From Antedon mediterranea (lineage: Eukaryota > Echinodermata > Crinoidea > Comatulida > Antedonidae): a stretch of DNA of 64,000 nt. Every line of letters starts with the position of its first letter. Within the stretch, counting starts at the first letter, position 1. Below are positions 1 to 64,000 of this stretch, in pieces. The DNA lies in the NCBI RefSeq assembly GCF_964355755.1, contig NC_092675.1:25274412-25338411 (forward strand), in the 5' to 3' direction. The notes beneath the pieces are model-generated. The model saw nothing but the letters and a program-made list of their open reading frames with translations, made no database searches and was not told the DNA's origin. The position numbers and the translations under genes are program-made.

Positions 1-1689
1 TTGATTTTTATTGATTTTGCTTTACTTACTGTTTTATGTTATTGATAAAAACTGTTTGACATTTTTTTTGCAGAAAATTATGTAAAAATAAGATTTCTAG
101 AATAGTTCGAAATTTTCAGTAAACTGTAAAATCTTTTGACAACTGGCTTAAAAAAATTATGAACTCCACAGGGGTTGATGTCCGCAATTAATTATTTAAA
201 CTTGTAATGTATCGTAAATGTTTTTTCAGAGCTTCAATAGAACATCAAAAACAGGATGAAATCATAATCCTATTAACAATTATCAATAGATCACCAACAA
301 AAACAAAAGATGAACGTTTTGATAAACATTAATTGTAGCCGCAAGAACTGGTAATCAACAAGCAAGCCATTTCTCGTGGGTCATTGTTTAATCCTTTCCT
401 TTCCATTCGCTGTTTGATATCATTTGTACCAACATTCTCAACGGCTTTGCCAGACACGTACAAAATTCTCTAATATATTTCCTCAATATATTTTTAAATG
501 CAGTCACATAAAATTATGTTTTAACAAATGGTGAAAAATAAGAACAAAACTAAAAACAGTTAGACGTTAAAACCAATTCAACATATCTTTTGCTGGTTAT
601 AATACCTCCAATTCAAACATTCACTTGTAATGTAAGCTTCGCTCCCACGTGGATCACAAGGCTACAAGTAATTTGGCCAATCACCACAAGATGGATCATT
701 CAAACAGTATTTTGTGATTGGTCAACTTACTTGTGTTGCATTTACACCCTTGCAAATGTGAACCAAGCTAACATTTAAGATGTTTTGTTGTCTTTGTTGG
801 AAATTCCAAAAAACTGAAAACTAATCACAAATATATGCATATGCATTTTAGTGCAACAGTTTTTAGTTTATCATTTTGTTAACCAAAACTATATAGACCA
901 ATGTGTGTAATGATATAAAGTTGCATTGTATATACAGTTGTATGACTAATGGTCTGTCTAAGCACTACTTAATTATTACAGCATCCATTTATCTATGGAT
1001 GCAACTTCCAAAATATAAGATGAATTGACTTCTTCCTGGAAAGTTAAATAGTAAATCCATTAAATGACTCAATTATGACTAATGATACTTTAAATTCATG
1101 TGTACAGTATTATTTGATAAACACAGTACTTGTTTTGTGTGTTAGAATAAATTGAAAGTATAACCAACCTACAAATGGGAATTATTACCGTTTCCATAAA
1201 CTATAATAGGTAATTGAAAATATGAAGAGCATCACAAGAGATAGCTAATGACCGGTTTAAAACTGTTCTCTTGTTAATCTGTATTCCTATTGAAAATATT
1301 TTCAATTTAAATGAAATAATATTACCATTTTTATGGGAATACAATTTGAACACATTTTTAATGTACTACAGACCAACATAATGTTCGTATGTAAGTACTC
1401 ACTTTACAAGATTCTTCGGATAGAATCTTTAAATCTTAGCCCTGTACAGTTTAACTTACTGTGTATTTGCTCATAAGTTTCACTACTTTATAATTGGACT
1501 GAGATCGCATCTTGTTTTTCGAAATCGACATGTTGGATGTTTAAATTTGGTTTTGGTGACTATCACATCGGCTCTAAATGTAGATGTGGCACATACTTCA
1601 AGCAAGAAATAACAAATCGATATTAGACTGTTTTCACTGTATAATCATCCTCACTTGAATCAATCATGTTTTTAATTTTGTGTTTATAG
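1..1689. other. Intron of the MAST gene or sequence upstream of its first visible exon
   Basis: No coding exon is recognisable here on either strand. The first visible MAST exon has an acceptor at 1688-1689 and starts in the middle of the conserved N-terminal region, so this stretch is most likely the 3' part of an intron whose 5' exon lies outside the window. A 62-codon open frame at 590-778 has no family features and no splice context. Otherwise it is plain AT-rich sequence. Confidence 0.6.
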
Positions 1690-4600
1690 GAAGTCCAGCT
1701 GATAGCCCAAGACCATCCGCTGTGCATGGATTACATTTTGCGTTCAACTCTGTGAAGCAGGCCGATGGACGGCGCTGGTCGTTGCACTCACTGCCGTCAT
1801 CTGGCTATGGAACTAATACACCAAGCTCAGCCGTATCTGTATGTTGTGTCTTTCTATAATCAATTTCTACGGTTACTAATCTGTATTTAGCTATTCATGT
1901 TACAATTAATACATTAGAAAATTCTCATTTATAAATCATTTTGATGTTACTAGCTTTCCAGTTGTAATGCAAGATTATGCACGATTTCTAAACAACATAC
2001 ATATTATTCAGCTATATCAGGCCTGAGCTATATGTTTGATAAACTATTGAGATTGATATGTTTTATATTTTCCTAATATACAATGTTAGAAATAATAGTA
2101 TTTCACCAATTTTTATTTAGTCATCATGTTCCAGTCAAGAACGGTTGAACCAACTACCATCCCAACCTACAATGGATGACTTGAACCTTCTCTTTGAACA
2201 CTTTGGAAGTCAACCGGAACCAGTACCAGAAGAAGATGAGGGGAGAATGAGGCCTAGATCTAGAAGTCTTAGGTAAGGCACACATAACTTATCCAATCAA
2301 ATAAGTAACAAAAATAATATTTCTACTAAAAAATAGTAGTAAAATAAGTAACAAAAATAGTATTTCTACTAAAAAATATTAGTAAATTTCGTGATGGTTG
2401 TATTAAAAATTTGACTACTGCTCAAACATAATGTAGAGAGAAAGTGCATGCCAAAATATTTATAATATTGTTTGTAGGTGGAAGTAACAAAGTTGAAAAC
2501 ATAATTTTTGCAAATCCACAGCAACTTGCCCAGTTTCAACAGTTTACGGTGGCACCACCATGCTCATGCTTTATACAAGTAAATATGCTAGCTGCTTGCA
2601 CATTATTATGCATGGTCAGGTGTTATGCAAATTAGAAACATTGAATGAAGTATGTGTTATGCAAATTAGGCAATAAAATAATACCTAATCAAATAGTATG
2701 CGAATATATTTGATGCATAGTTGCATAATCACAATTGATCATGAATATTCATTAGTTTACATTCAAATCCGAACAAAATGCAAATGAAAAGTTTTCTTTT
2801 ACAAAAGAAGCAATGACAACCTGGATTAAAGTAGGTCTAGTTTTATGTAAAATAGGAACTGGCATTGCATGTTAAGCATGGCTAGCAAGTGTCCCATAAA
2901 TTACTATTTAATTTGGCATTAAAATAATGATCTGTGTGGTCATAATGAACACTACTTTTGGATGTTTCATATTAAATGAAAAACATAAATATTTGCTATG
3001 AATACACTTTTTTGGAAAGCCTCTGAAGATTTTTTTTATTTAATGCAATTATTGACAATGACATAAATAATTTCATTTTTGGGAAAAATAAAAGTGGTAA
3101 CATTATATTTAATTTGTCTTTTCTATTTTCTCTTTTGAGTTAACATGATAACTTTCAATTAGTATCTGAATAATGAAGATATATTTAGGTGCGATGCAAA
3201 CAACATTTTTAAAACATGTTTTTGGCTATTTATAATGTGTATGAAAAAATGCAAAAGTGAAAGAAGGTAAAGAGAACAATAGTTTCTGCGAAGAAAATCA
3301 TGATTCAGTTAATGTTGAGTGTTTTCAATTGCTGGCTGTGACTCACATATCAGCAATCGTACAAAAAAAATCCCCCTTAAGTCCACAGGTCCAGCGTGTA
3401 CTGGTTTGTGTGGACGTTGAGTACATGTGTCTATAATGATGATAAGTTCATGATGCAAACCAGTTTCTGAATTTAGAGATCTTTGTTTGGCTTAGTATTT
3501 CTTTACCGCGTATTGTCATTAGTAAACTTATGAAAACAAAATGATTAAGCTTTGTTTATCCGCTCATGTGTTTGTACATCGGTTTTGTTATTTTACGAAT
3601 GTTATTTATTATTTTAAAATTATGTTACAAATCTTCCTGATGCTGTGACAAATAAATAGGTTACATTGTATTTTGTTTCATTACGTTAAGAATGTTACAC
3701 TGTAAATAGATGAGATGTAATTGTTTGCTCCAAATGCTCTAATTTTGGTTGTTTGTAAATTGTAGCCTCATTATTATTAAGAGTTTTTAATTTCCATCAC
3801 CTCAGTTATTTCTATAATCATACTGAGGTGATTGCTAGGGGATAATATTAAATTTCTATCATATTATTCAGGTATTTAAATGTTGATTTTAGACCATATT
3901 GGAAAACCTATATTATGTTTAGAGAAAACTTTCGTATAAGATTGTGTGTACAGTAATCTTCTCTTTCAAAAGCTGTTGTACTGGCGCACTCATTATGTCT
4001 TTGATTAACTGGTTGACATTTCAGGGCCACCCTCATGTCACCTCATCCTGTTTTTTTCACCCTGATCAGAATAAATATAATGCTAAACCTTTTATTTATT
4101 TAGAAAAAGTCCTTGTTCACAATGTGTCCTTTCTATGTTCTGAACCTTCTAATGTTTTAACATAACTATAAATTATGGTATACTTTTTTTACAATTTTTT
4201 TCAAGAACGAAAGTGGTAGATACTATAACAAAAGTTTTCTTGGGTCATTCCCACCCTCCTATTTGAAGAGATACCAAACTAAGGGCAACCATACCTGTTT
4301 CATTGTTTAGTAGTTTTAGTATTAATAACTTATTTAATTTATTAGATTATTCTGGATGTAATTCCGCAGTTAATCAACATCTTATACTTGTACTCTTTTG
4401 CAGAATTCATGTTCTGACTCAACATGGGTTTTTTTAGCGTATGCGTTTGAATCCATTTGATTCAACATCACATGCCCTAGCCACAAACATTTATTGTGCC
4501 ATGCAAAATTAATGTTTGGAGTAATGCCATGCGATTGAAAATAGATGATTGATTATTGGTTGAGTTTTCTTTCATTTTCACAAACCACTAATCCACTTTA

Positions 4601-7600
4601 TGACTTATAATAATCTATTATTTTTAGGAGAGTTGGATCATGCATTTATTATTATACATTACTTGGTTTTAGTTGTGTTTCTGGAACATATGTGCAAAAT
4701 AAGCTTGGTGAATTCGTTTTTCTTAATTCTAGACTTCTTAAACAAATTCAAATGAATCAGTAGTTGATCAACTTGCATCATTTTAAGCTGAAAATACATA
4801 ACTACTCTTTATTGGTTTATATGACTTAAATGGTGTCAAGCATCATTATTTCTTATTAAGGCTTAGATGAATAATTCATTTTACTTGTCCTAGTAAACCT
4901 AATGTATTTGTTTTGGTTGATAAATTTACCAACATATAGTTGTCTTCAACTTCCGATACAAGGTCTCGTACTTCACGGATTGACAATTGTTTCCTTTATG
5001 TAAATACCTACCATGTTGTCGAGGCTATAATTGGCTTATGACGAACCTCAAAACAATACAAAAACAAATTGACCCAATACTTTTTTTTAACAATTACATA
5101 GTCCTTTTGCTTTACAACATACCTTGAAATAATATATTTGAGTATACAGTTCAATCTGATATAATACGGTAGGTTGTGGTTGATGGGTGGTTCACTTAGG
5201 GTTTTAGATTGTGATGCTATGAGATAACAAAACAACATTTTTGCTACTAATTTCCAGGTACTGCATTTAGCTTCAATTACCTAGAATTGTATTACAATTC
5301 TAGGTAATTGAAGCTAAATGTACAGTATTAGTGTTTACGGTTATGCTTTCAGAAATGAATGTTTACTATTAAGGATTAATATTAAGTATTATTAAATATT
5401 GGTTATGTTTGCTTGCCTAACTTTTGGAGTAATTACAGAAGCTATCCATATAGGAATAGGTGCAGTACATATGTACTGACATGTTTGTTATACTCCATTG
5501 ATGTAGTTATTACATAACGTCAAAATAATGTGTGTTTCCACAATGAAATGTTTATGTTTCTCCTACTTAATTAATATTTGTTTTTTTATTTTCTCATTCA
5601 CATAGTGCTAGTCCAAGTTCTTCCAGCATATGTCTGGATTCTGAAGTACTTCTAATGAACAGTCTATACAAAGATAGGTTTCCAAAGGCCAAACAACAGA
5701 TGGAGACAGAATTAAAGGTAAGTGTCATCGTTAATTAGTATCGTATAGTAATATTGGAAGCGAAAACAAAATCAATCAATTCTATGATTGATTTGATTGA
5801 TTGATTGAAATATATATTTATACTGGGTAACCTCTTCAGTCAATGACTGGTCTCCCAGAGGGCCCAGTTGGTGATATTTTAAATAAACTCTATGGAGCCA
5901 GTGCAAAACTTTTTTAAAAAATAACTTCAATTGTGTATTTTGTAGGCGTTGTGAAACAAAGTCTAAATGACTGGCTTTATCAATGTTACCTATTAAATTA
6001 AGTTAATATTTCAGTTTTGATCTAAATTCATTTTGATGGCTACATAAGAAACATAAGATTAACTATTATTTTGCACGAAAACAAGCTTGGCAAATCAAAA
6101 TGGAAGGAATAAACAATTTTCAATATAATTATTATTATTATTCTTTAACTATTAGATTATTTTCTGTGAAATACAAGTGTTTTGTTTAGACCGATTTTTT
6201 TTTAATGTAATATATTTTTCTTAAGAAATCGTATATTTGACTACATCATTAGATAAGAGAATGACAAACATGAACTTTTCAATGAAATTAAATATAATTA
6301 GCTATAATGGTAAATTCCATAGTGGGCATATTTGGAAATTGAAATGACTTATTTTAAACACGCTTTAAATTAAATTGTGCTTTATAGTACCACGCATTCG
6401 TCAAGATAGTGGTGATATTATTTTAATTTGTCAGACTAGTACTGTTGCTGAACTATTTAAGTTAAAAACTGTGTTTCTCTGGTTGTAAAAAAAGTAAAAA
6501 AATAATGCACTGAAATAGAAAATGTTGTGGGGGAGAAAGTTAAGTTAGTATTAAAAGTGTAGTTACAGTAGGTACCATGCAGTGCTATCAGATTGCCTTC
6601 TAAATTTATTTATTTTGAAATTAAATTAAAGAATTAATGTTATTGTATTGCCATATGAATAATAAACACAAAAGTATATCAATTTAGGTATTATTCCGGA
6701 AAAGATTTTACAGCCAGGTCGATATGTTCTATTGATCAAACATTCCTTTTCTTGACAATTTTATGCTTTTACAATAAAATTGTCATCAACAAATATCACT
6801 GACCATTATACTTTCTGACCTAAATTAAATGAACCTACTATTGATTTTGGACATTTAATCTTTTCATTGCAAATTATATGGCACAAAGAAAAATGTAACC
6901 TTTTATTTCACAATTCAAAGGATATCCCAATAAAAAAAGCTTTCGTTTTTATGTGACAAAAAAAGTGATAAGAGATAAGATATGACATCATCATGTCCAT
7001 ATATGGGCACATCATATTTTTTGGTCACATAAAGTTTGATAGTGTAGACAGAGCTTGACCATTATCAAATAATGTCTGCACAATTTAAAAATACATTTAT
7101 ACTGTTGATTTATAGTATTGCTGTATAAGATCTACAGTACCCTTAGATGTAGTTAACACATTTTGCAAAATAAATAACTTTATAAAATTTTGGATTAAAT
7201 AAAGAAAATGCGGAAAGTACACAAAATAAAACACAAAATGTTTGCATGATCTCCAAAACCATACTGATTACTACAACCTGATATTTCCGCCATATCCACT
7301 TTATTTTAGGGTCACAAGAATTTCCATGATTTGGATTTTGAGTCGCAGTCAAAAAACGTCATAGAATTTTTAAATGTTCTTTAATATCTTAGAGACAATT
7401 TTCGAAAATGTATTAAAATGTTTGAGGAATATATTATAACCGTGTCTATGACTAAATAAATATGTCCAAAACTTATGCAATATTTCATACATTATAGTAA
7501 ACTTTGTTATTAACAACATGTTTTGAATAAGCTTTTTATGTACCTTTGCATAAATTGTTTCATTTCTAAACTGTTGTGCAGACATTTTGACTAGATGTCT

Positions 7601-10600
7601 TCCTCCACATGCGTTTGCTTTCAGGATACGCCATTCAGTAGACATAAGACTTGTGTAAACTTGCCCTAAGATCCAAGTCTACTCAACACATAGCATACCT
7701 GTGGGCTTTCATAGCATAGTTTACACTGTATTAAAAAGTCTATGTTAAAAAATTGAAAGTGTTTCTAGTTAACAAGGATAGTGTCAATATTCTCCCCTAT
7801 ATTCAGGCCTTGTCTTTTGAAAATTATAGGTGTGCTACAAATTGCACTCCTCAATAGATTTAGGGTTGCTGTAGATGTGCTGTTTGTATTTTGGTTTGCA
7901 GAAGTTTACCAAAATTAAGCGTGTTATAAATCGCACTCCTCAAGAGCAGTTTAGTAGTGTGTTAGGTGAGTGATCGCACTCGCTCGCCTTAAATAACAAG
8001 GCCTGTATATTTAACATTTAAAAAAAAGGAGAATTGAGTCCAATGAATCAACTAAAATTGGGTAAATTTTGAAAAATATTAGTTGCTGTCAGAATGGTTT
8101 CTAAATAACATCATAAATTTAATTCTAAAACAATATGATCAATAAAGGCAATAGTGATTCAGACACTGAAATGTGTAGTTTATAATGATTTCATTTTGCA
8201 CTCTGTCATCGTTTTATGGTTGTAAGGAAGTCACGAAAGGTGATTTACATTTATAATCTGACACTGTTAATTACGACAGTTAATACTTTATGTTTCATTG
8301 CCGTTTGTACAATGTGTTCAAAGTCTTTCTCACTGTTGATTTTTCTGCTTAAGATTTGTAAAATATTCTGGATATTCTCTTAAATGTCATCGATCATACG
8401 ATTGACATGTCCTGGTTTTTTAATTATAGAGGCCTTACACCATGTCAAACTTGTCCTGTCACTGAGAACGTAGGGTTTCCTTCTTTCTGATTATGAAAAT
8501 TTATCTGAAATCAGTATTAAAAAGTGGAACACAAAATCTAAAACTATGCAAATAAAAATGTGCAATATATATTCTTGAGGTTCTTTGTAGCGTTAGACTC
8601 AAATTTAGACTCAAATAGACACACTCTTCCACTAATAATGATGGAAACTAAAGGAGACACTTTGAATCTTATATAATAATCATATTAACAAAAACCAAAC
8701 TTTTTAAATTGTATATTTGTATTTCCAGAAATTTATTGAAGAGTATTCACAGGAGAAGGAGAGCCGAGATGCTGTCTACACTTTCCTTGTTCATCAGATT
8801 ATCGAACAAGCCAGGAATTGCCTTGAAAGGTCACACGAAGGTCATATCTCCTCTCTCTACTTTGTGGAATTAACTGAACATTTGAATAAATTAATAGAAG
8901 AGGTAATGTAATTGTCTTCATTCTTACATTTAATAAGTAGAAATATGCTTGTTTTAAATCAATAAAATTTAGAGACTTCCAATACTAATGTAAAATTAAT
9001 TCTACAAAAAGCAATTTATTAATTAGAACAATTCGTGATATTTATATGTTAGTATATTTTGATAATTGAATTTTATATAATTTATAAAAAACATATATAT
9101 TTTTTCTTCTATTCTCTAGGCTACTCGTCGATCACAAAGCACTGCAAAATCTTTTTCGAAAATCATGCGTGAATTGTTGATAATTATTTCAAGGCCTGCT
9201 CGATTGTTGGAATGTCTAGTAAGGATAGCAAATAATTTAAAAAATATTTTTGTTTCATTATGTATTTAATACATACATTTAGAATGTTTTTTAATGGATT
9301 TTCAGTTGAGGCCTACTGACTGTTATTATTATTTATAATTTTAATGTAAACCCACCCATGTTTACATAGATGCCACTGTAGCCTGACTATTATTATTATT
9401 ATTATTACTAGATGGTACGCTCGCTTCGCTCGCGTACCATCTAGGTCGTGCCCACATATGGTTCTCGAATACATAGTAATTTCAGCGTAAAAAAACTGGC
9501 GATTTCAAAATGTAGGCCTACGTACCGCATGACTATAAAACATTTATTTATGTATTTATGTAGTCAACCAAAATTAGCACCGTGCGAATTACTTCCAAAA
9601 GAGAAACTTCTCACAAAATGAGTCCAAATGTTTCATTTGGACTCATTTAAACAAACCCAATTTGTATTTTGTATCTAACATTATTGAGGGTTGGTTTTTT
9701 TTTAATAGGCCTATAAATAACATAACACTAAATAGAGTAAAACATTTCCGATTTAATAACTGTTAAAATTGTTACTGTCATAGTCGATTGAAATAGTAAA
9801 GTACATGTAACGATACACCACCACGACTTTTTTTTTTTTGTAATTATTAATTAATACAAACGTTGAGAAGCAACTGTCAGTAATAAAGTATTATATTATT
9901 ATGTGTTTATAATCTAAAAGTAGGGGCTACCCACACTCACAGTAATAAAGTTTATTAGTATATTTGTTTATACTAGACGGTACGCTCGCTTCGCTCGCGT
10001 ACCATCTAGTTCGTGCCCACAGATGGTTCTCGAATACATAGTAATTTCAGCGTAAAAAAACTGGCGATTTCAAATGTACGTACGGCAGGACTATAAAACA
10101 TTGTCTTTTACAGAAACAAATAAATAGACACAATGATTTATGCAGTCAACCAAAATTAGCACCTAGAAACTTGTCACAAATGAGTCCAAATTTGTTATTT
10201 GGACTCATTTAAACAAACCCAATTTTGTATCTATTAGAGTTTAGGGTTTTGTATCTAACATTAGAGTTGAGCGTTGGGGATGAGGATAGATACAAAGAGG
10301 AACAATTTTTTAATATATTCTTTATATTAAATGGTTCTTTAATATATTTCTTTATTATCCACTCTCAGTAACGAAAATTTTTTTATAGGCCTATAAATAA
10401 TATACCACTAAATAGAGTAAAACATTTCCGATTTAATACTTTATTAAAACTGTCACTGTCTTTTGTTCGATTGAAATAGTAAAGTACATTTAAAGACCAC
10501 TAATACGTTTATATTTTTGTAATTATTAATTAATACAAACGTTGAGAAACAACTGACAGTAATAAAGTATTATATTATTATGTGTTTAATCTAAAAGTAG

Positions 10601-13600
10601 GGGCTACCCACACTCACAGTGATAAAGTTTATTAGTATATTTGTTTATATTATATTTAACAGTACCAACACACTTTTGATTCAAATGGCGATCAAAAGTG
10701 GTTAATACCTATTTGCAGTATTGTATAGCATTACAATACTATTTCTGTTTATTCTCCAAGGGTCTATAAATTTACCTACTTGTGTTAAACCATGGAGGTA
10801 TGCAAGTATGGTTAAACCAAATAATTTGGAATGTTCCATTCATTGCAAATCAATACATTTGTATAAACGTATATTAAATGTATCAAAATAGTATTTTTTA
10901 AAGAAAATCGGCCTGTCTTCAACATTATGATGCTGTACTCGAGCTGTTCAACCGGTTTTCAGCCATTAAAAACAGTTAACGTAGGAGGAGATAGGAAAAT
11001 GCGAAGCGTCCTCGTATTATTGTATGCGGGTATTTTTCACGATGGACATGCATTAAACAGTGTATACCACGGTCGGAAAACACCCCTATTTGGGGCAAAT
11101 CGTTGAACCTAAATTCGTTTTAATCGTCAATAACTAATTATCTAACTCAATTTAATTAGTAAACAGGGTTACATCAGGTGGTTAAAATCAGTACCGAAAG
11201 TACGATCCAACTTTATATACCATCGAGTAAAAATTCTAGAAGTAAGGCGCGATTTACCGAATTTTGCCCTTACGTAAATTTATATATAGATTATAATAAA
11301 CAGTAGGCCTACCAACGCACACAATAAGAAATTTGCGATTCAAATGGCTATCAAAAGTGGTTAATACCTATTTACAGTATTGTATAGCTTTACAATACTA
11401 TTTATGTTTATTCTCAAAGGGCCCATAAATTGACCTACTTGTGTTAAATCATGGAGGTATGCAAGCATGGTTAAACCAAATAATTTGGAATGTTCCATTC
11501 ATCGCAAATCAATACATTTGTATAAACGTATATTAAATCTATCAAAATAGTATTTTTTAAAGAAAATCGGCTTGTCTTCAACATTATGATACTCTACTCG
11601 AGCTGTTCAACCGGTTTTCAGCTATTAAAAACAATTATCGTAGGAGGAGATAGGAAAATGCGAAGTATCCTCGTATTATTGTGTACAGGTATTTTTCATG
11701 AGGACATCCATTAGACAGTGTATACCACGATCGGAAAACACCACTATTTGGGGCAAATGGTTGAACCTAAATTCGTTTTAATTGTCAATAACTAATTATC
11801 TAACTAAATTTAATTAGTAAACAGGGTTACATCAGGTGGTTAAAATCAGTACCGAGATTATAACCAACTTTATATACCATCGAGTACACATTCTAGAAAT
11901 AACGCGCGATTTACCGAATTTTGCCCTTACGTAAATTTATATATAGATTATGATTTATCACTCTTCCTAGAGACCAAAGCACTGTACAAAAATGGATGAA
12001 ACATTTACAATACAATATAGTTCACAACCATTAAGAATTAATTACAGGTTAATATTCAAATATTAAAAACATAAAAATAGAAATGATCTAAAAGTACAAT
12101 TGCAGTTGAAGTGTCCTTTGGGACATCCCTATTCAAGGGACACTCCTATTAACGGACACCTGGTTGGGTCCTGAATGTGGATGCCCTGAATGTGTCTCTT
12201 TGATATGAGTTTTACTGTATGAACTGTATGCTTGTCTTTCAATCATAAGGTCCTAGTTTTAAATCCTGTTTAATAGTTTTCTCATAGCTAAAATAGTGTA
12301 TGTCTTAAATTAAAAGAAATCACTATTTGATAGGCTTGCATAATAACAACTAAATTAAAATGAAAACAAATTGTTTTTCTTTTTTAGGAGTTTGATCCTG
12401 AAAGATTCTATGATTTTCTACAAGCAGCTGAAGGACATGCCAAAAAGGGTGTAACAGCTGATGTCCCCCAGTACATCATCAATCAGCTTGGACTTACCAA
12501 AGACCCACTAGGTTAGTTGTCCTTATTGTGAGAAACAGTGATTTTTATAAAACCATGTATGTATAGTCATTATGCCTAATGGTTTTTTTAGGTTTATGCA
12601 TAGGAAGGTAATTTACCCTATGGAAGATACTAGTGGCTATTGTTTCGAACATTGACAAATGGTTTACCTTTTAAGACCACTTTTATTTTTCAATTTCAAC
12701 CTAATGCTTTTGCTATTTTAAGATTAAAAAAAAACTTAAAAGCTTTTCTTAAACTAAATAGTGGTGTCCCAAAGTGTTATAATGTATAAGCTGTGGTATG
12801 TATGTATAATGTCACATGCCTTATGTTTAATTCTGTCACATGACAATGACAAAATTGTCCTATATCAACTTAGTGACACCTTTTAACATTTATAATATTC
12901 TTACCAAGTAGTAGTATTGTAATTTCCATTATATTGGATTATAAGGAATCTGTACCATTACATCAATTGCTGAACGTCATTAAAGAAATGGCTTCCTTAT
13001 TTATAGGAATGATCCTTGTAAGAATAACAACAGCGTGTATTCCCAAATCTATATATATAGACCCACTTCCTTTTAGGAAACTTTGTAGAAAGTTATATAA
13101 CTGTGATAGGGTTACTTATATATATACTTGAATGATTCAATTTAAGTTAAGTTACTAAAGTAAATAATGAAATTGAATAAACTAACTGCTTATCGATGTC
13201 GATTCAATCTAGAAATGACGACCAGCTTGTGTTTACAAGAACGCTTGAATGGTGGTGGTGACAGCAGTCCTGAGCAACAGGTTAGTTCAATGGGAAAATA
13301 TTAGGTATTTAATTAATTTATTATTTATTTTAGTAGTTTTTTAAACAAAAACATTGTTTTAAAAAATACAATTTCTATATATATTGTAATTTTAATTTAT
13401 GCTTCTATTTTTTTTTTTGTAAATGAAATTAGGAAAGTACTTTTAAATATTCTTAAGAGGTAATTTGTGCTGTTTGGCAATATTGGTTGATCTTGGTACT
13501 GTCTATATTTTTGTACCAAAACTCTTTTTTTCAGAGATGGTTAAAATGAATGTTTAGAATGTAAATTTATGATACTGTATATCATGCATTTGAGTAAATG

Positions 13601-14352
13601 TTTTTTTTTAAAGAAATTCACTATGAACTAACTTTGTATCTGGGTTGCTCATATGACTTTTTATACTACATGTTCTATTTGATATATTGGTATATGTTAT
13701 GCATACTGATTGATGGACATTGCCGAATGTCCCTCACACTAATTGAATTATTTACCCAAGCCTGCAAACTTGCATTGTCATTCACAGTAATGTAGTTTTT
13801 TTTTTAGTTAACAATTTTACAAGTCCAATGCAAAAAAGAACTTTGGCAAAGTATTTGTCCGTTAAATTATCTAGGCAGGAAGAACTTAGCCATGACATGG
13901 ATTATAGGTCAGAAAGCGCCTAATTGATGTCGGGTATTGAAATAGATTGACTTTTACCACTGTCAGACAGACGACTCCATTCCAACGTCATTCAGAATTC
14001 ACTTATTATTCAGTTTTGAACTTTCCTGGGTACTCTAGTTTGAAACACATTTTTTAACAGAAATTTCGAAAAAAACAGTAAATGTTGCACAAAAAAGCTA
14101 AATAAGTACACACCAGTAAAGATTCTGTGACAAATATTATTGTATTCATTGTAATATTTTGTCCATTGATATATTTTCTAATTTCAAATTTGTTTTTGTT
14201 ATAAAGGAGAAAGGCAAAAGGAGAAATAGTTTACAAATGCCGAGCGAAGATGATTTTGAGAATTTGAAAATCATTAGTAACGGAGCCTATGGGTATGGAG
14301 TTTATATTTTATTGCAATAACAACTATGTAATGTAAAGATTTGTGAAAAGAA

Positions 14353-14386
<34 letters not shown>

Positions 14387-17300
14387 AAACTGATTACAGT
14401 TGAACCCCTATTACATCATCTAGGACATCTTTAGGACCAACAAAGTATCCCATAATAGAGATTGTCCCCTTAATAGGGGTTGGCTGCAGTATTACAAACC
14501 TCATTTATTTAAAAATTGTCCCCTATAGAATATACAAAGAAGGGGTTCTTTTTTTGTCTCTTTTGTGGGGGAAACCCACTTTTATTGCAATGATAAACAA
14601 TATGGTAAAGGTTACAGTATGTCTGTCTATGTATCAATGAATATTAAAGTGATACTACACAGACTGAGGTTAAAAGATTAAATATATTTTGACAAAGGAG
14701 GGGTTCTGCTGTATTATAAGAATATACTTGTTCCATGTGCAATGAACTTTAACCTTTGCGTTACAGGGCTGTGTATCTAGTGAAACACAAGAGATTACAA
14801 CAAAGGTTTGCGATGAAGAAAATATGTAAGCACAACCTAGTACTAAGAAATCAAGTCGAACAGGTGTTTGCAGAACGAGATATTCTCTCGTTTGCAGAGA
14901 ATCCATTTGTTGTTGGAATGTACTGTAGCTTTGAGACGAAGGTTAGTTAATATTTTGTCACCCACTTGTGAACATACAACAGGATGCACAGGCTTTCCTT
15001 GATGATTTCTAGGTTTCAGAAGGCTGTTTCCTGCTTTTATAAAATCAAACCAATGAAGATGTCACTCAAGTTAATGATGTGATTAATGCTATCATTGTTA
15101 TCTCTAATTTTGATCTTGTTATAATTGAAACTGGTGCAAAATTGATGATTGAATGGATTCAGATTTGTGTACTTGTATTCTAAAACAGCTTCTGGACAGT
15201 ATCATTAACAATTCTTGTTTGTCCAGCATATGTAAAGAGTTATAAGCTTCTTTTAAAGACATCAAATCTACCAAAAAACTTGAAACAAAAATGGACACCT
15301 AAAAATTAAAAGAAAGAACCAGAAACTCAGAAAAGAATGAAAGAGTCTACATAAACCATGGATTCCTTAAAAGTACCAAATAATTTGGATTATTGATATT
15401 GTAGTAAAATATCATGACTTTCTTATTTTTAGAAACATTTATGCCTTGTGATGGAGTATGTAGAAGGAGGAGATGTTGCAACATTACTTAAGAATATTGG
15501 TGCTCTACCCTTTGATACTGCCAGGTAAATATAGTACATACAGTACTAATACCTTTCTCATACACATGTATTGGTATTGGTTAATTCATAATAATAATAA
15601 TAAATTTATATTATAAAAACTATATAACTTTTGAATACTAAGCAAATTGAACTTGCATAGTTTTGAAGATAAGCTATGTTTTTTTAACCTAAGTGCGTGC
15701 TGTTTGATGGCAGGAAATCTTAGTTGTAGGTAGCCCGAGGCAATGCTCTTTGATGCCATTCACCATTTCAAGACATGAGCCTCTTATCATTTTGGTGTTC
15801 TTTGAAGGAGATTGTATTTTTCTTGATCTATATTATTAGAGGTTGTCCCTTTAGGCTAATATATCCTGCTGTCAAAAGTAATGATAGAAATCAAATATTA
15901 ACTTGACTCAGGTTTGTTGGATGCTTTTTCGCTTTCCATCATTTGTCAGTACTTTTAATTGTTTAGTATGTTTATGATTAAATGTTACGATTACTGAAAA
16001 GTGTCCTTGATTTAATTTCCTTCAGCTGATGTAGTGTCATTGTGTTATGAAAATAGAAAAAGCAATCAATGTTTATTAATGGCAAAAATAAAAGTTTTGT
16101 TCTTAATATTTTAACATACTGTAGATTTAATAGATAATAAAGTGTAATGAGTACTTCAGTAATATTGTCTGGTAACATTTTGTTGTTGATTCACAATTTT
16201 CTGTTATATGTTTTGCACTACTCGAATGTAAACCTGTAGGTCACTAACTTCAAGACCACAGACTAAAATACAAAGCTACTCCACAGTAATTTACAGTATA
16301 TTCACAAAATAAGAAAATGATGTTAAGAACGTTTAACTGCTTATTTTGGGACAACAGCAAGATTTGAGTGTGTTTCTGTTTGGTTTTTTAGGTTGTATTT
16401 TGCGGAAGCAGTACTAGCCATAGAATATTTACATAGTTATGGTATTGTACATAGGGACATAAAACCAGATAAGTAAGTTCCTATCAATTCATAAATTATA
16501 ACGATTTTTATCAACATGTATTATTATATTAAATATTTGTTGGCATTTAATTTGCATTTGATAAAAAAAGCTTTTATTACTTTCTGTTTGGTAATTACAA
16601 CAAACCACATTATATCTGTATTTTTAGAGTTTATAAATCATAATCTTTTTATGTATCTCTTTGATAGCCTTTTAATAACATCAACAGGACACATCAAATT
16701 AACTGATTTTGGATTGTCCAGAATGGGTATTATGAGCTGTAAGTATTGAACAATTTATTTATAGGCATTTATTATCAGTCTTTCAGTTTTTATAAGGGTT
16801 TAAGTGTATAACAATAAATATGAAGCCCTGTTTATGAAGTCTATTTACAAACATCCTGATGACCCCATTGCTCTGACTAATACAATACGTTACATTCGTA
16901 TAATTGAAGATAGCTCTGGGACTAACAACTTTTAGGAAATCTATTTTTAACTTGGTCATTGATGACAGATTTATTTATTTATTTTGAGACACTACATCGT
17001 TGGAACTGTGGCACTGACAGAAAAACTATGTATATAAAATTAAACTATTTATAATTATTTGTTTTTTCATCAGTAACCACAAATCTGTTTGAGGACTCTC
17101 TGGATAAAGATACTGCACAATTCAAAGATCAGCAAGTATGCGGTACACCTCAGTACATAGCTCCAGAGGTTATCTTAAGACAGGGATATGGCAAGCCGGT
17201 TGACTGGTGGTCTATGGGAATCTGCCTCTATGAATTTCTTGTAGGATGTCCTCCATTCTTTGGTGACACTCCAGATGAATTGTTCTTTCAAGCAACAAAT

Positions 17301-20300
17301 GGTATAGTTTATCATGTCAATTTTATATAATAAAAAACTGATCTTTACTTTTACTGAACTACAATTACACACAAAAAAATATACAATTACAAAATCTTAT
17401 TGTATTTGTTCCACATCTGCAGTTTCTTGATTTAGACTTCTAGACCTAGCCCATACCACAACTTTCATTTGTAGCAACAAATAATCAGTACTTATTTTAT
17501 ACCATTTTTAGTTGAGTTGGAATGGCCAGAAGAGGAAGATGAGATGTTAACTCCAGAGTCAGTGGATCTTATAACAAAATTATTAAATGAAGAAGCCAAG
17601 TTTAGGCTAGGTACTGGCGGCTCACATGAAGTCAAGACACATCCGTTTTTTAATGAACTTGATTGGACTTCACTGCTGAGGCAGAAGGTGGAGTTTATAC
17701 CAGCACTTGAGGGAGAGGATGACACCAGTTACTTTGATTGTACGTTTAATTAAATTTTACCAACTGGATAATGATTATAATACTATGAAATAGTTTTTTG
17801 TTTGGGAACTAATACCATTTTCACATCTGCAAAATGTAGACAATCACAGTACCGCTGTTAAATCTCAGAAGAAAAACACACCAACAAGAGGCCTGTGTTT
17901 TTGTTCTGCGATGTTCCGAGTTCTTACTCTAAAAATGTATTGTTTTTAATTTGACAGCACGTTCCGACCGATACAACCACACAGTTGAGACAGATGATGA
18001 TGATGAAGAATTTCCAGATTATTCACATTTTTCGACTCTTTCACCACGCTTCAGCAAATCCTACAGTAGCCTTTCACAGTCATCGGATGATTCTGAAAAA
18101 CGGGAAAGAGCGAATTCATGCACGGAAACCGATTTGGATACATCATCAGATTTGAAAGAGGATTCCCTGCTTAAGACTGATAGCTCTGGTCCAAATTCTC
18201 CTAGACTGTAAGTAAAGGATTCACGTCATTACTAAAAACCAGGCCCTGTATTTTACTATATTTGGAGAACTGTTATGTTTGCTAAAATCTGTATTTGCAT
18301 TATTTTCTTATGGTTTTTCCTTTCCAGTTGTAGCATGCTACGCAGTTCAAACACTGATTCTTCAACGAGCGAGACAACAGAAAACTCTCCAAGAACGCGG
18401 CGTCGATTGATGCGAAAGCCGAGTCTTAAGGATATGCTACCCAAGCTCTCCATCTCACTGGAGGAGGACATGGTAGAATGGCCTTGTATATCAACACCTA
18501 AAGGAGATGCTAGAAAGTCTCGTTCATCAGTTACAAAGTCTGCATCAATTAACACTCTTTCATTAGTCATTCCTCCAGGTACATATATAGACTATTAAAA
18601 TAATAGTTAATTTTTATAATTCAATTTACCTTATGGAGTGGAGTTTTGCTTTGATGAGTAGTAGCTTTGTGGTTATTAATCCCAGGGTCCTGCCAGTTCA
18701 AATCCTGTCCAATGTCAGATTTCACCAAATTAAGTAAATTTTCCATTTACATAAAAGCAATAATGACAAAGATACTGACTAATTTTAAGCTACCTTTAAT
18801 CATACTATTTATATTTATCATGTTTTTGTTTGCTTTTGATGATTGTTACTATATATTGTGTGCATGTTTTGTCCAGTCTATATCCTGCACAATATTATGT
18901 GTATAGTATATGGCATTTTTCAAACTATAATGTAATATATGAACAGGACATAAGAACCGTAGGTATATTTGATGTGAAAATTTGCTGTGGCTTTATTTCA
19001 TTTTGTCTTTTTATTGTAGAATTTCCCTTTGATGTTTTTATTTCAACCTTGTTGCATGATTGACTTTCCTTGTGGTGTTTTCATTTGTGTGTTTTGTCTT
19101 TTTTTTTTAATTACATAGAAGACCTACAAGTTCCTTCTCCTTTAAATTCACCAATAGAATCAAGTGTTAGTTCCAGAGATGCATCACCTTCCAGAGATTT
19201 TTCACCAGCCATAGGACCGTTGAAGCCACCTATCATCATACAAAAGCGAGGACGGAAGGAACGGTTAGGATTTGAGCTGTCGGCCATCCGAGTCTACCTT
19301 GGTGATACCAATGTGTACACAATACACCACATTGTAAAGGTATGCTTTAAAATGTTATATTTAATTGATGTGATTATTTTTGTTTTTTATTTCAACCATA
19401 TTTAAAGGTGACCCTTCCATTTAAAGTAGGTACAGAAAACTGACTTCAGAGGCCTCTAAAAAAAAACTATTTCCTAAAATACAAATCAAACAACTTTTAC
19501 TGAACATGTAAAAATATACAAAATCGAGAAAAATATTTATTTATAATATACATATACATGAAATATGCAGAAGTGAAATTACCTGCATTACTAAAGTAGA
19601 TTTGATAAAAATTAATTGAAAATAATGTCATTTTCTTACAGCATGTTGATACAGAAAGTGATGTTTACAAAGCAGGATTACAAAAGAATGATCTTGTTAC
19701 ACATATCAACAGTAAACCTGTTCAGGGTCTACTTCATACCGAAGTAATTCAACTTATAGCTGGCACCACCAATCAGCTGAGCATACGTGCTTTACCTATT
19801 GAACACACCACCATCAAAAGTGGTGGTCGAAAAAGAAATCCATCCATTAGTAAAATGGCCAAGAGAAAAAAAAGAAATCGCAGACGAGACATCCGAAGGA
19901 GTTCTATTGTGAGAAGATCAAGTCTGAATCGACGTAGCCTTGTTGAAGGATCTCATGTCCATATGCCTTCACCTTTGACCGGAAGCAAAAGTATTGGTTC
20001 ACTCCATCGAATAGCTGGTGATTATGTAACACGTTCTCCAACATTATTGAAAACGCAGCGTTCTCCGTTCAGTGCACTTACTGATGATCACCGGACATCT
20101 TCTACTAATAGTTCGCCGTGTTCCAGTGGACCAAATTCACCGGCATCATCACACTTTTCTTCGAGGCCAAGCAGTTTATCGGGATTGCTTTCACAAAGAT
20201 CTATTGGGAATCGCGGACATCGTAGGAAATCTGTTGGACATATACCTGTTTCGCCATTAGCAAGGACTCCAAGTCCTTCGCCTATGCCAACATCACCAGT

Positions 20301-20937
20301 GAGGAGTTCAAGTCCACTTGCAATTCATACTCATTCACCTGGAAGTTCTAATTTGACTCAGTCATATCCAATTCAGAACTTATCATTTGCTTCGCCAATG
20401 AAAAAGAAGTTGAATAAAAGAACTCACGATACTCCACCTTCTCCTCTTTTAAGAAGAGCACTCTCTCCAGATAGAGAAAAAATGTCTTTGTCGTCTGAGT
20501 ACCTGGAACCTCATGTGAGAAGCAAGTCTGAATCTGGAACTGATTTTCTGCTTAGAAAGACATCTTCATTTGGAAGGTGTACCAAACCAGATTTTTTACG
20601 AGCTCGCTTTGAAAAAGATTTAGAAAAAGAAAGACGAAAGGCTGAAGCAAAGGAAAAGAAAGAGAAAAAAGAGGAAGCAAAAGTTGAAGAAGAAAAGAAA
20701 GAGGAAAAACCTTCAAAGGCTACTAAAGCTGATAAGAAAGCCAAAAAAGATAAAAGTGATGAAACAAATAAGGAGGAAAAGAAGACAGCTAGATCAGAAC
20801 AAAAGGAAAAGAAAGAGAAAGAAAAGAAAGTTAAAGAGAAAAAAGACAAAGCTGATAAGGACAAGAAAGAGAGTTCAAAGGGAGATAAAAGTGGAAAGAA
20901 AAATGAAGAAGTTGATAGCAGAGTAACCAGTTTGTAA
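1690..20937 (+). CDS. MAST: MAST-family microtubule-associated serine/threonine kinase (5'-partial, 18 exons)
   Basis: AGC-group kinase with a PDZ domain; family members act at the cytoskeleton and synapses. Exons: 1690-1838, 2121-2272, 5606-5717, 8729-8902, 9120-9218, 12388-12511, 13213-13280, 14207-14292, 14767-14941, 15433-15524, 16392-16472, 16668-16738, 17074-17301, 17512-17739, 17958-18207, 18328-18578, 19119-19339, 19642-20937. All phases agree, giving 1284 codons after two leading bases. The N-terminal part holds the MAST signature [20 protein letters not shown] and the DUF1908 helical region. The kinase spans about residues 300-580: ATP lysine K338 (FAMKK), HRDIKPDN (D432), DFG (D450), then [10 protein letters not shown] and DDTSYFD. 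The PDZ domain lies at about 815-905 ([14 protein letters not shown]). A Ser/Pro-rich stretch and a Lys/Glu-rich charged tail follow, and the protein ends in VTSL. It resembles vertebrate MAST1-4, and the paralogue is not assigned. The true start codon is outside the window. Confidence 0.95.
2273..5605. other. MAST intron, 3.3 kb
   Basis: AT-rich intron with no supported exon. It opens with a direct repeat of about 44 bp in two copies (about 2298-2390). ATGCAAAT octamers occur in two copies near 2625 and 2660. A perfect 27-bp palindrome lies at 5265-5319. ORFs at 2444, 3944 and 5008 have no recognisable content. Confidence 0.6.
5265..5319. repeat. Perfect 27-bp inverted repeat with 1-nt spacer
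   Basis: Positions 5265-5291 and 5293-5319 are exact reverse complements, separated by the single base at 5292. The arms begin ATTTAGCTTCAATTACC. It lies inside a MAST intron. It could extrude as a cruciform or be the tip of a foldback element. Confidence 0.85.
5718..8728. other. MAST intron, 3.0 kb
   Basis: No exon is supported. Near 5795-5885 lies a short segment around TACTGGGTAACCTCTTCAG that looks like the 3' tail of a dispersed retroelement. The minus-strand ORFs at 7143-7352 and 7370-7645 have no family features. The remainder is AT-rich intronic sequence. Confidence 0.5.
9408..10655. repeat. Tandem pair of ~0.6-kb repeat units, each starting with a CTAG-ended hairpin
   Basis: Two direct copies, about 9408-9972 and 9973-10655, lie in the MAST intron 9219-12387. 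Each begins with a palindrome with 13-nt arms (CTAGATGGTACGC in copy 1; one mismatch in copy 2) around a TCGCTTCGCTC loop at 9408-9444 and 9973-10009. Both continue with TCGTGCCCACA-like sequence and a shared AT-rich body. Hairpins ending in CTAG resemble Helitron 3' ends, but no transposase is present. The copies differ by indels and substitutions, so the duplication is not recent. Confidence 0.75.
10665..11951. repeat. Second tandem pair of ~0.63-kb direct repeats
   Basis: Positions of about 10665-11293 and 11312-11951 are two diverged copies of one unit. Shared landmarks include AAATGGCNATCAAAAGTGG near the start, an AACCGGTTTTCAGC segment and a closing AAATTTATATATAGATTAT. The pair directly follows the 9408-10655 pair in the same MAST intron. 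No coding capacity is seen. It is probably part of a composite non-autonomous element. Confidence 0.75.
12100..12215. repeat. Dispersed repeat fragment (GGACAC family)
   Basis: The sequence alternates GGGACA/GGACAC and TCCTATTAA blocks. Related blocks recur near 14395-14560, 27545-27640 and 61295-61370. No terminal structure is resolved. Confidence 0.4.
14352..14386. repeat. (CTA)n microsatellite
   Basis: An uninterrupted run of ACT/CTA trinucleotides, in the MAST intron between the exons at 14207 and 14767. Confidence 0.9.
18660..18722 (+). repeat. tRNA-like sequence, probable SINE head
   Basis: Contains an A-box-like TTTGTGGTTATTAAT segment and a B-box-like GTTCAAATCC segment at tRNA spacing. 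It does not fold into a clean cloverleaf with paired acceptor arms by eye, so it is called a tRNA-derived repeat, not a tRNA gene. It lies in a MAST intron. Confidence 0.45.
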
Positions 20938-23900
20938 AGCTTCATTGTTTGATTGAATTGAAACTCTTGAAAGACTATTTGCAGACAATAAAGTGTTTGA
21001 ACATTGTCTATATCTAACTAACTATTGATTGTTAACCAAATATTGCAGATTTTCTTGGAAAATTAATGGATATTGTCATTGAGAGAATGACCGGACACAA
21101 TCGTTTGGAAATGATTTTTTTTACATTGAAAAATAAAAGAGACTAATTCAGTGAATTTTTGCAGTAGGTTATTTACAATTTGTAATGTTTATATATTAAT
21201 CTTGGAAATATAATAATTTGTAAAATTTTCATCTCAATTAAATACATTTATACATTTTGTATAACCACCTCCAAAACAATTGTATTGAACACTGGTCTAT
21301 TAAATATTTCAAAAATTTAGTTAACTATTTTGACAAATTGTTCTTCATTCTAAACCACTTAGCCAAATTCACGAGCTCTGATTGGTTGTGCATTTTCTGT
21401 GTCACAAATGGTAGATGGAAATATTAATAAACATGCATAACACCACTTTCTTTTTGCGTGAATTGAGGAAGGAAAAAATATCTAAACTAGATAAATTAAG
21501 TTCTACCTTGCTTTATTAAAATTAATTATATTAATCAGTGACAACAAATTTGGGAAGATATATAAACAAATTACCAAACTTTATGCATGTTATATACAGT
21601 AACTTATGTTATATTAGTACATGGATGAATAATTTTCATTCTAAAATGGACAATATGTTTAGATATTGATATAGGTACATGTAAAATATTAATTATTTTA
21701 TACTCTTTAATTTGTAATCTTTATACTAGCTTCTTAAACAACAGTGTGCATTTCTTTCCAGTATAAACACAAGTTTGTACTTTATTTCATTGCCAAAGAG
21801 ACATTTTTAAAGGTATTGGAGGTATAATATATTGTACAGTATCTAGCTGCTCCCTGATGGCATTAAAACAATCTTACATAATTATTTACACTTTTAATTC
21901 CATGTAATAATTGTGTGACCATTGAAATGTAAAACATGTCCTTGCATATAGATGCATCACGACATTGTTATGTTTCTAAATGGTATTTAAAATAAGGTGT
22001 TTACATGTTGTATAGCTGATTCTGAAGTAGAAGGGAAGCTGTTGAAAGAATTGTATTCAGTGTAAATTATTTGTTTTTCGAAAACAAGATTTATACTTTT
22101 ACATTACTAATCTCATAGTATTATGGGATGTTATTATAAGAAGCTGTTTTCGTATAAATAGATGAACATTACACATGTTGAGCATGTTGTTCATTACTGT
22201 CTATGTTGATTGATTCACATAAAACCCATGATTTAAACCTGATTGGTGTAATGAAAAATAATTTGTTACCCAAACTAATCGAAAAAAACTTTGTACACAA
22301 TTCACTTCAGATGATGTCACTAGCATGCACTGATATTGTGACTTAGTGTTTATTCATTTCAGTGAATAAGATTTTTAGAATAAAAACATTGCTACCCTTG
22401 TATAGCTATGCTAACAAAATGTGTTGTGCAAAATAGTGTACAATTATCTTATGCTGTAAAATGTTCAGATTTTGAAGAAATTGATATCTTTTTCTGAAAG
22501 TTCGATTTTCAAATTTTGAAAGAAATTGAGATCTTTTTAAGAAATTTAAATAGTTTTCCAAAAGTTTTATGAGTTTTTTTTTTCTGAAAGTTTTATTAGT
22601 TTTTCTGATCTTGAATTTATAGAAAATGACATAAATTCATTTCATTGGTACCTTGAATGATATTTTGTCTAGAATGTAATGTTGGATTTTTTTTTCTATA
22701 TCTGTATTCATTTTTTGTACATTAAACTCTTGCTATTTACTTGCAATATGATTTTTTAATCACAAAGCCAAAAGGTTGAAATAATTGTTTAATTACAAAA
22801 GAAAGACACATAAATTGTATTTATAATTATTTCAGCATAAATATATATTTTTATTTTAATGAATCAATCTTTTAATTTACAAAATTACTTTTATACAGAT
22901 ATAGTGGTTATATATTGAAGATAATTAATATGTGATATAAAAATTATATTATAATACATTTTTTTTATAAACATTTAACATTAATGTTTTATTTTGTTTT
23001 AAATTTTTATGTAATTTGTTTGATATTCATACAATAGTCACAACAATTTTACAACTTGAAATTGTTAATTAATGAATGAAGTTAATGATTACAACCTAAT
23101 TGATATTGATTGTGTCCCATACAATTGGTAGATTGTTGCTATTGTCTTACATATGCCCACACTAAACTTGCCCCTAGTCTCTGGTTTATTTTTTCAGTTT
23201 TTTGTATTTCTTAAGTATAATTAATGGTTTGACACGCGATGTTTTTAAGAATATTACCGTAAGCCAAATCTACAATATAGACTGTCAACCCATTTAAAAC
23301 CATCTAAGCTAATACCACTTTCATGGTTATTGAATTGACTAAAGATAATATTTTGTGAATTGATTATTATAGATTAAGTATTATCTTATGACTCAACCTT
23401 GATGTTAATATTGAGTTAAAAGTTTTATCTTATGGTGGTGATATATATTCTAGACAGCACAAACTCCTATATAGCCTGGTTTCCATCAAATATTTACTAT
23501 ATTTGTCTTTTCTTACTAACATAAATGCACGGTCATGTAATACAGAACTTATAGATAATAATTTAATGGAAGCCTGGCTTTGGTGAAAGGTTTGTGCATA
23601 CACTGAGAATGCCATAATATTAGTCACACATTCACTTAGTGGAAACATTCCAAATGTATATAGATGTAAAGAAATTGAAAGTATGTAAATTTAAATGCCC
23701 TGCTGTACTAGATGTGTAAATAGTGTATGTCACTTATCCTTGTAAAAATATTAAAATATGTAATAATTGTGAAATGGATCATGAAGAGATAATATGCTTG
23801 CATTGTTCAACTGCAGTGCTAACTTTGTGTACTCTTGCTAACTTGAAAGAATAAAGCAGTGTATGTTAGTAGTGTGGTGAATTTGTTTTTATAAGAATGT
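20938..23900 (+). other. MAST 3' UTR and downstream region with several polyadenylation signals
   Basis: AT-rich sequence with no ORF of note follows the MAST stop at 20935-20937. AATAAA occurs at 20987-20992, 21132-21137 and 23850-23855. The last is followed by a GT-rich stretch (TAGTAGTGTGGTG), making it the best candidate for the distal cleavage site. Long alternative 3' UTRs are common in genes of this type. The ORF on the minus strand at 23430-23648 has no support. Confidence 0.55.
23850..23855 (+). terminator. Candidate distal polyadenylation signal of the MAST gene
   Basis: AATAAA followed within 30 nt by GT-rich sequence. Two earlier AATAAA hexamers (20987, 21132) could give shorter transcripts. 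Confidence 0.45.
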
Positions 23901-24937
23901 TTATTTGTGTTTTCAGACGTATTGATATTCGTTTCAACTGCATATACGATAATATTCCATTCATCTTTCAAATTCATTGACAATATTCATAAAATGGTCA
24001 TAATGTTATTCATCATAACATGTTATTCATCATGAAAATGATCATGTCAATAAGGTAAAAACATTGAAATACAATAAATCCTGTAATAAAAAAATAAAGT
24101 TTTTTTTCTACGGAAGTGATTAACTTTATTAAAACTACAAAGTATCCTATTCAAAGTCTGATTTAATTAATCTTCATTTTTCATGTTTTTGGGGGACAAT
24201 AAACTCACCCAATGTCTGGGAAAAGAGAGTCTATGAGGGCTCACAGTTGAACGATTTTGGACTCTCGCGCTTTGATTGGTTGACGCGAATCACACACTGC
24301 GGAAGAATTTTCTCACGTGTGCCGTGAAGTCACATCGTTTCCGAGGAATGGAAATTTGTTGAATGAGGTTAAATAAACACTTTTTTTTAATTTAATAAAC
24401 ATATATCATCATATTTTATTGAATTTTACAATGTTGATATACAAAATATATTACGAAAAACCGTAATTTTATGCAATAATTTATCTAAAATGGTGTAGAT
24501 CATACAATTTCCGACTAGACTGAGGGTGCAATTTGTTGAATCACCCAATATGTTTACTTCGTTCGTGACTAAAAATCATTATTTTCGGCCATGTTATATT
24601 AACTTAACTAGAAGTTTAGTAGTAGTAGTAGTATTTCGAAAACTACAAGTCGGATTTTCATAATTTTTTCTTTATTATGTTATTGATACAAAATACTAAC
24701 AGGCAATATATAATTTGTTAAAAAAATTAGTAACTTTAAGTTCTACAAATTTGAAAAAATAAATCTACACCAAGAAAAAAGTTTTATCCATCGTTGGTGG
24801 CGGTACAACTGTTACCAAATTTAATTTTGCAAATTCAAGTCCGTCAATCGAAATCGAATCGACGAATATGTATCCAGGGCTAGGCCTATGCCTAAGCAAA
24901 CTTTGAGTTAGAATTTGTGTTATTATTGGGTTTTAGT
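23901..24937. other. Intergenic region and presumed LRRC40 promoter/5' UTR
   Basis: No coding exon is seen. A CCAAT-type box in reverse (GATTGGTTGACGCG) lies near 24273 in a locally CpG-richer stretch (24240-24350). (AGT)n is present near 24617. The transcription start is not resolved. Confidence 0.4.
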
Positions 24938-29905
<4,968 letters not shown>

Positions 29906-30640
29906 ATATTTAGTTTGAATATATCATATCAAAGCTAAATTATATTAGACTTACTTAACAATAAAAAACAGACATTTAAATTTGGACTTAGAATAGACCC
30001 ATGATTGGATTGGTATAACTCTACAGATTTGCTCCGATGCTGGACTGTATGCGCAACATGAACAGAAAAATCTATACTGCATTAATGGCATAAAAAGCTA
30101 ACATTAAATTACACTATAATATTGTACCTATCAAGTGGCAGGATTTATTTGACCGATACAGGCACTATAAAGCAGTATATTTTAATTTGAAGACAAAGTT
30201 GTTTATTAATTGTAGTATGATGACCACCAAATAACTTTCAGTTTAAATTTGTTTTTTTTTGTAAAATAAAATTATATATTGCTAATAAAATATGTTTTAT
30301 AGTGCCAATATTTGTATTAGAATGGCTACTGTAGCTGAAATAAATGTAATATAATAATCTTACTTGCGTGTGTGCCATTATTCAATGTAGTTTTCATTAC
30401 ACCATAAAGTATTTGTTTTTGTTACTGCACACTGTACATCTTTGCCCCAGTTATTTAGTGTACTGTATACCATAATACACCTAAATAAATTCATGTTGTT
30501 TTATTGGACGATTGTGGGTCACATGGTGTGCAATATTCAACAGTTTTATTTAATAGTACAGTACTTCTTTTCGTGTACAAAAAAAAAATCTTATCGCAAT
30601 AGTTAGTATCGAATAGTATACAAATAATGCAATATTACAA
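29906..30640 (+). other. LRRC40 3' UTR and intergenic sequence
   Basis: The likely polyadenylation signal AATAAA is at 30265-30270 (GTAAAATAAAATT). Near 30497-30541 lies a TTGGACGATTGTGGGTCACA repeat block that is also found near 52156 and 59885. Confidence 0.55.
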
Positions 30641-31350
30641 TAATGGCATGAGGTGATTGATGAAAGGTTATATTTTCAACAAAGCGAACCAAGAATAAAA
30701 ACTTGCATTATTTGTTTTATATATAAATATATTCCTGTCATTTGAATTAGATTGAATAAAAGGTAGGACTAGGTAGGCCTACATTTGATTCACATTGAAA
30801 CATAAACATTGATATTGTTTTTTATAGAATAATATATTTGGATTTTATAAACACACCTACCTGAAGTGTTAATTATGTCAACAAACGACCAAACAATCCT
30901 TGGACTAAGTAGACTAAAGCACCTAGGCCTCACCTAATAATTGTAATATAAAAGAGACTAATATATATAGGTTGGTTAGAAAGGCAGCCATACCATTACG
31001 AACTGGAACTCATCTAGGCTAATTAAGTTGGTAACAGTAAGCTAGGCGCTTTAACCCAGGATTGCTTGGTCATTTGTTGACATAATTAGCAATGCAGTAG
31101 GTGTGTTTATAAAATCCAAATAAATATAATATTTAACATATACTATAAAAAACCAAATAAATGTTACTGTTTGTGAATCAAATGTAGGCATTTTTATTCA
31201 ATCTGATTCAAATATATTTAGATGTTATATAAAACAAATAATGAATATTTTGTATTTGTGTAACGGTTATTTTTCCATGAGGCAAAGCCGAGTTCAAATA
31301 TAACCTTTTATCATTCACCTCATGCCATTATTTGTACCATTACGCTCATT
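30628..31350. repeat. Foldback element with ~300-bp imperfect inverted arms
   Basis: The left arm (about 30628-30940) and right arm (about 31040-31350) are imperfect reverse complements over their length. Matching landmarks are GGCATGAGGTGA, AAGGTTATATTT, TGGATTTTATAAACACACCTAC, AATTATGTCAACAAA and GACCAA.CAATCCT. The spacer is about 100 bp. It sits between the convergent 3' ends of LRRC40 and PRPF38A. The outer part of the arm matches a shorter palindrome at 52276-52441. Confidence 0.8.
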
Positions 31351-31493
31351 AACATTTAGTATTTGGCTATTTGTATAATAATCTGGCACTGTAAATACAC
31401 CCTACAAAGAGAAAGTGACTAAAATAACTATTTTTAAAATGCTTTTATTGAAACCCTCAAATCTGTTTAGCAACAGACATGTACACTCTTCAC

Positions 31494-31499
31494 TTTATT
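31494..31499 (-). terminator. Candidate polyadenylation signal of PRPF38A
   Basis: TTTATT on the + strand (AATAAA on the minus strand), about 100 nt beyond the PRPF38A stop. A further TTTATT lies near 31443. Confidence 0.5.
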
Positions 31500-31601
31500 T
31501 TCTCATTTGCACTATTTCAATATTAGGAATGATGGAAATATTTTCAACATAATAAGCATACAATTTTTAACAACTGATGGTGATGGTGACAAGTTTTTAG
31601 T

Positions 31602-34600
31602 TCATTTCAATGGTGGAAGTCCAAGAGATGCACGTAATGCATTAGCTTCTGCAATCTCATCAGATTCATTCTTTTTCTCTCGTTTGCTTTCATGTTTATG
31701 ATCTCTCTCGTGTCTACTCCTTTTAGTCTTGTGTGATTTCCGCCTGTGAAAGATATCATTTATTTTTTCACATCAATTTTGATTATAAAACTAACAAGAA
31801 CTATTTTGGCGCCCCCTGACACTCCCCAAAAGGAAACAGCAATGAAGCTTTTTTACAAAATCGTAAGATAAAAAAACAAATTTTGGACATTGAAGCAATG
31901 ACATGTTTGAGGACCATTAACAGAAGGGTTGTAAATGAGACAGTATTTTATTTTGTGTAACTTACCTATCATCATCATCTGTATGTCTATGGCTTCTATG
32001 CTTATCAGTGTGCTCTCTATCTCTATGACGCCGTTCTTTAAGGAAGAAATGAAAATAATATTTAGTAATATAATGGGTTAATTTGTCTGTTGGCATTTAC
32101 TTTAATGCTGGAAAAATGAAATTTGATTGGGTGAATGAACTCCAGCCAAGAATTTGTATCCCTTTAGAGTTATGAAGCTTGGCTACCACTCCAAGGGTCC
32201 AGTCAGGACTTTTTCTAATGACAAAATTACAACTCCACTCCCAAAGACTGTAATAAGACTTGTGTATATGTTTGTCTTGTGAACCTCTGAGGGTCCCTAA
32301 TGATCAGCAATTGCTGGATTGATCACCCTCATTAAATATGGTCAAAAAAGAGTATTATTAATAAGGGTAAATATATAAAAATTACAATTACCAATAGGAG
32401 TTAAATAAAGTTTACCTGGTGATCTTGACCGCCGCCTTTCTCTTGATCGACTTCTCCTTCTCCTATGAGGTGAATCTCGCCTCCGCCTACTGAAGAAAAA
32501 TAAAATTTTAAAAAACTTAGCTAAGCTTCAGAGTGAAGCTCATGAGAAAGATATACAAGTGTGTCAAAATAAGTGCGTACTGAACTTTTCTTAAACTTGA
32601 CTTACTGTAATATACATTAAAAATATTTACCTTCTATAAGGTGATCTTGATCTACTTCTTCGATACCTTGGTGATGGACTTCGTCGTGAACGATCACGAT
32701 CCCTATATCGATCTGGTGAACGACCTCTACTATCCTATGTTTTAAAAAAAGTATCATTTTAATTAAATATTATTCATAGCAAACTACTACACTTTTTTTA
32801 ACAGGTTTATTTACCTATATAAATAATATAATAAACCTAAATTGTTTTTGTTGAAATTTCTCTATAATTTATGCGAATAACTTTACTGTTACCTTAATAA
32901 TTTCTTCCTCCTCATCACTTGAACTTTCCATGACCTCTAAGTCTTCTTCCAATGCACTAACCTGAATAAAATGAGGTTTATTAAAAGCAAATTAACAAAT
33001 AATATAAAAATTACAGCTATAATATTTTGTTTCAATATCAATCAAAAAAGAAAACAAATCCTAAAATCATACTCTGAGTTCTAACTTTTCAGCTTCTTCC
33101 AGTATATAGCGCTTCTGAATTCTTGGTAAAATAATACTACACACACGTTCTTCATGAAGCAGTTGGTCAATGAACTCATCAATATGTGTTAACTCGTATC
33201 CTCCATTGTTGTTCTGAAATCGAATCTTTCTGTAATCATTGTACAGTGGTTCCAGGTACTTGTATATTTCAACACTCTCTCCTATAAGTCGCAGGTACAT
33301 AGCACCTAAACAACGTACATACCTAAAAAAATAATAATTTGGTGAGACATGTTTCTGCAGTAACAAGTTTTACTGTTTTGAACTTAATCACAAGAAAAGG
33401 ATCTCAAATATTGTTCTGGTTTTGGATTTAATAACTCAATCAACTATACTAAACAAACAAAATATTGTACAGTACATGTGTAGAATCTGTACTACAGTAC
33501 ATGTGTAGAATCTGTACTACAGTACATGTGTAGAATCTGTACTACAGTACATGTGTAGAATCTGTACTACAGTACATGTGTAGAATCTGTACTACAGTAC
33601 ATGTGTAGAATCTGTACTACAGTACATGTGTAGAATCTGTACTACAGTACATGTTTATATCAATAAATATAAAAATTAATAATTGCAAAATTTTTAATAT
33701 TTAAACAGCTTTTATTTATTACTGTAAAAAGAAAAATCAGCCACTGAAAGTGTTTTTGAAATTAAGATTATATGTACAGTAATTAAAGAACTATAATTAT
33801 AATCGGAAAATCGGCTACTTACTTAAAATCATCATTCTTTATGAATTCAATAACAATGTCCTTTTCTGGTTGGATCTGTAACATTTTAAGTATGAGACAA
33901 AGAAAAGGAGACGGTTTCACGTTTCCACCAAAAACTCCTCCAATGTAACGCAATTCCATGGCTTTGTCAACGAGAAGTTCAGCTAGAAAAATAGTGATGA
34001 TATTTTAGGATACATACTATTACTAGTAACTAGCTAGGTCTCTACTACTGTAATTGTATTACTATACTTGCTTGATACTTGCTTGATGTTATATGGGTCG
34101 TTTAATATGATAATTTTATAGTCACAATCAGTAATAAAAAAAACAAGCTAAGAAGCTTACTAACTAGATTAGATTAGTAGGCCTAGCACCAAGAGCCCCA
34201 GCAAACAGGGCTGTCAACTAGACTAAAACTAATCCCGGTCGAAGTCTATACCTTGGCTGCCCTTATCATGACATATGGGGAACAACGGCAGGGTCCCGGC
34301 TTGCTTCGGATTACGGTCGAATCGGCCGCCAACTAAAGCGGCCGCTAGTTCAATAACGGTAATCTGTATGGAACGCCGTGTGCGCTTTGATTGTCGTTGT
34401 TTTGTAATCTTTGATTGTCATTGTTTCGACAGGTTTTCTTTACCTCGGACGTAAATAACAATCTACATTATTATGTAATTTATTCACGAAATGGCGAATC
34501 GATGATTACTTATTTTAACTGTTCTAAATGATATACATATGTTTAATAAAGTCTATAAAATACATTGTGGTGTTTATATTGTATATTAATATAATATAAT

Positions 34601-35890
34601 AATAAATAAACCAATCAATAAAGTATATCAAAATATATAAATATATTAATAATTAAAAATATTTGTTATTGTATATTAATTAATTAGTAAAGTAACTATA
34701 GTAGTGTTCGCAATCATAATTTAATTACAATAACATGATGACAGCAATTTATTTAATATCCTACACTATTTTATTACTTCAGATATTTAAATATTGATCA
34801 ATTGAAAATGAGTTTTAAATACTAAAATAAGATGAAAGTGTCTGTTTGATACGGTAATTAATTACGCGAATTTCTGCTAATAACTCGACTGACGGCCAGC
34901 AATAGTGCTGCTGCACATTAGGTGGGCGTCCCATGTTGCTTTATTGAAAACACAAACAATGTACAGTATTACAATGGAATACATAACACTTAAATGTATA
35001 ACACACACTATTACTAATAATAAAAACCAAGATTCGATAGTACAGTATGTCAATGAGATATAAATATAAATTCGGCAATACCGTACGTAAATTATTATTG
35101 CAATACTGTATAAAATTCAATAGTTAAATGTAAATGAGATATAAATATTCGGAAATACCGTACGTAAATTATTATTGCAATACTGTAAAAAAATCGACAG
35201 TATGTAAATGAGATATAAAGATTCGGCAATACCGTACGTAAATTATTATTATTGCAATACTGAATAAGGATTCAATAGTATATAAACGAGATATAAAGAT
35301 TCGGCAATATCGTATACGTAAATTATTATTGCAATACTGTATAAGGATTCAATAGTATGTAAACGAGATATAAAGGTTCGGCAAAATATATTTCGATATA
35401 TGTATTAGTTAATAGTAAATACAAATAAAATATACATTGATTTATCGGCAGGCAAACTTAATTATTATACTTATAGAAATATAAAGATTTGATAGTACAT
35501 GAGTTGGCTTATATTTATTTAGCTGTAACTCAACTCGCCATAGGCCATGGCGTTGACAACGACAATCAAAGATTAAAGCGCACATGGCGTTCCATACAAA
35601 TGACGATATTAAACTGGCGGCCGCTTCGACCATACTCCCTTGCTTCGACCCGTCAAGTCGGAAAGCAACAAGCCCCTTCATTAAAGATTCCTGAACCCTA
35701 GGCTAGTAAATAAAGGTGTATTATATCGACTCTACACCAAATTAGTGCATAGAAACTTACCACTGAGGGCAAAGCATTGTTCCTTCCAATACTTCGACTC
35801 ATATATCCTTGATCTAGTGATCTTTTCCACTAAATATTGAGGATTTGTTCCTTTGACACTATTCGCGTCCTTTACCGTGCGATTCGCCAT
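31602..35890 (-). CDS. PRPF38A: Pre-mRNA-splicing factor 38A (8 exons, 332 aa)
   Basis: Component of the U4/U6.U5 tri-snRNP/B complex needed for spliceosome activation in the nucleus. Exons in transcript order: 35761-35890, 33823-33982, 33073-33322, 32893-32961, 32631-32734, 32416-32489, 31966-32035, 31602-31743. The sum is 999 nt and phases agree. It starts MANRTVKDANSVKGTNPQ as in the family. The PRP38 domain covers residues 1 to about 180 (VDKAMELRYIGGVFGGNVKP, KYLEPLYNDYRKI, DEFIDQLLHEERVCSIILPR). An acidic stretch (ESSSDEEEE) and an Arg/Ser-rich tail with RSRSRSP repeats follow. The end, EANALRASLGLPPLK, is typical of invertebrate and plant forms. Human PRPF38A is 312 aa. Intron 1 (1.8 kb) holds a mobile element and intron 2 a minisatellite. 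Confidence 0.96.
32169..32343 (+). repeat. tRNA-derived SINE, internally deleted copy (family A)
   Basis: Plus-strand copy of the element at 27291-27530, sharing GCTTGGCTACCACTCCAAGG, GTGAACCTCTGAGGGTCCC and ATTAAATATGGT. The A-box end and the B-box are mostly missing. It lies in a PRPF38A intron. Confidence 0.75.
33471..33654. repeat. 25-bp minisatellite, seven identical copies plus a partial
   Basis: The 25-nt unit starts AGTACATGTGTAGAATCTGT. It repeats perfectly from 33471 to 33645, and a truncated eighth copy follows. It lies in PRPF38A intron 2. Identity among copies suggests recent expansion or ongoing homogenisation. Confidence 0.97.
34250..35670. mobile_element. Non-autonomous element with long imperfect inverted ends, in PRPF38A intron 1
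   Basis: Positions 34300-34440 and 35550-35660 are imperfect inverted repeats. Both contain CGGCCGCC, TGTATGGAACGCC, TGCGCTTT and GATTGTCGTTG in mirrored order. The ends are GC/CpG-rich in an AT-rich intron, and there is no coding capacity. The interior holds about five tandem copies of a ~70-bp unit (35030-35395). Exact borders and target duplication are not resolved. Confidence 0.7.
35030..35395. repeat. Tandem array of ~70-bp units
   Basis: About five diverged units share ATGAGATATAAA, TTCGGCAATACCGTACG, TAAATTATTATTGCAATACT and ATTCAATAGTA. The array is internal to the mobile element at 34250-35670. Confidence 0.85.
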
Positions 35891-36230
35891 TTTAATTTGT
35901 TGACTTCATCCTCGATTTATTGTTAATTAAAATGTTAACAATTATTATTAATTATTTAGTCAATAATTAATAATTTAGAGCTACAATAAATTATACCTAT
36001 GTATTTAATAATTATTATTTAATTTATATTTAGTTATATCTGACATTCAATTACAAAGCCTATAATTATTACTACTGCCCCTCAATACATTTGTTTAGTT
36101 TCTGTTATTAGCAGTCGGTCATTCAATGCGCATGCGGTAACAAGGGATTTCCCCTTTTTCCAAATAAGTTTCTACCACACCGCGTCTGGTTTCGAGAATA
36201 TGTTTTTATTCAATAAACTAAGGGGGCTCT
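35891..36230 (-). promoter_or_regulatory. PRPF38A promoter region with NRF-1-like site
   Basis: Upstream of the PRPF38A ATG (start at 35890 on the minus strand). TGCGCATGCG at 36127-36136 closely matches the NRF-1 consensus, a common motif in housekeeping promoters. No TATA box is evident at a fixed distance. Confidence 0.45.
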
Positions 36231-36239
36231 TGTATTACA

Positions 36240-36560
36240 CGTGGTGTTGGTTCAAACTAGAATCTCCTGTTCGTCCGAAGCGCGTAACAATTTCGAAAGG
36301 CATTGTGGGATAGAATAGAGCTATGGGTGGCGCCATTGTGAGCCATGGAGTAGGGCGCCCGCATCAAATTAGAAAGTCAAAATCATAGAGGGGATCTGCT
36401 AATACTCTAGGGGGATAGAGTAATTGACTTCCTAGTTTGGAGGGGGCGCTGCTCCATGCTGTGAAATGGCGTCGCCCAGTTTGACCTTTTAACCCTGTAC
36501 TTCCGATACTGTGTTTTGAATGCAAATTGAAGAACAGGAGATTCTTGTGTTATAAGTTCT
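36240..36560. repeat. Foldback (MITE-like) element with ~150-bp imperfect arms
   Basis: AGAATCTCCTGTTC at 36260-36273 is mirrored by GAACAGGAGATTCT at about 36532-36545. Interior blocks also mirror each other: GGCGCCATT against AATGGCGTC, CATGGAG against CTCCATG, and AGAAAGTCAA against TTGACTTCCTA. It lies just upstream of the PRPF38A promoter. No coding capacity is seen. Confidence 0.7.
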
Positions 36561-37106
36561 TTGGTTATATTCAAGAGAACGGACGCATTATTAGGAAATA
36601 CTGTACTATTTGTTTACTACGCTACGGCTAAAAAATGGGTACTAGTAGTATTTGGAAACTCAGACTGGACATGCTCAAACCAGGCTAAGCACGTTTGGGA
36701 GAAGAGTATGCAAATTTAATTCATTGGTAAATCAACCACAGAATGAAAAAATCGAATCCAATCAAAATATACATCCTCAAAACAGTTATGTATTTAATAC
36801 TGTACCCGATAGACCCTGCTTTATGATTAAATAGAGCATTTTAAACTACATACAGTGTATTTTACTTAACACAAAATGTTTACGCTACTATTGTATTGAT
36901 TGTTAAACTTAAAGATGTATTGTCCCCCTGAAAAAATAAAAACGTTCACAGAACTTTTGATCTTATAAATTACAATAATAATTTAGTTAAGTTAGACGAT
37001 GAAAATGGAAAAGAAGCTCCAAAATGAACTACAGTATAAATTAAATTTTAATAAATACAGTATATACCACCTGTAACCATTCAATCTTTTATTTCGGATC
37101 AATCTT
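36561..37106. other. Intergenic, no gene seen
   Basis: A 60-codon ORF at 36652 has no recognisable features. A single end of the TTAA MITE family lies at 36909. Confidence 0.5.
36909..36950. repeat. Solo end of the TTAAAGATGTATTGTCCC MITE family
   Basis: TTAAAGATGTATTGTCCC here is identical to the terminal 18 nt of the complete element at 40255-40809. No mirrored right end is visible downstream, so this copy is truncated. Confidence 0.7.
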
Positions 37107-37536
37107 TTATTTCGGAATCTCTGGTCCATAGAAAGTAGAAATTACACATAAACGAAATAAAATAAACAAGACTAAATTACTACTACTCGTCTCCGGATGG
37201 CATTCCACCTGGATGGCATTCCACCTGGAGAGCATCTTCGACTTAACTAAGACATTGCTCATAATCGTTGAGACTAAAACATTTTCGCTTGCATTTAGTC
37301 TACCCATCAGGCCATATATTGATTTTCTAAACAATTCATCAAAAGAAGGAATTCTACATTCCGTAAACATAAGGCTGGCACTGCAATGTTGAGGTCTTTG
37401 TACATTTTCTGTATATATCTATTTTATTACAGTATACCTCTCCAGAAATCCAGTCACAATGTAAAAGCACTGCCACTGATTTCTCTTTATAATGTAAAAA
37501 AAAAAACAACTCAGCAACGGTCAACACATTCATCAT
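37107..37536 (-). pseudogene. Possible degraded reverse-transcriptase C-terminal remnant
   Basis: Two overlapping minus-strand frames (37354-37536 and 37107-37370) read as a frameshifted stretch. A block containing MFTECRIPSFDELFRKSIY resembles the region after the RT domain in non-LTR retrotransposons, where a conserved arginine, FxxLxRKxxY block occurs. No catalytic RT motif is visible. A 17-bp direct duplication (ATGGCATTCCACCTGG) lies at 37196-37231. The identification is by eye and weak. Confidence 0.3.
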
Positions 37537-37910
37537 AAATATTCCTGGTTCTTTTTACCATGTTCAAATATTTGTATATTTTGAAATAGGTTTTGTGTCT
37601 CTAAATCTGTAAGTGTTGGATTCAACTCTGGATGACGTAGCCTACATACGGTATTAGAATAAATATCTTTTTTATCTTGTTCAAACATGGTGGGCAAAAT
37701 TCCAATTGTTTGTTGTATATTTTTTGAATGTAACGCAAGTATACGCCTTTGATGGGCTGTACATGACACCGATGACTCGGAATAAATATCATAGACGTCT
37801 GGAAGTAATTGTAAAATTTCAGATGACTGTTTTAAGTGCATCTTCATCTGGAAAAGGACGTTTGACCCAGTATAACGCACTACTTGATGAGACACGGCTT
37901 GCAACATCAT
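37533..37910 (-). CDS. Unrecognised ORF, 125 codons
   Basis: Open minus-strand frame starting with two Met codons and ending in a stop at 37533. I do not recognise the product. The composition is soluble and mixed-charge, with no transmembrane segment or repeat. An in-frame stop lies just upstream of the start, and a plausible acceptor (ACCTTCCAG) lies near 37937 on the same strand, so it could be a terminal exon in another frame. It lies directly upstream of the RT-like remnant, so it may belong to the same decayed element. Confidence 0.25.
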   Translation of the reverse strand: MMLQAVSHQVVRYTGSNVLFQMKMHLKQSSEILQLLPDVYDIYSESSVSCTAHQRRILALHSKNIQQTIGILPTMFEQDKKDIYSNTVCRLRHPELNPTLTDLETQNLFQNIQIFEHGKKNQEYL

Positions 37911-38693
37911 AGGTAAGATAAGCTAACTTTCTAGGCTGGAAGGTAGCTGAAATTAAAAATAAATTTTTAAATCATAAATTGTAATTTTGAAGGGCTAGCC
38001 TATATTAATAACAATGAAAGAAAAAGAAAATCAAATCAAAGACACTAATAATAATATAAAACTAGGCCTAGAGGTTAGGTTAGGTAGATTATTATACTAA
38101 CTAAATATATATACAGTATAGCTGTAAAACTCTAAAGCAATAAATCAGTCTATAAAAGTATTTATATAAATGTAACAACATCATCCGAATCGTCCTGCTA
38201 ACTACCCGCCGGCCAGCCAGCTCCTCTCATACTTGTGAGTATCGTATCAGCCCCCGTATAAGTAGCTACCTAGCCTAGTTAGTACTGTAACTAGTAATAA
38301 CAAGGTTTAGGTAGTCCCGGCTAGGCCTAGGCTAAGACTAGAGTAAGAGAGCTATAAATAGGGCTAATCATACTACTAGACCTTTTCCTAACACTAACTT
38401 GCTTGAGCTAAACAACTACGGAACTAATTTTACAAATAAAATAACATTATCGTTTGAAACTAACTGATATAACCGGCATTTTAAGACACAACACCGGCCG
38501 GCAGAGTTCTTTTTTCAACTGTCTGTAAGAAAGTCTACCGACATACGTACACTTCTTGAACTATAGAGGGGGTTTCATATAAGTTTCACTCCTTAAGCTT
38601 CTTGAAAAATGTGTCATAGTCTCGTTTGGTCCAGACGGATCGTCATGTTGTTGCATTGTGTTGCGTAATGTGTTTACACGGCGGGTTGATGAT
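37911..38693. other. Intergenic region and presumed promoter/5' UTR of the ERI exonuclease gene
   Basis: No exon is supported apart from possible 5' UTR close to 38694. AGGCCTA palindromes recur (38064, 38322). No TATA box is obvious. Confidence 0.4.
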
Positions 38694-41607
38694 ATGAATA
38701 AGAATGTGTTATTGTTATGCTGCATTTTGAGAAGATCGCAGACAGTTTTTTCTATAATCAAAAACTACGATCTCGTTAAATTTGAATATATCTTTTGTCA
38801 ATCATACCGATTTATTTCTTCTTCAGCTAACCAGCCACTAGGTTGGCCTGTGAAGCAAAGATCGAAAAGCTATAGTAGTAGGCCTATCTTGGCTGTGAAG
38901 ATCACAACACAAGGCCTAACTAGTAATAGTACTAGTAGTATAGGAGGAGTACGAGTAGGGTTACCACCACTTGTCATGGCCTCCTCACAGTTAACAAATA
39001 GCCCTGCTGGTGGTTTTTCTCATCAAAAATTTGATTATTTTCTTGTGCTTGATTTTGAAGCAACTTGTGATAACGAAACAAGGATGTATCCACAGGTAAT
39101 AAAATAAGAAAATGTAGTTAACAGTCTTAAAAAGCAATTGGTATTTGGTATAGGGACCTGTATTATTATCTATTTATGACACACGTTATATACTTTTTTT
39201 TAAGAGTACTCTTCACAAACGATTATGGATTACACATCAATTAATTGGAAACAAAAGGGAGACAAAAAAGAAATGATCGTAATATTAATCCCTAAAGTAA
39301 AAGGAACAATGTTTGTAATATGTCAAATGCTAGCCATAGGACTAGTAAGTTGTTATGAAATCTGAATTTAATAAACTTTATTTTATATAATATTTTCTTC
39401 CAATCAGGAAATTATAGAACTACCCGTCCTAAAGGTGAATGGAAAAACATTTGAAACTGAGGCAGAATTTCACACCTATGTACAACCAACTTCCAACAGA
39501 CAACTTACTCAATTTTGTACCGAGGCAAGTTAATTTTAAAATGAATTGAAAACCTGTGTCGGATAACATTGTACAAGCCTAATTTAGTAATTTTTAGTAA
39601 TTAGAACTATTGTTTACTTGCAGTTGACTGGAATCACGCAAAGCATGGTAGATGGAAAACCAACTTTTCAAGAGAGTTTAAAAGTAAGTTCTTACTTAAC
39701 CTTCATTTTAATTAAACTTCACTACTACTTTTACACATTTCAGACATATATTTCTAAACATTTTGCACAGGGAGTTGTAGATATCAACGAAATGAAAAAT
39801 AAAACACTAACAATAATGAGATTATATATATTTTGTGTGAAAGTTGATGGACAATCTATTATAGAAAAATAAAAATAATTTTTGATATAGTCGAGTTAGG
39901 TGATAGTGAAATAGAATAATAATTCGTGTATTTTTTAGATGTTAAATGATTGGATGGTCCAACAAGATTTATTAAGTGGAAATAATTCCTTTATTTTTGT
40001 AACATGTGGTGACTGGGATTTTAGGAAACAGTGAGTCAATATGCTTATTTTAATATATATTTTATAACACAAATCCTGGTTCAAAGTCATTGTTTATTTT
40101 CATGAAAACATTATGCATTAATTTATTTATCATTTAAATCTTTTGGCTGTAAAATATTTGTATAGTGCCCTCTGTAAATTGACTGTGATATTTGTTATAA
40201 CGAGGATAGCAATATGAATAACCTTTAGTGAAAATGATTTAAATATATAATTTCTTAAAGATGTATTGTCCCTTTGACTAATTCCAAAAAAAATAAAAAA
40301 TAAAAGATTTCGAAAAAAGGTGGGTCATTTTGAAGTATCATAATAGTTTTTTTTTTTCGAAAAAAAAAAAGTTTTAACTGAAATACAGACGTTTTTTTGT
40401 TAAAAAAATAACTTTGACTTCCAGTCAAAGTTTTCAATCAAAACATATCCCATAATGCAATGCACTTGTTTGGCTACTCTGTATGCATAATCATAAAACT
40501 TCCTCATGATCTGTGTGAAAATACCTTCTTAACCGTGACGAGTTGTAAACAATCCTAATTTAGCATATGCATAATGCGTACTCATGGTTTGAAATCTTTG
40601 TTTACTTTCGCTCGTGACGATTTTCCAGATGAAATGTAATCAAACTAATTTACCTGTTAATTACGTAAACTTGTTGTTTTGGCTTAAATTTTCGACTTAA
40701 ATTTTCGACTTAAAGTGAATAACTTTAATATTACTTTGATATGGCCACTTTAAATTTAGAATATTTTGACCTTCATTTTTTTGTGTTTCAAGGGACAATA
40801 CATCTTTAATATAATATAAGGTGTAAAATGGTTGCTAATAATATAATTATCCACCGATTCACACTTTAGAAACTGGTGTCTATAACTAATTGTGTAATAT
40901 ATCTTTCCATATAAATCAAATAGGACAATTTTTTCCTTTGCAGATTAACTCATCAATGTGAATATACTGGGGTACAATTTCCACACTATTGCAAGCAATG
41001 GGTTAATATAAAAAAGGTATGTTTTCACTCCTTCAAATTGATACCATCATAAAATGTTCTTATGTTCTTTTTCATTTTAAAAAACTCAAATTGCTAGATT
41101 ATAATATCTAAAACTTATTAAAAATGTTGTCTTCTTTTGGAGGCATTTGCAAGAGCTACTGGTACTTATTGTAAAGGGATGCCTGGAATGTTAGATAAAT
41201 TGCATCTAACGCTAGATGGACGACATCATAGCGGTATAGGTAAGATACCATCTATTCGGATGTGATTTTTTTGCAATTTTCGATAAAGTAAAGTATCATG
41301 TTATAAAGATATGGTACTGTTATATTAAAAATCTGTAATATGCTACGAAAATATCATACAGTATATCTGCTGTGTAACAGTAAAATGCTTGCCCTATAGG
41401 GAGAGCACAGGTTAGAATTTTTTATCCTGAATTAGTTCACATTAACTACTTCATTTTGTGTATTATGGCCAATTTGTTAACAAGAAAGTTTTATATATTT
41501 TCATTATATTTTATTATTTTCTAGATGACAGTAGAAACATTGCTAAGATTTTAAAAGAGATTGCTAAGAAAGGATTTGTATTTGAAAGGACTGGCTGGCT
41601 AGAGTGA
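38694..41607 (+). CDS. ERI1-family DEDDh 3'-5' exoribonuclease, ERI3-like (7 exons, 307 aa)
   Basis: DEDDh exonuclease of the ERI1/ERI2/ERI3 family, which trims 3' ends of small RNAs, histone mRNA or rRNA. Exons: 38694-39095, 39408-39524, 39624-39683, 39939-40030, 40944-41016, 41143-41239, 41525-41607; the sum is 924 nt. The catalytic set is visible: D120 and E122 in DYFLVLDFEAT, D218 in CGDWD, H277 in RHHSGIDD and D282. EIIELPVLKVNGK and FCTELTGITQSMVDG favour ERI3 over ERI1 or ERI2. No SAP domain is present, which also argues against ERI1. Intron 2 uses a GC donor (39525-39526). The first ATG of the frame (38694) gives a ~110-residue leader that looks like a mitochondrial presequence. A second ATG at 38976 would give a shorter protein. 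An upstream non-coding exon is possible. Confidence 0.9.
40255..40809. mobile_element. Complete 555-bp MITE with TTAA-flanked 18-bp terminal inverted repeats
   Basis: The left end TTAAAGATGTATTGTCCC (40255) and the right end GGGACAATACATCTTTAA (ending 40809) are perfect inverted repeats. The outermost TTAA on both sides fits a TTAA target-site duplication, as made by piggyBac-type transposases. No ORF of note is present. It is inserted in an intron of the ERI gene. A solo end of the same family is at 36909. Confidence 0.88.
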
Positions 41608-42890
41608 CACTGAAGCGAGAAGCAATGTGTCAAATTGAATTTCATAATAATAACTTACTTTAGCCCTCTACTAGACACGGTCATCTATGGGCTAGCCATA
41701 TTTCTGTCATGTGGGCTAGTTAATTTCACTCTTGGGCTAATAAAAATGTTGATATGGCTGCTTAATTTTGTGTTCTATCCAAAGAGGTTATATAACTAAC
41801 AATTTTTTTAAAACTGCACTGTATTTATAAATATTAACATATTATGTAATGAGTTTTACAACAAATAAATGAATGATACAGCGCCCTATTAGAAGGATTC
41901 CATGTCTGGTTTGCATCATTTCGCTATCACCAAGTTAATATAACCTATTTCGTTCTATACATTTTCAGAAAATGGTCTCTTATTGGAGGCTTTTAGTTTT
42001 AATTATAGGGAGACCTACCTATTATATAATTGTGAACCCTTGTAATAAAAATGTATATTGGTACATCATCTAAATCGTGACCTAGATATAGTTACCTTAA
42101 TTATGATTACGATATGAAGTCCTAATAAGCGTTGTGTTGATTATTCGCATGGTTAAACTTAATACAATGTCGTATTATTCTGTATAGAAATGATTGTTGA
42201 TTTGAACACAACAATTACCTTTAGAAAATCAGATGTATACGTTACGATTACAATGAGGCGTATGTGAATTGAAAATAATAGATCTATTCAGAATCTACAA
42301 CATACACTGTTCATTTTAATAACTTAAGAAAACATATGCAACGTAAGATTACAAAAATCCAATATATAAACGTTTTTTAATTTAATTTTGCAAGAAACTA
42401 ATCTAAAATTAATATGAGAATATAAAACTTATGTCGTGATTTAATACTGCGTGAAATATTTAATTTCAACCCTGGCGCCGTATTTCATTATCTTTTACTG
42501 TATAATTGATAATTTTTTTTATTAATAACTAACTATTTTATTTCTGTTATTGTATATATTTTCGTTAGACGGCCTCGTAGAAGAATACTTTTTTGTATGT
42601 TGACATTTTCCCCCAGTTACAAATTAAAGATGATTTGAGGTGTTTTCCTTTCTTAGTATTAATTATGTGCCTTTAGTTGCGGAATACATCATAATCGCAC
42701 TACTGCTGTTACATCAACAACATTGTTGTTATTATTAGAAGTGAAATATGTTAACAGGTTTAATGCACGGTAATAATGATTAATATACCGAGTCTTTAGA
42801 AACTTTGTAAGACTAAATCGTAATCAACATTATTAAAAATAAACTCTTTCCCCCTTTACCCTTTAGTTCTTGTAATGTATTTACTAAAGA
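41608..42890 (+). other. ERI gene 3' UTR and intergenic sequence
   Basis: Candidate polyadenylation signal AATAAA at 41864-41869. No further coding content is seen. Confidence 0.5.
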
Positions 42891-43400
42891 TTACTGATCA
42901 CAATCTTAAACTAAACTTACCATCTTCTTGATGTTAAACATGCCATCTTTCAAACTTTATCTTTGTATCCTTAACTAAAAAAAACTTGATCTTCATATTA
43001 ACTTTTTTTAAAATTAATATTTACTTCTACAATTTCTTAAACTTAATTTAACTTGTCATCTTCTAATCTTTACTAATCCTTCTACTTAATCATCAATACA
43101 CTTGATCTTAATCGTACCAAAACTTTTCATGTTCTTAATTTTAACTAAACTTGGCATCTACTTAATCTTAACTATACTGGTCATTTTCTTAATTTTAATC
43201 GTCATCATTTTAATCCTAACTAAACTTGTTATCTTCTTAATCCTAACTAAACTTGATCTTCTTAATCCTAACTAAATTTTTCATCTTAATTTTAACTAAA
43301 CTAGTTATCTTCATAATCTTAACTAACTTTCTTAATCTTAAAGTAAACTTGTCATCGTCTTCATCTTACTAAACCAGTCACTTACTAAACTTGTCATATT
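42890..43400. repeat. Degenerate array of ~25-30-bp CTTAATCTTAACTAAACTTG units
   Basis: Variants of TTCTTAATC(C/T)TAACTAAACTTG and TCATCTTCTTAAT repeat many times, with variable spacing. The array is strongly strand-asymmetric (pyrimidine-rich on +). It is intergenic, about 1.1 kb upstream of the adhesion GPCR start. Confidence 0.75.
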
Positions 43401-44485
43401 CTTATTTTTTGCAATCTTTAATTTCTTTATGTAGCTTGCATCATCGAAATGATGTTTCAATGGCAAAAAATAATGTTAAAATAATAATCATGTGAAACGG
43501 AGGTCACTAATTTTTTCCCTCTCGTGTATCATTTTTGCCATTCATTTTAATTATACGACAACCCACTAATATTCCCATAATTCCGCCTCCGAATGCATCG
43601 ACCACTTACGACTTTTTTTTTGTTAGTGGTGATCACGTATCATATAAACGTGACTGGTGCACCGGTTATTAAATTCTAATGGCAGATTTGTTTTTTTGTT
43701 ATACCCATTAATTAAAACGGCAAAGATTCATTTTCGATATTGATGCGTCATGTATCGTCACGGTTGGGCAATCAACAGGTAGCCTAATGATTATTACTTT
43801 AGTACTGTTCTATATCTAAAGACTAGGCCTAATTATTGCATTTCAGTTTACGGTATTGATGAAACTGGTAACCGGAAGATGTATATTACTTTTCTACCAA
43901 TCTAATTAAGATATTACATTAACATCACAATTACCAATTCAAGTGGAAGTTAACAAGAAACAGATTCGTTGTGTGGAAGTTAGTTTTCTTGAATGAGATT
44001 TATTAAAACCTGAGCAAGAAGAAGAAACTCGACGAATTGAACAACGAAACATCGGTCAACAAACCTTTTTGACGACACCAAATTTTCCTTTAAAAGTTTC
44101 AGTGAAGATATCAACGCAGCAAGTTAAACGAATATTATTTGTGCATACTCGACGTAGTAGTCGTTTTGAGGAATTAGAGAAATTGTCTTTATTTTTCACA
44201 AGCTGATTTTAATTGTATACCTGATAAGAGAACACATTTTTTTAAACGTCTTTGATTCAATTCAATGTAATCGTCGTCAACAAGATTCTTCGTATACTTA
44301 TATAACTATGCTCTTTGACGAATACAGTAAGAACATTTCATCCATCGACAAGAACGCTTCTGCCTAGCTCAACAGAAAAGTACTTGTGTACCAATTTTAA
44401 CAAATACCCTATATAAAAATATATGACATTATTATATAGTTGGTGGTGACGATTTCTTCCCGAATCAAATAAAAAATACGATTCC
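43401..44485 (+). other. Intergenic region and presumed 5' UTR of the adhesion GPCR gene
   Basis: No exon is recognised before the ATG at 44486. The stretch at about 43900-44400 is slightly less AT-rich and may be 5' UTR or promoter. No clear core promoter element is seen. Confidence 0.35.
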
Positions 44486-47400
44486 ATGATGCATTGGCCA
44501 AATATTTTATCATTTTCAGCAATCTTCGTTTATATATTTCTTAGTAATACCGGTGGTAAGTTACTTTGTTTTCTTCGAGATTTTCTGCAATAATATTCTA
44601 CTTTATGAATATGAAACCTATAATTATTTAATGAATTTCTTTATGTGGGCTTATCTAACTTATTCACTACGGTAAGTTATTATTAGGTTATATGCATGAT
44701 ATGCATATAACCTCTTGATTCTGTCAAAATCTTTATTTATTTATTTATTTATTTATTTATTCTTTCCTTAGCACTATTTTGTCCGTGCATTATCTTGGCA
44801 TCAGTTTCATCTAGCTAAGTCAAGTTTTCAGAGTATATTCCTTATGGCCAGGAATCGATGTGGTTATATTTTCACGATGCGTAATCAAAAATTACGCGGT
44901 CTACGCGCGATTTTACGAAATCACGTTTGTAATCATATCTTCACAAGCATGAATCACAATTAAACAAAATTTGGTACTCATAAATTTCAGGTCATATTTC
45001 ATCATATGGCAATTAAATTACGTGCGTAGCGCATATAACGCTTGCGTACGCGCGCTTAAAATGTTCAAAATTGTCAAAATTTATTTTCGATGAAATTAGA
45101 GTACGTTTCAGGCAATTTTAAGCGTTTAAAAAATTGCCATGAGTGCGCCGATTTTTGCACGCGCACTGCGCGTTAAACGTTAATGCGCACTCTTTTTGCC
45201 CGATTTCTGTTTTACAATCTTTCTTTAATAATATCATCATATTTGATTCAGGTTTCAACTCGAAATTGCGTTATACGAGCACGTCAAAAGTGACTGGCTA
45301 CGCACGTATAAGTTAACAAAATGGTGAAAATATGCTAAATTTTAAAATTAATATATATCGTCAGAATGCAGGGGAACACCTATTTTTTATTTCATTTTCT
45401 TGAATTGTATGTATCATATGTATGATTTATTATCAAATTAAGAGAACAAAAGTTGATTAAGTCATCATTAATTGCATATTAAATTAAAAAAACATAATTT
45501 CGACAATCAAACAAATTATGACATTTTCTTAGGCCAAAATAACAAACTTAACATTAACTTTCTTCCTTCAAAAATTCATATATTAAAGTTAAAAGTATGT
45601 AGTTTGACAGTGCATCATTTGTATACATTTTAAAGATGTCATCATAGTAAAAAATTATAATTCATTTCGGTATGTAATAATCTATTTGCATCAAAGTGGT
45701 TACTACATAGTAAATACACGGAGAAATTTTTCTACAACTTTTAGTCAGTTGTGTACGGCTCGGTGGTCTGTGCTCGTGTCTATGGCATTCAAGGTACCGA
45801 GATCGAGTCTCACCTTGGGAAACGAAATAAGATTTTTTTTTTTATTATCCGTATTGTTTGTTCAAATTTATTTCTTAGTGTATAGATTATACACATGATT
45901 TATAATGAAATCTAGATAAAAATTAACTTATGTCTTTATTATTATGTAACAACAAATGTGGTTTATGACATTATACGCATATGGATCTTTGATCGGATTG
46001 TGATACCGGCTATGGTGTTCGCGTTAGCAAGGTCCTATCATATATTATAAATAATTAAAGATTCTGAGAAAATCAATCAATCAATATATCTTTTAAAAAT
46101 CAATTATCTTTATTTAAATCAATGCATATAACCTATAATTCGTCATAGTGACGAATTAAATCTAGTTTATATTATTTCCTTCTTATTTTTCTGTTTTGTA
46201 TGTTTTTTTAATGAAATGGGTTAGGTAGAATAGGTAGTGTTTTAACGCATGTGTATAAATAAAACTTTGGTAGAAGAAGTAATTATTACAAAACAATTAT
46301 GAAATAGGTCAAAATTGTCTTCCATGACCTTTTTAGTAACCTATAAGCGGATGCTATTAGTAAATGTGTAATCTCATTTGTTGTAATAAGTACAAGTTTA
46401 AGTCGTTTCTTGTGGTTAATCTCTACCACTGTGCTTTTAATTACTCCGCAATTAAAATGCAAGTGATCACTCCAAGTAGCAGTCAAATATGGCAATCTTT
46501 ATTATCACACCTGATATGAGTGTGTCAAATGTATAGTAGGTATTTCTAAAATTTATATATTAATCCAAGGCAAAATACTGAAAAATGACAATATTGTGGG
46601 TATCAGTGGCTGGATCTCAATAAAGATTAAAAAAAAGGCGAAAAGCTAAATCAAAACGATAAATTAGCAGAGCTTTCGGGCAGCCCTTCATCAGTTTAGG
46701 CCTAAGTTAATAACTAGAAAGTAATGGATTGTCTCAAATTTTTCTTTTCTCATGCCTACAATATGTTGCTATTTATCCTAGGATTTATTTAATGTAGGCC
46801 TATACATTAGTAAAATTCTTGCTTTCTATAGGCCTAAATCATGTGAGATACCACCTTTCAGTATTTCGATCTGTTAAGATCAAATGATTGACGGTGGTTC
46901 ATTTGTTTTCAATATTATATTACATACGGAAATTAAATTCCAGATATAGTATTAACAATTGTGATCCTTTTTCTTTGTGCTGTGAAATGAATAGATAGGT
47001 CCGGTCTATATTTCATACACAATATGCCTAATATTGTATGCTATTTTAAAGCCTGATTGTCATATCTGCTGTGTCCTAATTGGAATAATAAACAGATTTA
47101 GCTGACTTATTTTACGTTAATAAATATCTTTTGTTACATTTTTCGGAGATCTTTTTTATTAATAGCAACACAGGCATTCAATATTTTGATTTGTCTAAAC
47201 TTTTTTACTGCTTAATACTATTTTAATTTTAAATAAAAACATTTTAAAACGCGTTTTCAGTGTATACACATAATTAAAATGTTTCGATCTATTGAAAGAA
47301 GACATTTTAGCTGCTTGAATTTTGAACCCTTTTTGATAATTGTTTTTTTTATACTTGAACAAAATCTAGTGACCGCGGATTACCCGGGGCTTACACAAAA

Positions 47401-50400
47401 TCTAAGTAATGAATTCATGAGAGGGAATATCAATCAGGATAATTAAGGTTATGATATTTGTCATGGCATTGCAAAAAAACATTAACATTTCAAAGTCCAA
47501 AAATGATATTACATCTCATCATTTTACATATACCCCAATTTATATAATTATTCTATTTAGCTTTACATTATCGTATAAAATAATATATTAAATTTTTCAT
47601 TAATTACCGCCGCCAAGGAGGTTATATTTTCACCCCTGTATGTTTGTGTGTTTGTGTTTTTGTGTGTGTGTGTGTGTGTGTGTCTGTGAACAGCCTGGAG
47701 GCCACAGTTTTTATCCGATTCTCACCAAATTTGGCAACAATGATCTATGTCCCAAAAGCTCGGACGAGTTCGAATTTGAGGGGAAAAGGTCATAGGTCAA
47801 GGTCACAACTAACAAAAAACTATTTTATTGCCTAGAGACCACAGTTTTTATCCGATTCTCACCAAACTTAGCCACAATGGTCAATGGCACATTTTTTGAA
47901 GGGTCAGGGTAAAATATCAAGGTCCACAAAAAGCTACTACACTAAAAGGACTTGAACCAGCGACCTCAACTGTGAGAGGCTGGATACATAACCATTACAC
48001 CAAACTGTCATCCACAACTTTGTAGTGTGCAGTTAACATATTTACACTTAGAACGAATAAAAAAAAATGTAAAAAAGAAATATTCAGGGGGAATTTTATG
48101 TAGGGCAATTTTACAGTAGGCGGAGGTTTGTACTCTCGGAGTACCATCTAGTTTCGTATGTATTTCTTTTCTCAATCTGGAGGTTTAATATGTCGTGGTC
48201 AATTGCAGTAGTATTCAAATAAGTTACATTTGTAATAATTTTCGTTACAGGAGTAGTTTGTACAGATATCATTACAGATCCATCGGTAATTCATTGCACT
48301 ACAAACCCATGCTTAAATGATGGTACCTGTTTCATTGTATACCGTAAGTATTGAAACAGTTTTAATTTAAGAAACCCAAAACAAATACGATATCAATACC
48401 AAATACGAAATGTTAAGTTCTATGAAACTAATACAAAAATGACAGTGTGCATGGCGTTTTCAACACGTTTTAAAGTTATTTGTTTGAAGACATTGATGAC
48501 GTCAATTTATCATGTTATGAGGCTAATGTGGTAAAGTTGATGATGACGTTATCGATGAGGTCATACTGGTAGTGGATAGCATCGATAGGCATGGTTCTGT
48601 ACTTATTAAACCTCGTAATAAAATTAAAAATAATACATTGATGATTATGCTAATTGTATTAATGGGGTTTTTTCAGGAGCCGGTACAAATGAGAACTCTG
48701 AGATAGAGTGTGCAGGTGATATATGTTTAAAGTTTATATTTGAGCCGCGTACGTGGCTAGAGGCAGCTGCCGATTGTGTTGCAAAAGGTGGTATGTTAGT
48801 CAGTCGTGAGTCTCTTCAGAATCCAAATCTACTGGTTAAATCAGCTATGAATGGAGAATTATATTGTAAGTTAAATAAACACTGGTCTGTTGTTTCAAAA
48901 TTAGTTTCTTTTATTAAAATAAGGAAAATACAAATGATACCCCTATAGCACTGTCTTTTGTTTTGTATTTTTTCATTATCCGCTGTCTCATGTTGAAAGC
49001 TTCGCAATCTATTTATCACACATTTTATCTTCAAGTTTAGTACAGTATAATTTTTATATTCTTATAATACTATTTGAAGATAAGTGTATTTTTTGTTTTT
49101 GTTATAGACAACTGTGATAAATTATTTTGGACAAGTGGGTATAGAGATTCCAACAATGATTGGACGTGGGTCTCTACAAATGTTACTGATTCGATATTGA
49201 ATCTCCAAGACAACAACTGCATACATACTGGTTCTCATCCTGAAACCTGTGACGATCTTCAACTGACAGCGGAAAATTGTTCACAAAAGTTGAATTATAT
49301 TTGTGAAATACCTACTAGTATGATACTGGAAGGTAAGACCAAAGAATGTGTGTAGGCCTACGTAAATAATATGTCACATCACAGAGCAAACATTTTAAAA
49401 TAATATTGCTCTAACGTAAATACAACTATTTTTGTTTTGTCTCCTGGTATCTAGTTGAAAATTTCTGCATTTTGTGTTCAAAGAATGTAGTTTGAAATCC
49501 AAAGAAGAACAAAGAATCTTTAATTTCACGGCACTGTTTGTGATTCAGCCTAGGCCTACTTCAAATAATCTAGTAGCTCGGATTTTCAATGATGTTAGAT
49601 AGTTACTATCCTTTTTCTTTTTCAGAGTTGACATATCAGTGTCTTTGTGATAGTGACCACTACGGGGTTGATTGTAATTTAACATACCACAGTTATGGTA
49701 AGTAGGCTTAATATTGACGCTTTGGCTATTTCATGTGCTGTGGATGATATCATTATCATCATCATCATCGTCGTCATCATCATTATAATCATCATAAAAA
49801 CAGACTAACTGGAGTAATAGTGGTGAAGAAAATGTTTCTTACATTATAATAATAGTACAGTATACATTTACCATCAATTCTTCTTCTTTTTTTTAAGATC
49901 TGAAAGAGAATGGTGCTTGTGAAAGTGAAACAATAGAACTAGAATGTCCATCAAATACGATAATCTCTGTGGAAAATGCCCTGTATGGAAAAAATACAGT
50001 TACACATATGAACTACCAATGTCCAAACAGGATTGAAGATGTCGTAGCAGAATCTTGTAAAGGTTCTGGAAATGCATCTTTTCTTGTTACTGAATTATGC
50101 CATGGAAGAAACAACTGTTCATTTACAGTTAATGAAGAGACGCTTGGCGTCGTGTCTTGCTTTAGCGGTCTTGTTGAAAATAAAGACTTTTACTTGGAAG
50201 TATTTTACTCCTGTAGGCCTGGAGGTGAGCATATTGGTCGTTTTATGCATCATGTACCAAACTACCAATGTGTGTATTCAATCATAAATGTAAATTGTTA
50301 ATTTGTTTGTTAAAGATTCGTTAGAAATGCAATATGGAACATCTGTGAAATGTGGATATGACGATGACCCAGAATATCCAGTGTTTATATCGTGCCAAGG

Positions 50401-53400
50401 CAGAGATATCGAGATAGAGTATGCATACTTTGGTCACATGGCTAAGCGTCAGCGATGTTTTAATACAGAGAATAATTCGTTCCGCGATGACTACAAAGCC
50501 GACTGCTCTTCCATGTATTTTCTAGAATATTTAACAAACAGGTAAGAAACATTACTAAGATACTAAGATAATTTAAGATTATCTATAGTACCCGGTTCAA
50601 GTATTAAATAAAGGCTCACTTCTCTCGTGAAAAAATAATTATGTCTCCATGCTTCTATCTTTATAATAATAATATCTATAGTCTCATCTAAATTTCCAGA
50701 GGCGTATATATTTATCATAACAATGTCTAAAGTTCTTGGGAAAAATAAATTAACCTTAATATGTATGTGTGTCATTATAATGATACAAAACAAAATGCTG
50801 TAACTCTAACAATATACCACATTTCAAATGACAGATGTAACGGTAAAAGTGTGTGTATGTTTGTCAAGGATCACAAGTTATTACGATACCGATGTGATCA
50901 ACCGCCTGACATCACAAAGAATGATTTACGTGTTTTCACGGATGTTCGCTACAAGTGCCGTACAAATGTATCTAAAGGTGAGCCATTCAGGTTTTATTGT
51001 GGTTTATGACTTCATGTATTCTATTAGTAGCTAGTATAAAGGTTTATTTTCCATGAGTATAACTTGGCTAAAATTTCACATTGAGTCTGAGATTAAATTA
51101 CTAATTAGTTAATTAAGTCAGCAAATATTTAAAAACATGTTTCTTGCCATATTTTATATGAAAGTAAAGTTTTAAGTCTTCAAAATGTATAATTTCTAAT
51201 TCCACCACATTTGGTATATAATTACACCACTGACACCATATCATTTTTTATATTATACGGTAGCCTATCATTTTTAGTGCGTATTTTTTTATTAATTTAA
51301 TATATAGTAGAATTTAAAGAATTGACAACTCCGTCGATTAGCAAATGTCAACAGACATATAAAGAAGGTATAAACTGGACTATGACAGATCCTGGAGCAA
51401 TTAGCAATCAAAATTGCCCGGATGATCCATCTGGTAAGAAATAAATTGTAATTTATGTTAAAGAGATGAGAAAATATGTTAAAAACTACTTGTTGTCAGG
51501 GTAATAATAAGTAATCAACTTTACGATTAGGCTCAGCAACGTGGATGTGTTCCAGTGACGGAGTATGGCATGAAGATGGACCAAACTTGGACGATTGTGG
51601 TGAACAAGAATGGATTGACGAAAACAGAAACTTAGTAAGTTCGTATGTGGCTTATACACACAATCCTCGTAGTGTATAATATAACCATTGTAGGCCTAAA
51701 GTAATATCAGGTTGTTTAGTACCTGAATCTGTTCCAGGCATGTGTTTCAAAATTTGTTACAGGTTTTACGCAAAGTAGTAGAAATTAATCGATTAGATTC
51801 TCAAGTCAATCGGTTTGTAATTACCGCATTTTAACTTCAGATAGAAGATGCTGATTTACCTGCCGTAGAAATTGCTATTAAAATTTACGAAGGATTTGAT
51901 TCGACAGAAGACGTAAGTGTCGAAACAGTCACTGAGACAGTGCAATTATTAGACGAACTCATTAGCTTACAAGAGCAACAGCTGACTTCTACTAATGCTT
52001 CACAAGAAGAAAAGGTGCACATTGCTGTTGAATTTCAAACGGTATGTAGACATGTATTTTGCTTGTAGTTTCAGATGACTACAACACTCTATCCAGATTT
52101 TTCAGGTATCATAAAAATATTTGGTATTATATAACACCTATATAAATTCCTGTCATTTGATTGGACGAATGTGGGTCACATGGCGTGCAATAGTACGCAC
52201 TATTCAACGATCGTTAAATAGTACTTTTTGAAACATTTTTGTGTACGAAAAAAAAACGTCTAGATGTTATATAAAACAAATAATGAATGTTTTGTATTCG
52301 TGTAATGGTACAAATAATGGCACTTGGTGAATGATGAAAGGTTATATCAACTCGGCTTTGCCTCGTTGATATAACCTTTCATCATTCACCTCGTGCCATT
52401 ATTTGTACCATTGCACTCATAAACATTCATTATTTGTATAATAAAACATCACATGTGTTTCACATGTATCTCCTTGTATCATATTTATACCATAACATAA
52501 GCTTACATAATACAGGCACCGCAGTAAAAATAAGATGTTGTATGCAGTAGGCCTATTACCAAATTTTCCTAGGATTACTGGAAAATATTTTAGTATGTGG
52601 AGATATATCACTTAGTATCGGATATGTACTTTTTGTTATTCCCTAAAAAGATCAAATATTTATTGATTGATTTTGCAGGAATTATTGCATACCGCTAGTC
52701 AGCTACTCACAGAGGACATATTACATGTGTTCGAAGACGAAGAGGTATGTTGTGACAATATCAACCAAGTAATAGCTGTATGTTTTACAATTCTGTGTTT
52801 AGTGCTATAGACATTATTATGCACGTGATTAAAACAAATAATGTGTTTCGTTTTATTTAAAAGGAAAATGAAGCAGCAACAACTGCAACATCTATTTCTG
52901 ATGAGATTGAAAAGAGTGCGTTTCTTGTAGCCGATACACTGTCATCCGAGTCGCGAGAAATTGAATCGGAAAATATTGGTGAATTTATATATATATATAT
53001 TTGTTTTTTTAATTAAATTTATTAAAGAAGATCACGTACTAGGATATGCTATATTTTGCTTAAAACAGAGTTAAAAGTACTGATACTCATCTGATTCAAG
53101 ACATTTTGGCGTCCAATTTTGTTCATATATCGATCTCTTTCTTTGTATAAATGTTTTTCTTCTTAACCATATTTTGATGTAATGCTCTAATCTGGTAATT
53201 TAATTCCAAACTAGTATTTTCTCTTATAGTTGCCACCATTTGCATTTGTCTTTCTTCGTTTTATCGTTTGCACTGTTTTTGTAAATTTTAGTTATGAAAG
53301 TTAGAGCTGTAGATGTAATTGATGATGTACCTACCGAAGATGCTGAAGATGAAGATGATCATTACGTTTTATCAATTGGTGATGATGACACTGGATGTTC

Positions 53401-56400
53401 CTATCTAAAATTGCCCCGTCTTACAGAACGACAAACTACAATCTTTATTGCAACTACTACTGGTAAGAAACACAATTTATTATTGAACAGAAAATGCACG
53501 GTTTTTGGAATCTTCGTGACCTAAAGTATGTTTTTAAACATACATGCCTTTTTCTTGGGTTTAGGCCCTATTATATATCCGGAAATCACGTTGTGTTTTC
53601 TTGAAGTAGAAAAGCTATTCAGTTATTTCAAAAGAGATAATTGGGGCCTAACAGTTATTCATGTATTGCTTTTAGAACTTGAAAAACCAGAATTTGTGAC
53701 GGCGACTGAATCCAGTATTTTTGACCACACTGGTGAGAATGTTTTTGCTTTTAAATCAACTTTGTATTCTTATCTGACCTCAAGCTACATGCTATAGAAT
53801 TTATTTTTATATATTAAATATTAGGTATTCATAATACAGAAATTTATCAAATATTAAACGTAGGCCTATATTTCATCTACAAAATGTATAAAGTGCATAA
53901 TATAAAACGAAATATAGAACTACTAAATTACAATTTAATCTATTATTTTTTCTTCTTCAGAATATTATCCTGATTCATATTCATCAAGCAAAGGTGATGA
54001 ATTTTCCATGTGTTTAAAAATTTAATATTGCTGCATCGCAATACACAAACAATTCATGCGCGTAGAAATAAAAATTAACATGTCAAAATCGAATACAAAT
54101 TATAAAAACTAATCAATGAATATGACTTTAAAAGTGCGATTTCTTTTAAACAAATCTAAAGATCATACATTCGTTATAGATTGATAGCTGTTTTAATACT
54201 TATTTAGGTAAATTAAAGATGATGTATGCAAAATACAAGACTCTCGGGAGATTTCTGGAATCTAGTATCAACTCGAAAATAGATGGGTATGTTTCAGTTT
54301 TCAAGATTAAATTCGTTTTTAAAGGTTATAATTTAAAAATAATGTACATATTGAATATCAGTTTTTTTCGTAATCTTTAAATAGTGTTACTGATATCACT
54401 GAAACTGAAGTTTATAACAAAACAGCAGAAACATCTGCAGCACACATGAACCAGACGACAACCATACTCAACTCAAATGTCATCGGAGCTTCGTTAAGAT
54501 TTGATGAACACGATATTACGGAATTTGAAAATGGACAAACTGTACAGTTTTGTCTTCCAGAGCTAAATGTAAGAAATTTCAAAGGCAACATTTAAATAAT
54601 GCAAAACAACTCAAAGTTCTGTTGCCTTTTGTATCTTAATTGAAAACAACTCGGTGACCAGTATACGCAAGCAAGTAATGCATCTTTTTAAATTCATTTT
54701 GATATATAGAATATAGGTTAATTAATAAACATTGTTCTCAACATTACAGACTTCTTTAGTTGGTGAACAAAAATGTGTCTTCTGGAGCTTTAATAAAACG
54801 TAAGCCTTGTTGTTGTGTACTTGTTTTCTGATAATAGTTATCGGTATAAACTATATATTTGTTGGGTAATTTTGCCTATCTGTATTTTTTTCTGATGGTT
54901 TTAATTTATAATATTTCACTATTATAAGGACAAACACAGGTGAATGGTTAAGTGAAGGATGTATCACTACTCAGACGCGACAACACACAATCTGTACTTG
55001 TAATCACATGACAAACTTTGCTATATTGATGGACGTACATGGCGTAAAAGTGAGTTAGTAATGGTTCAAATTAGAAATATTAATATTAATGTTATTATAA
55101 TATTAAGCTAAATAAAATGAGGTTAGAAAGTACTCTTTTTCACCCCCACGTCTATTTTGCTCTTTAAAGAATCTTTAATCAATACTTTGATCGTCCTCAG
55201 GAACTGGGAATAAAAGTGAAATTGTGTGAGACCAGAAAAGTTCACAGTGGAAGGAATTGAAACTAGCAAACCTTCAAGCAATATAATAATGATCCTAATA
55301 AATTACAAATGTACTAATTATTTGTTTCTATCAGATCGAACCAGTTCACGAGTCTACTCTGCGATATATCACAATTGTAGGATGTTCTGTATCAATTGTA
55401 GCATTGTTAGCCTGTGTCTTCACATTCTCAATACTAAAGTAAGAAACAAAACGTTATGCTACCCTACGTATTTTGTTTCTTTAAATATCAATTTTAATTA
55501 TTACTGCCGAAGACTTTATATTAGGCATTCCGTTTATTTGTTTTTTACATGGGACTTGATAGATGGGATAAAATTGGCATTTTATTAATTAATTCGAAAA
55601 CCATATTGATATTAGTGTTGTTTTATTAGGAGATTAAAAAGTCTACGCACCACAATCCATCGTAATCTCTGCATATCCCTTGCGATATCTCAGTTAATCT
55701 TCATTGTGGGCATCGAGAGAACTTCAAATAAGGTTAGATTCAAAGCTTAAGCAGTCTTAAAAACAGTCAGAAATAAGTACATTGTTTTTTTAAATAGGCC
55801 TAGCACATCAAATGCGATAATTTCAAAGCAACAAAATAAAAAAAGAAGAAAATCATGTTTTCTTCACAGTATTTGATACATCCATGAATCATGTCATTAT
55901 TATCTAAATAAATATTTATGAAAAAAAAAATAAACTTAGATCACGTGGTATTCTGACATTTTACAGCTGATAATATAAATAATATATTGTTTTTGCTGTC
56001 ATTGTTTTCATGTAGACTATTAGCATTTAATTCCTCCCGCTACAACTTTTGGCTTTCATGCCATGAGTTTTTAATTTTTTAAATGTTTTCTTTTTACAAA
56101 ATAGTTTACACAATCGGACCGCAGTATATATTATAACTAATTAATCTTTAACAAAATGTAAAAACGTGTGAAACTATTCGAACTGTGCATTTTGTAATCC
56201 TCAGGTGGTGTGCTCTGTGATTGCTGGAATGTTACATTATTTTTTTCTGGTCTCATTTATGTGGATGTGTCTTGAGGGAATTCATTTGTACATAACACTT
56301 GTAAGAGTGTTTAACACAACAGAGCATGGCGCTCTCCATTACTATCTAGCAGCTTATGGTAGGCATTTGGTGGGAAGGGGGGGGGGCTGGGGGTATTTAG

Positions 56401-59155
56401 GTCAAACATTACAAATAATATGCCACTGACCTGACCTGACCTGACCTGACCTGACCTATTTTGATTATGTTTGAGTTAATTGAGTATAATCGCTACAAGT
56501 GCCTACTTAACACAGCTTGAGCTTTATTGAGAAATATTTGAAGTACCGGTAGTGTTAAAATATTTCTGCTTATAAATTTAAGCTTTTTGGGGATTAAAAT
56601 TAGATATTTATGCATATCAACTTTAATAGATCTCTTCACAATTTTGCAACAGACTGCATAGTAATGGCATGTTTCTGATTACGTTGTTTGGAGAATAACA
56701 TACATATCCTAGTTTATAAAAATATTTTGTGGCAGTCAATGTCATTTCTATTTCTTTGTTTACCTTTTTAATGCATAACATATAGTCTAGTAGGAAGGAG
56801 GGGTTCATATATTAATTTGTATACAATCTTTATTCTTGTACAGCACTGCCGTTATTGGTAGTCGCGGCTCTAGCGGGTGCAGTACCAGAAGGGTACGGAA
56901 CTGATAAATTGTGAGTACTCCTTTAACTATAATACTATAATTATGATTTAAAATTAAAAAGATCGCTGAGATGATGTGTGACGAGAAAGAACGTGACAAT
57001 AATAGTAATAATGTTGTTTTTTCGTATACATTACAGTTGTTGGTTGTCGACAGAAAATAACTTTATTTTTGCCTTTGTTGCTCCTGTTGCAGGTATTATT
57101 CTGGTAAGCTAGATTTTATCTCATTATTACAAAATATATGCACACTTACATTTTATTTTAAATCTAAACGCTAAAAGTAAAAATTATGTTTGGGAAACGC
57201 CCTCTATATAAACAATCATTTTTGTGCCAAGCTTATCTGGATATATCTGTTTTAATAAATCGTATAAATCATGATTCTTTTTCATTTTTCTAGTTGAATT
57301 TCATCATACTCATTGTATCATTAAGGAAAGCTTATGCAAGCAGCAACGCAATGAATCAAGATGCCACAAAAACACAACAACTAAGGTACATCAGTTATGT
57401 AACTGTGAATGTAAACCCACTCATTCACTTGTTGTACTCTGGAGATAAATATTATACTATTCACTACGAAAATACTTCGTTTACGTTCCCGAGATATGCC
57501 TACACATGCTATTTTGATAGATTTAATATACATTTATACAAACGTATTGCTTGGCGATGAATGGAACATTTTTATAATATAATATGTATAATTATTTGTT
57601 TTAACACAAATAGGTACATGTATGGGTCCTTGGGGTATAGACTTAAAACCCTTGACAATAAATATATAAACCATTTTTGTCGCAATTTGAAGCGCAAATT
57701 TCTTGTATGCCTAATTTGATGGTCACGATATAATGTGTTATTTTTTTTTAACAGAACGTGGATAAAAGGTGCAATTACATTGTTGTTTTTATTGGGATCA
57801 ACATGGGCCACTGGACTTCTGTTTTTCAATCAGTCATCAATTACTATGGCGTACATCTTCACTGTTCTTAATTCTTTACAGGTAATTGAATAAAATATAT
57901 GAAGGAATAATGTTTTATAACCTGTGAAGCATTGTGTGATTTTTTATTTGTTTATATATTTTATCTTGAGACTCAATCACGGACGTACTGTGCTGTAATA
58001 TATCTTTACATTATTATACAGTCCTGGTATGGGAATTCTCCTACATTATTCGTTCGTACAAAATTGCTAGACAGGGAACGTATAATCCAAATATGCTAAA
58101 TACTGTATTTTTATAGGGATTTTATTGTTTTAATGCTAGACAGCGGGAATAATCCAATATGCTAAATACTATTTGTTTATAGGGATTTTTCATTTTCCTG
58201 TTTTACTGTTTCAATAATGATGCTATTAAAAAAGAATTAAGAAGGTGGCTGTCAAGAAAAGCATGGGTACCAAAGAGAATCCGAGAACATTTGAAAGATA
58301 AGCCAAAATTAACCACGATGAATTCAATAATGGTAAATAATATTGTGATGGTAATAATAAGACATCATCCAAATTCAATATCATTGTTATGGTGCGGGTG
58401 AGTTAGTGTAATGACGATGATATGATTTTATAATTCTCATGGCGATAGATGAGAATATTAAGGATGATGATGATGGTGATGATGATGACGATGATGATGA
58501 CGATGGTGATGACGATGATGATGATGATGATCGACGATAATGATAAGTATGATGGTTGTGAATTTATAATCACAATACCGCAAACCTTTACTAGTTCAAT
58601 TTAAGCAATATTATAACGATACTGATTATTTAGATGATGATAATGATTATAATTAGTATTGATAATGGTTTTAATGGTTTAATATTGGATTTGAAGACGA
58701 TGATAAGAAGGATGTTGATGATTTTGAATAGACCCGATTGACTTTAGTATAAGAAATTAATTATAGTTATTTTTTTTGTTAAATTTAGACAACACACACC
58801 AACCAATTGCCTGCAGCAAACAAAATAGGTAACTATATTAATCATTTATTATAAAAATGATATAACCATGACGTCACAACAATTGTACCGAGACATCATA
58901 ATCGTAAATAACATCCAGAATGACTAGCATTCAATCTTTGAACGTGTTACTTTTTACGGCGTCCAGAATTGTGTAATTATGTTATTAACAAATATAAAAC
59001 GGGTTTTTTAATGAATAATGTTTGACTAATTTTCAGAAACCATGCCTACTATTTCATGTGGATATTCAAAAGACTATACAATTTCTAGTCTTCTGACGCC
59101 AGCTACTATCAGTATGGTCGACTTTACTATGGCATCGTACTCTAAAAAAAACTAG
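44486..59155 (+). CDS. Adhesion G-protein-coupled receptor with EGF, C-type lectin, two SUEL lectin, HRM and GAIN domains (30 exons, 1261 aa)
   Basis: Exons: 44486-44555, 48251-48343, 48677-48865, 49108-49332, 49626-49697, 49898-50224, 50316-50541, 50835-50977, 51308-51433, 51531-51634, 51841-52041, 52679-52744, 52864-52978, 53292-53462, 53565-53732, 53961-53993, 54208-54286, 54385-54568, 54750-54799, 54929-55049, 55335-55438, 55630-55732, 56205-56358, 56844-56910, 57037-57103, 57294-57385, 57755-57881, 58183-58332, 58789-58828, 59037-59155. The sum is 3786 nt, with all phases consistent. Order: signal peptide (1-23), first EGF half, C-type lectin domain (55-193), second EGF half, two eight-cysteine SUEL domains (217-448), HRM (449-525), GAIN, GPS (CVFWSF to [13 protein letters not shown], cleavage expected between M908 and T909), seven membrane helices from about 925, short cytoplasmic tail. 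It resembles latrophilins (SUEL+HRM+GAIN) but has no olfactomedin domain. Exons 53565-53732 and 53961-53993 are the least certain. The ligand is unknown; the lectin modules suggest glycan binding. Confidence 0.9.
44686..46133. repeat. Possible mobile element bounded by GGTTATATGCAT / ATGCATATAACC
   Basis: A perfect hairpin, GGTTATATGCAT-GAT-ATGCATATAACC, lies at 44686-44712, and ATGCATATAACC recurs at 46122-46133. The interior (44870-45310) is unusually rich in CpG and in ACGCG/GCGCG-type palindromes, quite unlike the flanks. A tRNA-like segment lies at 45745-45826. Whether this is one element or several is inference. Confidence 0.45.
45745..45826 (+). repeat. tRNA-like sequence, probable SINE head
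   Basis: An A-box-like CGGCTCGGTGGTCTGTGC and a B-box-like GAGATCGAGTCTC lie at tRNA spacing. The acceptor stem is not clean. It sits in intron 1 of the adhesion GPCR. Confidence 0.4.
46655..46705 (-). ncRNA. Hammerhead-ribozyme-like motif, retroelement remnant
   Basis: The minus strand reads CTGATGAAGGGCTGCCCGAAA, which has the order of the hammerhead core: CUGAUGA, a short GGG/CCC hairpin (stem II), then GAAA. It is followed by GCTCTGC. Hammerheads of this minimal form are known in Penelope-like retroelements. Stems I and III are not verified, and self-cleavage is not implied. Confidence 0.4.
47605..48152. mobile_element. Helitron-like non-autonomous element with 3' hairpin and CTAG end
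   Basis: It begins near GCCAAGGAGGTTATATTTTC and carries a (GT)n tract at 47644-47684. It then repeats CACAGTTTTTATCCGATTCT twice (about 47705 and 47842). It ends GGCGGAGGTTTGTACTC-TCG-GAGTACCATCTAG then T. The hairpin at 48130-48144 followed by CTAG-T matches the layout of Helitron 3' ends. Similar ends are widespread in marine invertebrates (from memory). A tRNA-like segment is embedded near 47935-48020. Confidence 0.55.
47935..48020 (-). repeat. tRNA-derived segment
   Basis: The minus strand has an A-box (TTTGGTGTAATGGTTATG) and a B-box (GGTTCAAGTCC) at tRNA spacing, in the order of a tRNA gene. Weak pairing of the ends suggests a SINE or pseudogene copy. Confidence 0.55.
52276..52441. 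repeat. Near-perfect long palindrome (~75-bp arms)
   Basis: The left arm (52276-52350) and right arm (52366-52441) mirror each other, with landmarks ACAAATAATGAATG, GGTACAAATAATGGCAC, GGTGAATGATGAAAGG and TTATATCAA. A loop of about 14 nt includes CGGCTTTGCCTCG. It is related to the outer arms of the foldback at 30628-31350. It lies in an adhesion GPCR intron. Confidence 0.85.
56426..56458. repeat. (TGACC)n microsatellite
   Basis: Six pentanucleotide copies near the 5' end of the intron after the exon 56205-56358. A G-rich run (GGGGGGGGGCTGGGGG) lies just upstream, at about 56376-56392. Confidence 0.9.
58066..58205 (+). repeat. Tandem duplication of a 3' splice-site region (~69 bp)
   Basis: GCTAGACAG...AATCC...ATATGCTAAATACT...TTTATAGGGATTTT occurs twice, with acceptors at 58115-58116 and 58181-58182. 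The downstream acceptor is the one that keeps the reading frame of the TM7/C-tail exon. Confidence 0.85.
58464..58545. repeat. (GAT)n-type imperfect microsatellite
   Basis: A long run of GATGAT with GGT and GAC variants, in the intron following exon 58183-58332. A shorter complementary (CAT)n run lies near 49755-49790. Confidence 0.9.
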
Positions 59156-59880
59156 CATACTGGCATTCGAAAATGCGTACATGGAGTAAGTTGAAATTGA
59201 GAGACCTGATAAGCGTCATTTTTTTTGCACCAGGTATAATCTGGGTTATAGATGAAAAGTTAAAATTAATCATTATAATCATTATTCTAAAGTTCTTGTA
59301 ACGATTTGCTCAACATAATCAACACAAATAAATCTCTATCGTATCAGTTTGTTTCATGTCAATACTCAATATGGTATTTAAATAGGTACAAATTAGAAGA
59401 AGACAATTTTATAGTTCTAGTTGTCCCATGATGAGGTACAGTGCACTAAGTCCTTCCATATGGGAATTAGTAGTTGTACTCATCATGTACTAGATTCTTT
59501 AAAATGCACATGAGCTAGAGAAGACTCCTTCTACCACCAGAACCCTGTAGCGAGTGAGCCTCGAATTATTGCCGATGTTATGGCAACGTAATTTCACTGT
59601 CTTAACCCCCGGACACTCACTCGCAGAGATACAATGTAATAGGATAATTAACTGTTAATACAAATGTTGATTTGCTGTGAAAAGTAACGTAACTTAATTG
59701 TAAATGTAATTGTTGCATACGTGTTACATGTAAAGAGTAATTGAGAATGATATTAATTGTGTACAATATTACCACAAAAAAAAAAATCTATGATGATGGA
59801 AAAGTGACCTACCTTTATTGTCCTTTTTATTTTCATTATCGCAGTGTATTTGACGTATTATAACACACAGTAGATTCTTG
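59156..59880 (+). other. Adhesion GPCR 3' UTR and flank
   Basis: AATAAA at 59327-59332 is the likely polyadenylation signal. No other coding sequence is seen. Confidence 0.5.
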
Positions 59881-59881
59881 T

Positions 59882-60535
59882 AATTTGATTGAACGATTGT
59901 GGGTCACATGATGTTAAATAAATGTACTATAACAATTTCGAGGGTGTGGTGTTGTTATACGCAATTGAGTACCGCAATTACGCATTTGGTTCCTTCTTGG
60001 CCAAAATATAGAATTTTTAAAAATTCAATTATTATGCAATAATATTTCCATATATGCGCATATATTGCGTTATCATCATCTTATAGAGTCATATTAACCA
60101 GTTATGTCAAAAATAAACGGGTAGAAATTTGGTCATTTAAAAAAAAAAAATTCTGTAGGCCTACAGGGATTTTTTTGGCCATAGGCCTATATGCGCATAT
60201 ATTGCGTTATCATCATCTTATAGTCATAACCAGTTATGTTTAAAAAAAATGTCGACATTTGGTCATTTTTTCCCTGTAGGCCTACTATAGCACAGGAATT
60301 TTTCAAAAATGGCCAAATATCGACATTTTAAAATTCAATTATTATGCAATAATACTGCCATATATGTTTATTTATTGCGGTATCATCTTATAGAGTCATA
60401 GTAACCAGTTTTGTCAAAAAATAAACGGGTCGAAATTTTGGCATTTTTTTGAAAATTTCCCTGTACAGTGATGTTTTGAAAAATGGCCAAAATATCAACT
60501 TTTAAAATTCAATTATTATGCAATAATAACTCGGA
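59882..60535. repeat. Solo foldback-family block followed by an imperfect tandem repeat
   Basis: 59882-59913 matches the ATTGTGGGTCACATG block seen near 30505 and 52160. From about 59999 a unit containing TTAAAATTCAATTATTATGC, TTGCGTTATCATCATCTTAT and ACCAGTTATGTC recurs about three times, to 60535. No coding capacity is seen. Confidence 0.7.
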
Positions 60536-62581
60536 AATAACTTAACTTACTTCAACATATGGGGCTGTGTAAACAGTGTGTGGGGGAACTTTCATAGTCG
60601 GCAATTATCAAAGACAATTTTGCGTAAAATAAATTGAACTCTCTAATGGGTAGGGGGATATTAAGTCGCTTCTTCTTCATCCCTGATTCCTTTTATTTGC
60701 AATTGCCAAGGTGTAACATTTGGATAAAATCAAAGAGAATTCTTAAGTAAAAGATTAAGTTCTCGTTTTGTATTATGTCGGTAGCGCCAGATAGGCCGGA
60801 CAATAATCGATACTGACGTTCAATAGGCTGCAGATATTCAACAATGAACGCATATGGTAACGTGGCGCAATAAAAACAACATTATACTAAATGAGATTTG
60901 AACAATATATTTAAAGAAAATGGCATAGAAAACAAAACACAATCAGTAGTAATGATGTACAGCAACAATCATGATGATTAAACTCTGCACATATTGTCTT
61001 CTGCAGGCCTATCAACCATTGCTAAAGAGCCAATCATTTTGATGATTTCCAGTAAAGGCTTTTGTGTTTGTGTTTGTTAATTCTCACCTGATAGATGTTT
61101 GCGTCATCGTGTCTCCATTTATTACTATACGAATTGATCATACATTTTACATTATATTTGGTAAAGAAGATTTTTATATTAATTACTTCTACTAAATATA
61201 ATGCAAAATAATACTTCATTTTACACAATCACATTGGCCTACTTGGTTTTAAATGAATCCGTTTACAATAAGATATCCCATTTATTTACAGAACCTCTTA
61301 GTTTTAGGACACCTTTATTAAGGGGTGGCGCTTGTTGGGTCCACTTAATGGCTCTACCTATCATTTTTACAAAGTTTTAAAACTTGCTCGACCATAGAAT
61401 AAAATAAAGTTATGGCATATGATAATAGCCGATACATGTGAACACATGTGATGCTATATCTTGGCTATGGTGTAGGTAAATTAAGATACAGTAAGCTACT
61501 GATATTCGACCTAGACTGTGTAATAAACGTGTTTAAAATATAAATAGACACTCTGTACGTTTACATGCCGCTGGAAATGACATTACATGAAATTCGATTA
61601 GATTGTCCTGCATCGGTCAACAACTTTCATGCAGAGTCGAATTTTCTTAAAATATACAGGCAAACGCAAATAAAGCGGTACTCCAAGCCTATTATTCCAA
61701 AGTCAATACGATAATCGTTGCAACATTTTGTAATAATAAGTAGGCCCTAATCAATATTTATCATAAAGCAAAAAATTATCAATGTTTGTTACTCGAGTTT
61801 GTGCTTCAACTGGATCATTGGTTTTGGTCAATTTCACAAAGCGAGTACAATCTCCCACTCAACAACATACGATGTATTTCTAATAATACTGATCCTTAAA
61901 AACATATTTGCAGAATAGTTAACATCTGTTTACATTAAATAAAACCATGAATAATCTTATAATTAGTTCAATTACGACATTACAAGCAACAATACCGTAA
62001 GTAGTTCAATTTTGATCGAGTTTAACAACAGACTCGCAAATCCAGTCTTCGAATATAAACATATGCATAATATTAAAATAAGTAAATGTTATTAAACAAA
62101 TTAAATTAACTAAATTCTAAAAAAGTCACTCTGAACTTGAATTTATAATTAGTTAAATTAAGAGAATACTTAATATGCTGGTATAACATTAAACACCACT
62201 CAATGTTTTAAACAGTGTAAATTAATCTTGTTAGAATAATACAACCGATTTCTGAATATTAATAACGTGTGATAATGATTATGGCAATAATTTGCTACTA
62301 ACCTTAGGTTAGCATGAATATAGACTATCATTTTAACACAATCCATCATTTGGTATTAAAATGGAATATCAAATTTAAACAAACCAACAAAAATAACAAG
62401 TGTAATCTAACACCTTATATGAAACACCAGTCTCCATGGAGGCCATTATCGCCGAAATCATATCATACTCAAACGGCTATGAATGTGCCAAATTTATAAG
62501 TGTAATCATTATCTGTTGCACGAATGAAAATGCGTCGGTTGATACATTATCACGTCGATTTAAACATCCTTGAGATGGTCC
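60536..62581. other. Intergenic, no gene seen
   Basis: AT-rich intergenic sequence. A GGACAC-family repeat fragment lies near 61295-61370. ORFs at 61034 and 62314 have no recognisable features or splice context. Confidence 0.5.
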
Positions 62582-62589
62582 TATATAAA
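62582..62589 (+). promoter_or_regulatory. TATA box of the ShK peptide gene
   Basis: TATATAAA about 105 nt upstream of the ATG. An initiator-like TCAGACT near 62611 lies at the expected ~30-nt distance, which implies a 5' UTR of about 75 nt. It is the only convincing core promoter in the window. Confidence 0.7.
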
Positions 62590-62687
62590 GTGACAATATT
62601 AGTTTTTGAATCAGACTATCTTACAACTTGCAAGAAGTAAGTGCCAATTTCAGTTGATCCTCAGGACGAACAAACTTTAGCATTAAA

Positions 62688-63654
62688 ATGGCCAGGACAC
62701 TTTGCCTCATCCTTATCGGAATGCTCGCTCTTAGTGTGATTCTTCCAGTAAGTAGAACGATTTCTTTTTTCTTTAATATTTATTTTTCTTCTTTTTGTTA
62801 TTCATTATTATGTATTCATGATTGTAAGCAATTGTTTGGATTATCCATTTTTGTTGCAATTGAAGAAACTTTGCAGGCGATATTAAAGAAAACCGTAGTA
62901 ATAAATACATTGAAAGACAGACCAATCTAGAGTTCGTAATGTAATCATGTCAAACAGGGATAGTACGGTTCTACCGCATGATTCAAACAAATGTAATTTA
63001 GTGGTTAGATCTTCAGTGAGAAATGTTTAACATAAAACCAAGAGCAGACTTCACAAAATGTTTCATTTTGTTCACAATTACCAGTGTATTAATTCACTAC
63101 TTTCTTTTACTAAACAGAATGAACAGATGACAGCATCTGCACAAGGTAGGCCCAAATTTATAATACTTTAGAGCGTGGTCCGTGTATAATATCATGGAGG
63201 TGGTAGACATGACCTAGTGTTGACATTATTTATTCTGTCTTTATACTGAATGACACTTTCAGTGCTAAAGCATTGATTTCCAAAGTGGTTCAGTACAGAA
63301 ACGTTAACAATATAATAAAAATAATTCAAAGACAACTAACAAAGTAATTTACATTAGTACACACACATTTACAAAAAGGTAAAAAATGCTTAACATTAAA
63401 TCAAATGAATTTGTCGTTTTGTAGAGTGTGTTAGCGGAATTAATTAAATATCTACATCGACAAAATAAAATGTAAACAAAATATATATTTTCAAACAGAC
63501 ATGACATAACGATTAATTTCAATGTTCACTTTCAGATTGTACAGATACGGGCGCTCCGCCTTACTGTGCAGCTTTATCAAATATGGGCCTGTGCAACACA
63601 GAAACTTTCAGTGACGGTGCTTTAACTTGTATGGCAACCTGCGGCTTCTGTTAA
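62688..63654 (+). CDS. Small secreted cysteine-rich peptide with one ShK (ShKT) domain, three exons
   Basis: Exons 62688-62747, 63118-63145 and 63536-63654 give about 68 residues. Exon 1 (20 codons) is a typical signal peptide: Met-Ala-Arg, a Leu/Ile-rich core, and an end near the exon border. Exon 2 is a short linker. Exon 3 holds six cysteines in ShK order, ending in a Cys-Xaa-Xaa-Cys pair directly before the stop. ShK domains occur in venom peptides, secreted metalloproteases and immune or mucosal peptides; the classical channel-blocking Lys-Tyr pair is not apparent. A strong donor (GTAAGT at 63656) follows the stop by one base, so the 3' UTR is probably spliced. AATAAA signals are at 63786 and 63810. 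The function is not known; a toxin role is not shown by sequence. Confidence 0.85.
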
Positions 63655-63655
63655 A

Positions 63656-64000
63656 GTAAGTGACTCAATACTATTTGACACACGCGCGCGCACTTGTGAC
63701 AACATTTGGTATACGAATTCTGAACTACTAACATGGAGCTATAACATTCTAATTTTATAGCTCTATGCTGTCTATTATAATAGATAATAAAAACAAATCC
63801 TTGATAATTAATAAAAACAAAAATGTTTAAAGCATGCTCCAATAATAATACAGTACTAGGATTCAATATCCATTTGTCGATTGTAACTGAGAAGCGGCGT
63901 TTTTTGCCAATTGTATTTGGAGTCTGACAAACGTATAGCCAACGATGAACAGCCCGTCAAACTTTAATGCTATCTTAATTTTTGTTAAATATCATATCGC
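63656..64000 (+). other. Probable 3' UTR intron/UTR of the ShK peptide gene and flank
   Basis: Begins with a consensus donor GTAAGT. A (CG)n-like ACACGCGCGCGCAC run lies near 63680. No further coding sequence is seen before the window ends. Confidence 0.4.

Follow-up and report, generated by a model that had tools for sequence, protein, structure and literature searches.

The window, a stretch of 64,000 nucleotides of the Antedon mediterranea genome (NC_092675.1, positions 25,274,412 to 25,338,411), maps to a contig referred to here as C6. It contains, on the + strand, a gene for an adhesion G protein-coupled receptor of the latrophilin type. Antedon is a crinoid. In the spliced model the gene has 30 exons and extends from 44486 to 59155 (window coordinates are used unless a contig is named). 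The corresponding NCBI protein (P0001, "adhesion G protein-coupled receptor L1-like [Antedon mediterranea]", 1223 aa) includes both of the lectin exons described below and is 100% identical to the spliced model where the two are aligned. The model has one additional residue at the donor of exon 1 and lacks three residues at the acceptor of exon 7, and is otherwise the same.

Most of the receptor has the domain organization of a latrophilin. Exon 6 (49898-50224) codes for a SUEL (rhamnose-binding lectin, RBL) domain, which scores 45.6 bits against Pfam SUEL_Lectin (cut-off 31.4); the latrophilin RBL domain is treated in PMC2430599. Exons 7-16 (50316-53993, with the start of exon 7 taken from the NCBI protein; 50325 in the spliced model) code for a second SUEL-like stretch, the HRM domain (32.9 bits, cut-off 26.2) and the first part of the GAIN domain (55.4 bits, cut-off 26.5). 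The remainder of GAIN and the GPS motif (57.4 bits, cut-off 22.5) are encoded by exons 17-20 (54208-55049), the seven-transmembrane (7TM) domain of the secretin/adhesion family (7tm_2, 226.9 bits, cut-off 20.6) and the start of the tail by exons 21-28 (55335-58332), and the cytoplasmic tail up to the stop codon by exons 29-30 (58789-59155). The full protein has no match to an EGF domain in Pfam at E-values up to 1.

The unusual part of the gene is its 5′ region. Exon 1 (44486-44552, the end being that of the NCBI protein; the donor in the spliced model is three bases later, at 44555) contains the start codon and the signal peptide and ends in phase 1. It is followed by exon 2 (48251-48343, 93 nt), which codes for the first half of an EGF domain with Cys1-Cys3, by exon 3 (48677-48865, 189 nt) and exon 4 (49108-49332, 225 nt), which code for the first and second part of a C-type lectin domain (CTLD) ending in YICEIP, and by exon 5 (49626-49697, 72 nt), which codes for the second EGF half with Cys4-Cys6. 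An earlier note on this DNA had proposed these four exons, and their coordinates, order and phases are confirmed by the splice sites, the spliced model and the NCBI protein. Each of them has an AG acceptor and a GTAAG donor and runs from phase 1 to phase 1. This phase is common to all five exons between 48251 and 50224, and phase symmetry by itself does not set the lectin exons apart.

Six cysteines in EGF spacing are obtained only once exons 2 and 5 are joined. When the two lectin exons are skipped, the joined halves score 27.0 bits against the Pfam EGF profile (PF00008, cut-off 21.5). The unjoined native segment reaches 14.8 bits, below the cut-off, and the control joins of the first EGF half also stay below it: 17.5 bits with exon 3, its native neighbour, 14.9 bits with exon 6 and 7.4 bits with exon 4. 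The claim that skipping both lectin exons would leave a normal EGF domain in frame is thus arithmetically correct. The two lectin exons score 35.0 bits against Lectin_C (cut-off 22.6), and 28.5 bits in the context of the whole protein; by its fold, too, the insert is a CTLD. At the level of sequence, the analysis shows one EGF domain to be interrupted between Cys3 and Cys4 by a whole CTLD, as the earlier note had suggested, and the same split occurs in orthologues.

Protein searches with the N-terminal region alone (883 candidates) and with the whole protein (2957 candidates) matched only the Antedon protein itself. Orthologues were therefore sought through the conserved part of the receptor, with a query reaching from GAIN to 7TM. 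The 7993 candidates sharing most words with this query were scored, and the 119 proteins with E-values up to 1e-5 are considered relatives. The six nearest of these carry latrophilin-like or ADGRL-like names. In a motif scan, the first and second EGF half around a CTLD-sized insert were found in four of the 119 proteins: Antedon itself, Asterias P0002, Acanthaster P0004 and Lytechinus P0005. The nesting for which the earlier note had proposed to search echinoderm adhesion GPCRs is thus present in three further genera, and the orthologues carry the same split rather than two whole EGF domains. The order of EGF half, CTLD, EGF half and SUEL is as in Antedon, and in all four complete proteins both halves keep the EGF spacing with three cysteines each. 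The number of residues between Cys3 and Cys4 is 147 in Antedon, 160 in Asterias, 158 in Acanthaster and 138 in Lytechinus, and the CTLD has eight cysteines in Antedon and six, six and four, respectively, in the other three. That the arrangement recurs in these three further proteins speaks against coincidence.

As in Antedon, joining the halves restores the domain. With join points derived from the alignment to Antedon, the joined halves score 42.1 bits (Asterias), 44.1 bits (Acanthaster) and 29.4 bits (Lytechinus) against the EGF profile. Unjoined, they give two separate profile stretches which sum to 27.9, 30.1 and 20.4 bits, respectively, the best stretch covering positions 1-16 of the 32 profile positions in all three cases. 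The Pfam column of the database lists no EGF domain for these three orthologues.

In total there are seven echinoderm orthologues including Antedon, all taken as database protein models. The whole nest is found in four of them, and the other three are incomplete. Patiria P0003 and Diadema P0006 have the EGF second half in place, and Diadema P0007 has the EGF first half and the start of the CTLD, directly followed by SUEL-like sequence. In a tree of the 7TM region, which took 30 of the 119 proteins, the seven echinoderm proteins form one group with support of 95/97, in which the crinoid branches first. The group holds (92/89) in a second tree of 23 rows, which took 22 of these proteins and one spliced Antedon paralogue. 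Other echinoderm receptors in the tree (Apostichopus, Diadema G6-like) are outside this group. They include the sea cucumber CTLD receptors Apostichopus P0066 and P0067, in which no EGF half was found. Because the 7TM tree groups the seven proteins, the nest is most likely older, as judged from this tree, than the split between crinoids, starfish and sea urchins. The earlier note had proposed an insertion of exons into an EGF-splitting phase-1 intron; the data are consistent with this, but the seven grouped orthologues, four of them with the whole nest, indicate an old event.

Within the Antedon genome, the nest appears to be unique. When the genome was searched for the whole nest, 17 matches were obtained, including the four exons of this gene; the best other match has an E-value of 0.02, and there is no second strong copy. 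We also examined 27 places with SUEL sequence, together with some 1.5 kb of flanking DNA to the left and right of each. By motif scan, an EGF second half beside SUEL occurs only at this gene; since the motif is strict and blind across introns, cases may have been missed. An opposite-strand motif hit at one SUEL place (L044) was judged by eye not to be an EGF domain and was rejected. On contig C2 (24013583-24053594), nine SUEL lectin exons are clustered on one strand and apparently represent a tandem family.

A second latrophilin is encoded on the - strand, some 22 kb downstream of the gene (C6:25355913-25381017, L065-L068), where tblastn detected SUEL, HRM, GAIN, GPS and 7TM pieces. In the 60 kb searched on its strand, no EGF half was detected by motif, and there was no CTLD match by tblastn. 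This paralogue falls outside the nested group in the 23-row tree.

We consider it very likely that the Antedon gene codes for a latrophilin-type receptor in which the EGF domain folds as one unit, with the CTLD looped out between Cys3 and Cys4 and with lectin exons that are probably constitutive. An alignment-based structure model has a pLDDT of 82 and confident strands around Cys3 and Cys4, with the EGF first half covered by 5 and the second half by 7 of the 20 rows in the underlying alignment; a single-sequence fold, computed with no alignment, has a pLDDT of 34. In a first structural alignment (21 rows), the EGF cysteines had been matched with the first cysteines of the CTLD in the mollusc and nematode rows. 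In the second (20 rows), these ends were trimmed, Toxocara P0094 was left out, and 12 of 16 ADGRL-like CTLD receptors were used. The odd cysteine number of the two halves (3+3) in the four complete proteins and the alignment-based model agree with a single EGF unit. There is one extra cysteine in the N-terminus of the Antedon protein (residue 26 of P0001), which could lie on either side of the signal peptide cleavage site.

EGF disulphides connect cysteines 1-3, 2-4 and 5-6, and the two ends of a CTLD adjoin side by side. The C1-C3 and C5-C6 bonds would thus lie within the halves while C2-C4 would span the CTLD, and the EGF domain could close beneath the lectin domain because only this one bond spans the insert and the CTLD ends adjoin. 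The CTLD would then hang by both its ends from the main hairpin of the EGF domain, as a side domain adjacent to SUEL. The triplets EPN, QPD, EPD, QPN and WND are absent from the insert in all four complete echinoderm proteins. As the usual sugar-binding triplets are absent, a protein ligand is expected rather than calcium-dependent binding of a sugar, and the CTLD, at the receptor's outer tip, probably binds such a ligand. It might also be that the EGF base holds the CTLD rigid, so that a pull on the ligand could reach the GAIN domain and the tethered agonist.

Four other explanations of the split have been considered. The earlier note had raised the possibility that the lectin exons are a cassette which is skipped in some transcripts, so that an EGF-only receptor exists beside the nested form. 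With exons 2 and 5 joined, the reading frame stays open and a normal EGF domain results. The retained frame says little, however, since all exons between 48251 and 50224 are phase 1-1 and any of them could be skipped in frame. Also, the database has one entry for the gene with one member sequence, in which both exons are included, the splice sites involved fit the consensus well, and none of the SUEL proteins among the 119 relatives has an intact EGF domain, either in a strict motif scan or in the Pfam column. The EGF-only isoform is therefore unsupported and we regard it as unlikely; both lectin exons are probably constitutive. It is also improbable that the EGF halves remain unpaired and represent small separate cysteine motifs on either side of an ordinary CTLD. 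The subthreshold EGF score of the unjoined Antedon segment and the nematode proteins, which show a second half without a visible first half, would fit this explanation. However, three cysteines per half would leave an odd one on each side, the EGF spacing is kept in both halves of the four complete echinoderm orthologues, the joined halves score 27-44 bits, and the strands around Cys3 and Cys4 are confidently modelled.

If each half were completed by a missed exon, there would be two whole EGF domains around the CTLD, and the split would be an annotation artefact. In favour of this, the orthologues are database models. Yet the introns flanking the lectin pair (333 and 293 bp) contain four and zero open phase 1-1 AG-GT stretches of at least 42 nt, respectively, none of them with a cysteine, and the same split is seen in proteins from three other genera. 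Missed completing exons, which the earlier note had named as a way in which its reading could fail, were thus rejected at this length threshold, and an artefact is highly improbable. The same split in starfish and sea urchin receptors looks like an old built-in design and not like an annotation slip. These receptors also contradict the idea that a CTLD exon pair was duplicated and inserted here recently, in crinoids only. A ready source for such an insertion exists, as there are many CTLD exons in the Antedon genome (at least 154 matches), but none of them is close to the insert (best non-self E-value 0.02) and the starfish and sea urchin orthologues have the same nest, so that this explanation is hardly credible and was rejected.

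EGF domains are usually viewed as beads on a string. Selectins, lecticans and thrombomodulin have CTLD and EGF domains in one ectodomain, where they are consecutive; to our knowledge, neither is found inside the other in these proteins. A close parallel is found in laminins, in which an L4 domain interrupts a standard LE domain after Cys3 and before Cys4 (PMC5338690) and an L4b domain is accommodated in LE14 with the disulphide pattern undisturbed (PMC6744579). There, too, the guest is globular, the host is EGF-like and the insertion lies between the third and fourth cysteine. In laminins, however, the host is the 8-cysteine LE domain and the guest a beta-sandwich L4 domain, whereas in Antedon a 6-cysteine EGF domain hosts a CTLD in a GPCR. 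By analogy, the nest would work like the laminin LE/L4 nest, of which it is not a member. The Cys3-Cys4 loop, known as an insertion site from laminins, thus looks to have been put to a second, separate use, in a signalling receptor and with a lectin-fold guest.

With latrophilins and LAT-type receptors (ADGRL, Cirl, LAT-1/LAT-2), the Antedon receptor shares SUEL, HRM, GAIN/GPS and 7TM; it differs from them by the EGF/CTLD nest ahead of SUEL, of which there is no trace at the neighbouring Antedon paralogue. For latrophilins of invertebrates, EGF has been listed as one of the additional domains, also with reference to an Acanthaster sequence; the parts consulted mention no CTLD nest (PMC6422961). 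A description of an EGF/CTLD nest was not found in the literature searched, which covered titles, the openings of abstracts and passages of the papers cited here, in a collection with few subscription journals. The nest is real and conserved. Apart from it, the receptor is of the ordinary latrophilin type, and what is new is the pairing of an EGF host with a CTLD guest, this kind of insertion being already known. In echinoderm latrophilins, the nest would make the outer tip one composite module, which is missed by whole-protein domain scans. Leaving out the two exons removes the lectin domain in frame, which offers a direct route to testing its function.

Outside the echinoderms, ADGRL-like receptors with an N-terminal CTLD (from molluscs and others) share with the Antedon protein a CTLD on a latrophilin-like 7TM receptor, but an EGF half and SUEL were not found in them. 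None of the 16 such receptors examined has an EGF half by motif in its first 260 residues and Pfam lists SUEL in none, while 10 of the 16 have an EPN or EPD triplet. PMC9085898 mentions a latrophilin-like protein from a nematode in which a GPS is combined with two CTLDs. In our set, the nematode latrophilins P0064 and P0094 have a CTLD, then an unaccompanied second half of an EGF domain (three cysteines), SUEL and finally a further CTLD-like stretch. An EGF first half was not seen in these two models, and our impression from the start of P0064 is that the nematode N-termini may be poorly predicted. The odd cysteine number in both proteins hints at an unannotated EGF first half upstream.

One may speculate that in the bilaterian ancestor LAT-2-type latrophilins already carried an EGF domain with a nested CTLD at their tip. 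This module would act as a rigid ligand head, tethered at two points, and pass force to GAIN; in molluscs, arthropods and vertebrates it would have disappeared or decayed, and the nematode LAT-2-like proteins with CTLD, second EGF half and SUEL would be its living remnants. We consider this possible but doubtful. If the nest were bilaterian, it would bear on the function of invertebrate LAT-2 receptors; according to PMC6422961, the function of C. elegans lat-2 had still to be characterised as of 2019.

Three other features were observed in the window. On the - strand, an exon at 33067-33369 belongs to a splicing factor of the PRP38 family (104 bits). On the + strand, an open reading frame of 442 codons (19609-20937) codes for a PDZ domain at its start (24.1 bits, cut-off 23.2) and then for a low-complexity tail rich in Ser and Lys; it looks like the tail of a MAST-type kinase. 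Also on the + strand, at 62688-63654, there is a gene with three exons, as assigned by eye, for a small secreted cysteine-rich peptide, whose ShK-like domain scores 20.3 bits, slightly below the cut-off of 20.9.
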